A DNA stretch of 45,937 nt from an uncultured Clostridia bacterium (GTDB lineage Bacteria > Bacillota > Clostridia > Christensenellales > Borkfalkiaceae). The stretch is from contig CANQAZ010000004.1 of the NCBI GenBank assembly GCA_947589555.1, forward strand, positions 1 to 45,937. The letters run 5' to 3'. Below the pieces are notes generated by a model. It had not been told where the DNA came from and ran no database searches. It saw nothing but the letters and a program-made list of their open reading frames with translations. The position numbers and the translations under genes were made by a program. Positions 1 through 45,937 of this stretch are shown here, piece after piece (the first letter of the stretch is position 1; the number at the start of each line of letters is the position of its first letter).

Positions 1-122
1 TTTCCCGCAGAAGGAAGTGGGCAAAAAGTGGTACGATTTTCGCAAAAACGGTAGGCAGGATAAGGAAAGTGGTATAATTCCACTTTCGAGCCTCAAAAGC
101 GGGAAACCCGCCTTTTGCTTTT

Positions 123-180
123 CCCCCTACAAGTGGTAGCCAAGTAAGAAGCCCAAAAGTTTACCATTTTCAAAATTTTC
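123..180. repeat. Diverged direct repeat, copy 1
   Basis: It starts with CCCCCTACAAGTGGTAG and continues with a CAAGTA..AAGCC.AAAAGTTT pattern. It matches copy 2 at 231-290 in about 40 of 47 aligned positions by eye, with a one-base indel. It contains an imperfect palindrome, CTAC-AAGTG-GTAG. Two copies 108 bp apart with unequal flanks do not make a CRISPR array. Confidence 0.7.
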
Positions 181-230
181 ATCGAAAAAATATTTGCGCG
201 GCGGTCTGCGCGTGCGGCGGAACGTTCTAC

Positions 231-290
231 CCCCCTACAAGTGGTAGGCAAGTAGCAAGCCTAAAAGTTTCCACTTTCCGAAAAATTTCC
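231..290. repeat. Diverged direct repeat, copy 2
   Basis: Second copy of the repeat at 123-180, beginning with the same CCCCCTACAAGTGGTAG. On the minus strand it encodes the end of a short open frame (GLLLAYHL then stop). The one-base shift breaks that frame in copy 1, which argues against the frame being a conserved gene. Confidence 0.7.
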
Positions 291-304
291 GTAAAATTTC
301 ACAA

Positions 305-333
305 AGAAAAATGCGTATACAATCATATACGCA
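305..333 (-). terminator. Rho-independent terminator of the six-gene operon
   Basis: A perfect 8-bp stem (TGCGTATA at 312-319, TATACGCA at 326-333) with a 6-nt loop is followed, in the minus direction, by five T residues and then CTTT. It lies about 135 nt after the stop codon of the kinase-like gene. Confidence 0.75.
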
Positions 334-465
334 CCTACCATTTATTCTTACTTGATCTGCAATTCCTTTCCTGTTATTCCCGCGTGCTTCGAAAAATACT
401 TCTATACAAAAGAACACACGATGAACCTCATATATTTCTTTTGCAATCTTTTGCCTTCAAGCTAA

Positions 466-1263
466 TTATTCGCTCGAAAGATTGGCCGAATCAACGTATC
501 TTTCGGCAAAACATTTCCCGTAAAACATACATTCATAAATTTGGGCGTAGTAATCGACAAGTTTGTCGTCAAATTTTTCCGTAACGCAATGGAGCAAGGA
601 TTCATTCCTTGCCTTGAACATGCCGTAAATAAAGTTTTTATCCCCCCACAGAGGGCGCTCAATGTCGATGACGCACTTCAATCGCCCGCCACGGAAAATA
701 AAATTTGCCATATTGCAATCGGATGGTACGAAAGAGGCCTCCGACAATCTCGGCACCATGTCGAGGCCCTTGTATAGTATCCCTTTCCGTTGCGGATTTG
801 CGCGGTCAATCACCGATTTCAGGAAGGATCGCCATGATGAAAATTGCGCCCTGCGGTCTTTTTCGAAAAAACCAAATGACGGTGCCGTTATCTGCGCAGC
901 CCTTTGCATAAAGCACACGACCTGGGATAACAGCGCTACATCGCAATTTTTTCGGTAGAAGATCTCCCCCTCCACTCTATCCTCCTCTAAAACGGTGAAG
1001 TCCTTGATCAATTCTCCTTTTTGATATATTTTTCCGATATTGACGACCGGCATCCCATGCTCGATAAGAAGATCATGAGCCGCCTTTTCGATATAATACG
1101 ATTCATCGGTTTGAAGGGTGTTGTATACCGACCGGGCAATCTTAATGACTTTATTACCCTTGGCAAATATATAATGTTTCTCGCTATAATTCAGCGGCGT
1201 ATATCCGAGAGACACGAAACGATGGAAATACGGCTCTTCCTGGGGATTGTTTATCATCTTCAT
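466..1263 (-). CDS. APH-like small-molecule kinase (aminoglycoside/choline kinase fold)
   Basis: 265 residues. The protein has a kinase-like N-lobe lysine in VIKIA (about K41), a catalytic-loop motif SDCNMANF (D182 and N187, the D-x4-N spacing of the APH/choline kinase fold) and a metal-binding VIDIERP (D200). These features predict transfer of phosphate from ATP to a small hydroxylated substrate. The substrate cannot be read from the sequence; a sugar, amino sugar or nucleoside would fit the neighbours. It is the last gene of the operon, and its start codon overlaps the stop of the dehydrogenase-like gene (ATGA), so translation is probably coupled. A methionine two codons further in is an alternative start. 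The catalytic loop resembles the kinase-like domain inside the 1620-residue fusion of the same operon. Confidence 0.7.
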   Translation of the reverse strand: MKMINNPQEEPYFHRFVSLGYTPLNYSEKHYIFAKGNKVIKIARSVYNTLQTDESYYIEKAAHDLLIEHGMPVVNIGKIYQKGELIKDFTVLEEDRVEGEIFYRKNCDVALLSQVVCFMQRAAQITAPSFGFFEKDRRAQFSSWRSFLKSVIDRANPQRKGILYKGLDMVPRLSEASFVPSDCNMANFIFRGGRLKCVIDIERPLWGDKNFIYGMFKARNESLLHCVTEKFDDKLVDYYAQIYECMFYGKCFAERYVDSANLSSE

Positions 1264-2015
1264 CGCCGATAAATTTCATTCTTTTTGATGACGCTTTGTA
1301 TGAGCGTAGTATCAACACCGAACTCTTCCCCCTGTGCCGCGATGGACGCAATATCCTTGGGGAGACAACTGCCACCGTAACCACGGTTATCTTCATAGAC
1401 GAACGTATGGCTTGCGCCAATACGGGGATCGGCGATCCACATCTCTCTCGCCAGATGATAGTCGGCTCCAAGCGCCTTTGCAATGTCATACATTTCGTTG
1501 CAAAATGTTACCTTTGTTGCCAAAAAGGCATTTTCCATATATTTTGCCATTTCAACAGTCTTTGCGTCTGCCTGATAAATGCGCACGTTGGAAGTTATGA
1601 CCTTTTGATAGGTTTTTATCGCCAAGTCGATCCCCTTTCTCGTCCCCCCAAACGATAACCACGTTCTATCGTTCAAATTCGCAAACGGATGGGCGACCGT
1701 TTCTCCGTAATATTCCGGTTGAAACACGATCTCTTTTCCCAACTTTTGCATCATCTCATCGGTAAAACCGACACGCACGGTAGATCTCAACACGATCAGG
1801 GGGACATTCAGCCAGCCTAAAACTTCTTCGACGGCACTCGTGTCACAATGGCCGTCCTCTCTTTGCGGCGTAGGGACGCACACAAAAACCGTATGGCAAT
1901 CGTTGATCTCCGCTTGCGTTCCCATTTCCAAATATTTATCATAGATGATTGCCTCTTTGAATAACCCGTGCATCGCTTTGCCGACATGGCCGTATCCGAC
2001 GATCCCGATTTTCAT
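1260..2015 (-). CDS. UDP-glucose/GDP-mannose dehydrogenase-like protein, short form
   Basis: 251 residues. The N-terminus is a Rossmann NAD-binding fold (KIGIVGYGHVGKAM), with CVPTP at 46-50. The middle domain ends in GYGGSCLPKD, which holds the catalytic cysteine (C217) of four-electron nucleotide-sugar dehydrogenases. Family members usually have about 400 or more residues. This one stops some 35 residues after the cysteine and lacks the C-terminal nucleotide-sugar-binding domain, with no downstream remnant because the next gene overlaps its stop. The ATG at 2015 is chosen over a longer frame because AAGGAGGA lies just upstream (around 2021-2030) and the Rossmann motif begins here. It may oxidise a C6 hydroxyl on an unusual sugar carrier, or need a partner for substrate binding. 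Confidence 0.8.
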   Translation of the reverse strand: MKIGIVGYGHVGKAMHGLFKEAIIYDKYLEMGTQAEINDCHTVFVCVPTPQREDGHCDTSAVEEVLGWLNVPLIVLRSTVRVGFTDEMMQKLGKEIVFQPEYYGETVAHPFANLNDRTWLSFGGTRKGIDLAIKTYQKVITSNVRIYQADAKTVEMAKYMENAFLATKVTFCNEMYDIAKALGADYHLAREMWIADPRIGASHTFVYEDNRGYGGSCLPKDIASIAAQGEEFGVDTTLIQSVIKKNEIYRR

Positions 2016-2028
2016 TTTTTTCTCCTCC

Positions 2029-2583
2029 TTATCTGATCCCGTGATGATATCTTGTATAGAGCCCGAGGTAGCGCTCCAATAAATCAATCGCTTGCAACGG
2101 GTCTTCAACGCCATAGATTTTGTCGTCGATCCCTTTGTATCGCTCCCTGTTGTCAAGCCGCTGCCCCGCAAGTCTGCTGCTCCATCCGTCTACATTGGTG
2201 TAAGCGATCACCGGTCTGAACAGCGACCATGCGAGCGCAATTTCCGAAAGCGTTCCGCTACCGCCGCCGATGGCAATGACGCCGTCCGCGTTTACGACCA
2301 CCCCATTCCGCATGACGTCCAAGCCCGTGGGGATGACGATGTCCGCATAACAGTTCGCCGTCGTCCTATCGAAAGAAGGGAGAATCGCGACCGTGTCGCC
2401 CTCTCGGTATTTCTCCGACGATTTTGCCCCACGAAACACCGCTTCCATAACGCCGCCCAATCCTCCGCTTTGAACTCGGTATCCCGCATCCACAAGCGCC
2501 CTTCCGGTGTCAAAGGCAAGCCGATACTTAAAACTATTCTCCTCGAGTTTTCCGTCGCCGATCACGGCTATTGTTTTTTTCAT
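2029..2583 (-). CDS. LOG / TIGR00725-like Rossmann protein
   Basis: 184 residues. SGGLGGVMEA (39-48) and IGGGSGTLSE (105-114) match the two nucleotide-binding loops of the TIGR00725/LOG superfamily (once called lysine decarboxylases). Known LOG enzymes hydrolyse nucleoside 5'-monophosphates to base and ribose 5-phosphate; many TIGR00725 members have no assigned reaction. In LOG the second motif is PGGxGTxxE; here the proline is a glycine, which fits the TIGR00725 branch better. The start overlaps the stop of the HEPN-motif gene by 4 bp (2580-2583), and the stop lies 13 bp before the next start. It may handle a nucleotide by-product of the glycosyl-transfer pathway or of RNA cleavage; both are inference. 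Confidence 0.75.
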   Translation of the reverse strand: MKKTIAVIGDGKLEENSFKYRLAFDTGRALVDAGYRVQSGGLGGVMEAVFRGAKSSEKYREGDTVAILPSFDRTTANCYADIVIPTGLDVMRNGVVVNADGVIAIGGGSGTLSEIALAWSLFRPVIAYTNVDGWSSRLAGQRLDNRERYKGIDDKIYGVEDPLQAIDLLERYLGLYTRYHHGIR

Positions 2584-4493
2584 GCGTTCTTCTCCTTTGT
2601 TCTGTAAATTTGCACCGTCACGACCCCTTCATTATAACTATCTATGAGCTCGAATCCCACCGCCGCGCCATTTGACGTGATCCTGTTCAAGTCGGTTGCC
2701 AAGGTTTGAAAGAATACCAACTCCCGCTTCCCGATATCGGTGCCGTTGATTTCCAAATCGGCCCCTTGGATTTTAATGAGAGTCAGACGGTTGAAAGAAA
2801 ATTTATTGTCCTTAAGCCGATAGACCGTCGCCGGAATATTGAAGTAAAATTTATATGGCGCCCGGGAGATCAATGCCTCCTCCGTCCTTGCATCGAACAT
2901 GGAATTCTTCACGGCATTCAAAGATTTTTCGATTTCGGAACAGCTCTCCTTCACTTTTTCGCCGTTCTGCCGAAACAACACAAACGACGTCCGGACAATG
3001 CGTTGATATTTTACACCAATTAAATTATTCAAAATGTGGTTATGATAATTTGCCCTTACATACGCTGCACGGCTTTGATTGTTTGGCGTCTCGAGAAAGG
3101 CGACAAAGTCATCAAAAGTGGAAATAATGAATGGAAGATCGAGATAGTATCCGCCCGTGTTGCTATAAAAATAGTAATCGTTCAATATCCCGTAGTGTGC
3201 GGCGAAGTTTCTCAGTGTAATAAGCCGCCGTTTCAAATCGGACGGAACATTCAACTTATCCAAAACATCGGAGACTTTAGAATATGTACCATATACCGGG
3301 ATGTTCAGTTCAAATACGAACTTTTCCTCTAAATTTAAGAACACCTTTTGAACCCCTCCGCTCGTGCTTTTACTGATCTCGCGCATATCGGCAGAAGAGT
3401 TTCCGCTACAAAGGATCGTCAGGTTTTTGTCGCGGTAAAATTTGGGCTTATTGAGTTTTAAGAGCTGCTCTACATCGATGTCGGATGGTTCATTCAGCTC
3501 TTCGATTTTGTTTTGATACAGGTACGCCACGCCCATTGCCGGAGGCACGGCTTTGCATATATTGATGAACGCTTCGGCATTATTGATCTTCAATGTATAG
3601 TCACTTTCAAAAAACTTGCCGATGTTACTTCCTTTGCCTATCGTTAAAATGTAGTTGTTCGATGTCTTTTCAAGCCAACCGAAGATGCAAAAATGCGGCG
3701 ATTTTACCCTATCGCTCAAGTCGAGTGCAAATTTTCGGACATTTTGACCGACCGTAGAAATTTCCACCTCGCGATAGAGACATCCGAAGATACTTTCAAA
3801 GACATCCCCGCATTCTGTTTCTTCCCGAATATCCGCTTCATAATTGTTGCGGAAAGCGTCATTGAGCTTTTGGGACAATTCATTTCTTTGCGCGAAAAGC
3901 GCCGAGGGCACCATTTCGCCCCACAAAGCCGTACCCCAAATGTTGACGAAATTGGCGATGAACGACTGCAGATCTTTCTGCGATAGAGCCGCAAGGATCA
4001 TAATGAGCATCCCTGCGATCGTCAACTCCCCGTCACGGGCATAGGAAACGTTGTCCGCGATTTTTGGGAATGCCCCGATCAGGGCTTCGTCCACCTTCAT
4101 CGTGCAATGCAACTGCGTCGAAATAATGGCGTGCAGATTGATATTCCGAAACCGTTTCAACATCCATGTATAGCAGGTGATGCCATCCGCAGTCTCTTGG
4201 CTTCCGTCGGCATTATAAATAACATACCGATTGTCGGCGAGTTGCTCATAGAGGAAGGGGAACTGTTCGCTGAAAAGGCGCTTATCGATCCGATCGCCCT
4301 CCAAAGCGATATCAGCAAAATAGACATAGCGGAAAACCCGCTCTATTTGTACAAGCGCCCCCGACAGTATCCCCTTAAAAGTAAACAGATCCTTCCCGGA
4401 GACATAGTGCTTTTTTCGGTGGTAGATCAGATTGACCGTCGCGTTCAAAAACTCCAAAGACCGCAAATCAAATTTTGTTTTTTCGGGATTCAT
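2580..4493 (-). CDS. Unrecognised 637-aa protein with two HEPN-type RNxxxH motifs
   Basis: I do not recognise a named family. Two copies of the R-x4-H active-site motif are visible, both with the favoured Asn in second place: RNINLH (R116-H121) and RNFAAHYG (R428-H433). Each follows helix-rich sequence (about 40-60, and 403-427 with SDLKRRLITL). HEPN ribonucleases use this Arg/His pair to cut RNA, and two-HEPN proteins such as Cas13 build one composite site from both motifs. At 637 residues it would be small for such a protein. There is no signal peptide or clear membrane segment; a hydrophobic helix sits near 159-170 (MLIMILAAL). The start overlaps the end of the giant gene by 26 bp, and the stop overlaps the LOG-like gene by 4 bp. 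The HEPN assignment rests on motifs only. Confidence 0.5.
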   Translation of the reverse strand: MNPEKTKFDLRSLEFLNATVNLIYHRKKHYVSGKDLFTFKGILSGALVQIERVFRYVYFADIALEGDRIDKRLFSEQFPFLYEQLADNRYVIYNADGSQETADGITCYTWMLKRFRNINLHAIISTQLHCTMKVDEALIGAFPKIADNVSYARDGELTIAGMLIMILAALSQKDLQSFIANFVNIWGTALWGEMVPSALFAQRNELSQKLNDAFRNNYEADIREETECGDVFESIFGCLYREVEISTVGQNVRKFALDLSDRVKSPHFCIFGWLEKTSNNYILTIGKGSNIGKFFESDYTLKINNAEAFINICKAVPPAMGVAYLYQNKIEELNEPSDIDVEQLLKLNKPKFYRDKNLTILCSGNSSADMREISKSTSGGVQKVFLNLEEKFVFELNIPVYGTYSKVSDVLDKLNVPSDLKRRLITLRNFAAHYGILNDYYFYSNTGGYYLDLPFIISTFDDFVAFLETPNNQSRAAYVRANYHNHILNNLIGVKYQRIVRTSFVLFRQNGEKVKESCSEIEKSLNAVKNSMFDARTEEALISRAPYKFYFNIPATVYRLKDNKFSFNRLTLIKIQGADLEINGTDIGKRELVFFQTLATDLNRITSNGAAVGFELIDSYNEGVVTVQIYRTKEKNA

Positions 4494-7400
4494 CAGCTCT
4501 CTCCTTTGCTCGTTTGAGTAAAATTTCTTTTATTTCTTTTTTGTGACTTGCGTCATATTTCCCTCTGTGACTGCGGTTTTCCATGCTTGGTTCGAAGTAG
4601 TAGAGAATATCTTCAATAAAAACGTTCTTCTTTGATTTTGCGATCATCGGAAGCATCATGGCAAAATCGGTGTTCACTTCCACAAATTTTCCGTCTATCC
4701 GCAAATCCTTCTCTACATCGATACAGTCGAACAACTTTCGTTTGAAACATTTCGGATGCAGCCAAATATTGTCTCCGTCACGCTCCCAAACCCTTTCAAA
4801 GGAATAGACCATGTAATTTTTCAACGGTTTGTCGTAACGGATGCAGTTACCGCATGTAACCTCTGCCCCGCGTTGAAATTCGGCTATGATCTTTTCGACT
4901 GCGTGGTCGTTCACGAAGTAGTCGTCATTGTCGAGGTTGATGACAACAGCCTCAGGATTGACAATCACATGATTCATGACAAAAACAAGATTTTCGATCT
5001 CTCCCACGTTCGTGTCGTTGAACAAAGCGACTGTTTTATTCTTAAAATACCTGTCGTAACGTAAAACATATTCCGCATAAGCGGCGCTTTCATTTTGCGA
5101 TGCGTCGTCCACATAGACAATCGAAAAATCCTGATACGTCTGATTTTTAAGGCCGGCGAACATCCTCTTCAGCCTTTCGGGAGGCGTATTGTACCCCCGG
5201 ATATAAATTACCACATCGGCATTCGTTGTTTTTGTCCATGCCGCTTTATCGCCGATAAGATCGACCTGCCCATATTGAAGTTTCGGCAATCGATCGTTCG
5301 CGATACGGCTTTCCGCATAAGCGATCAGATTGGCCTCTCTCTTCTTACAATTCTCGGGATGGACGAACCAGACGTCCTTATCGGAAAGACGAACGCTCTC
5401 TTGCCCCTGCAATTTTTTGTCCAAAGCGCGGTGCCAAGGAAGCTGCACCATGCCGTCTTTCACCTCGTTCCCCAGCGGCAACAAGGCGCGCAGTTTATCC
5501 AACGCCAAAAAGCAAGAACGCACCTCTGTTCTGCACCCATATACGGGTGGAGCCGCCGCTTCCTTGGCGATGGAGAGCGATACGGCGATCGCGCCTTTCC
5601 GCAGGAAATCCATCCCTTTTAAGAACCTTTCGGCATCCGCATTGTGATACAAAATATCGCTGTCCGTCTGGAAAACACAATTGGTTTTAACCGCCTCGAA
5701 CCCACAAAGAGTTGCATACAACCCCTGACCGTTGGCGCTGTGTCCTTCCACACTTTCGACGTCGAAATATTTCCCGTACAGCGCTTTTATATTCTCTTCA
5801 TCTTGCTCGGCATAGACGATCTCATCGATCGATCCGTTTTTTTTCGCCCGCTCCAGCTCCGAGCGCAACGCAAGGACATCGTCCCGTTCATACCGCCTTG
5901 CCCGCTCGGAAACATGCGTCAAATCGGCTACAACCACCTTGCGGACAAACCGCCCGCCCCTTTCGAGCGTTCCAACGATGTGGTTGATGTTGCGATAAAT
6001 CGACCTATGCTCCATCGGATTGGTCTTGATCAGCAGAGATAAATCGTCAAACACCCTTGGGTCGGCTATCTTTTTACAATCAAAGATGATGTGCTCCGAA
6101 ATCGGCATGAGCGTGTCCAAATTTGCACCGTCGCCTTCCACGATCTGTTCGATGACCAATCCGTATTTCCCGAAAAGATTTTGATAATACTCCACGGGAC
6201 GATGAAATTCCAAACGGTTCTTCCCAGTCTCTGCGGAGCATTTCCAAAATACTTCAGCGCAATGGTAGTTGCCCTTCAATGCTGTCGTTCTGAGTTCCGT
6301 ATTCTGGACGCTGTTAAAAAAGGGGTTGCAAATGCTGATGATCGCACGCCCTTGATGGCTCAACGCAAAAGAAATATTCCGTACAACTTCTTCTGCGACG
6401 TTATTATCAACACAGCACAATACAAGATTGCTGATCACCAAATCGTATTCGTGACGGGGAATATCCTCTGCGCGCTCGAAAATACAAACCGAAGGACGCG
6501 CACGCTTTGTTACGGTATCGAGATCGATATCAAAGACGCTGACGTCGAAGCGTTCCGACAGCGTATTGGCGATCTTGCACTTCCCCGCCCCGTAATCCAA
6601 GATCTTAACGGGACGGTATCCTTCCGCCAACTGCAATACTTTGCCGTCGTGCAGATCTTCTTTGTAGCGCTTGTTTACGACTTGGCGGAATAAGTCGCAT
6701 CCGTCATCTAAATATCGGCTGGTTCCCTGATAATACAGTTGTATCAGCTGTTTGAAGTCCTCTTCGGTCAAAAACGGATAGCGCAACATTTCATACACCC
6801 GTACGACCGACTTATCGTGCTTCCTCTCATCAAACGGCAGGAAAGACTTTCCGTAATCGATCAACTTTAATTTCCCGTCTACAACTATAAAATTACACTG
6901 TTTATAGTTATCGAATACAAAACCGTTCTCTTTGGCAAATCGCAAAAATTCGGCCAACTGCCTTGCGTGACCGCCGCGATACGGACATGACTTTTCATAC
7001 GGATAACGTATTATATCCGTCCCATCCGCCTTAAAAAACTCCAACGGATACAAGGCATCGCATTCATGAAAATTCCTTGCGATCTTTTTGAAAAACGCCT
7101 CGTTTACCAACGGCTTATAAAAGTATTTATAAACGTATCTATCGTCGGTAAATACGGCGCCCTCGCCGCCGCTGCCCAATAACCGCAGTTTACCTTTCGA
7201 TACGGAAAACAGCTCCTCGATCTTGGCCTTCATCTCATCGGAATGAGTCATTTGCGCCCGAATCTGTAATTTGCGGCGGAAAGATTCAAACGACACAGTG
7301 ACTTTATTGAAATCCAGATAAGCGGCCGCTTCTTTCATAAAAGCCCGCAATCGCCCATCCGTGAACAGCACAGAGTATTTATCGTCATTGACGATAGAGA

Positions 7401-9330
7401 GCAACCCCCGAATCCGAAAATAGGAAGCGGTAAACTTCACCAACCGTTTCGTAAAATATTCTTTATAAACGCGATGAAATTCTTCCTTCGGAACATCGAT
7501 ACCGACTTGCTCTATCGCTTTGGTAAAAGAAGAGCCGATAAGATCCAGCAACAGTTTTTTTGTCTCCTTGGCCATATCGAAAGGCGCCTTGCTACGATCG
7601 TGGAGCGTTGCGAATGGCACATTGGCGAGCTTGTACCCCGCGGTCTTTGCCTGTAAAACCCAAAAATAGTCGCCCCGGCGACCTATTTTGTCGCCAATTT
7701 GTATCGACCAGTTGGGAAGCATTAAAAGTTCACGGTTAAAAATCAATGTGTTCCCGCCACGACTTTTTACCGTTCCTACCTTCGTGCTTTGCAGATACAG
7801 CGGGCGACTGTGCGCTTTACCGCTAAAGATATCGTCGAGCGTACAAGCGTCTTTGAGCGCCAAGGGCGTTTCTAAATGTATATTACCGAAATCCGACAAA
7901 TCGTAATAGTAATCGGTACAATCTGAAAGTGTAACTGTTTTGCCGATCTTTGCGGTTTTGCAATATACGTAATCTAACAGCGCCACCCGAAGCGTAGAAA
8001 GTGCGGGGAGCGGAGCGTCTAAAGAGTAATTCCCCACAACAGCATCGTATGCGCCCATATATAGAGGTATCACGCTATCTATATCGAGTGGAATTTGCCG
8101 TAAACCGCCGTTTTGCAAAACAAGTTCGTTCAGCTCCATATCTTCATCCAGAACCCAAACGACGTCTCCGTCGGCGGTGCATTGATGCAGATATTTTTGC
8201 AAAATCGTCCGTGCGACTGCGATATCCCGTATGATATCGCCCTGCAACTTTTCCGCAGTGACAAGCGGATCGGGGCCTCGCTTTTCAATACTCATCAGAA
8301 TCCTGTTTTTATCTATGAGCTCGTATCGATAACCGCTTGCCTTCAACTCCGCCAAATACGGCGTTCTGTCCTCCGTAAAATTGATCAGGATCACGATTTT
8401 TGTGTTGTCACGTTGCAGGGAGGTCAATTGTTTTAGAAGCCGCAGACCTAACCGATAATCGGTTGCAATAAATCCTATCGTCAAGCGCCCCTTGTAGGCC
8501 TCCGCTGCAGGTTTGCGTTCGAAGTCAACGCTTTGCGCTCTTTCGATGTTTTCGATTTCCTCTTTCGAAACTCCGAACAAATTTTGAGCACGATCAAAAA
8601 AAGCCCCCTTCGTTTCATCGGACATGTAACCGCTATATTTGTAGTAAAACTTTTTCAAGCCGTCCGTTTTTCCTGCCGCTCCGTTGGTGATGCGCGCACG
8701 GTCGTTAAAAGCATTCACCTCTACCAAGTACTCGTTTAGCACGGCGTACGCGGGCTTCAAAAGCATGATCCTTGTAAAGACATCCCGATCTGTTGTCGAG
8801 CTCATATTTTCATCGAATAAACCCGCTCTGAGCAAGGTGTCAAGCCGAACAAAGGTATTGGAGCCCTGGAGGTGCGGATTCCCGCGTAAAAAACTGTCGA
8901 TCGATAGCGTTTGCGGAATGGAAAGTTGTTTTGCCCCCTCTTCGCTCCGATATATCAACCCGCTGACAAAGAAATCTTCTCCGTGCAACGTCTGTTCGGC
9001 CTTTCCCAAATAAGTATCCCGCCAAACATCGTCATCATCCAAAAAAGCGATATAGATATCCGCATAATCGCTTTGCAAAAATAAATTCTTTTTCAAAATA
9101 TAGTGAATGGCGGTATTCAACGACCCCGCATAGTTATGCGCAAAAGCATCTTCCAGATATGTTACTCCGGAATTTTCAAGCAGCTGCCTTTCGCTTTCCT
9201 TGTTTTGAGCCGTCGAATCGGTGACGACAATCACTTCGTCGGCACGACGGGTCTGGGAGAATACCGAATCCAATGCCTTTTTCAAAAGATTTATTCGATT
9301 TTTTGTTGTAATAACCGCAATGATTTTCAT
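4468..9330 (-). CDS. Giant glycosyltransferase / kinase-like / methyltransferase fusion (1620 aa)
   Basis: Domains in order, rough residues: GT-A family 2 glycosyltransferase (1-230; ITTKNR start, DDDD at 98-101); a second GT-A-like unit (283-580; LDEDMEL at 394-400); a protein-kinase-like fold (715-835; glycine loop GSGGEGAVF at 719-727, K735 in VYKYF, NFIV at 813, LIDYGKS at 823-829); a class I SAM methyltransferase (908-1080; ILDYGAGKCKIA); a third GT-A-like unit (1128-1330; QTDSD at 1221-1225); and a C-terminal family 2 glycosyltransferase (1372-1590; VYVDDAS, LDNDD at 1466-1470). No signal peptide or membrane segment is visible, so it is probably cytoplasmic. Kinase plus methyltransferase on one chain recalls WbdD, which caps O-antigen chains, though there the order is methyltransferase then kinase. 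The position of the catalytic Asp in the kinase loop reads DN rather than a clean D-x4-N, so activity is uncertain. The start abuts the radical SAM gene. Confidence 0.8.
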   Translation of the reverse strand: MKIIAVITTKNRINLLKKALDSVFSQTRRADEVIVVTDSTAQNKESERQLLENSGVTYLEDAFAHNYAGSLNTAIHYILKKNLFLQSDYADIYIAFLDDDDVWRDTYLGKAEQTLHGEDFFVSGLIYRSEEGAKQLSIPQTLSIDSFLRGNPHLQGSNTFVRLDTLLRAGLFDENMSSTTDRDVFTRIMLLKPAYAVLNEYLVEVNAFNDRARITNGAAGKTDGLKKFYYKYSGYMSDETKGAFFDRAQNLFGVSKEEIENIERAQSVDFERKPAAEAYKGRLTIGFIATDYRLGLRLLKQLTSLQRDNTKIVILINFTEDRTPYLAELKASGYRYELIDKNRILMSIEKRGPDPLVTAEKLQGDIIRDIAVARTILQKYLHQCTADGDVVWVLDEDMELNELVLQNGGLRQIPLDIDSVIPLYMGAYDAVVGNYSLDAPLPALSTLRVALLDYVYCKTAKIGKTVTLSDCTDYYYDLSDFGNIHLETPLALKDACTLDDIFSGKAHSRPLYLQSTKVGTVKSRGGNTLIFNRELLMLPNWSIQIGDKIGRRGDYFWVLQAKTAGYKLANVPFATLHDRSKAPFDMAKETKKLLLDLIGSSFTKAIEQVGIDVPKEEFHRVYKEYFTKRLVKFTASYFRIRGLLSIVNDDKYSVLFTDGRLRAFMKEAAAYLDFNKVTVSFESFRRKLQIRAQMTHSDEMKAKIEELFSVSKGKLRLLGSGGEGAVFTDDRYVYKYFYKPLVNEAFFKKIARNFHECDALYPLEFFKADGTDIIRYPYEKSCPYRGGHARQLAEFLRFAKENGFVFDNYKQCNFIVVDGKLKLIDYGKSFLPFDERKHDKSVVRVYEMLRYPFLTEEDFKQLIQLYYQGTSRYLDDGCDLFRQVVNKRYKEDLHDGKVLQLAEGYRPVKILDYGAGKCKIANTLSERFDVSVFDIDLDTVTKRARPSVCIFERAEDIPRHEYDLVISNLVLCCVDNNVAEEVVRNISFALSHQGRAIISICNPFFNSVQNTELRTTALKGNYHCAEVFWKCSAETGKNRLEFHRPVEYYQNLFGKYGLVIEQIVEGDGANLDTLMPISEHIIFDCKKIADPRVFDDLSLLIKTNPMEHRSIYRNINHIVGTLERGGRFVRKVVVADLTHVSERARRYERDDVLALRSELERAKKNGSIDEIVYAEQDEENIKALYGKYFDVESVEGHSANGQGLYATLCGFEAVKTNCVFQTDSDILYHNADAERFLKGMDFLRKGAIAVSLSIAKEAAAPPVYGCRTEVRSCFLALDKLRALLPLGNEVKDGMVQLPWHRALDKKLQGQESVRLSDKDVWFVHPENCKKREANLIAYAESRIANDRLPKLQYGQVDLIGDKAAWTKTTNADVVIYIRGYNTPPERLKRMFAGLKNQTYQDFSIVYVDDASQNESAAYAEYVLRYDRYFKNKTVALFNDTNVGEIENLVFVMNHVIVNPEAVVINLDNDDYFVNDHAVEKIIAEFQRGAEVTCGNCIRYDKPLKNYMVYSFERVWERDGDNIWLHPKCFKRKLFDCIDVEKDLRIDGKFVEVNTDFAMMLPMIAKSKKNVFIEDILYYFEPSMENRSHRGKYDASHKKEIKEILLKRAKERADESRKNKI

Positions 9331-10161
9331 TTATTCTTGCTCTCCCGCAACAATCTCTTTCGCGTATTGCGTGTCGCCGTCACAATAGGTACAAGCCTCG
9401 GAATATTTTCCGCTGTACAGCTTTTTTAACTCCGTTTTCAACTTTTTTTCGGGAAGCGTAAGCGGAATGCCCTCGTCCGGTATTTTACCCATCTTTGCCA
9501 TGATCGCCGCTCTCGAACACACATAAATTTTCCCTTCATAGAGAGACGTGCAGCGCTTCATGTTGCAATCTTCAAATCGATTGCATCCCCGTTGAGACAC
9601 TTCGCCCATGTCTTTCCATATCTGATCCTTCAAATATATATGGTGAACGCCGAATTTCTTTAGTTTTTCTATCAACTGCTGCGTTTTTATATTCGGCAAT
9701 TGGTAGTCGCTGATTTGAACTGCGATCTTGCTGTTTGCGATGGCTTGTAAAACATCATCCGCGGGGATAATTGTCCCATTCGTCGTCAAACGAATCGACT
9801 TGATTTTGGATTGGCGATCCACATACTCGATCCATTCCCGCAGCCGGGGATAGAGGAACACCTCGCCGCCATGGATCTTCAACCGATAGAGGCAGTCGAT
9901 TTTCGATAACAGTTCATCGAGCCACCCCGTCAAATCGGAAATTTCATAATGTATTTGCCCGTCCATCGCAGGGATCAAATTAGAACAGTGCTTGCAATGC
10001 AAGTCGCACTTGGTCGTGATGAACATTTCAAGATATGGGATCTCAAAATGGCGCAATATATCTTGACGATACCAAATGTAAAATGCCGCCTTGCGTTCGG
10101 ATATTTCCCTATTCTCTTTCAACCAATAATGCAGGCATTCCCTGCGTATTTTGAATTTCAT
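9331..10161 (-). CDS. Radical SAM enzyme with extra C-terminal cysteines
   Basis: 276 residues. KCDLHCKHC carries the CxxxCxxC iron-sulphur motif (C52, C56, C59); HGGEVFLYP near 97-105 is the GGE SAM-binding motif. The C-terminal third has further cysteines (C193, C199, C204, C215, C257, C260), including CNRFEDC and CTYC, so a SPASM- or Twitch-like auxiliary cluster is likely. The family makes radical changes to peptides, sugars or cofactors; the substrate is unknown. It is the first gene of the operon, 1 bp from the giant gene, with a GGGAGA ribosome site about 5 nt before the ATG. An enzyme acting on a sugar or on a glycosylated peptide would suit the glycosyltransferase next door. Confidence 0.85.
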   Translation of the reverse strand: MKFKIRRECLHYWLKENREISERKAAFYIWYRQDILRHFEIPYLEMFITTKCDLHCKHCSNLIPAMDGQIHYEISDLTGWLDELLSKIDCLYRLKIHGGEVFLYPRLREWIEYVDRQSKIKSIRLTTNGTIIPADDVLQAIANSKIAVQISDYQLPNIKTQQLIEKLKKFGVHHIYLKDQIWKDMGEVSQRGCNRFEDCNMKRCTSLYEGKIYVCSRAAIMAKMGKIPDEGIPLTLPEKKLKTELKKLYSGKYSEACTYCDGDTQYAKEIVAGEQE

Positions 10162-10180
10162 ATTTCTCCCTAAATGATAG

Positions 10181-10207
10181 AAAACCCCGACGCATCGTCG
10201 AGGTTTT
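10181..10207 (-). promoter_or_regulatory. Leader hairpin of the six-gene operon
   Basis: A 12-bp stem with one mismatch (10181-10192 with 10196-10207) and a CAT loop lies in the 5' leader, 20 nt before the radical SAM start. In the minus direction it is followed by only four T's, so it is a weak terminator at best. It may stabilise the leader or attenuate the operon. On the plus strand it is followed by a longer T-run. Confidence 0.5.
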
Positions 10208-10314
10208 TCCTTTTTACTATATAGACTCGGCGATAAAATTACATAAAAATTATTTTATGCTGACTTTTTGATGCCATCCGTCATCTCGAAGCCATTTAAG
10301 TTTTATCTGATAAT

Positions 10315-10343
10315 ATATTACCACCCCTCTTTATGTTTGTCAA
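10315..10343 (-). promoter_or_regulatory. Sigma-A promoter of the six-gene operon
   Basis: TTGACA (10338-10343) and TAATAT (10315-10320) are separated by exactly 17 nt on the minus strand. Transcription would begin near 10308 and leave a leader of about 147 nt before the radical SAM start. The remaining 268-bp gap (10162-10429) holds only the leader hairpin and no gene. Confidence 0.8.
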
Positions 10344-10429
10344 GAAAAATTCGTAAAAATATTGGGCTTTGAATTGTGAGATCTGAAGAAATGGCCTCTC
10401 ACCCTTCGGCATGAACCCTCTACGGCATT

Positions 10430-11227
10430 TCAAATAATTTTTACGGGATCGTCATCCTCGTCGAGCTTTTGAAGCCGCTCGTAGAAATCCATCACTTTTT
10501 GGGGAAACGCCACATTGAGCAGGGTGATCGGTTTCTCCCGCCCCTCGAGCAAAACAACCAAATCCCCACGTCGTTTTGTCGCTTTTTCTCCGAGCAGGAT
10601 ATCCTTTATCTTCTCCAACGGAATGCAAACCACATTGCTCGCTGTTTCATACGTATGAATGATCAAGTGCGTATTGTTGATCTCTCCGAAAGCCGCACCT
10701 TGCGGATTTTTATAATCTCTTGCAAACGCCACAATTTCTATAATCGCCACCGGGGTCAAAACAAAAGATACACCACCGAGAACCATGCCGGCAAGAGATA
10801 AAGGTCCAATTGTAAGCAAGATCCCGGCGGTCAGCAAGACTATGGAAATAACAAGAACGGCGAGGATCGTAATGTGGATCGCAAGTTTGACATGATCTTT
10901 TTTCCCGAGCCTATATTGGCAGATATCATAGCGGATCTTTGTGTTAATGCTTTTTTGGGTGTCCAACGGAACGTTGTGCAGAACGCTTTTTAATGTTTCC
11001 GCGTCGTTTAGGTCTATGGTTTCATCCAAAAGCACGTCGAAAGACACGCCTAAAACTCTCGCGATATCGCGGATGTTGTCGAGCTTCGGCTCAAACTTCC
11101 CATTCTCCCAGTCGGATACCGTCTGCCGCGTCACGCCCTCGGTGGCTTCCGAGAGGGAGTAACCGAATTCCTCCTGCGACATCCCTCTCGCTTTTCTCAA
11201 GATTCTGATTTTCTCGGATAGCTTCAT
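10430..11227 (-). CDS. Membrane-anchored XRE-family regulator
   Basis: 265 residues. Residues about 6-70 form a Cro/CI-type helix-turn-helix (RGMSQEEFGYSL, TRQTVSDWENGK). Residues about 115-175 contain two strongly hydrophobic segments (ITILAVLVISIVLLTAGILL and a following one), and the C-terminal 90 residues look like a small beta domain on the cytoplasmic side. The DNA-binding domain is thus tethered to the membrane, which suggests a membrane or envelope signal. ATG at 11227 is preferred to a TTG two codons upstream because AGGGGAG lies 6 nt before the ATG but touches the TTG. It follows the 121-residue gene by 11 bp and is upstream of, and parallel to, the six-gene operon, which it may control (inference). 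Confidence 0.8.
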   Translation of the reverse strand: MKLSEKIRILRKARGMSQEEFGYSLSEATEGVTRQTVSDWENGKFEPKLDNIRDIARVLGVSFDVLLDETIDLNDAETLKSVLHNVPLDTQKSINTKIRYDICQYRLGKKDHVKLAIHITILAVLVISIVLLTAGILLTIGPLSLAGMVLGGVSFVLTPVAIIEIVAFARDYKNPQGAAFGEINNTHLIIHTYETASNVVCIPLEKIKDILLGEKATKRRGDLVVLLEGREKPITLLNVAFPQKVMDFYERLQKLDEDDDPVKII

Positions 11228-11238
11228 CTGCAACTCCC

Positions 11239-11604
11239 CTAATTGTGCTTGATCGTACTATATATCTCGTTGAAAGTTTCTTCATCCTCAGCTTCGGCGA
11301 GTTTATCGATTCCCTCAAACAATTCGTCAAGCCGAAGGTTTGCACGATATGGCTCTTTTGCGATTCCGCGAAAAAGCCGAATTTTACGGTTAAAACGTCT
11401 GATTGCTTCATATTGCAGTTTCGGGCTTTGTTCAAATTGCTTCTGTAGCTCGACATACTCTTTTGCCGATATGTCGCGGCTCACACAATAGTCATACAAG
11501 ACGCTCTTGAAAAGAGCATTCCGTTCCTCTTGAAGAAGCTCTTCAATGTTGTCGTCGCCAAGTTTTGCAGCCCCAATGTTCTGTTGTTCGGTTGCATTTT
11601 TCAT
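11239..11604 (-). CDS. Hypothetical protein, 121 aa
   Basis: I do not recognise this protein. It is charged and apparently all-helical, rich in Glu, Lys and Arg, with no signal peptide, membrane segment or cysteine motif. AGGAGG lies 8 nt before the ATG, so translation looks real. It sits 11 bp ahead of the membrane-bound XRE regulator in one likely transcript, so it may modulate that regulator. Confidence 0.65.
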   Translation of the reverse strand: MKNATEQQNIGAAKLGDDNIEELLQEERNALFKSVLYDYCVSRDISAKEYVELQKQFEQSPKLQYEAIRRFNRKIRLFRGIAKEPYRANLRLDELFEGIDKLAEAEDEETFNEIYSTIKHN

Positions 11605-11645
11605 AAAGTTACCTCCTAAATTTCAGAGCCCATCTCGCTCCTGTC

Positions 11646-11674
11646 GCTATAACTTTACATTATTTTTGCAACAA
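11646..11674 (-). promoter_or_regulatory. Possible promoter for the 121-aa gene and XRE regulator
   Basis: TTGTTG (11669-11674), 17 nt, TATAGC (11646-11651) on the minus strand. The match to consensus is weak. No terminator with a U-run is seen after the AbiEii stop, so read-through from abiE is an alternative. Confidence 0.35.
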
Positions 11675-11744
11675 AAGCCACCAATCGCACCCTTGAATTT
11701 TGTCAGGTTGAACCTTACATCGCTTGGAATATCGGCTTTCGCCT

Positions 11745-12683
11745 TCATTCCACCCCTCTTGTGCGCCACAGGGCGGCGGGGTGGCGTGAGATGCGTTGAA
11801 CAATATCCTCGTCGCAAAAAAGGAGTGAAGGTTCATAGATTTTCTCTTTCATTTTCTGCACGAATTCGGTTTCGCCCGCCGTCAAAACAAGCAGTTCTTT
11901 CAAGTAGTCGATTACGGTCGTCTTTGCCCTCTCGATGTCAAAAGTGTCCGTCTTGGCGATCACGGGCTTCAACTGCGTCTTGAATTTGTAAAAATTCAGA
12001 CTTTCGAGATTGGAATAGTTCAATTCCAAAATCGAATAGTCACCCGCGATGACGCTGTAAAAGATCAGACATTTTTTGAGTAACGTTTTGTCGCTCACAA
12101 TGCCGCGCTCGATCATAGAATGGACGTCGTACAAGTCCCGCGGCGTCGCCCGCGATAAAAGCGCGTTGATCTTGCTGGCATATAGTTCGGTCGTATTCAG
12201 CGTAAGAACGTCAAAGCCGCCGATAATTCCCTTCGTCAAAAGGCTCTTCTTCTCGAGGGGAAGGATATGGCAACGGTCGAGATAGTTGACCTCGACTTTG
12301 ATATTGTCCCGATTGCCCGCGCAGTTGATATAGCCGAACACAAAAGATGTGAGCGCGAAATACTCCCGCGTGTCGATGAGCGAATAACCCTCCTGAAACA
12401 TATAGTCCGTGAGGCGCTTGCCGATCTTTTCCTTTACGGCAGGGAGTTCCTCGCGGGCGACGTTTTCCGCATAGTCGAGGTCGATATCCACGGAGAGCCG
12501 CGGAAGTTCGACCGCCGTCAGATTGATCGCCGTGCCGCCCTTCAGCGCGAGTTTTCCACCGATGACGGTGTCGGTGTTCAAAAAACGCAAGACCTCGGCG
12601 AGCCGCAAGACCTTTTCGAGCGTTTCCTTGATGAAACCCGTCTGCGCCGCCAATGAGTTAAGATATTGCTTTGAAAATTCCAT
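11745..12683 (-). CDS. abiEii: AbiEii-type nucleotidyltransferase toxin
   Basis: 312 residues. LKGGTAINL followed by SVDIDLDY (D66, D68, D70) is the nucleotidyltransferase motif I of AbiEii toxins (the family's GSx10DxD pattern). KINALLSRATPRDLYDVH matches the later conserved lysine and RDLYD motif. Related toxins (AbiEii, MenT) transfer nucleotides to tRNA or other targets, halting translation and aborting phage infection. The start codon follows the antitoxin stop directly (TAA-ATG) with GGAGG just upstream, the usual bicistronic layout. Both catalytic motifs are intact. Confidence 0.9.
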   Translation of the reverse strand: MEFSKQYLNSLAAQTGFIKETLEKVLRLAEVLRFLNTDTVIGGKLALKGGTAINLTAVELPRLSVDIDLDYAENVAREELPAVKEKIGKRLTDYMFQEGYSLIDTREYFALTSFVFGYINCAGNRDNIKVEVNYLDRCHILPLEKKSLLTKGIIGGFDVLTLNTTELYASKINALLSRATPRDLYDVHSMIERGIVSDKTLLKKCLIFYSVIAGDYSILELNYSNLESLNFYKFKTQLKPVIAKTDTFDIERAKTTVIDYLKELLVLTAGETEFVQKMKEKIYEPSLLFCDEDIVQRISRHPAALWRTRGVE

Positions 12684-13421
12684 TTAATAGCCTCCTCCAA
12701 TCCGCGAAATGAGATTTTTCGGCGCCATAAGCCGCCACTCGGAATTGTATTCCACTTCACCGTATTCGTCTTTCAAGAAATATTTCACTTGCCTTGTCAG
12801 ATGCCGTTTGCATTCGTCAAAGAAAGCGTCCGACAAGCCGAATTTTTCTTGATAGTGTTGCAGAATATATCCCGCCTTTTGATATAGAAGCACGCAGTTA
12901 TATGCGTTGAGCGCGCCGAGCAGTTCCTTCTCGTCGAGGATACGAATTTGTCCGAGCGCGCCGAGCAGTTCGTCGATCCCGCCGCAAGAATCAATGTCGT
13001 CGATACAGTCGATCACCGTGCGTTCGAGCGTAGTGACGCGCACACCTGCCTGTTCGATATACGCAATACCATAATCGTTGTTCGGCTGTTTGCGGATATA
13101 ATCGACGTCGAGGAAGGTGAACGGATTGAACCGTGACTTGCTCCCGACCGTCACTGTATGAAACACCTGATTCGCCGCGCCGTAAAATTCCAATGCCGAA
13201 TGATAGCAGAGGAAGGCGTCGTCCGCAATCTTGCTTGCGATCTCGAATTTCGTCGCCATCGGCTCGCCAGTAACGTCTGCGAGGACATAGAGCCCCTTAC
13301 GCACCTTCATGATCTTTTTGGTGCGAAGCTGTCCCGCGATCCAATTTTCGTATTGCATATCGCTCGAGAACTGCGGGCGGACATCCGCTTTTGTAAAGAG
13401 ATAGGGAACTTGTTTTACCAT
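12684..13421 (-). CDS. abiEi: AbiEi-type antitoxin and autorepressor
   Basis: 245 residues. The N-terminal ~60 residues form a winged-helix domain ending in KVRKGLYVLAD, typical of AbiEi. The central part (YHSALEFYG, VTTLERTVIDCID) is the conserved AbiEi C-terminal domain. In type IV systems AbiEi neutralises the toxin without the stable complex of type II pairs and represses its own promoter by binding inverted repeats. It abuts abiEii and is preceded by a consensus promoter overlapped by a palindrome. An AAAGGATG ribosome site precedes the ATG. Confidence 0.9.
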   Translation of the reverse strand: MVKQVPYLFTKADVRPQFSSDMQYENWIAGQLRTKKIMKVRKGLYVLADVTGEPMATKFEIASKIADDAFLCYHSALEFYGAANQVFHTVTVGSKSRFNPFTFLDVDYIRKQPNNDYGIAYIEQAGVRVTTLERTVIDCIDDIDSCGGIDELLGALGQIRILDEKELLGALNAYNCVLLYQKAGYILQHYQEKFGLSDAFFDECKRHLTRQVKYFLKDEYGEVEYNSEWRLMAPKNLISRIGGGY

Positions 13422-13442
13422 AATGACTTCATCCTTTTAACT

Positions 13443-13471
13443 ATTATAGCGCGAAACAATATGATTGTCAA
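13443..13471 (-). promoter_or_regulatory. Consensus sigma-A promoter of abiE
   Basis: Perfect TTGACA (13466-13471), 17-nt spacer and perfect TATAAT (13443-13448) on the minus strand. A promoter this strong needs repression, fitting AbiEi autoregulation. Transcription would start near 13436, leaving a leader of about 15 nt. Confidence 0.9.
13456..13468. promoter_or_regulatory. Candidate AbiEi operator
   Basis: A perfect inverted repeat, ACAAT-ATG-ATTGT, sits in the spacer and overlaps the -35 box of the abiE promoter. Binding here would block RNA polymerase. Assignment to AbiEi is inference from position and the known autorepression of the family. Confidence 0.5.
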
Positions 13472-13503
13472 CGGTTTTGAGCGGATCTGAATAATAATAT
13501 TGC

Positions 13504-13543
13504 AAAAAAAGAAAGCTCATGATTTTTGCTCACGAACTTTCTT
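13504..13543 (-). terminator. Terminator of the collagen-like gene
   Basis: A 14-bp stem with two G-U pairs (13509-13522 with 13530-13543), 7-nt loop, followed on the minus strand by a run of at least seven T's. It lies about 30 nt beyond the stop of the collagen-like gene and just upstream of the abiE promoter, so it separates the two units. Confidence 0.9.
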
Positions 13544-13572
13544 ACCATAACTTCCCGCTTTTGATTTTTCCC

Positions 13573-14016
13573 TTAAAGCACTTGTTCTGTGGGTCCTGCG
13601 GGCCCCGTTTCGCCCGTCGCACCCGTCGGTCCGACCGGCCCCGTTTCACCCGTCGCACCCGTCGGTCCGACCGGCCCCGTTTCACCCGTCGGCCCGACCG
13701 GCCCCGTTTCACCCGTCGCACCCGTCGGCCCAACCGGCCCCGTTTCGCCCGTCGCACCGCGCGGGATCGTAAAGGTCAGGATCGCGTTCACGTCTCCCGT
13801 TTGGGTGACGGAAGCGGGAGTTCCGGGCTCCCCCGTGACCGTTCCGCCGACCGTGATCGTGGCGGGCCCGGTCGCGCCCGTCGCGCCCGTCGCGCCGGCA
13901 GGACCGGCAGGACCGGTGGCGCCCGTGGCGCCGCGAAGGGCACAGCCGAAGCCGCACCAACCGCCGCAGGTGCAAGGACAATTCCCGCAGATTTGGCAAC
14001 GTCTGTAAATCATCAT
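13573..14016 (-). CDS. Collagen-like Gly-X-Y repeat protein with Cys-rich N-terminus
   Basis: 147 residues. The first ~27 residues carry six cysteines ([11 protein letters not shown], then GWCGFGC). Residues 29-52 are GAT/GPA collagen triplets, 53-85 a non-repetitive stretch ([12 protein letters not shown]...LTFTIPRG), and about 87-143 a second collagen block built from the units [12 protein letters not shown] and GETGPVGPT. Such proteins trimerise into triple helices and in Firmicutes are often spore-surface or envelope filaments. No signal peptide is visible, which fits spore-coat assembly or cysteine-based anchoring. AGGAGG lies 6 nt before the ATG. The second block is encoded by near-identical ~36-bp repeats that should expand and contract. 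Confidence 0.85.
13600..13760. repeat. Short tandem repeats encoding the second collagen block
   Basis: Several near-identical units built on CCCGTCGCACCCGTCGG and CCGACCGGCCCCGTTTC, with a period of 36 bp and one shorter 27-bp unit. They encode Gly-X-Y triplets and keep frame. Copy number is likely variable between strains. Confidence 0.85.
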
Positions 14017-14031
14017 AATTTCCTCCTGAAA

Positions 14032-14074
14032 GCGCGCCTTACGGCGCGCCGTTCGGGCGGTGAAAAAACCGCCC
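14032..14074 (-). promoter_or_regulatory. Two leader hairpins before the collagen-like gene
   Basis: Two adjacent perfect 7-bp hairpins: GCGCGCC/GGCGCGC (14032-14038 with 14043-14049) and GGGCGGT/ACCGCCC (14055-14061 with 14068-14074). They fall in the presumed 5' leader; the nearer ends about 7 nt from the AGGAGG site. A TATGAT box on the minus strand at 14081-14086 could be the -10 element, but no good -35 is seen. Confidence 0.45.
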
Positions 14075-14154
14075 TATTCCATCATATCGGAAAGGCGGCG
14101 CGGGTGGTGACGGTTTTTGCGAAAGATCCCCGCCCACGGCGGCGGAAAACGAAT

Positions 14155-14215
14155 AAACCGTTCCGCGCGCCCCCTTCCCCCCGTAGGGGGAAGGGGGCGC
14201 GCGGAACGGTTTTTT
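14155..14215. terminator. Long-stem terminator after galE
   Basis: A stem of about 24 bp, nearly all G+C with an outer AAACCG/CGGTTT, and a very short loop. On the plus strand it is followed by six T's; on the minus strand it is followed by TTTATTC. It ends the galTKE transcript (galE stops at 14229) and could work in both directions. Confidence 0.85.
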
Positions 14216-14228
14216 ATGAGAAGATCAA

Positions 14229-15242
14229 TTATTTACGGTAGCCGTTCGGGTTGTTCTTCTGCCAATTCCACTGGTCGCGGCACATCGCTTCGAGGTCGCG
14301 CTCCGCCTTCCAGCCGAGGTCGCGCTCCGCCTTTTCCGCCGAGGCGTAGCAGGTCGCGATGTCGCCCGCGCGGCGGGGCTCGATGACGTAGGGAAGATCC
14401 CGCCCGCACGCTTTGGAAAAGGCCTTGATCATGTCGAGCACGCTGTACCCGACGCCCGTGCCGAGATTGTAGATATAAACGCCCGCCGTCTGCAATTTTT
14501 CGAGGGCGGCGACGTGCCCCTTTGCAAGGTCCACGACGTGGATGTAATCGCGGACGCCCGTGCCGTCATGGGTGGGATAGTCGTTGCCGAACACGCCGAT
14601 GCGCTTCAACTTGCCGCTTGCCACCTGCGCCACGTAGGGCATGAGGTTGTTGGGGATGCCTTTGGGATCCTCGCCGATGAGCCCGCTCGCGTGCGCGCCC
14701 ACGGGATTGAAGTAGCGCAACAGGACGACCGTCCACCCGTTGTCCGAAGTGTACAGGTCCTTCAAAATGTTCTCCTGCATCACCTTCGTCGCGCCGTAGG
14801 GATTGGTGGTGGGACGGAGGGGGGTCGTCTCCTTCAAGGGGAGTTCGGCGGGGTCGCCGTACACCGTGGCCGAGGAGGAAAAGACGATCCTCTTTACGCC
14901 GAACTTCTTCATCGTTTCGAGAAGCACCAGCGTGGAGACGAGGTTGTTATCGTAATACTCGATGGGCTTTTGGACGCTCTCCCCCACCGCTTTGAGCCCC
15001 GCAAAATGGATGACCCAATCGATTTCGTTGGCGGTGAAGATGAGTTCCATCGCCGCGCGGTCGCGCACGTCGTTTTCATAGAACACGACCTCTTTGCCCG
15101 TGATTTTTTCGATGCGCGAGATCGCCTCCCGGCTCGCATTGCTGAGATTATCCACGACGACGACGTCGTATCCCTTTTCCAACAGTTCCACCACCGTGTG
15201 CGAGCCGATGAAGCCCGCGCCGCCCGTAACAAGTACTCTCAT
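14229..15242 (-). CDS. galE: UDP-glucose 4-epimerase
   Basis: 337 residues, full length. It interconverts UDP-galactose and UDP-glucose in the Leloir pathway. The N-terminus MRVLVTGGAGFIGSH holds the GxxGxxG NAD motif; SSSATVYG and the YGATK motif supply the Ser/Tyr/Lys catalytic triad of the extended SDR family, and LRYFNPVGAH is typical of GalE. It is the last gene of galT-galK-galE, starting 3 bp after the galK stop. Confidence 0.97.
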   Translation of the reverse strand: MRVLVTGGAGFIGSHTVVELLEKGYDVVVVDNLSNASREAISRIEKITGKEVVFYENDVRDRAAMELIFTANEIDWVIHFAGLKAVGESVQKPIEYYDNNLVSTLVLLETMKKFGVKRIVFSSSATVYGDPAELPLKETTPLRPTTNPYGATKVMQENILKDLYTSDNGWTVVLLRYFNPVGAHASGLIGEDPKGIPNNLMPYVAQVASGKLKRIGVFGNDYPTHDGTGVRDYIHVVDLAKGHVAALEKLQTAGVYIYNLGTGVGYSVLDMIKAFSKACGRDLPYVIEPRRAGDIATCYASAEKAERDLGWKAERDLEAMCRDQWNWQKNNPNGYRK

Positions 15243-15245
15243 ATA

Positions 15246-16367
15246 TCACTCCTTTTCGACGACGATCCCGTCGCCGATCTCTGCGCTGTAAAACGCGGCG
15301 CGATAGCCCGTTTCCCGCGCATATTTTTCCGCAACGAATGCTTTGAAATCCTCCTCCGCGCTCTTTTTGACCACGGAGACGGTGCAACCGCCGAAGCCCG
15401 CGCCCGTCATGCGGGAGCCGAGGCAGGCGGGATGGCTCTGCGCCGCGAAGGCGAGAGAATCGAGTTCCTTGCCCGTGACCTCATAGAGATCGCGCAGCGA
15501 GGCGTGCGAGGCGTTGAGGAGGCGCCCGAATCCTTCGATATCGCCCCCACGCAAAAGCCTGGCGGCCGTGCGCACCCGCTCGCACTCCTCCACCACGTGC
15601 TTGGCGCGGCGGTAGATGACGGCGGGAAGGAGGGTCCTGTACTCTTCGAGCAAATAGGGCTTGACTTCGGCAAGGCTGTTGACCGCGAGCCGCTTTTTGA
15701 GCAGGCGGAGGGCCTCCTCCACCTCCTCCCGCCTCTCGTTATACTTGCTGGCGACGAGGCTGTGCGGCTTTTTGCAGTCGGCGATGACGAGGGTGTAGTC
15801 GCCGAGGCGGACGGGGATGTACTCCCGTTCGAGGGTGGCGCAGTCGAGGAGGATGGCGTAGCCCGCGCGGCCGTTTGCCGAGGCGTACTGGTCCATGACG
15901 CCGCACCGCACCCCCGCGTACTCCTGCTCCGCCTTCTGCGCGACGAGGGCGACCTCCACGGGATCGAACTTTTCCCCCGCGACCGTGGCGAGGGCCGCGA
16001 TGGTGGACACCTCGATGGCCGCCGAGGAGGAGAGCCCGCTCCCGAACGGGACGGTGCAGTCCATCAGGAGATCGCACCCGACGACGCGGTGCCCCGCCTC
16101 CCGCCAGAGCGCCGCGCAACCCGCGTGGTATTTGATGTGCTGTTTATCGCGGTATTGTTCGAGATCGCCGAGGTCGAGCACGGCGACTTCGGGCAGGTCG
16201 GTCCAGCGGATGCGCAGGACGTTTTCGCCGTTGGGCCGCGCCCAGACCGTGTTTTTGAGGGAGAGCGCGCAGGGCATCACCTGCCCGCCGCAATAATCCA
16301 CGTGCTCGCCGATGAGGTTGACCCGCCCCGCGGCCGAGATCCGGTAAGAATACCCTTCTTTATTCAT
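15246..16367 (-). CDS. galK: Galactokinase
   Basis: 373 residues, of usual length. It phosphorylates alpha-D-galactose at C1 with ATP. The GHMP-kinase signature motifs are present: GRVNLIGEHVDYCGG near the N-terminus, PFGSGLSSSAA for ATP binding, and GAGFGGCTV near the C-terminus. Its start overlaps the galT stop by 8 bp, so translation is probably coupled. Confidence 0.97.
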   Translation of the reverse strand: MNKEGYSYRISAAGRVNLIGEHVDYCGGQVMPCALSLKNTVWARPNGENVLRIRWTDLPEVAVLDLGDLEQYRDKQHIKYHAGCAALWREAGHRVVGCDLLMDCTVPFGSGLSSSAAIEVSTIAALATVAGEKFDPVEVALVAQKAEQEYAGVRCGVMDQYASANGRAGYAILLDCATLEREYIPVRLGDYTLVIADCKKPHSLVASKYNERREEVEEALRLLKKRLAVNSLAEVKPYLLEEYRTLLPAVIYRRAKHVVEECERVRTAARLLRGGDIEGFGRLLNASHASLRDLYEVTGKELDSLAFAAQSHPACLGSRMTGAGFGGCTVSVVKKSAEEDFKAFVAEKYARETGYRAAFYSAEIGDGIVVEKE

Positions 16368-17784
16368 AAAATTCTGCCCCCTTCATGAATTGTGCCGTTT
16401 CTTCGTGCGTTTTGAACACCGCCGTGTTTTGAAGGATGCGCTCGCAGATGCTTGCAAGTTCATCCCGCATGCGCTCCTCCGTGCTCCCCGTGCGCGCGTT
16501 GATCTCGTCGTACAGCAGTCGGAAGGCGGAGAGTTCTTCGGGAAGCGCCCCCCTTTCCACCGCCTTTTTGAGTTCGCCGAGTTCCCTTTCGAGCCGCCCG
16601 GGGAGGATGAACAGCCCCTGCGCTTCGATGAGCCCGATGGATTCCTTTTTGACGATGTGGAATTCGGGATGGGCGTGGAATACGCCGTCCGGGAATTGCT
16701 CCGAGGTGATGTTACTGCGCAGGATGAGGTTCATGCAATATTTGTCGCCGTCCATGAACACCGTGGGGCTCACCGCGTGGTGCACCCCCTTTTCGTCCTC
16801 GGGAATGAGCCCCCGCCCTTCGTCGCGGTAGCCCACCCACAGTTTGCGGACGAGTTCGGCCGCTTGCACGATCTCGTGCGCGTTCTTGCCCTCGATGCGG
16901 ATGACCGTGTTGTACCAATCGAGCACCCCCACCGTGAGCGAGGGGAATTTTTTGTGGCGGAGGGGAATGGCGATCTTCGCCTTGAACATGGGAAGCACCT
17001 CGCCGCCCCCCTGAAAGTGATCGTGCGCGAGAACGCTCCCGCCGATGCTCGGCAGGGGCGCGTTGCACCCGATGAAATAGTGCGGGAAGGCATCGACAAA
17101 TTCCATGAGCGCCGCAAAGGTGGCCTCGTTGACGTGCATGGGAATGTGCGCCTCGTTGACGGCGATGCCGTGCTGGTAGAAGTAGCCGTAGGGCGAAAAC
17201 TGCCAAAACCACTTGCCGTCCGCAAGGGAGAAGGAGACGGTGCGGAGGGTGCGCTTGCCGCGCGGGAAGTACCCCTCGTTATCGCGGCAGATGGAGCACT
17301 TGGGATAGCCCCCCTTTACGCTGTTGCCGCTGACCGCCTTTTTGGGATCGCGGAATTCGGGCTTGGCCTTGTTGATGGTGACGATGAGCCCGTTTTTGCC
17401 CGTGAAACGGGGGTTTTGATCGAGTTTTTCCTTTTTGACGTAGTCCGAAGCCACGGAATATTCGTACAGCCATTCGGTGGCGGCGGCGGGAGAGGACGCG
17501 TAGCGGCGGGAAAATTCCTCCTCCACGTCGGCGGGCGGGAGCATCACCGCCCCCATCACGGCATCCTGCACCCTCTCCCTGTCCTCTTCGGCAATATCGG
17601 CGGTGAGGACGCCGAGAAGTTCGGAGAGGGGCTCCTCCCCGTACACGGCAATACGCTCCTCCCAACTTTCCTTGCCGAGGAGCATCAAAACGGTGTTGCG
17701 CGCATAGATCTCGTTCCGCTTTTTGAGCGAAAGTTTGCGGGACGCATAGTCGATGAGTTTTGCAAGTGCGGTGGAAAAGTCCAT
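16360..17784 (-). CDS. galT: UDP-glucose--hexose-1-phosphate uridylyltransferase, class II (clostridial type)
   Basis: 474 residues. It transfers UMP from UDP-glucose to galactose-1-phosphate, forming UDP-galactose and glucose-1-phosphate. The length, the CSICRDNEGYFPRG stretch and the VLAHDHFQGG motif place it in the Firmicute class II GalT family rather than the shorter E. coli type. The start MDFSTALAKL at 17784 is preferred to a longer frame because GGAGG lies 6 nt upstream and the extra residues come from the structured leader. It is the first gene of galTKE. Confidence 0.95.
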   Translation of the reverse strand: MDFSTALAKLIDYASRKLSLKKRNEIYARNTVLMLLGKESWEERIAVYGEEPLSELLGVLTADIAEEDRERVQDAVMGAVMLPPADVEEEFSRRYASSPAAATEWLYEYSVASDYVKKEKLDQNPRFTGKNGLIVTINKAKPEFRDPKKAVSGNSVKGGYPKCSICRDNEGYFPRGKRTLRTVSFSLADGKWFWQFSPYGYFYQHGIAVNEAHIPMHVNEATFAALMEFVDAFPHYFIGCNAPLPSIGGSVLAHDHFQGGGEVLPMFKAKIAIPLRHKKFPSLTVGVLDWYNTVIRIEGKNAHEIVQAAELVRKLWVGYRDEGRGLIPEDEKGVHHAVSPTVFMDGDKYCMNLILRSNITSEQFPDGVFHAHPEFHIVKKESIGLIEAQGLFILPGRLERELGELKKAVERGALPEELSAFRLLYDEINARTGSTEERMRDELASICERILQNTAVFKTHEETAQFMKGAEFYE

Positions 17785-17796
17785 ACGGCGCCTCCG

Positions 17797-17887
17797 AAAA
17801 AAAACTTCCGAGCCCAGAGACTGAACGCCGGCTCGGTTCAAGGGGGGAAAATGTACGGCGGAGTTCGGAAGAATAACTCTGTCTCTG
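17797..17887 (-). promoter_or_regulatory. Candidate attenuator in the galT leader
   Basis: Three pairings compete in the minus-strand leader. (B) CCGAGCC (17830-17836) with GGCTCGG (17808-17814) forms a hairpin followed, after AAG, by eight T's, a terminator-like element. (A) CTTCCGA (17865-17871) with TCGGAAG (17805-17811) uses the same 3' arm. (C) CAGAGAC at the predicted transcript start (17881-17887) pairs with GTCTCTG (17815-17821) inside the loop of B. They cannot all form together, as in transcription attenuators. No T-box, known riboswitch core or BglG-type antiterminator is recognised. Confidence 0.45.
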
Positions 17888-17894
17888 CGCCCCT

Positions 17895-17924
17895 ATTATA
17901 GGAGTTTTGAGGGTTTTATTGCAA
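17895..17924 (-). promoter_or_regulatory. galTKE promoter
   Basis: TTGCAA (17919-17924), 18-nt spacer, perfect TATAAT (17895-17900) on the minus strand. Transcription would start near 17888, giving a leader of about 104 nt that holds the candidate attenuator. Confidence 0.75.
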
Positions 17925-17953
17925 GTATTTCTATGACAAATTTCGGACATTTA

Positions 17954-17982
17954 TTGACATTTTTTCCGTTTTGTGCTATGAT
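17954..17982 (+). promoter_or_regulatory. Promoter of the divergent araC-type gene
   Basis: TTGACA (17954-17959), 17 nt, TATGAT (17977-17982) on the plus strand. The transcript would start near 17989, right at the GGAGGGAG ribosome site, so the leader is only about 10 nt. The galT promoter lies back to back 30 bp away. Confidence 0.75.
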
Positions 17983-17998
17983 AGCGGCGGAGGGAGAA

Positions 17999-18877
17999 AT
18001 GCTGATCGCAAAGCGTGAAGTCTGGAATTACCCGAAGGCGGCGAACATCTGGGTGGGAAAATACCGGCACTCCCACAACCTGTTGCACTGGCACTACGAC
18101 TGCGAATTGATCTATACGGAGAGCGGGTGCATCGACGTGTTCTGCGAAAAGGAGACCTACCGCCTGACGGCGGGCGAGGCCCTGTACATCGACGGCGGCA
18201 CCATGCACCGCATGACCGCCCAGGACGACAATACCACCCTCATCGTCATCATCTTCGACTACAACATCATCAAGCCGTACACGGGCAATTTACGCCTCGT
18301 GAGCCCACGCCTGAAAGGCAAGTACGACATTCCCGCCGCCTATTGCAGGGTGCGGGACGTGCTCCTCGGGCGGGAGCCCTACTGCGGCGCGGAGGCCGCC
18401 GCGCAGATCATGACCCTGATGGCGGCCGTGTACCGCGGGGAACAGGCGGCGCCGCGGCAGGACGTGGACGAGACCACCCACCGCTTTATGGCCCTCCTCG
18501 AAACGGTGAGCGAAAAGTACCAATTCTTTACCTTCGGCGACGCCGTCGCCTTTATGGGCATGAGCGAAAGTTATTTTTCGCGCTATTTCCGCAAGACGGC
18601 GGGCGTCACCTTCTCCCAATACCTCAATTATTTGCGCGTGGGACACGCCATCGACCTTTTGCACGACAAAAAGAGCCGCTCGATGACCGAGATCGCCGAT
18701 CTGTGCGGATTTTACACCATACGCAACTTCAACCGCGTGTTCCGCGAGACAACGGGCTATTCCCCCCGCGAATTGCCCGCGAATTTCCGCATGGAGGACA
18801 AACTTTTTTACCCTTCCGCCGCCTCCTTCAACCCCACCCTGCCCGACTGCGTGCTCCTTGAATCGGCGGGAGGTTAA
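17999..18877 (+). CDS. AraC-family transcriptional regulator
   Basis: 292 residues. The N-terminal ~150 residues form a cupin-like sugar-binding domain (RHSHNLLHWHYDCEL, GEALYIDGGTMHRM). The C-terminal ~100 residues carry two AraC helix-turn-helix units (FMGMSESYFSRYFRKTAG; TEIADLCGFYTIRNFNRVF, then TTGYSPRE). The start at 17999 follows GGAGGGAG; a longer upstream frame runs through the promoter and is rejected. Transcribed divergently from galTKE with overlapping control regions, it probably regulates that operon, the glycoside-hydrolase genes, or both. Confidence 0.92.
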   Translation: MLIAKREVWNYPKAANIWVGKYRHSHNLLHWHYDCELIYTESGCIDVFCEKETYRLTAGEALYIDGGTMHRMTAQDDNTTLIVIIFDYNIIKPYTGNLRLVSPRLKGKYDIPAAYCRVRDVLLGREPYCGAEAAAQIMTLMAAVYRGEQAAPRQDVDETTHRFMALLETVSEKYQFFTFGDAVAFMGMSESYFSRYFRKTAGVTFSQYLNYLRVGHAIDLLHDKKSRSMTEIADLCGFYTIRNFNRVFRETTGYSPRELPANFRMEDKLFYPSAASFNPTLPDCVLLESAGG

Positions 18878-18943
18878 AAGGGCGGAAAAGGACCCCCGTT
18901 TTGCGTTTTTTTCACCCCCATTCCCCTATTTCGGGCAAAAGAA

Positions 18944-18973
18944 GGGGCGCCGCAGAGGCGCCCCGCTTTTTTT
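18944..18973 (+). terminator. Terminator of the araC-type gene
   Basis: A perfect GGGGCGCC/GGCGCCCC stem (18944-18951 with 18957-18964), 5-nt loop, then GC and seven T's on the plus strand. It separates the regulator from the convergent DUF2264 gene, whose stop codon lies inside the T-run. Confidence 0.9.
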
Positions 18974-20099
18974 ATTCATCCACCGCTTCGTCGCAGGGAA
19001 GATCGGCCCCTGCCCATATCTTTTTGTTGGTCCACGGCTCGTCGGGCGCGGACCAGAAGGGGTGCGACGGCGCGAGACCGAGCGGGAGAAAGGCCGCCAC
19101 GCACATGTAGACGCTTCCCACGCAGATGTAGTGCTCGCCGAGGGAGGGCTGGTTGCCGATGACCCCCACCTTCAAAAAGCCGTTTGCATCGAACATGCCA
19201 CCCTTGACCGTGCGTTCCATGACGGCGGAGACGGCGCAACGCACCTGCGCGGGGGTGAGCCCTTCGGGCAAATTCTCTTGGAGCGCGGCGTGCACGAGGG
19301 CCTGAAAGGCGCCGAAACGATAGCAAAGAGAGCGGCCCGTCATGGGGTAGGTCCCCTCGGGGGAGATGAGGCGCTCCTGTATGGCGGCGTAGCGCGCGGC
19401 GCGCTTTTCCACCTTAGGCAGGAGGGCGGCATACCGCGGCACGCGGGGCGCAAAGGTTTTGAGCACATCCACATACATGGGATGGATGGCGTAACTGTTG
19501 TAATAATCCATGTGGAAAAATGCGCCGTCGCCATACATGCCGTCGCCCACGTACCACTCCTCAAAGGCGTTTACGACGCGCTCCACGGGGGGCAGGATCC
19601 ACTCTTCGCCCATGAGACAGAGCGCGGCCTCCACCATCGCCGAAAAGAAGAGCCAGTTGATGGGGAAGGGCTCGAATTTGCGGGTAGCGATGAGGCAATC
19701 GGCAAGATTGCGCCTGACGGGGGCGGAGAGTGGCTCCAACAGGGCGTGCGGGGCGCGCACGAGGGCATAGGCGAGGTAGGCGGCATCCACCAAAGACTGC
19801 CCGTAGCCCTCGGTAAAGTTCATGAAATCGGGGGAAGCGGGATCGGTGGCGTTTGCAATGCCTTTGAGGGCGAGGGCGCGGTATTCGGCTTGCAGTTGCG
19901 CCTCCTCCCCTTTCAGACCTTCGAGTTCCAGCCACGGCGCCATGCCCGAGAGGGTGCGCGCGAACGCTTCGAGGTGGGCGTACATCTCGCGCGACTGCTT
20001 TTCGACGGGAAGTTTTTGGTGAAGTTGCCCCTCCGCGAGGGACGTGAGCACGGGGTCGGCGATTTTGAGCATGAGGCCGAGCCAATCTTTTCTATCCAT
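18972..20099 (-). CDS. DUF2264-family protein, probable exo-acting glycoside hydrolase
   Basis: 375 residues, cytoplasmic (no signal peptide). The sequence fits the DUF2264 (alpha/alpha)6-barrel family: RKDWLGLMLKIADPVL start, MNFTEGYGQSLVDAAYLAYAL, FPINWLFFSAMVE, YGDGAFFHMDYYNSY, TGRSLCYRFGAFQAL. From memory, this family is linked to CAZy GH154 beta-glucuronidases acting on arabinogalactan side chains; I cannot verify that here. It would then remove uronic acid caps from imported oligosaccharides. The start at 20099 is chosen because AAGGAGGATC lies 6 nt upstream; an upstream extension runs into the preceding hairpin. It is the last gene of the locus on this strand. Confidence 0.8.
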   Translation of the reverse strand: MDRKDWLGLMLKIADPVLTSLAEGQLHQKLPVEKQSREMYAHLEAFARTLSGMAPWLELEGLKGEEAQLQAEYRALALKGIANATDPASPDFMNFTEGYGQSLVDAAYLAYALVRAPHALLEPLSAPVRRNLADCLIATRKFEPFPINWLFFSAMVEAALCLMGEEWILPPVERVVNAFEEWYVGDGMYGDGAFFHMDYYNSYAIHPMYVDVLKTFAPRVPRYAALLPKVEKRAARYAAIQERLISPEGTYPMTGRSLCYRFGAFQALVHAALQENLPEGLTPAQVRCAVSAVMERTVKGGMFDANGFLKVGVIGNQPSLGEHYICVGSVYMCVAAFLPLGLAPSHPFWSAPDEPWTNKKIWAGADLPCDEAVDE

Positions 20100-20141
20100 G
20101 ATGATCCTCCTTGTTGAAACGGTTTGGGTGAAAACTTGACG

Positions 20142-20170
20142 CGCCCGCCGACGCAACGCGTCGGCGGGCG
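20142..20170 (-). terminator. GC-rich hairpin between the BspA-like and DUF2264 genes
   Basis: A perfect 13-bp stem (CGCCCGCCGACGC at 20142-20154 with its complement at 20158-20170) and AAC loop. No clean U-run follows on the minus strand, so it may slow or trim transcripts rather than end them; this would lower DUF2264 expression relative to the secreted genes. Confidence 0.55.
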
Positions 20171-20189
20171 GTCTTGTGTCGTGAGGCGA

Positions 20190-23100
20190 TCATTCGCCAT
20201 CAAGATTGGTTACTTTGAAGTTGCCGAGAGAGAAACTGCCCTGCGTGTATCTGAAATGCATGCTGTGGATCTTGGAGCCGTTCTGCCCGTTCTCCGTCGT
20301 CGAAGCATAATTGTACTTGAACAGAGCATTGTAGGAGCCCTCTGTGCCGTCGTACGACCACGTCCAATCAAACCACGCCTTCCCGCCGGAAACGGTGTGC
20401 GTCATGCGGAAGTGGACCAATCTATTTGCATCGGGCTTGCCTGCCGAGCCTTCCCAAGTCGTTTCCTGTTTGCCGTTGAGGTCCTCACTCACCTGCAATT
20501 CGTTGCCGGAACCATCCACATAGAGCACGGTATCGCCTCCGCCGATCCAATCGCCGAATCTACTGCCGCGGTAATTGATGACGATAGAAGCGCGGTTATT
20601 ATCGTTGCCGCTCGTGATGCGTTTGATGACCTGCATGGTGAAATCGATTTGGAAATTATCGTAAGTGCCGCCGACGGTCGCCGCAAAACTATCTTCCCAA
20701 CTCGCTCCTCCATTCGCGATCCCGTCGCGAAGGAATACGATACCCTCTTGGGTAAATACACTGCTTTCACGGATCTTTCTCTTCATGAGGCCGGCATCCC
20801 CTTCCGCATCGATCGCTCCGCGGCCGCCTTTCGACGCCATTACCTTATCAAGATAGGCGTTCATGCCGTCCGACTTCGAAGGATCGCTCAATGCGGTGAC
20901 TTTGAAGGACTTGGTCGCCGCGGCGCTCTTGCCATCTTGGGTGGCGGTGAGTTTCACGCTCACATTGCCCGTGGTGTGGCCGTCGCTGAAATCTTCCAGA
21001 ATCATGTAGTAAGGTTGCCCTTCGACACCCGCGATATGCTCGATCGTGAGAGTTTTGCCCGTGTCGTTTGCGACTTGTGCAAAGGTGACTGCCGAAACAT
21101 CGAGTTGAGTGCCATCCGCCGCTTTATCCGTCACATTGTAGTCAAGTTGCAAGCCCGTGGAGTTGAGGAGTTCATCCGTCATTCCGCCGAAGGGATCCTC
21201 GCCGAGGACGGGCGCGCCCGCCACATCGGTGACGAAACTCACGCGGATATCAAACGAGTAGGTCGTATCCGGAATGTTCTTGTGCGTGAGGGTGACCGTA
21301 ACGACCGAAGTGTTGGGCTCCGCAAGGGAAACGGAGATCGCCGCGCCATCCCCTTCGGAGACCTGCGCGCCGTTCGTCGCCACAACGCCGACCGTGTAGC
21401 CGCCGATATAAGCGCCGTCCGTGCTGTATTCGATGGTTTGGTTGCCACCCGTCGCTACGCGCACCCAGCCGTTCGTCAACTTTTCGGCGGAAACGGAAAG
21501 TTTGCCCTCCAAGTCGACCGGGGTGACGTTGATGGTGACGGGCGTATCGAAGGTGGACATGCCGCCCTGCGTGCCGGAGACGGTGACCTTGATACGATAC
21601 TCGCCCGCGACCTTCGCCTTGAACACGTTGTCCGTGATCTCGTAGTAACTCGAATCGGCGTTCACGTAATCGGAACCGCCCATCTCCTTGACTTCGACGT
21701 AGTACGATCTGCCGCTCTCGCCGTCGCCCTCGTCGAAGGTGACGTTCGTCGTGAGCGTGGCGCCCGTTGCGGCGCCCTCTTCGAGCGTATCCGTGCTCGC
21801 CGTGAAGCCGCTGATGTGAGGCTTGTTGGCGTTGGGATCGGAAGCGGTGATGGTGATATCTTTGATCTCCGTCTTGCCGTTGCGGGTCGCCTGCACTTCG
21901 ACGACAAACACGCCCGCCGTATTGAAGGTGATCGTCTTTGCCGTTTGATCGAGTTCGTAATCGGAGGCCGCGGCTTCCGTGCCGTTCTTCTTTACGGTGT
22001 AGCGCAACGTGGTGTCCGCGCCGCCGTCATACGTGAAGGTGAGCGTGATCGCATCGCCGATGTTGCAAGCGCCGCTTTCGTAGGACGTGCCGCTCGCGCC
22101 GATTTCGGAGAGGTTGGGCCCGGGGACGTCCACGGTGACGGTAGCCGTCATGGGATCGGAAGTAATGCCGTTGTAGGTCGCCGTGACGGTGAGGGTGAAG
22201 GTACCCGCCGTCTTGAAGGTGTAAACCTGGCCTTCTACCGTGTAATCGGTACCTACGACTGCGGCTTGCCCGTCCTTTGTGACGGTGACGGTGACAGTCG
22301 TTTCGTTGGGCGCGCCGTACGCGGGAGCGGCGGTGTAGGAAAGGGTGACTTCCTCCTCCGTCATGCAAGCGCTCTTATTGACGGAAACGCCCGTGAGCGT
22401 GGGCCCGGGCAGGGTGCCGTTCCAGTTGAACGTGCCCGTGTAGCCCGCAAAGGTCTTGGTCATGACTTCGACCTCGGCATCCGCGTTGACCGTGAGGGCG
22501 CCGCAATTAGCAAACGCGCCGATCGCGACCGTGCCGCCCTTGACGTTGACCGTTTCGAGCGTAGCGGGAATGGCATAGCCTTCCCCGGCCGCGCCGAAGA
22601 TGTAACCGAAGTCGGTGTTGACCGCCTGCGCCGCATCGGCGTGGGAGCCGACGAAGGGCAGAGTGAGCGTTTGAAGTTTGTTGCAACCCTTCAAAACGGG
22701 AGCGGAGAAGTAGTTGAGCCCGCCCGTAATGGTGAGGGTTTGAAGTTTGGCGCAATTCGTGAACGCGCCTTCGGCAATACGGCCGCCCGTGGCCATCGTC
22801 AGACGAAGCGCAAGAAGTCCGCTTTCCGCAAACGCGCGCTGGCCGACGTAGGTCAGCGAACCCGTAATGGAGACGTCGCCGAGTTTCGTGCAACCGTAGA
22901 AGGCCTGCGTATCGATGCTCGTGACGTGTCCCTTGACGGTGATCTGTTCGAGATTTGTGCAGTTTTTGAACATGTTCGCCCCGATCTGCGTGATGGCGGC
23001 GGGGAGAGTGATGTGTTGCAATGCCGAGCAACCGTTGAATACCTGATAGTCCCTCGTGCCGAGCGTCGTAAGGCTATCGGGCAGGTTGACGGCTTGGAGC

Positions 23101-24104
23101 GCGGTGCATCCTTCAAAGGCGTAGTCGCCGATGGAAGTGATGGAGCCGGGCAGGAAGATCTGCGTCACCGTGGTGTTGCCGCGGAAGGCCGAAGGCGCAA
23201 TGGCCGTGACGGGCAGAGCCGCCGCGTCGCCGCTCTCCTGGTGGGTCGCGAGGATGGAGAAGCGCGTCGTGCCCGAAGGGATCTCGGCCTTGAAGCCGGT
23301 AACGGTGTAGGCGTCGCCGTTCTTTTCGTAGGTGAAGTAATCCACATACTCCCCTTCCTGCTTGCCGCATTCGCAGAAGCCGCCGTTGAATTCATGGTCT
23401 TCCTTTGCCGTCGCCACGCCGCACTTTTCGCAGATCTGCCAGTGCTGGGCGTCGTTCGATTCGTAGAGGTCGCCGAACACGTGCGCCTCTTTGGCCGAAA
23501 CATAACCGCAATCGGGGCAGACTTGCCAGTGTTGGTTGCCCTCTTTTTCGTAGGAATCGGGCGTGGTGCCGTAGGTGTGAGGCGTGCGGCTGCCCGCTTC
23601 CTCCTGCCCGCAGAAGATGCAAACGCGCCAGTGCTCCGAATCGTCGATGGTATCTTCGGTGTACCGATACACGTGGCCGGGGGATTGGATGGTATCCATA
23701 TCCTTTACGTCGCCGCAACGGGAGCACTTGTAATAATCGGTCACGCCGTCCGCCGTGCAGGAGGCGGGAGTGCCCGCTTGCAACTGCCAATCGTGCCCGA
23801 GCGGGGCCGATTCGTAGGTATAGGAATACCCGCAGGAGCAGGTCCGCGTGATGGTGGTGCCCGCAGTGCAGGTCTCCTCGCCCTCTTTCTCCTCGGTAAA
23901 GTTGTGAGGCTTTACGTCGCCTTTGAGCCAATCGTGCTCGCAGGTGGCGTCGTGCCAGTGATTTTGCGCATCATAGGACCATGCGGAGGAATACTCGTGC
24001 TTGTGTTCGGCCGGGAGTTCGGGATTGCCGCCGCAAGCCGCAAAGCACATCGCCGCCGCGGCCGTCAAAGAAACGATTGCAAAAATTTTCTTAAAATGTT
24101 TCAT
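20190..24104 (-). CDS. Large lipoprotein with Cys/His repeats, BspA-type leucine-rich repeats and Ig-like domains
   Basis: 1304 residues. The signal peptide ends in a lipobox, CFAAC (lipidated C24). Residues ~35-250 hold repeated H..HW..C..CG units (HWRVCIFCG, HWQVCPDCG, HWQICEKCG) that may bind metal. Residues ~295-545 are BspA-like leucine-rich repeats (SAFRGNTTVTQIFLPGSI, YAFEGCTALQAVNLP, MFKNCTNLEQI). Residues ~565-1080 look like several Ig-like beta-sandwiches. The last ~200 (from GVIFLRDGIANGGASW) look like a concanavalin-type beta-jelly-roll carbohydrate-binding module. No catalytic motif is recognised, so it is probably a surface glycan-binding protein. It lies 12 bp after the GH43 gene, with AAGGAG before the ATG. 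Confidence 0.8.
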   Translation of the reverse strand: MKHFKKIFAIVSLTAAAAMCFAACGGNPELPAEHKHEYSSAWSYDAQNHWHDATCEHDWLKGDVKPHNFTEEKEGEETCTAGTTITRTCSCGYSYTYESAPLGHDWQLQAGTPASCTADGVTDYYKCSRCGDVKDMDTIQSPGHVYRYTEDTIDDSEHWRVCIFCGQEEAGSRTPHTYGTTPDSYEKEGNQHWQVCPDCGYVSAKEAHVFGDLYESNDAQHWQICEKCGVATAKEDHEFNGGFCECGKQEGEYVDYFTYEKNGDAYTVTGFKAEIPSGTTRFSILATHQESGDAAALPVTAIAPSAFRGNTTVTQIFLPGSITSIGDYAFEGCTALQAVNLPDSLTTLGTRDYQVFNGCSALQHITLPAAITQIGANMFKNCTNLEQITVKGHVTSIDTQAFYGCTKLGDVSITGSLTYVGQRAFAESGLLALRLTMATGGRIAEGAFTNCAKLQTLTITGGLNYFSAPVLKGCNKLQTLTLPFVGSHADAAQAVNTDFGYIFGAAGEGYAIPATLETVNVKGGTVAIGAFANCGALTVNADAEVEVMTKTFAGYTGTFNWNGTLPGPTLTGVSVNKSACMTEEEVTLSYTAAPAYGAPNETTVTVTVTKDGQAAVVGTDYTVEGQVYTFKTAGTFTLTVTATYNGITSDPMTATVTVDVPGPNLSEIGASGTSYESGACNIGDAITLTFTYDGGADTTLRYTVKKNGTEAAASDYELDQTAKTITFNTAGVFVVEVQATRNGKTEIKDITITASDPNANKPHISGFTASTDTLEEGAATGATLTTNVTFDEGDGESGRSYYVEVKEMGGSDYVNADSSYYEITDNVFKAKVAGEYRIKVTVSGTQGGMSTFDTPVTINVTPVDLEGKLSVSAEKLTNGWVRVATGGNQTIEYSTDGAYIGGYTVGVVATNGAQVSEGDGAAISVSLAEPNTSVVTVTLTHKNIPDTTYSFDIRVSFVTDVAGAPVLGEDPFGGMTDELLNSTGLQLDYNVTDKAADGTQLDVSAVTFAQVANDTGKTLTIEHIAGVEGQPYYMILEDFSDGHTTGNVSVKLTATQDGKSAAATKSFKVTALSDPSKSDGMNAYLDKVMASKGGRGAIDAEGDAGLMKRKIRESSVFTQEGIVFLRDGIANGGASWEDSFAATVGGTYDNFQIDFTMQVIKRITSGNDNNRASIVINYRGSRFGDWIGGGDTVLYVDGSGNELQVSEDLNGKQETTWEGSAGKPDANRLVHFRMTHTVSGGKAWFDWTWSYDGTEGSYNALFKYNYASTTENGQNGSKIHSMHFRYTQGSFSLGNFKVTNLDGE

Positions 24105-24116
24105 CGCTTTTTCTCC

Positions 24117-25934
24117 TTATCCCCTACTCGCGGTATCCGTGGTGTAGAGCCGAGCCGCTTCGGCGTCAGGCATTGCGTAATCGTAAACGCGGAAACTATC
24201 AAGCGTCATGTTCGAGTACTCGCTATTGGCACTCCAATTTGCTCTGCCGAGGTAAACGGTCGGCGTTTGGCCGAGGACATCCAAAAGACTTGCCGTTGTG
24301 GCGGTCGTCGCCCTGTTGCTCGAATCGTTTTTGAGTTGCCCGTTGATAAACACCTTTGTGGTGGCTTTGCCGTAAACAATGGTGATGTAGAGCCATTCAT
24401 TCGAGGGAACGCCGACCTGGTAGGAATCGGGTTCGTTGTTGTTTCTGCCCCGCAAGTACCTTTCGCAAGCGATCGTACCCTTATCCTTGAAGAGGGCGCC
24501 GATATATTTTTCGTTGGTATAATTTTGTTCGTTATTATTGGACGCGGCATAGAAGATCCAACTGTTATTGTCGGCATTGTTCTGTTTTACGACAAAGGAG
24601 ACCGTGAGATTTTCTTTGCCCGCAAGCACCGCGCCGTCGACCGAAATATAATTTCCGCTTCCGTTGATGACCGCCGCTTTGCCGCCGTTCAAGCCTTCGG
24701 TATAAGTAATCGTACCGTTTGCCGTAGCGGTATAACTGCCCGTGACCGCCGTCGGGTTCTCATTATCGAAGCCGAGTTCATAAATGAGGCTCCCCTTCGT
24801 CTTATCGCCGGTGCCGTACGCCTCGTTCAATTGGTCATATTCGGCCTGCGTGATGGGAATGACGGAGCCGTGACGGAACTTTACGCCGTTGAAGTTGAAA
24901 GCCGTGCCGGGGGTAAATACGCCACCGGCGAGGTCATCTGTTTCATAGGGGGCATACCCGGCGCTTGCGCCGTAATGATCGAGAAGCAAGCAGACCTTAT
25001 CCTGCCCGTTGAGTTGATAGAGGGTCGGGCCTTCGTAGCCGCCCATCTCATAATAGGCCTTTCCGTCTACCCGATAGGTGGAAACCATTTCAAAATCGCC
25101 ATCGATGGAATTGCCCTTCTCCATATACACCCAGTTATAGGGATTCCCTTCGGTCTTGGAGAAGCGGTAATAGGTCCCGTTCGCCTCGTCGTAGTAGAAC
25201 GTCGTATCGATGGTGCTATCTTTCCGTTCGATGTACACTTCGGGCTCGGTAAAGTGTTCAAAGTCCGTGGTGTAACTGCGATAGATGCGATAGATCCAAT
25301 CGGTCGACCCCGTCGCCTTGTCGCCGACGATGGAAGCCCAGAACACCATGTACTTATTTTGCACGTTATCCCAAATCGTTTCGGGAGCCCACACGTCGAG
25401 CGCGTGATAGGAACTGCCCACATCGATCGCGCTTGCTTCGCTCCAATCGGTGAGGCTTGTGCCCTTCCACACGATGATGTTTTGGCTACCGGTCGTCTGC
25501 GGGTTTTGCGGTGCGGTCCAACCGCCACGGTGGTAGATGGAAAGATCGGTGGCGACGATGTAGAAATCGCCGTTCTGACCGCGGATGATGTGGGGATCGC
25601 GCACGCCTTGCTCACCGAGCGTGCTCTTCAAAATGGGCTTATTGTTGTTGAGCGTCTGCCAATTTGTGCCGTCCTCCGAAATGGAGAAATAAATCTGCTC
25701 CTGGTCGGCCGTCGATTCATTCCCCACGAAGTGCACGAACAGATAGGCGGCATACGGGTCCGCCGCCGCGGGAGTTGCCTCCGCCGCGGCCGTTGTTTGC
25801 GTGCCCGCCTCACCGAGGGGATCCGCAAGGGAGCCCGTTTTGCCCGTCACCGCTCCGGCGACGCAAATGCTCCCCGCGAGGATCGACGCGATAAGCACGC
25901 TCCCGACTGCCGCTCCTGCCAGTTTTTTGATCAT
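24117..25934 (-). CDS. Secreted GH43-type glycosidase with C-terminal LamG-like domain
   Basis: 605 residues. An N-terminal hydrophobic signal (GSVLIASILAGSICVAGA) indicates export. The five-bladed propeller of clan GH-F is suggested by VRDPHI (D113, probable base), DVWAPETIWD (D180, pKa modulator) and EMGGYEGPT (E301, probable acid). Residues ~390-600 form a LamG/concanavalin-like module (GSLIYELGFDN, VSFVVKQ, VYLGRANW, DSFRVYDYAM). GH43 enzymes include arabinofuranosidases, xylosidases and galactanases. The canonical Asp base argues against subfamily 24 exo-beta-1,3-galactanases, which lack it. An arabinose- or galactose-releasing role would suit the locus; specificity is not shown. It follows the AraC gene by 26 bp. 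Confidence 0.85.
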   Translation of the reverse strand: MIKKLAGAAVGSVLIASILAGSICVAGAVTGKTGSLADPLGEAGTQTTAAAEATPAAADPYAAYLFVHFVGNESTADQEQIYFSISEDGTNWQTLNNNKPILKSTLGEQGVRDPHIIRGQNGDFYIVATDLSIYHRGGWTAPQNPQTTGSQNIIVWKGTSLTDWSEASAIDVGSSYHALDVWAPETIWDNVQNKYMVFWASIVGDKATGSTDWIYRIYRSYTTDFEHFTEPEVYIERKDSTIDTTFYYDEANGTYYRFSKTEGNPYNWVYMEKGNSIDGDFEMVSTYRVDGKAYYEMGGYEGPTLYQLNGQDKVCLLLDHYGASAGYAPYETDDLAGGVFTPGTAFNFNGVKFRHGSVIPITQAEYDQLNEAYGTGDKTKGSLIYELGFDNENPTAVTGSYTATANGTITYTEGLNGGKAAVINGSGNYISVDGAVLAGKENLTVSFVVKQNNADNNSWIFYAASNNNEQNYTNEKYIGALFKDKGTIACERYLRGRNNNEPDSYQVGVPSNEWLYITIVYGKATTKVFINGQLKNDSSNRATTATTASLLDVLGQTPTVYLGRANWSANSEYSNMTLDSFRVYDYAMPDAEAARLYTTDTASRG

Positions 25935-25960
25935 TTTGGTTCCTCCTTATTTTTCTTGGA

Positions 25961-26845
25961 TCAACGAAAGTCGATGTTATGTTCTTTCAGCCAGCCGTAC
26001 GGGTCCTCCGCCGTTTTGCTTGCGCGATATTCCCGCGGGCTCATGCCCTTGTACTTTTTGAACAGGCGCGAAAAATACAATCTATCCTCCACGCCCACTC
26101 CGTAGGCGATCTCCCCGATGGGCGCGTTGGTCGATTTCAGCATGGTGCATGCCGCGGACACGCGGAACCGGTTGAGATATACGAGGGGAGACATTCCCAC
26201 AAGTTCGGAGAAGAGCACCATCATGCGCCCCACCGAAATGTGGTTTTGCGTGGCGATCTCCTGCACCGTCAGTTGCAGACGGTAGTTGTTGTTCATGTAG
26301 GTGATGATATCGCGCACGTGCCGTTGCTTGACGGAATAGTACCCGCGCTCCTGCTTTTTGCCCGCGTGACGGGTGATCAGTTGCGAGATGATCAGCAAAA
26401 AGTACGCCGAGCACTTGATTTGTTGTACTTCGCTTGCATCGTAAGCATCGTAAACGGACTTCAACAGGTCCATATACGCGGTGAGATCGGAAAGGTGGCG
26501 GAAGGGTTTTTCGGGGGTCAGCCCGCAGGGGGCGAACAGCGATTCCACGTCATTGCAACTGAAATCGACCCAGATATAGGACCACGGATTGTTCGCCACG
26601 GGATAATATTCGTACTCGTGGTTGGCGTAGAGCAGAAAGATATCCCCCTTCGTAAGGGTGACCATCTGCCCATCGGCATACAAAACGCCGCTCCCGTAGA
26701 TGACAAAATGCAGGGAAGAATAGCGGTCCCACTTGCGTGCTTCGTGTCTCTTTTTGGGGTCGCAATGCTCCTGCCCCACCCGTTGTATTTTCAGGGATAG
26801 GTCCTTATCGGAAAGCGCACCCCCCCCCAATTCGAGTTGTAACAT
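25961..26845 (-). CDS. AraC-family transcriptional regulator
   Basis: 294 residues. It has a cupin-like N-terminal domain (DRYSSLHFVIYGSG, LTKGDIFLLYANHEYEY) and a C-terminal AraC double helix-turn-helix (EIATQNHISVGRMMVLFSEL, IGEIAYGVGVEDRLYFSRLF, KYKGMSPREYR). The start at 26845 is chosen for the AAGGGAG site upstream; the longer frame reads back through an inverted repeat. Co-directional with and 26 bp from the GH43 gene, it probably activates the polysaccharide genes on sensing a sugar released from the substrate. Confidence 0.92.
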   Translation of the reverse strand: MLQLELGGGALSDKDLSLKIQRVGQEHCDPKKRHEARKWDRYSSLHFVIYGSGVLYADGQMVTLTKGDIFLLYANHEYEYYPVANNPWSYIWVDFSCNDVESLFAPCGLTPEKPFRHLSDLTAYMDLLKSVYDAYDASEVQQIKCSAYFLLIISQLITRHAGKKQERGYYSVKQRHVRDIITYMNNNYRLQLTVQEIATQNHISVGRMMVLFSELVGMSPLVYLNRFRVSAACTMLKSTNAPIGEIAYGVGVEDRLYFSRLFKKYKGMSPREYRASKTAEDPYGWLKEHNIDFR

Positions 26846-26864
26846 TTCCGTCTCCCTTCTGCGT

Positions 26865-26910
26865 GCCCAAAGGGCAACCGCATGCGGTATGGGCGGTTGC
26901 CCATACCGCA
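26865..26910 (-). promoter_or_regulatory. Overlapping, mutually exclusive inverted repeats upstream of the AraC gene
   Basis: One perfect 12-bp hairpin (26883-26894 with 26899-26910, loop GGTT) competes with a perfect 10-bp one (26872-26881 with 26893-26902); a small GCCC-AAA-GGGC hairpin lies at 26865-26875. They sit between the stop at 26921 and the araC start at 26845. No U-run follows on the minus strand, so this may be a processing or attenuation site, or DNA-level operators, rather than a simple terminator. Confidence 0.5.
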
Positions 26911-26920
26911 AACCTATTGC

Positions 26921-29410
26921 TTACGATTTTTTCTTGGTAACGATAACGGTAACGATGACCGCCGCCGCGGCGAGCGCAAGGCCGCCGAGCCCCACGCCGA
27001 GACCTACGCCGAGCGCAAGGGTGTTATCCGAACCGCCTCCGCCCGCGATCACGCCGACATTGCTCGCGCTGAAATCGCTCTTTTCCACGTTGAGCGCAAA
27101 CATTTCGGTGGAGCCGTCTGCGGTGAGCACGGTGATCACATACATGCCGGGATCGTAAACATCCATCACGTTGCCGTCGGCAATGGTCATCTTCGAAATG
27201 CCGTCCTCCATCAACTGGTAAGCCGTAACGGAGTAAACAACGTAATTCGCGCTGTCGCCGAAGGAATAGCGGAGTTGCCTCCTATCGTACGACTTGCGCA
27301 CGACGGTGGTGACGGGATCGTCGCTCACGCGGAGGGAGGAAGTTGCCGTCTGGCCCGCGGCCGTCGTCACCGAAACGGTGTATTCACCCGTCTTGGTGAA
27401 GGTGACGGTGGCGGGAGCCTCCGCGGCGGAGTTGATCTCCTTGCCGTCCATGTAGAGGCGGTACTCCGTAACGGGAGCAACGGCATTCACCTCCAACGAC
27501 ACGTGGTACTCCCCTTTCTTCCAGCCTGCGGCGGAGGGAAGAAGGGTAACGGTGGGCGCGGCGCTATCGATGGTGGAAACGGTGATCGTCTCCGAATAGG
27601 TGACGCCGAGCCCGGAGGTGACGACGATGTAATAGACGCCGTTCTCCTCCGCTTCGAAGGTGCCTTGCAGTTTGTAGGGACGGTCGAGGGTGATCACGTG
27701 CTCCTCGCCGTACTCGCCGAGGCGGTAGGCCCATTGGGCGATGCCGCTATCCGCCTGCGCCTCCACGCCGACGACCACTTTGCCCGTGGTGTAGCCCTGC
27801 GTGAGGATGGTGGCGGAAAATTCCTCGATATCGGTGATAGAGACGAGCAAGCCCGCGCCTGCGCCGCCCGCCGTTACCTGCACGACGCGGAACTGGGCGA
27901 CGGGGAACACTTCTCCCCACTCCACGGTATAGGAGCCGTCTTCGGCGATCTTTGCGCCGTCCACGACCTCTTCATAGAGGAGTTGGTAGGGCTTCGCCTC
28001 GTTGTAGAGGCGGAGGGTAGCGCCCGCGGTCATGCCGCCCGTGAGGGTGATGGAGGTATCCTCCATGCCCACCATCGAGGGGCCCTTGACGTCCGCGGCG
28101 GCCGCGGCGACTTCGGTGGACATGTTCTGCACCGCGATGAAGCAAAGGGTGGGCTCGTTCTGGTCGCCGACCTGCGTCATGTGGATATCCACTTTGCCGT
28201 TTCCGTCGGCTTCGATGTTTTCAAACACCGAAAAACTCTTCGCGCCGGGGATGCGCAACGTCTCCTGCCCTGCGAGCGTCTGCCCGTTGAAGGTGATGTT
28301 GACGGTACGCGCATGCCAGTGGGAAAGGGTGCCGAACCAAACGCGGTATTTGCCGCCGGGCGTGAGGTCGGAGAGCATGTAGCCCATTTCGTGATAACCG
28401 AAATCGTTGCCCGTCCACTCGTAGGAGTTATACGGGAAAGAAGCGTTGTTCGCCGCACCGTGGCCGTGCTTGCCTGCATCCGAATAAATGCCCCAGTCGC
28501 CGCCCTGCGTCGTCTGTTGGTCGGGCGTGCCGTTGTTGATGAGTTGGTCGCCGAAGTGATCGAACACCGTCTGGTTGTAGTCGTAATATTGGTCGATGGC
28601 GGTGAGATCGTTCGGCCACTTGGGCTCCACCTCGGTGGAGGAGCCGCAGTTGATGAAGTAGATGAGGTCATCGGGCATGGTGATGACGTGGCGGGTGACG
28701 GGGATGGAGACGTCGCCGGCGATGATCGTGCCTTCGAGTTCAATGGTGGTGAAATTCACATTGACGCCCGTGCCGGCGTTGATCTCGCCGTACTCGATGT
28801 CGAGTTCGGCCGTCGTGCCGTCCGAATAGTAGCCCGTTGCGTTTTCGAGGGCGGGCTCCACGGGTGCGCCGTAACTTATCACTTGCCCCGCGGTGTAATC
28901 GGCCGTCATCAGCACCTTGCTGTTCTGCGCCGCAACGAGCACGCCGCACAGCGCGCCGTCATATTCGACCGCAACCGACGTTCCCGTCAGCGCTTTATCG
29001 ACTTTTACGACGGTGTTGCCGCTCTTGCCGGCGAGGGAGACCTCCTCGCCGCCGACTTTGAGCGTTTTGCCCGTCTCGGCTTTGAGCGCAACGGCGATCT
29101 GATAGGTGCCCGCACCCGAAACCGACATGGTGTAGGTCGCGCCCGTCGCGGAGGAGCCGAACAGGGTATCCCCTTCCGTTACGGCGCCCGCCGCGGTGGC
29201 CTCTGCGCCCTTTTGGGTGAGGCCGAGGAGGGCGTCGGTGGCGGAGGCGGCTTCGGATGCGCCCACGTTGACAAACGCTTCGTAGGAAACATCCCCTGCG
29301 GCAAACACTTGGGCGTCAGCCGTCCGCGTGGCAAGGGCCGCGCCGCCGATGCAAACGACGGAAATGCCCGAAAGAAGAACGATCAAGCCCTTTTTGGTCA
29401 TGCTTTTCAT
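26921..29410 (-). CDS. Membrane-anchored extracellular glycan-binding/adhesin-like protein
   Basis: 829 residues. The N-terminal signal (GLIVLLSGISVVCIGGAALA) exports it. A module from about 255 to 430 begins FINCGSSTEVEPKWPND and ends LCFIAVQN; it resembles malectin-like/galactose-binding folds and a module in the GH30 protein (YFADCGTSN). Beta-rich, Ig-like repeats follow (~430-780). The C-terminus is a Gly/Ala/Val-rich membrane helix and KKKS tail, so it is held by a transmembrane anchor, not a sortase motif. No catalytic residues are recognised. Its ATG overlaps the GH30 stop (ATGA, 29407-29410), so the two are translationally coupled. Confidence 0.75.
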   Translation of the reverse strand: MKSMTKKGLIVLLSGISVVCIGGAALATRTADAQVFAAGDVSYEAFVNVGASEAASATDALLGLTQKGAEATAAGAVTEGDTLFGSSATGATYTMSVSGAGTYQIAVALKAETGKTLKVGGEEVSLAGKSGNTVVKVDKALTGTSVAVEYDGALCGVLVAAQNSKVLMTADYTAGQVISYGAPVEPALENATGYYSDGTTAELDIEYGEINAGTGVNVNFTTIELEGTIIAGDVSIPVTRHVITMPDDLIYFINCGSSTEVEPKWPNDLTAIDQYYDYNQTVFDHFGDQLINNGTPDQQTTQGGDWGIYSDAGKHGHGAANNASFPYNSYEWTGNDFGYHEMGYMLSDLTPGGKYRVWFGTLSHWHARTVNITFNGQTLAGQETLRIPGAKSFSVFENIEADGNGKVDIHMTQVGDQNEPTLCFIAVQNMSTEVAAAAADVKGPSMVGMEDTSITLTGGMTAGATLRLYNEAKPYQLLYEEVVDGAKIAEDGSYTVEWGEVFPVAQFRVVQVTAGGAGAGLLVSITDIEEFSATILTQGYTTGKVVVGVEAQADSGIAQWAYRLGEYGEEHVITLDRPYKLQGTFEAEENGVYYIVVTSGLGVTYSETITVSTIDSAAPTVTLLPSAAGWKKGEYHVSLEVNAVAPVTEYRLYMDGKEINSAAEAPATVTFTKTGEYTVSVTTAAGQTATSSLRVSDDPVTTVVRKSYDRRQLRYSFGDSANYVVYSVTAYQLMEDGISKMTIADGNVMDVYDPGMYVITVLTADGSTEMFALNVEKSDFSASNVGVIAGGGGSDNTLALGVGLGVGLGGLALAAAAVIVTVIVTKKKS

Positions 29411-32400
29411 CCGTTTTTCCTCCTCTTAATGATGATGAGGGTGCAAGCGATGCCCGCCGCAACGACGGCCGCGCAACCGATCGCAATGCCTGCGTACATG
29501 AGGCCGGAGAGGTCGTTTCCGCCCGTGCCGCCGATCGAGGCGCTATCCCCCGCTCCACCGCCTGCGGCGGCGGAAGAGACGTAGAGCACGACAAGTTCGC
29601 GCTCGGCGCCGCTTGCGATGTCGAGGTAATATTTGCCCGCTTTTTCGGCTTTGAGGTCTTCAAGCGGAGTCTCATCGCCCGCGCGGTAGAGGGCGGTCTT
29701 CATTTCGGCGCGCGCTTTGGGCGCAACGTTCACAACGCCGTCCTCGCCCACGGTGACGGTTGCAAGGTTGGCCTTTTCCGCGCCGTAGGTGACGTAATAA
29801 ACCGCTCTTTCGGTGCTCACGTTGAGCCCGTTGACGAAGTAGACCTCGTATTTGCCTTCTTCGTTGAGGGAGAACGCGTCATTTTCGGTGATCTCCCGCG
29901 TTTCGCCGTTGAAGGAGAGGTAGAGCGTGCCGCCGGAGACCGCGCTTGCGGCGTAGCCGACGGTGAGGCCGTTTGCCGAGAAGCCGACCGTAAGATCGAG
30001 TTCGGGAGCCGCCTTATCGATGTTGGAAACTGTGACGGTGCGCTCGTAGAGGAAGCCCGCGGGGGTTTTGACGGTCACGGTGTGCTCGCCGTTTTCGGTG
30101 GCGGTGAAGGTGTACTTGCCTTCGCCGTTGGCAGTGGCGGGAACGCCGTCGATGGCAACGGAGACCGCCTCGCCGCTCTTGGCGGCGGGAGCAAGGGTCA
30201 CAGTCACATCGCCGTCCGTCCACGCTTCCGTGCTGTACGAAGCGTTGAGGTCGAGCGCATCGATGTTGGCCACTTCGAAATTCTTTTGAATGGTGTACCC
30301 GCCCGAAACAAGGGTAACGGTGTATTGGCCGTTGACCGTTGCGCGGAAGAAGAAGCCTTCCATGAGGTTGTAATTCACATGGTCGGGAGTGGTGAGGGTG
30401 AGGGAGGTCACGGGGAACTCCGTCTGCGGCACAAAGCGCACTTCGGAGGCCGTGCCATCCTGCACATAATCCTCTCCCACGAGAACTTCGATGTCGGGCA
30501 CGGCGGGCGCCGCCTCGAACGAAATTTCAAGAACCGCGGAAAGTTCCTTGCCGGCGGCGACCTGCATGAATTTCAGTTCGGTAACATCCCTGCCGATGGT
30601 CAACTCGCCGAGGTCCAAGACCTCCGTGGCCGCCGAGGGTTTGAAGTGTTTGAGAAGCATGCCGCCGTCATCGACCACGTAGACGTAACCCTCCGTATCG
30701 AGGCCGCCGAGCGTCACTTTGGAGTCGGACGTGAGCGCCGTCATATCCGCCGTGATGGTGTTCTCTTCCGGAAGTCCGTCCGCACCTCCCCACACCTTGA
30801 TGTAGGCAAGAGGCGCTTTCCCTCCCGTCCCCTGGGTGATCGTCAAAAGAAGTACGCCGCTACTATTTGCCGTCGTGGAGGCGATCAGAGGCGCATGCCC
30901 TACCCCTTCCGCAGTCACGGTCCCGAGAGAGGCAGAGTTGGCCGATACATCAAACGTACGCGTGCCGCCCCAACTTCCCATACTGCCGCCGACTTCGACT
31001 TTAAGGGGTTCGTTCGGATCAAAGCCCGAAAACCGATAATCGTTGTAGCCATCGATCTCGCGGAAGGATTCCGCGGGATTGGAGGAATCGGCCCAGAACG
31101 TATTTTGCATGACGTCTATACTCGTGGTGCAACCCCACTGCGCTCTATCCCCGTCTTGACCTTCGCTCCACTTCCTGTCCTTCGTCGTGGTCTGTTTGGT
31201 GCCGATATTGCCCGCCACGTCATCGGGAGGATTGTTGCCGGTGTAGCCGACGTCGACGTTGTAGTAGAGCGGCGAGGAGCCCTCCTGTTTCCAGGCATAG
31301 TTTTCCTGCAATACGATGCCGGGATAGTCCTCATGCGTGAGGTAAACCTTCGCCGTCGTGCCTACGTTGAGGGAGCCCGCGTTCATCGTATAGGAAACTT
31401 TGTCCGCTCCCACTTGATAGGAGGCCGTCGTATTGTCGGAGAGATAGAGATTGTAGGTGTCGGCCGCAAGAAGGGTCGCGATATCTCCGTCGCGGTCGAG
31501 TTTCTTCCCGGTCGAAGTGCTGTACCTGTTGAGGGTGGAGGTGCCGTCCGCATAGAGCGGGAGTTTGGCCTCCTCGTCCGCAATGATGATGAGGGAGAGA
31601 ACGGGATTCCCCTGCTCGGCGTCGTTCTTTTCCACCGTGACGGCGATCTCGCCATCCTCGGCCAACGTCACCGTTTTGTACAGCGCGCAGTAGGAGAGAG
31701 CGCTGACCGTGGCGGCCTCCTCTTGGCCGTTGACGGTCGCCTTTTCCACGCGCGTGCCCCAACCGCTGCTGTTGCCGCCGAAGAAGCCGAGCGTAACGCG
31801 GTAGGTCCCCGCGGGCACTTCGAATTTGTATTCGATGGCCTGCTCATTGGTCTTTTCTAAGGCCATGACGGAACTCATCGCTTCATCCGTGCCGAAGTAG
31901 CCGGTTTCGCCCGCGTTCTGCAAGGTGTTGGTGTAGCCCCACTTCTTGCCGGAGAGGAGATCCTCGCCGTACGCCTGGTCGGAAACGGACTGCAAGGAGC
32001 CGCGCGCCGCGCCCGTTGCAATGCTTGCGGGGTTGCTCGTGCCGCAGTCGGCAAAGTAGAGCACGCCTTCCGCCGCTTCGGGGAGTTTTGCCATCTTTAC
32101 GGCGTATTCGGTCGAATAGATGATCTCGGACCCCTTCTTTGCGCAGAGGCGGAGCCGTACGTTGCTATAATTGACGCCGTTGATGACGCCTTCGGTGACC
32201 GCCTCGTCATACGCGGCGCCCGCGGTGGCCGTCCACTCCTCGGAAGAGGTATTCGCATATTCCGCATAGACGGTATAGGTCTCATCGAGCCCTACCGCGG
32301 AGTACGTATATTTGATGCGGTCGCCCGCGCCCGTCGCGCTTGTGATGGAAATGGTCTTATCCGCAACCGAAGTATCGTCCGGCGTGGTGTAAAGGCGGAC

Positions 32401-34542
32401 GCCGTCGAGGTTGACCCACTTGTGACCGGCGTCATCGGTACCGGCGATGAGATAAACGGTGTGCCAGCCGTATTCGAGATCGTTGATCTTATAGACGACC
32501 GCGCCCTGTTCTTTGTCCGCTTGGTACATCTCGACCGTATCCGTGGGATCGCCCGTAGCCGGCGTATCGATATAGACGGAATACTTGCCGGAGTCGTTCT
32601 TCTTCGGCGCAATGATCGAAAAGCCCGTGCCGCAGAATTTGAAGGCCACATATTTTCCGTCGCCGTTGTCGGCCCCTTGCTTCCAGTTCGTAAGGGTGTC
32701 GCCCCAATATTTGGCTTCGCCGCCGCCACGGTTCATATCGGTGTAGAACTGCTCGGTATCGCTGCCGTCGAGAAGGGCGGCCGCCTGTTCGAGCGTGTTG
32801 CCGCTCTTGAAGGAGATGTCATCCACAAGGGTGTTGATCCCCTCCGTATTCTTGCCGCGGACGATGTAGGTCGTGATAGAATTATCGGTGATGTGGTCGG
32901 CAACGAAATTGCCGTTGACGCTCACGCGGGAATGCGCCCAACTGCTGTTTTTGTCGGTGACGATCTTTTCAATGCTCTGCACATTGAAGCCGTTGATATC
33001 GAAGCGGAAATCGTCGCCGTTTCCCTTATTCTGCTTGACGATGACAAGGGTGTTGCCGTCGGGCGAGACCGCCGCAACGGTGGTGTTGTCGCTCGCCTCT
33101 ACGATGCGATAGCCGGGGCGGATGTACTTGGTGTACTGCCCGCTCATGTAATAGGTCTTGGCAAGCACGAAATCCTGATAGGTGAGGCCCATCGCGGCGA
33201 GGTCGATGCCCTGCGCTTCCGCCTCTTCCTGCGTGTAGTACACGCCCTGGATGAGGCCGTAGTTGGTCTTGCCCTTCATCTGGCCGACCATATCTTCCAT
33301 GCCTTGCCAGAAGATGTAGGCGTCCACGCCGTTGTGGATGGCGTTCACGATGGACTGCGTGTAGTCAAAGCCCGTGGTGAGCGAATCGGGATCGTAATTG
33401 GCTTCGCCGTTGTCGTCGCTGTTGGTATAGCAGATCTCGGACATGTAGACGTCCTGCCCGTTCGCCTTCGCCTTGCGGTACATCTCTTTGGCGTTGCTTT
33501 CCTGATAGCCGTAGATGTGATAGGTGAGGCGATCGGCGCCGGAGAGGACCTCCTGGCCCGTCATGCCGTTTCTTGCGGTGAGCCGCGCCATGCCGTTATA
33601 CTCGTTGACAGCGGTATCCGTTTCGCACTCGTCGCCTACGTTATAGCCCACGTGGAAGCCGTGCGATTGGGCAAGCGCTTCCAGATTGCGGGCCTCCATC
33701 TCTTCGGCGAGGATGGAATAGAGTTCGAGTTTCTGCGCGGTATCGATGTGCCAGCCTTCCTGGTCGCCGCTCTTCGCCCAACCGCCGTGGGGCTCGTTCA
33801 TGGGTTGCAGGTGCTCCAAACGGAAGCCCTGCGAAACGAGATATTCGTACACGTCGAGGAAGTAATCGATGTACGCGCGGTTGTGCTCGTCGTCGTTCAC
33901 GAGGTTGGCCGATCCCCCTTCGCCGCCCGAGGAGCAACCCGAAACGGTCATCCAATAGGGAGGCGAGTTGGTGTAAAACTCGGTGATGTAATCCTCCGCG
34001 CGGTCGGGATTGTTTTGGATCCAATCGAGCACCCACAACTGTTTCCAGTCGGAGGTTTCCTGCCACGGGAGAATGTTGCCTTCTCCGTCCTCAAAGACAT
34101 AGTGATCGTCCACGACCGTCGCCTCGTAGGTGTTGCCCGCGCCGTCGGTGAGTTCCTGTTTGGAAGCGTTTTTCCAACCGGGGGTGTTGCGGTCGTCCGA
34201 CATGTGGTCGTGGGTGGGATCGTCCCCTCCGCCGATGTTGTAGCGCGCAATGTTGAGGTCGAGCCCGCTCTTGCCGAACAGGGCCTCCGAAACCTCTTCG
34301 CGCTTCGTCTTGCCCGAGGAGCCCATGCGCGTCCAATCGCCGATCTCGCTCGCCCACCACGAAAGGGAGAGGCCCCAACCGTCAAACTCTTGCAGGCCTT
34401 TGGAAACGTCAACGGTGGAGGTACTCGCCGCCGCCGCCTGCCCGAAGTCTAACGAGGCGAGGCCGCCCGCCGCCGCGGCGGCGAACATCAGCGCGCACGT
34501 GGCAAGCGCCGTGGTCCTTTTCCATGAAATTGTTTTTTTCAT
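29407..34542 (-). CDS. Giant membrane-anchored GH30-family glycosidase (1711 aa)
   Basis: An N-terminal signal (CALMFAAAAAGGLASLDFG) is followed by a GH30 (beta/alpha)8 catalytic domain with its side beta domain (~45-580). Markers are FDGWGLSLSWWA, ARYNIGGGDDP, LQPMNEP (E250, acid/base) and DVYMSEI (E369, nucleophile). Beyond lie a carbohydrate-binding-like module (~615-730), a fibronectin-like stretch, a malectin-like module starting YFADCGTSN (~840-1005), another beta-sandwich with WGCTTSIDVMQN, then Ig-like repeats to ~1600. The end is a hydrophobic helix plus KRRKNG, a membrane anchor. The catalytic sequence best recalls subfamily 5 endo-beta-1,6-galactanases; subfamily is inference. It starts 28 bp after the permease gene, with AGAGG upstream. 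Confidence 0.85.
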   Translation of the reverse strand: MKKTISWKRTTALATCALMFAAAAAGGLASLDFGQAAAASTSTVDVSKGLQEFDGWGLSLSWWASEIGDWTRMGSSGKTKREEVSEALFGKSGLDLNIARYNIGGGDDPTHDHMSDDRNTPGWKNASKQELTDGAGNTYEATVVDDHYVFEDGEGNILPWQETSDWKQLWVLDWIQNNPDRAEDYITEFYTNSPPYWMTVSGCSSGGEGGSANLVNDDEHNRAYIDYFLDVYEYLVSQGFRLEHLQPMNEPHGGWAKSGDQEGWHIDTAQKLELYSILAEEMEARNLEALAQSHGFHVGYNVGDECETDTAVNEYNGMARLTARNGMTGQEVLSGADRLTYHIYGYQESNAKEMYRKAKANGQDVYMSEICYTNSDDNGEANYDPDSLTTGFDYTQSIVNAIHNGVDAYIFWQGMEDMVGQMKGKTNYGLIQGVYYTQEEAEAQGIDLAAMGLTYQDFVLAKTYYMSGQYTKYIRPGYRIVEASDNTTVAAVSPDGNTLVIVKQNKGNGDDFRFDINGFNVQSIEKIVTDKNSSWAHSRVSVNGNFVADHITDNSITTYIVRGKNTEGINTLVDDISFKSGNTLEQAAALLDGSDTEQFYTDMNRGGGEAKYWGDTLTNWKQGADNGDGKYVAFKFCGTGFSIIAPKKNDSGKYSVYIDTPATGDPTDTVEMYQADKEQGAVVYKINDLEYGWHTVYLIAGTDDAGHKWVNLDGVRLYTTPDDTSVADKTISITSATGAGDRIKYTYSAVGLDETYTVYAEYANTSSEEWTATAGAAYDEAVTEGVINGVNYSNVRLRLCAKKGSEIIYSTEYAVKMAKLPEAAEGVLYFADCGTSNPASIATGAARGSLQSVSDQAYGEDLLSGKKWGYTNTLQNAGETGYFGTDEAMSSVMALEKTNEQAIEYKFEVPAGTYRVTLGFFGGNSSGWGTRVEKATVNGQEEAATVSALSYCALYKTVTLAEDGEIAVTVEKNDAEQGNPVLSLIIIADEEAKLPLYADGTSTLNRYSTSTGKKLDRDGDIATLLAADTYNLYLSDNTTASYQVGADKVSYTMNAGSLNVGTTAKVYLTHEDYPGIVLQENYAWKQEGSSPLYYNVDVGYTGNNPPDDVAGNIGTKQTTTKDRKWSEGQDGDRAQWGCTTSIDVMQNTFWADSSNPAESFREIDGYNDYRFSGFDPNEPLKVEVGGSMGSWGGTRTFDVSANSASLGTVTAEGVGHAPLIASTTANSSGVLLLTITQGTGGKAPLAYIKVWGGADGLPEENTITADMTALTSDSKVTLGGLDTEGYVYVVDDGGMLLKHFKPSAATEVLDLGELTIGRDVTELKFMQVAAGKELSAVLEISFEAAPAVPDIEVLVGEDYVQDGTASEVRFVPQTEFPVTSLTLTTPDHVNYNLMEGFFFRATVNGQYTVTLVSGGYTIQKNFEVANIDALDLNASYSTEAWTDGDVTVTLAPAAKSGEAVSVAIDGVPATANGEGKYTFTATENGEHTVTVKTPAGFLYERTVTVSNIDKAAPELDLTVGFSANGLTVGYAASAVSGGTLYLSFNGETREITENDAFSLNEEGKYEVYFVNGLNVSTERAVYYVTYGAEKANLATVTVGEDGVVNVAPKARAEMKTALYRAGDETPLEDLKAEKAGKYYLDIASGAERELVVLYVSSAAAGGGAGDSASIGGTGGNDLSGLMYAGIAIGCAAVVAAGIACTLIIIKRRKNG

Positions 34543-34570
34543 AATTTTTACCTCTTACTTTGGGTTGATA

Positions 34571-35659
34571 TCAGCCCTTGACCGCGGAGAACACGATGGA
34601 GCCGATGATCTTCTTCTGGAACACCGCAAAGACGACGATGATGGGAACAAGGGAGATGAGCGAAGCCGCCAGCACGCTGGGGATCTTGCTCGTTCCCGAG
34701 CCGCCCGCCCCGAGGCCCTTTTGAAGGAGCACGGGAAGGGTCCACCATTCTTTATCCTCGATGTAGAGCAACGGGCCGAGGAAGTCGTTCCAGTTGCCGA
34801 TGAAGGAGAGGATGGCCTGCGTTGCGATGGCGGGCATCACGAGGGGAAGCAGAACGGAGAGGAAGGTACGGGTGTAGCCCGCGCCGTCGAGCCGCGCCGC
34901 CTCGGTGATGCTATCCGGAATTCCGTAGAAGAATTGCCGCAGGAAGAACACCGTGGTAATGGAGCCGAAAAATTTGGGAATGATGACCGCGAGGGGCCCG
35001 TTGATGAGGTTCAACCTGCCGTACAACCACGCCTGCGGCAACATGACCACCGCGAAGGGGATCATCATTGTGCCGAGCAGGACAAGGAAGATGACGTTTT
35101 TCCCCACGAAGCGGAGTTTTGCAAAGGCATAGGCCGCAAACGCGGAAACGAGGATCTGCACGGCAACGACGGGGACCGTCGCGACAAGGCTGTTCAGAAT
35201 ACCGCGCAAAATGCTCCCTTTCATGACGAATTCGCAGTCGTCCCACATATCGGAATATGCGGCAAGCGTCCACGTGCGCGGGAAGAAGGTGGTGTACACT
35301 TCGGTATGGGGCTTCAACGTTGCAAAGACCATCCACACGAAGGGAAGAAGCATCACGACGGAGCCGAGCACGAGCACGATGGTGACGATGATATCCGTGA
35401 TCTGCTTGGGCGTCAGTTTTTTCCTCTTCTTTTTGGGCTCTTCGGGCGCGCTTTCCACCGCTTCCGCGGCGACATAGCCTTCCGCGGCGGGCGCTTCTGC
35501 CGAAGTTTCCGCAACGGGCGCTTCCGCGACGGGCGCTTCCGCGGGGGTCTCCGCCATAACGGCGGCCGCCGCCTGCCCTTCGGGCGCTTTTCCGAGATAG
35601 ACGGGTTCCGCTTCGGGTTTGGGGGTTCCGTTGACTTTCAAAATCAAATCGTCGCTCAT
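34571..35659 (-). CDS. Sugar ABC transporter permease, MalG type
   Basis: 362 residues. Six membrane helices and the EAA loop (EAARLDGAGYTRTF) that docks the ATPase are visible. It has an unusual N-terminal cytoplasmic extension of about 85 residues, rich in Ala, Pro, Glu and Val with repeats of APVAE and followed by KKKRKKLTPKQ. The ATG follows the MalF-type stop by 1 bp with GGGAGG upstream. No ATPase gene is seen in the window; a shared MsmX-like ATPase elsewhere is the usual solution in Firmicutes. Confidence 0.93.
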   Translation of the reverse strand: MSDDLILKVNGTPKPEAEPVYLGKAPEGQAAAAVMAETPAEAPVAEAPVAETSAEAPAAEGYVAAEAVESAPEEPKKKRKKLTPKQITDIIVTIVLVLGSVVMLLPFVWMVFATLKPHTEVYTTFFPRTWTLAAYSDMWDDCEFVMKGSILRGILNSLVATVPVVAVQILVSAFAAYAFAKLRFVGKNVIFLVLLGTMMIPFAVVMLPQAWLYGRLNLINGPLAVIIPKFFGSITTVFFLRQFFYGIPDSITEAARLDGAGYTRTFLSVLLPLVMPAIATQAILSFIGNWNDFLGPLLYIEDKEWWTLPVLLQKGLGAGGSGTSKIPSVLAASLISLVPIIVVFAVFQKKIIGSIVFSAVKG

Positions 35660-35660
35660 G

Positions 35661-36671
35661 TTATTCCGCCTCCCTCTTGCGTTTATCGACGTACATCTGG
35701 ATCGCCGTGATGATAAAGATGAAGAACGCCAGCACCCACGCGCTCACCGAGGCGAGGCCGTAGTTGTTCTGTCCCTTTTTGGCGTAGACGAAGGAGACGA
35801 CGGTCATACCGTTGTTGTTCACGCCGTTTCCGCCGTTGTAGTTGCTTAACAGGACGAAGGGTTCGTTGAAGATCTGCAAAGAGCCCATGAGGCCTGTGAC
35901 GAACAGGTAGAAGATGGTGGGATAGAGGGCGGGCAGGGTGATCTTCATGAGGATGACCCAACTGTTTGCGCCGTCTATCTTGGCCGCTTCGATCTGGTCG
36001 GTGGAGACGGACTGCAAGCCCGCTATGAGCATCAGCGTGGAGTAGCCGACGCCCTTCCACACGAGAAGGAAGTTTACGGTGAACGCCACACCCGCATCGG
36101 AAATGAGGAAGCGCGCGCTCTCCTCTGCGCCGAGCGAATAGAGGATCTGGTCGATGGTCCCGTTCTCCGTAAACAGGTTGCGCCATACGATGGAGATGGC
36201 GACGACGCTCATGACCCCCGGGATATAATAGATGACGCGGAAGGTCTGCACGCCGCGCATGCTACGGTTCATCGCAAGCGCGAGGAAGAAGCCGAGCACC
36301 AAACAGACGGGCAACTGGATGGCAAAAATGAGGGTGTTGCCGAATGCCCGCCAATAGGTTTGCGACTCCAATCCGCCGAAGATCTGTTCAAACCACTGGA
36401 AGCCGACCGATTGCGATGAGAACAGATCGTGGATACCGTCCCATTTGTAGAACATCGCCATGAGCGACATAATGAACGGAATGGCCGTGAACACAAGGAG
36501 CCCTATTACCATCGGGGATATGTACAGCCACCCGATGAGGGTCTCCTTGCGTTGCAGGGTGTGGCTCAACGTTCTGTTGGGCTTTTTCTTCCCCTGCGCG
36601 ACCACCGGCGTCCCTTCATCGCTCATCGGCTCCGCCTGCACGGCGGTTGCTTCGATGTCGATATTTTCCAT
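35661..36671 (-). CDS. Sugar ABC transporter permease, MalF type
   Basis: 336 residues. Helices include LIGWLYISPMVIGLLVFTAI and FIFIITAIQMYV. The EAA-like loop reads AAKIDGANSWVILMKITLP. The N-terminal ~45 residues are hydrophilic. It forms the channel with the MalG-type permease encoded directly downstream. AGAGGAATAGG precedes the start, 23 bp after the binding-protein gene. Confidence 0.93.
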   Translation of the reverse strand: MENIDIEATAVQAEPMSDEGTPVVAQGKKKPNRTLSHTLQRKETLIGWLYISPMVIGLLVFTAIPFIMSLMAMFYKWDGIHDLFSSQSVGFQWFEQIFGGLESQTYWRAFGNTLIFAIQLPVCLVLGFFLALAMNRSMRGVQTFRVIYYIPGVMSVVAISIVWRNLFTENGTIDQILYSLGAEESARFLISDAGVAFTVNFLLVWKGVGYSTLMLIAGLQSVSTDQIEAAKIDGANSWVILMKITLPALYPTIFYLFVTGLMGSLQIFNEPFVLLSNYNGGNGVNNNGMTVVSFVYAKKGQNNYGLASVSAWVLAFFIFIITAIQMYVDKRKREAE

Positions 36672-36694
36672 ATTCCTATTCCTCTTTGACTTAA

Positions 36695-38116
36695 TTAGTT
36701 ATCTTTGTACAAATCGTAGTGCGCCTGCATATCCGATTTGACGGTGGCCCAATCGGTCTTATTGAATTCTCCAACGGGATCCGTGCTGTTCACGATGCTC
36801 GTGATCTTCTCTTGGAGCGGGGTGAGCCATTCGCTGTTGTACGTCAGGTACTCTGCGGGAACAAAGCCGTTCTTGCCCGTTACAACGTCGAGGAAGAAGC
36901 CGCGGGTCGTAGGCGAATAAATATTATCGTACGCATGATCGCGGTAGGAAGCCTCAACATCCTTGATGAGAGGAAGGGAAAGTTGTTGATTCCTGACGAG
37001 TTCGTTTTGCGCGTCCGATCTCATGAAGGAGATGGCAATGCGCTTTGCAACGTCGCCCTTTTCGGGATTTTCCGCATTCTCGACGCAATTCTTGGAGACG
37101 ACGTAACCGGCGGACGTGATGATGCCCTTCCAGTTCGCACTGCCGTCTGTCGTCGGCCACGGCATGACGCCCCACTCATAGCCGTTCGCTTCGGCGTGTT
37201 CGTTGTGCTCGCCGATCTCCCACGAACCGATGAGCCCGTAGAAGCCGAGGTGGCCGCCCGTGAAGTTGGAGTAACCGTCCGCATGGTGCGCGCCCGCCGC
37301 AACGAGTTCCGCCTGATATTTCAACGCTTTGTTCATGGCGCTGTCGGCGGAAGAGATGTCGGCGATCGTCCCGTTCTGCTTGCCCTGCGAAAGGTCGATG
37401 AGTTCGCCGCCGAGGGAGGTCACGAGGACTTCGATGGGAGGAACGTCCATCGCATAGTCGGTGTTCTTGACGAAATTCTCGGAGTTCGTGATGATGTCGC
37501 AGATCTGCTTATACTCATCCCACGTGTACGTCTTGGCGCCCGTGGCATAATCGCCTTCCCACGGGAATTGGATGCCCGCCTTCTGGAAGTCGGCCGTGAA
37601 TCTTTCAAGGAAGGTCTTATTATAGCCGAGTTGCTGGGTGGAAAGATCTTTGGGGAACGCGTACAAATCGTCGTCCGGATTGTTGAACGCGCCCGTCGTG
37701 GGATTGTAGCGGTAGAGGTTGAGCGCCATATCCTGGATCGTTTCGAGATCGACTTCATTCTGCGTATCCGCATAGTCTTGCAGGGAGACGATGTTATCGA
37801 AGTACTTGATGATCTCATTGGGACGGACGTAGAAGATGTCGGGAACATTGCCGCGGGTGATGGAGGTATCGAGTGCATCGTAGTAGTTCTCGGCGTCGTC
37901 GAAGCTGAAATCGATGGAGTAATCCAGCCCTTCCGCCTTCAAGTCCTCTTCCATTTCCTCGAAGTAGGTCGTATAAAACCTGCTCTCGCGGTAGTTGCAG
38001 AGTAACTTGATGGTGATGGTGTGCGCCGGATCTCCGCACCCTGCGAGCGTTGCCGTAGCCGTAGCGGCCATCAGCGTTGCGGCGGCGAGCGCCGCCAATT
38101 TGGTCTTGGTCTTCAT
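36695..38116 (-). CDS. Sugar ABC transporter substrate-binding lipoprotein
   Basis: 473 residues. The signal peptide ends in the lipobox LAGC (C27). The mature part fits family 1 extracellular binding proteins (DIFYVRPNEIIKYFDN, LYAFPKDLSTQQLGYNKT, GFYGLIGSWEIGEHNEH). It should deliver oligosaccharides to the two permeases downstream. The substrate is probably a galactose-containing oligosaccharide, inferred from the neighbouring GH35, GH30 and GH43. AAAGGAGGAAG lies before the ATG. Confidence 0.93.
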   Translation of the reverse strand: MKTKTKLAALAAATLMAATATATLAGCGDPAHTITIKLLCNYRESRFYTTYFEEMEEDLKAEGLDYSIDFSFDDAENYYDALDTSITRGNVPDIFYVRPNEIIKYFDNIVSLQDYADTQNEVDLETIQDMALNLYRYNPTTGAFNNPDDDLYAFPKDLSTQQLGYNKTFLERFTADFQKAGIQFPWEGDYATGAKTYTWDEYKQICDIITNSENFVKNTDYAMDVPPIEVLVTSLGGELIDLSQGKQNGTIADISSADSAMNKALKYQAELVAAGAHHADGYSNFTGGHLGFYGLIGSWEIGEHNEHAEANGYEWGVMPWPTTDGSANWKGIITSAGYVVSKNCVENAENPEKGDVAKRIAISFMRSDAQNELVRNQQLSLPLIKDVEASYRDHAYDNIYSPTTRGFFLDVVTGKNGFVPAEYLTYNSEWLTPLQEKITSIVNSTDPVGEFNKTDWATVKSDMQAHYDLYKDN

Positions 38117-38270
38117 AAAACTTCCTCCTTTAATTTTACAAATTTATTTTTAACGGGTCCGCCCCGAATTATTTTTTATGACCGGACTCGATTTTTTTAT
38201 GTTTTTTGCGGTTTTTTCGCTTTTTCCGCCCTCGTTTGGCGGGCTCTTTGCCGCCCGCGCCCGCACAAAT
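38117..38270. other. Intergenic gap between GH35 and the binding-protein gene
   Basis: 154 bp without a gene. On the minus strand it is A-rich with short imperfect inverted repeats (for example GTCC...GGAC) but no convincing terminator or sigma-A promoter. Transcription from the GH35 promoter may continue into the transporter genes. Confidence 0.5.
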
Positions 38271-40817
38271 TCACTCGGTACAGAAGAAATGCACCTCTTC
38301 GAGCGCCGCATCCGCGCCGAGCGCCTCCGCGTGGAAGAACAATTCCCCGTTCCAGGCGGGACACACGTACAAGAGGTCGGCTTCTCCGTTCAGAAGGGAG
38401 GGCGCATGGGTCCAGCCCAGCAGGAGCCGCCCGACGACCCTGCCGCCCGCCATGCAGGTGAGTTTGATGTTCTTCCCCTTGAACCGCAGGTAGCCCTCGC
38501 GGGAAATATTGAGCGCCATGCCGAAACCCATTTCCGAAGAAACGGATACGGGAAGGGCGACGTCCCCTTCCAAGCGCCCCACCGCGCCCAACTCCGCGCC
38601 CGTGCGGATGCGCACCCCATCGGGCACGACGCCGTCCACGTGCAGAAGGCGCAAACTGCCGCAATCCTGCGTCCATACGCGCTTGCGGTAGACGACGGTG
38701 AGCATGCGGCTCTGCCCCTTTTTGAAATACTTTGTGAGTTCAAAGGTGCCGAAATCGCAGTATCCTGCCAGTTTGCCGTCGAGATAGACGGCGACGTCGG
38801 TATCTTCCGTCGTTTTGAGGATGAGCCGTTCCGCCTTGCGCTCCGCCGCCGTCGTGTAAGAACAAATGACGGGCTTGCGGGTGGAATTCCATTTATTGAT
38901 GCCGATGCGGACGGGCATGCCGCCCGTCAGCGAGATCTGCGCTTTGCCAAAGACGTCGAGCAAACGGAAATCGCAACGTTCCGCCTCCTCCACCGTCGCG
39001 GCGCCGAAGGAAAGGGCGCCCTTTTTGGAGGCGATGCGGATGGCGGGCGATTGGGAATCGTCAAAATTGCTGTGTCCCCACTTTTCGATCTCCACGAGGA
39101 ATTTGCCGTCCGAGGAGGGAGGAACAAGCACGTCTCTGCCGTCGGCGAAGCAGGTTTCCCCGCGCACGCCGTCCGCGGCGACCCGCATCATGTCGCAGGG
39201 CCCCTCCACAAAGAGGGAACGCCCCGCGGGCACCCGCAACGCATATTCGGCCATGCCTTCCCGCATGCCGAGCGCGCCAAAGTCGGTCCCGCGGGTCCCG
39301 TCGGCTAAGCGGCGGGCGGGCAAAGCGGCCGCAAAGAGGGAGCCGGCCTCTTTTGCCTCGTATTTTTTCTCTGAGGGAGGATTTCCGCCCGTGAGGAACG
39401 CGAGCGCCTCGGCTCTCCCCATAAAACGCACCTTTACGCCCCCCATCTCCGTATTTTGGCGGATGAGCGTTTCCCCCGCGCCGAAGTCGAGACCGATGCA
39501 GGGCGCGCCCTCCGTCATAAATACGAGGTTTTGCGCGTCCGCATACACGGGCTCGCAATTCGCGCGCGTGAGCGTCGCGGGAATGCCGTGCTCCGAAAGA
39601 TCGAAGCCGAACAGGAAGAAGGGCGCCGTCTGTTTTTTGACGGTTGCGGACACTTCGAGGCCGCGGTAAGTCAATTCCACTTCGCCGTCCGTTTCAAAAG
39701 CGGGAACGCACACGGCGCCTCCGCCGCCCTGCAAACAAAGCGCACGGAAGCCCCCTTCGGGAGGGGTAAACGTACAGCGTTTGGGCAAAACGGGCTCTTG
39801 CTCGGGAAGTGCCTCCGCCACCGCGCGGCCCGCCACACGCAAAAATGCGGAAAAGAGCACGGCCTCCTCCGCTTCGGCGCGGTAACCGCCCGCGGCGTCG
39901 ATCATGGATTCGAAATCGTACACCGTCATGATGAAGGCGTCCGGCGTGCCCCAGTTATTGACGGCCTGAAAATGGTCGAAATTGTTCCCCGCCACCTGGT
40001 TGTAGGCGCCGAGGAGTTTTGCGCCGCAGGAGAGTTCCCTGCGGAGAAGGAAATGATCGCGGTTGGTCTCGGAGACGAGGAGGGGCTTGCCGATCTCGCG
40101 GAAGCGGAAGGCGTACCCCTGCAATTCCTTGTCAAAGGTGGGATCGAGGCTTTCGGGATAGCAATTCAACGAACCCTCTACGCCCGCAATGCCCGTGCCG
40201 CCCGCCCGCGCGACGTCGAATTGTCCCGCACAGCAGAAGCAGGGAATATCGGAGATGACGGCGCGCGCCATATCGCGGAGACGGGAAATGTACGCCTCGG
40301 GCGCGGGACAATCGAAGAAATCGAGTTCGTTTTCGAGTTGCAACAAAATGACGGTGCCGCCGTTCCCGTAAGTAAACGGTGCGATTTCGGAAAGGATCGC
40401 GCGGTACCAACGCTCGGTTTGGGCGAGGAAGGCCTCGTCGGCACAGCGGATGGGCATGCCCGATTCGAGAATGCGCGCGGGCAGACCGCCCCCGTCCCAC
40501 TCCGAACAAATATAGGGCCCCGGGCGGGCAATGACGAAGAGCCCCGCCTCTTTGAGCGCTTGCAGGAACGCGCGCACGTCGCGCTCGCCCGTAAAATCAA
40601 AGGAGCCGTCCTCTTTTTCGTGATAATTCCACGGAAAATAGACGTCTACACAGTTATAGCCCACCGCCTTCAATTTGGCGATGCGGTCCTGCCACACGGC
40701 GCGCGGCAGACGGAAATAAAAAAGGGAACCGCACAGCAGTACCTCGTATCTGCCGCCGATCTCAATTCCCCGCTCCGTCAAAACAACCGGATTCCCATTA
40801 CGTTGCGTTTCACCCAT
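38271..40817 (-). CDS. Cytosolic GH35 beta-galactosidase
   Basis: 848 residues from the chosen ATG. GH35 marks are strong: LLCGSLFYFRLPRAVW, VDVYFPWNYHE, IARPGPYICSEWDGGG, the acid/base in QLENEL (about E164) and the nucleophile in LVSETN (about E250). The C-terminal half holds beta-sandwich domains (VAVYLDGKLAGYC, QDCGSLRLLHVDG) as in large GH35 enzymes. No signal peptide, so it cuts imported oligosaccharides and feeds galactose to galTKE. ATG at 40817 is preferred over one three codons upstream because AAAAGG touches the upstream codon. The SEWDGGG and LDFFD regions diverge from classic lactases, so specificity may be for plant galactans. Confidence 0.93.
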   Translation of the reverse strand: MGETQRNGNPVVLTERGIEIGGRYEVLLCGSLFYFRLPRAVWQDRIAKLKAVGYNCVDVYFPWNYHEKEDGSFDFTGERDVRAFLQALKEAGLFVIARPGPYICSEWDGGGLPARILESGMPIRCADEAFLAQTERWYRAILSEIAPFTYGNGGTVILLQLENELDFFDCPAPEAYISRLRDMARAVISDIPCFCCAGQFDVARAGGTGIAGVEGSLNCYPESLDPTFDKELQGYAFRFREIGKPLLVSETNRDHFLLRRELSCGAKLLGAYNQVAGNNFDHFQAVNNWGTPDAFIMTVYDFESMIDAAGGYRAEAEEAVLFSAFLRVAGRAVAEALPEQEPVLPKRCTFTPPEGGFRALCLQGGGGAVCVPAFETDGEVELTYRGLEVSATVKKQTAPFFLFGFDLSEHGIPATLTRANCEPVYADAQNLVFMTEGAPCIGLDFGAGETLIRQNTEMGGVKVRFMGRAEALAFLTGGNPPSEKKYEAKEAGSLFAAALPARRLADGTRGTDFGALGMREGMAEYALRVPAGRSLFVEGPCDMMRVAADGVRGETCFADGRDVLVPPSSDGKFLVEIEKWGHSNFDDSQSPAIRIASKKGALSFGAATVEEAERCDFRLLDVFGKAQISLTGGMPVRIGINKWNSTRKPVICSYTTAAERKAERLILKTTEDTDVAVYLDGKLAGYCDFGTFELTKYFKKGQSRMLTVVYRKRVWTQDCGSLRLLHVDGVVPDGVRIRTGAELGAVGRLEGDVALPVSVSSEMGFGMALNISREGYLRFKGKNIKLTCMAGGRVVGRLLLGWTHAPSLLNGEADLLYVCPAWNGELFFHAEALGADAALEEVHFFCTE

Positions 40818-41186
40818 TATTGCCATCCTTTTCTAACCTTGCGCTTCGCTTTCCGAGAATACCGCATCTGTTAAAAAATCACAAAATAATTTCGTGAGCA
40901 ACATTGTAATAGGCGCGCGTTTGGATGTCAATGAAAGTAGCAAAAACGAGAATATTGTCCATAAAAATCCTTATTTTTTGGCGTTTTTTCCGAAAAATAA
41001 GGAGAATTTTTCTGTTTTCATATCTCACAGAACATATTTTTGCCCCATGAAAATACAAACGCCGCCCGCAAAACGGACGGCAAACGGACCGCGATACGCC
41101 CCCGCCTTTCGCGCCCTCTCCCGCTTACGGCCCCCTCTGCACCCGCCGCGGCCGCCCTTTCATATTTTGAAGGGTGGAGGCGCGCG
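40818..41186. other. Divergent intergenic region, GH35 gene / glycosyltransferase gene
   Basis: 369 bp. It holds the GH35 promoter (40903-40931, minus strand) and a near-perfect inverted repeat (CCTTATTTTTTGG at 40969-40981 with CCGAAAAATAAGG at 40990-41002), perhaps an operator. The part next to the glycosyltransferase (41040-41186) is open in frame but reads as low-complexity Ala/Pro/Arg sequence before the GTG start. No clear plus-strand promoter is seen. Confidence 0.55.
40903..40931 (-). promoter_or_regulatory. Promoter of the GH35 gene and transporter operon
   Basis: TTGACA (40926-40931), 17-nt spacer, TACAAT (40903-40908) on the minus strand. Transcription would start near 40896, about 80 nt before the GH35 start. 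Confidence 0.85.
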
Positions 41187-42221
41187 GTGAAAATTTCTCT
41201 CTGCATGATCGTAAAAGACGAAGCCCGCCTGCTTGCGCGCTGTCTGGCGGGCGTCAAAGGCCTCGCGGACGAGATCGTGATTGTGGACACGGGATCGGCC
41301 GACGGAACGACAGAACTTGCAAAACGCTATGCGGATAAGGTGGATTTTTTTGCGTGGCGGGACGATTTTGCCGCCGCGCGCAACTATGCCTTTTCGCTCG
41401 CCTCGGGCGACTATCTGATGTGGTTGGACGCCGATGACGTCCTTCCCGAAAGGGAGGCGGAAAAATTCCCCGCCCTCCGCGCCCTCATGGAGCGCGAGCG
41501 GCCCGACGTCGTATCTTGCCCCTACGAATCGGGAGGGATCCGCTATTACAGGGAGCGCTTTCTGCGGCGGGAGGGACACTTTGAATGGGTGGGACGGGTG
41601 CACGAATGCATCGCAATGCGCGGAAAAATCGTGCAGAGCGACCTTTGCATCTCCCACCGCCCCGAAAAGAAAGCGTATTCGGCGCGCAACCTCGAAATTT
41701 ACCGCAAATGGGCGCGGGAGGAAACGCTCTCGGGCCGCGACCTCTTCTACTACGGGCGGGAACTCTACTATCACGAGGAATACCGCGAGGCGGAGCAAAC
41801 ACTTTGCCGCATGCTGAACGGCGAGGGCTGGTACGTCAACAAAATCGAGGCCTGCAAGGTGCTTTCCGACTGCATTTTGGCGGAACGGGGGCCGAAATCC
41901 TCCCTTGAACCCCTCTTCCGCACCTTTCTCTTCGGCGCGCCCCGCGCCTCCGTCCTTTGCACGATCGGCGCGCGCAACAAAGGGCTCGGAAACTTCCGCG
42001 AAGCCATCTTTTGGTACCAGGCGGCCATGCTTTGCGAAGACCACAGCGCGGAGGGAGACTTCGAACAGCCCGCCTGCCGCGATCTCGTGCCCCTTTTGGA
42101 ACTCGTCGTCTGCCATTGGCAACTCGACGAAAAAGAAGAGGCGCTTTTTTACCACAAAAAAACGGAGGCGCTCGCCCCGGAGCATCCTTCCGTTCTCTTT
42201 AACCGTAAATTTTTCGCGTAA
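41187..42221 (+). CDS. Family 2 glycosyltransferase with TPR-like C-terminus
   Basis: 344 residues. KISLCMIVKDEARLLARCL opens a GT-A domain; IVIVDTGSADGTTELA and MWLDADDVLP supply the nucleotide-sugar and metal-binding (DxD) sites. After about residue 190 the sequence is helical, TPR-like (YYHEEYREAEQTLCRML, NFREAIFWYQAAML). This architecture is common in Firmicutes for envelope glycan or protein glycosylation; the acceptor is unknown. GTG at 41187 is chosen because the conserved family start (VKISLCMIVKDE) begins here and GGTGGAGG lies just upstream; the longer frame is low-complexity. Transcribed alone, divergent from the GH35 gene. Confidence 0.88.
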   Translation: MKISLCMIVKDEARLLARCLAGVKGLADEIVIVDTGSADGTTELAKRYADKVDFFAWRDDFAAARNYAFSLASGDYLMWLDADDVLPEREAEKFPALRALMERERPDVVSCPYESGGIRYYRERFLRREGHFEWVGRVHECIAMRGKIVQSDLCISHRPEKKAYSARNLEIYRKWAREETLSGRDLFYYGRELYYHEEYREAEQTLCRMLNGEGWYVNKIEACKVLSDCILAERGPKSSLEPLFRTFLFGAPRASVLCTIGARNKGLGNFREAIFWYQAAMLCEDHSAEGDFEQPACRDLVPLLELVVCHWQLDEKEEALFYHKKTEALAPEHPSVLFNRKFFA

Positions 42222-42374
42222 GCGGCAATAATACATCCGCCGCGCCCCCGTTTTCAGCCGTTTTCCGACAACAGGTCGCATTTTGATCATTTCATCGGCA
42301 TGCATGTAAAAATCAAAAACCAACAACAGGTATTCTTTTTTTCTTTTCGTTTTCTCAAAAACCGACGACAGGTA
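42222..42374. other. Convergent intergenic region with three short repeats
   Basis: 153 bp between the glycosyltransferase and HAD stops. Three copies of a CRACRACAGGT motif, each with T/A-rich flanks, occur near 42261-42276, 42315-42333 and 42357-42375; the last runs to the HAD stop. No clear U-run terminator pairs with either gene, though the region is T-rich in the plus direction. Confidence 0.55.
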
Positions 42375-43043
42375 TCAAATCATCGATAAAAATTCCGCAT
42401 AACTGTGCGCGCACGCCCCGCAATATCTCTCGGGCCCGCCGCGGGGCGCATAGAGCACAAAATCCACGCCCATCCGCTCGGCGCAAATCCTATCCGAAGT
42501 CAGGCTGTCGCCCAAGAATACCGCGCGGTTTTTATCGAATCCCCCGATGTGCGCCGCAACATAGCCGGCATACGCGTGCGAAGGCTTATCCGCCCCGACC
42601 TCCTCGGAGATAAAGACCCCCGAAAGGTAGGGTGCAAAGTCCGCAAGCGCAATATGCCGCCGCTGGATGACCGCGCCGCCGTTGGTCGCAATGTAGACCC
42701 TCCCCTTTTCCGACAGCGTTTTCAGGAAACGGTCCGCGCCGTCGTACGGAAAGCAGATCTCGGGGAAGCCCTCGTAGTAATCGCGCGCGGCCGCTTCCGC
42801 ACTTGCCGCCAAACCGCATTCCTCGATGAGGAGCCCGAACCGCCGCACCATCAACTCTTGCCGCGTGATCTCGCCGCGTTCGAGCATTTTCCACAGGCTG
42901 TCGTTGATGGCGTGGTAGCGTTCATAGATGGTTTCGTCCGCCTTTACTCCCTGTTTTTCCATCGTACGGGCGAAGTTGACGCGCTCCGCACGGGAAAAAT
43001 CGAGCAAGGTTTCGTCCATATCCAGCAAAAAAATGTCCTTCAT
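42375..43043 (-). CDS. HAD-family phosphatase, YjjG-like (pyrimidine 5'-nucleotidase type)
   Basis: 222 residues. HAD motif I is LLDMDET (D8 nucleophile, D10), motif II is ATNGG, motif III lysine is in ADKPSHAY, and motif IV is GDSLTSD. The helical cap domain (about 20-90, SLWKMLERGEITRQEL) and overall pattern match YjjG-type enzymes that dephosphorylate non-canonical pyrimidine nucleotides. Its ATG directly follows the helD stop, so the two are one transcript; the functional link between them is unclear. Confidence 0.85.
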   Translation of the reverse strand: MKDIFLLDMDETLLDFSRAERVNFARTMEKQGVKADETIYERYHAINDSLWKMLERGEITRQELMVRRFGLLIEECGLAASAEAAARDYYEGFPEICFPYDGADRFLKTLSEKGRVYIATNGGAVIQRRHIALADFAPYLSGVFISEEVGADKPSHAYAGYVAAHIGGFDKNRAVFLGDSLTSDRICAERMGVDFVLYAPRGGPERYCGACAHSYAEFLSMI

Positions 43044-45413
43044 TCAGTCCTCGATGATGGCGAGTTTGCCGAGCGCGCGGGTATAGGCGATGTATTTTTC
43101 GTTTTCCGTCATGCCTCTGTCGTAGACGGCGACGGCCGAAAATTCCAGCCCCTTGCTTTCGTACACGCTCATCACGTTGATCTTCGTTTTGGAAAGTTTC
43201 CCTTCGGCCGATACCATCTGGTACCCCCGCCTTGCGAACAGGGGCAAAAATTCCTCCCGCGCGATAATGGCTTTGAGGCCGGCGCTACTGCGGAAATAGG
43301 AGGCGAGCGCGCGCAATTTCAGCCTCTTCACCTCGTCGCCGTGGAGGCCGATGGACTTCATCTCCACGTCGAGAATGCCCGAAACGTAATCGACGATCTC
43401 ATTCGTATTGCGGTAATTTTGGTTGAGCGTATAAACATTTTCGGCCACGCCGCTCCAATCTTTCACGCCCCGCCACGGGGTGATGTTCTGTTTGAGGTCG
43501 CCGAACACGTTGAACGCCGCATCGGAGTGGATGGCGCGCAGCAGTTCGTATTCCCCCTCCGAAATGTCCTGTCCTTCGTCCACGAACACGAGCCCGTAGC
43601 GCGGAGTGAGTTGTCTGCCCGCGGCCGTCAACACATAGGCCAAAGCGTACCCGTCGGAGGGATAAATGCCCTTCATGCCAAATCTGCGCTTGGCACGCTT
43701 TACCGTCTCGCGGTACAGCCACCGCGCAATATCGACGGTATTTTTGCATTTGCCGAGTTCCACGCAATGCCCCGTCAGCCGCAGAACGCCGAAAAATTCG
43801 CGGAACAATTCCACTCCTTCCCCCATCGCGGCAACGGTATCGGATATCTTTTTTGCCTCCTCTTTGAGTTCCTCTCTGCGCGCGATGCGCTCGGAATAGG
43901 TGTAAATTTCAGTATTTCCCCTGCGCTGGCGGTAGCGTTTGAGGTCGGCAATTTCGCGGTCCACGGTATCGCAGAGGCCCGCAAGGTCCTCGCACGCCCG
44001 CGCAAAAATTTTTTCCGCGCCCGCGGCGATATGCTTGGCGGAGCGGTAAAATTCGAGAAATTCTCGGAAGAGGCGGTCGGGCGTGCGCAATTTATCGCGG
44101 AGGACGTATTCCAAAAAGTCCTCCACACTGCCGAAGGCCCCCATCAGCATGCGGAAGGGCTTGGTGAAGTAAAACCCGCCCTCCTTATCGTCCTTCATTT
44201 CACCGAGCACGGCGCGGCGCACGCGGACGGAGGCATTTTTGACGCGGGCATAGAGTTCCTGTCTGCGGCGGCAGTCGGCGAGGACGCGCTCGGCCACTTC
44301 GCGGCATTCGTCGCCCGCAAACAGGCCGTAAATGTCGCCGTAGATCTTGTTCACCCGCTTTTGCGTGTCGTCGGTAAAGCGGGAGGAATAGAGATATTCG
44401 AGATATTCGTCGGGCTCCCGCTCGCTCCCGAGTTTTGCGGAGAGGTCGATGCCCTCGGCGAGCAAGGTCTGGAAGAAATAATCGCGCAGGGTGATGGTCT
44501 TGACGCGTTGGAGTTCGAGCACCTGCGAAAGTTCGTCGATAAAGGCGTTGAAACTGCGGGAGGGAGTGATGACGAGCACGTCGCGGGGGCGGAGCGCCTC
44601 GTTGTTGTACATGAGGTAACTGAGGCGGTGCAAAAGGATCATCGTCTTTCCGCTCCCGGCGCAACCTTGCAGAACAAAACTTTCGCGCTCGGGACGGGTG
44701 ATGATCTCAAACTGCTGTTCCTGGATGGTCTGGATGATGTCGCGGACGTGCACGTCGTCCTTGCGGCTCTTGATGATGCTCCTGAGGTAGGGATCGAAGA
44801 GGATCTCCTCGTCGCGGCCCGCGATCTCCTCGGGGGAGAGCACGTCCTTGACGGAGAGATACTCGTTGCGGAATTCGAGCAATTTTCCGTTTTTTACGGC
44901 AAGAGCGCGCCGCAACACGGTGCGGTAATCGTATTCGTTGATGGAGAACTGCACGCGGCTCTTCTGGTAATAGCGCACGGCGAGGGGGGCGCGCCAATCG
45001 ACGATTTCAAGATGTACGTCCCCCTTTTTGCCGATGTAATAACTGTTGTACCCCTCTTTTTCGTCCACAACGTCCATGCGGGCGAAGTACGGTTCGGTAA
45101 AAAAGCACTTGTAGGCGTTGATTTTTTTGTTTTCCGCGGCGACCTCGGCATTTTTTTCGAGGATGGCGCGGAAGTCCTCGGCGGTGTATCTCTCGTGCGC
45201 GCGGATCTCCGCGATCTCCCTTTCGAGGTCGGAAATATGTCTGCGCAGACGGATGATATAGAAGAATTTGAGCATGCGGAGCACGGCGTCGAGGTGGTCG
45301 TTCTCATACGCCTTCTGCTCTTCCTCGTCGAGGAGGGAGAGGTACCACTCTTTATCGGCATTTTTTTGGGGATCGAGCCGTTCTTTTACCGACTGCTTTT
45401 TCCTTTCGGCCAC
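43044..45413 (-). CDS. helD: HelD-type UvrD/Rep-like helicase (RNA polymerase recycling factor)
   Basis: 789 residues from the chosen GTG. The N-terminus is a long helical hairpin (about 20-105), followed by the HelD signature DWRAPLAVRYY (139-149). Walker A is GCAGSGKT (250-257, K256), Walker B is LVFVDEGQDIS, and a late UvrD-like motif is QNYRNTNEIV. Gram-positive HelD frees stalled RNA polymerase from DNA. An open frame extends 163 codons upstream but reads as arginine/glycine-rich shadow of the ABC permease gene. GTG at 45413 fits the usual HelD length, has GGAGGA 10 nt upstream and lies about 22 nt after the predicted transcript start; an in-frame TTG three codons earlier is less well placed. 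Confidence 0.88.
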   Translation of the reverse strand: MAERKKQSVKERLDPQKNADKEWYLSLLDEEEQKAYENDHLDAVLRMLKFFYIIRLRRHISDLEREIAEIRAHERYTAEDFRAILEKNAEVAAENKKINAYKCFFTEPYFARMDVVDEKEGYNSYYIGKKGDVHLEIVDWRAPLAVRYYQKSRVQFSINEYDYRTVLRRALAVKNGKLLEFRNEYLSVKDVLSPEEIAGRDEEILFDPYLRSIIKSRKDDVHVRDIIQTIQEQQFEIITRPERESFVLQGCAGSGKTMILLHRLSYLMYNNEALRPRDVLVITPSRSFNAFIDELSQVLELQRVKTITLRDYFFQTLLAEGIDLSAKLGSEREPDEYLEYLYSSRFTDDTQKRVNKIYGDIYGLFAGDECREVAERVLADCRRRQELYARVKNASVRVRRAVLGEMKDDKEGGFYFTKPFRMLMGAFGSVEDFLEYVLRDKLRTPDRLFREFLEFYRSAKHIAAGAEKIFARACEDLAGLCDTVDREIADLKRYRQRRGNTEIYTYSERIARREELKEEAKKISDTVAAMGEGVELFREFFGVLRLTGHCVELGKCKNTVDIARWLYRETVKRAKRRFGMKGIYPSDGYALAYVLTAAGRQLTPRYGLVFVDEGQDISEGEYELLRAIHSDAAFNVFGDLKQNITPWRGVKDWSGVAENVYTLNQNYRNTNEIVDYVSGILDVEMKSIGLHGDEVKRLKLRALASYFRSSAGLKAIIAREEFLPLFARRGYQMVSAEGKLSKTKINVMSVYESKGLEFSAVAVYDRGMTENEKYIAYTRALGKLAIIED

Positions 45414-45441
45414 GCGAAACAAATCCTCCGTCCTATCCTGT

Positions 45442-45450
45442 ATGATACCA
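45442..45450 (-). promoter_or_regulatory. Extended -10 promoter of helD
   Basis: TGGTATCAT on the minus strand gives an extended -10 element (TGn before TATCAT at 45442-45447). The -35 at 45465-45470 (GTCCCA) is poor. Its position favours the GTG start of helD. Confidence 0.45.
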
Positions 45451-45565
45451 TATTTTCCCGCGGTTGGGACCGTTTTTCCGAAAAATTTTTCGGGATTTTT
45501 CGCGAAAACGCCCCTTTTTGCCGATTTTTTATTTTGGTTTTCCCCTCCCCTTTTTGATTTTTCCT

Positions 45566-45937
45566 CTATTCCCGCGCCGAATTTTTCCGCCCGCGCGCCC
45601 GTTTTTTCTGCCCGAGGGTGCATATCAGCACAAACGCCCCCATCAGCACGGCGACGGCGGCCGCCAAAACGAGATAACACGCCCATTCGGGCACCCCGTT
45701 TCCGAAGAAATCGAGGGAGCAATCGAAGCCCTCTTTGAGCGCCGTCACAAACTGCGGGGGCACGCCCTCGCCAGTCACCGCCTCGATGGCGCCGCCCATG
45801 AGGTGCTCGTGCAGAAGCCCCGTGCCGTACGTCCCCGGCAGACACATGACAATGCCACGGAGCCACGCCGCCATGTTCGCAAGGGGCATGTACGCGCCGC
45901 ACAGGAAGCCGTATGCCGAGGAGACGGTCGCCTGTAC
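45566..45937 (-). CDS. ABC-2 type transporter permease, C-terminal part (runs off the window)
   Basis: About 123 residues are visible and the frame is open to the window edge, so the 5' end is missing. The sequence SSAYGFLCGAYMPLANM, then LRGIVMCLPGTYGTGLL matches the end of ABC-2 exporter permeases, where a short re-entrant segment precedes the last helix. That helix is CYLVLAAAVAVLMGAFVLI, with a basic tail (KKRARGRK). Substrate unknown; drugs, lipids or peptides are usual. A 152-bp gap separates it from helD; a CCGAAAAA/TTTTTCGG palindrome there may end its transcript. Confidence 0.8.
   Translation of the reverse strand, partial: VQATVSSAYGFLCGAYMPLANMAAWLRGIVMCLPGTYGTGLLHEHLMGGAIEAVTGEGVPPQFVTALKEGFDCSLDFFGNGVPEWACYLVLAAAVAVLMGAFVLICTLGQKKRARGRKNSARE

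Follow-up and report, generated by a model that had tools for sequence, protein, structure and literature searches.

The question raised by this locus is whether a protein carrying two RNxxxH motifs, encoded among sugar-modifying genes, may be a two-HEPN ribonuclease that acts without CRISPR, as the original prediction proposed, and what such an enzyme would be doing in that setting. The DNA analysed, hereafter the window, is the whole stretch of 45,937 nucleotides from an uncultured Clostridia bacterium (GCA_947589555.1, contig CANQAZ010000004.1). The gene and its motifs lie as follows.

2580..4493, minus strand: two-HEPN-motif protein (637 aa from an ATG, plus stop), with RNINLH at residues 116-121, RNFAAH at 428-433 and conserved acids E51 and E389
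4131..4148, minus strand: codons of motif 1 (RNINLH, residues 116-121), calculated from the reading frame
3195..3212, minus strand: codons of motif 2 (RNFAAH, residues 428-433), calculated from the reading frame

Two motifs in one chain

The predicted open reading frame at 2580-4493, encoding 637 aa, was borne out with minus as the coding strand, the plus strand of the same interval being interrupted by seven stops, and translation places both motifs where they had been reported, 312 residues apart. The rough estimate that about 0.03 RNxxxH matches would arise by chance in a protein of this length proved about right, with at least one match in 599 of 20,000 composition shuffles, and two matches are indeed improbable by chance, at least two having appeared in 7 of 20,000 shuffles of the 637-aa protein. 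A background of 123 other ORFs of at least 100 aa, drawn from the neighbourhoods of family members (45,603 aa, related copies of cassette genes included), held one RNxxxH in total, and none of the 123 held two. Exactly two per protein are present in all eight main members of the family to which the window protein belongs.

This family is small, comprising beside the window protein seven further members (one of them broken) and a compact 448-aa relative. The seven are L004, L011, L012, L013, L014, L015 and L016, from genomes G239, G890, G958, G855, G1027, G1073 and G915, respectively; they share 32-60% identity with the window protein, and the most distant pair of main members shares 31%. L015 is broken after about residue 575, and its sequence was taken up to the first stop. 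The compact relative, from G1065, surfaced as weak rows in the searches of the order and of the family of G958; it is 20-23% identical, lacks residues 221-346 and matches the family profile in two stretches, one per motif (E 3.8e-13 in an hmmsearch of that one sequence). In addition, a near-identical fragment of 104 aa (98%) stands at a contig end in G085.

Conserved residues and selection

The original prediction hinged on the Arg/His pairs being kept in homologues, and R116, H121, R428 and H433 are identical in all nine sequences, down to 20-23% identity. The alignment of the eight main members has 653 columns, of which 73 are invariant, among them those of R116, N117, N119, H121, R428, N429, F430 and H433, and of the eight His residues of the window protein H121 and H433 are the sole invariant ones. 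The compact relative retains R116, N119, H121, R428, N429, H433, E51 and E389, with N117 replaced by A. In the available text of PMC3710099, HEPN signatures are described as Rx4-6H, typically with a polar residue after the Arg, and many families are given a second acid, typically within Ex3[KR]. The polar residue is found here as Asn in eight of nine sequences at motif 1 and in nine of nine at motif 2, and an acid upstream of each motif, E51 and E389, is identical in 9/9. In the first half (HEPN1), E51-x3-R55 conforms to Ex3[KR], R55 being present in 8/9, and in the second (HEPN2) the window protein has the acid part of Ex3[KR] alone, as E389 lacks a Lys or Arg at +4. At the level of sequence, the HEPN ribonuclease signature is present twice in one chain. 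The gene is under purifying selection in the two pairs compared (dN 0.09 against dS 0.52, and dN 0.15 against dS 0.97; dN/dS about 0.17 and 0.15).

Distant kinship and predicted fold

No match to the window protein came from Pfam (E up to 1), PHROGs (E up to 1), PADLOC (E up to 10) or NCBIfam (E up to 10). Profiles of known HEPN families, to which the original prediction had looked for corroboration, gave nothing over the curated cut-offs of Pfam and NCBIfam in any of the eight main members, and on this point the prediction went unsupported; Pfam Abi_2 (PF07751) likewise gave no match at E up to 5 in all eight. Nine weakly matching Pfam or PADLOC families were recorded overall, seven of them non-HEPN by name. 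The remaining two are the only HEPN-named matches, and each, though weak, covers motif 2: Csx1_HEPN on L015 (E 0.06, residues 410-455) and PADLOC AbiD on L016 (E 0.016, residues 416-446). Compared by hhalign with an Abi_2 alignment of five proteins from five of six loci (the sixth, L046, was left out), the motif-2 half aligned with RNxxxH in register (P 0.0012, probability 19%), as did the motif-1 half (P 0.02, probability 2%); among the controls, P was 0.21 and 0.36 for the middle and C-terminal parts and 0.27-0.73 for five unrelated families of the cassette. An earlier run with eight sequences had given P 0.003 for the motif-2 region, 0.04 for the motif-1 region and 0.17-0.25 for other parts. 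The weak profile matches and the hhalign probabilities, which reach 19% at most, are not significant alone; they are suggestive of kinship to HEPN, and profile comparison at motif 2 points weakly to the AbiD/F type. HEPN1 and HEPN2 compared with each other by hhalign gave no mutual alignment (P 0.15).

An AlphaFold2 model from the single sequence has a mean pLDDT of 33 and a pTM of 0.21, too low for a fold to be read, including the four-helix bundle of HEPN with the motif closing helix 3, and its helices at 104-116 and 418-433, which end near the motifs, carry no weight. In PDB sequence searches, isocitrate dehydrogenase came up at E 1.1 when one sequence was used and at 0.04 when two were, and eight sequences gave nothing up to E 10; this match was set aside as irrelevant.

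It could be argued that the two RNxxxH matches are a structural coincidence in a non-HEPN protein, and the lack of a significant profile match, the lack of detectable likeness between the two halves and the poor model would all fit such a view. However, a coincidence of this kind is quite improbable given that the Arg/His pairs persist in 9/9 sequences at 20-23% identity, contain the only two invariant His residues, are accompanied by paired acids and align in register with Abi_2. Taken together, the conservation of the Arg/His pairs and of the upstream acids E51 and E389 supports the proposal of a candidate two-HEPN ribonuclease without CRISPR.

Comparison with CRISPR effectors and AbiD/AbiF

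The absence of an array from the window was upheld by a direct-repeat search of its whole length (copies at most 120 nt apart and at least 22 nt long), which found no CRISPR-like array; apart from a triplet repeat of collagen-like type, it returned a single 53-nt repeat in two copies. The former, at 13589-13932, has a nine-base period and on the minus strand translates, as read, into collagen-like Gly-x-y repeats; the copies of the latter (123-175 and 231-283) are 83% alike, lie 108 nt apart and stand just downstream of the operon described below. No tRNA was found in the window. Cas1 had no match in the genome, and Cas13 had none in the profile or PDB sequence searches. The abiF RNA (RF03085) was found neither in window positions 1-14000 (E up to 1) nor in seven loci around the other main copies (119,001 bases at the gathering score, the G1065 locus left out).

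An RNA-guided effector, either Cas13-like or of the kind from which Cas13 descended, might be imagined, as two RNxxxH motifs in one protein are a Cas13 trait found here at motif level and the 448 aa of the compact relative fall within the 429-577 aa given for Cas13an in the available part of PMC12165695. Against such an effector stand the lack of an array in the window and of Cas1 in the genome, the missing abiF RNA in the loci searched and the lack of any upstream gap for a guide RNA in the cassettes, and we regard it as very improbable indeed. The family shares with Cas13 and the compact Cas13an two HEPN motifs per chain but differs in having no known guide and in its setting in a glycan operon. 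The same source, in the part available, proposes that Cas13 arose when two closely related HEPN genes of defence systems fused and describes twelve AlphaFold database clusters with intramolecular HEPN dimers, two of which lie beside CRISPR arrays and constitute Cas13an. The other ten clusters, compared here by their description, also have two HEPN per chain and are not reported beside arrays in that part of PMC12165695.

AbiD and AbiF (Abi_2, PF07751) share with the present family an RNxxAH motif, which is RNQCAH in Clostridioides difficile AbiF in the available text of PMC12373285 and RNFCAH, RNFAAH or RNFCSH here, as well as the in-register hhalign alignment, the weak AbiD profile match and defence genes near some copies. 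However, AbiF is described in that text as a single-HEPN homodimer with an antitoxin RNA, whereas here two motifs lie in one 637-aa chain; open frames of AbiF relatives span 179-329 aa, and no abiF RNA or Pfam Abi_2 match was found for this family. Csx1/Csm6 of type III CRISPR are linked to the family by the weak Csx1_HEPN match of L015 at motif 2 but differ in that no CRISPR context was seen around the family. Csx1/Csm6 proteins have a single HEPN per chain and a ligand-sensing CARF domain.

An operon with sugar genes

The further genes of the operon are listed below.

466..1263, minus strand: APH-like kinase, 265 aa (E 0.025, under Pfam's cut-off)
1260..2015, minus strand: short UDP-glucose/GDP-mannose dehydrogenase-like protein, 251 aa from the start common to relatives (a longer ORF starts at 2171)
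2029..2583, minus strand: SLOG cluster 4 protein, 184 aa, overlapping the HEPN gene by 4 bp
4468..9330, minus strand: multi-domain protein, 1,620 aa, overlapping the HEPN gene by 26 bp
9331..10161, minus strand: radical SAM protein, 276 aa, abutting the 1,620-aa gene

The 1,620-aa protein has GT2 domains near both ends, a weak kinase-like region at about 742-827 and a methyltransferase-like region at about 900-1018, a combination that presumably resembles polysaccharide chain-capping proteins such as WbdD. The order radical SAM, ~1,620-aa protein, HEPN, SLOG, UDP-glucose-dehydrogenase-like protein and APH-like kinase is common to the window, L028 (G958) and L029 (G855), the kinase gene of L029 being truncated by the contig end; the L031 cassette (G1073) lacks the kinase, and that of L032 (G915) lacks both SLOG and kinase. 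The operon recurs in five genomes of four families. That the gene lies inside a glycosyltransferase operon, as originally claimed, is right, and this placement is not accidental, because its position behind the 1,620-aa gene is kept in all five. The overlap of the two frames amounts to 11-26 bp at four loci (the window, L028, L029 and L031) and to 110 bp in L032 if the longest start is taken. Relative to the window, identities in L028, L029, L031 and L032 are 60, 58, 42 and 32% for the HEPN protein, 70, 70, 55 and 48% for the 1,620-aa protein and 86, 84, 71 and 72% for the dehydrogenase; within the cassette, the HEPN gene and the kinase change fastest. Unrooted trees of the HEPN and 1,620-aa proteins agree for the five loci where both are present.

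The operon and the HEPN gene are separable. In G239, G890 and G1027 the HEPN gene is present and the 1,620-aa protein has no match (0/3), with a query that did match in other genomes; conversely, G989 encodes the 1,620-aa protein together with the dehydrogenase, and G812 only a 549-aa stretch of the former, and neither genome has a HEPN match. Because G239, G890 and G1027 on the one hand and G989 on the other carry one without the other, the HEPN gene is a module that occurs with or without the glycan genes.

These observations bear on two further explanations. A two-HEPN RNase could regulate or process the transcript of its own glycan operon as a form of housekeeping control, with a placement like that of MtlR, a HEPN protein located mostly within mannitol operons according to the available part of PMC3710099, and both the overlap of its frame with that of the 1,620-aa gene, seen in five genomes, and the agreement of the trees at common loci are in keeping with it. 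However, a dedicated regulator is not expected to outlive its operon, as the HEPN gene does in three genomes (G989 showing the reverse), and control of this kind seems unlikely. Alternatively, the protein may be the toxin of a toxin-antitoxin pair within the operon, restrained by the overlapping SLOG protein or another neighbour. The SLOG overlap of 4 bp in the window, L028 and L029, and the presence of SLOG in L031, favour such a pair, but no SLOG relative was found in the L032 cassette or around the three stand-alone copies, the DprA upstream in G239 excepted (DprA we take to be kin to SLOG), and no gene family is common to all neighbourhoods; an in-operon pair is accordingly distinctly doubtful.

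Distribution

The HEPN gene is sporadic. True members occur in 2 of 103 genomes of the genus, in 3 of 398 of the family (the window's own, the G085 fragment and G239), in 8 of 395 of the order sample (own copy and G1065 counted) and in 3 of 46 genomes of the family of G958, while the samples of the class (391 genomes, apart from one weak row, L009, that was not read) and of the phylum (299 genomes) returned the own copy alone; the genus, family, order, class and phylum samples overlap. Of 16 rows from the order search, seven full-length or broken members (own included) and G1065 were kept and eight were dropped: L017, L019, L020 and L021 were read and rejected as non-members, and L022, L023 and L025, which overlap in the matched stretch and are of similar size, and L024, which has internal stops, were left out with the matching frame unread. 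The four rejected on reading resemble what we take to be RNase J-type proteins. The family search gave seven rows, three of them real; L005 and L007 were unrelated on reading, and L006 and L008 were left out of the counts with the matching frame unread. No relative of the HEPN family was found in viral contigs, where two of the searches used a single protein and reach close relatives only, or in plasmids and phages, and the 1,620-aa protein had no match in plasmids at E 1e-50.

Defence and other neighbours

Four of the eight main copies have defence or mobile genes no more than about 7 kb from the HEPN gene or its operon. In the window, an AbiEii-type toxin gene (11745-12683, minus strand; Pfam AbiEii, E 1.2e-21) stands 1.6 kb beyond the operon; G239 has an AbiL-like pair 2.5 kb before the HEPN gene, with the DprA gene between; in G915 a TIR protein and HsdR (type I R-M/TIR) lie about 4 kb and about 6 kb beyond the operon; and G958 has a TnpX-type recombinase 2.4 kb beyond it. 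No defence or mobile gene was recognised in G890, G1027, G855 and G1073, where few neighbours were profiled, part of the rest was judged by eye and two contigs end within a few kb. As a raw count set against no background rate, these neighbours support a defence role only moderately.

Several other neighbours were recorded. A 245-aa gene directly upstream of AbiEii, the pair spanning 11745-13421 on the minus strand, has no PDB match and, as a guess from its position, is probably the antitoxin partner. The compact HEPN gene (L018 1117-2460, minus strand) and a full-length one (L027 9080-10987) lie near genes that read as anaerobic ribonucleotide reductase nrdG/nrdD, and the XRE-type regulator adjoining the compact gene is very like that at window 10430-11227. 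Near two stand-alone HEPN copies there is a 70%-identical protein of 269/273 aa (L027 7094-8681 and L030 11467-12643), which has no Pfam match (the L027 copy was scanned) and is followed in each case by a probable membrane protein.

A model of action

The present data allow a model in which the window protein is fairly likely to be a non-CRISPR two-HEPN, metal-independent endoribonuclease with its halves paired, serving in defence as an effector of the abortive-infection type. According to the available parts of PMC3710099 and PMC12165695, HEPN RNases work without metal, produce 2',3'-cyclic phosphate ends and as a rule form dimers, which in Cas13 lie within one chain. The putative HEPN halves, with borders at about residues 10-150 and 370-510, would pair intramolecularly, such that R116/H121 and R428/H433 make up a single composite active site, a natural arrangement given that both Arg/His pairs sit in one chain. 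At rest the protein would be inactive, and a trigger may be sensed by two regions, the middle one (about residues 221-346) and the C-terminal one (about 510-637), the former likely being an add-on sensor or regulator because the compact relative lacks it. Once triggered, the protein would cut cellular or phage RNA, possibly bringing growth to a stop, without any involvement of CRISPR. It may work in the manner of AbiD/F dimers or of the paired HEPN domains of Cas13, a predicted resemblance that does not amount to evidence of membership of either. In the window the protein would be made together with the glycan-modifying operon, which is scattered across several families of the order.

For a defence effector that acts by itself, so tight a link to sugar genes is unusual. 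As a more speculative extension, with a small but real chance of being correct, the six-gene operon may be one conflict system, in which a two-HEPN RNase of a lineage separate from Cas13 is kept under control by a signal (a glycan, a nucleotide sugar or a nucleotide) that the giant glycosyltransferase/kinase-like/methyltransferase partner, the radical SAM protein and SLOG process, and in which RNA cleavage is set free when the signal is lost or altered as phage attack.

If Cas13 arose by fusion, RNases with two HEPN in a single chain are to be expected outside CRISPR, and a family with full-length and compact forms, stand-alone and operon-bound copies and conserved catalytic residues offers a test bed for guide-free triggering. 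A literature search found no published description of an operon of HEPN and a giant glycan protein, nor does the available text of PMC7159879 describe one. The 1,620-aa protein (4468-9330), with several glycosyltransferase-like, kinase-like and methyltransferase domains in one chain, is itself worth a study of its own.
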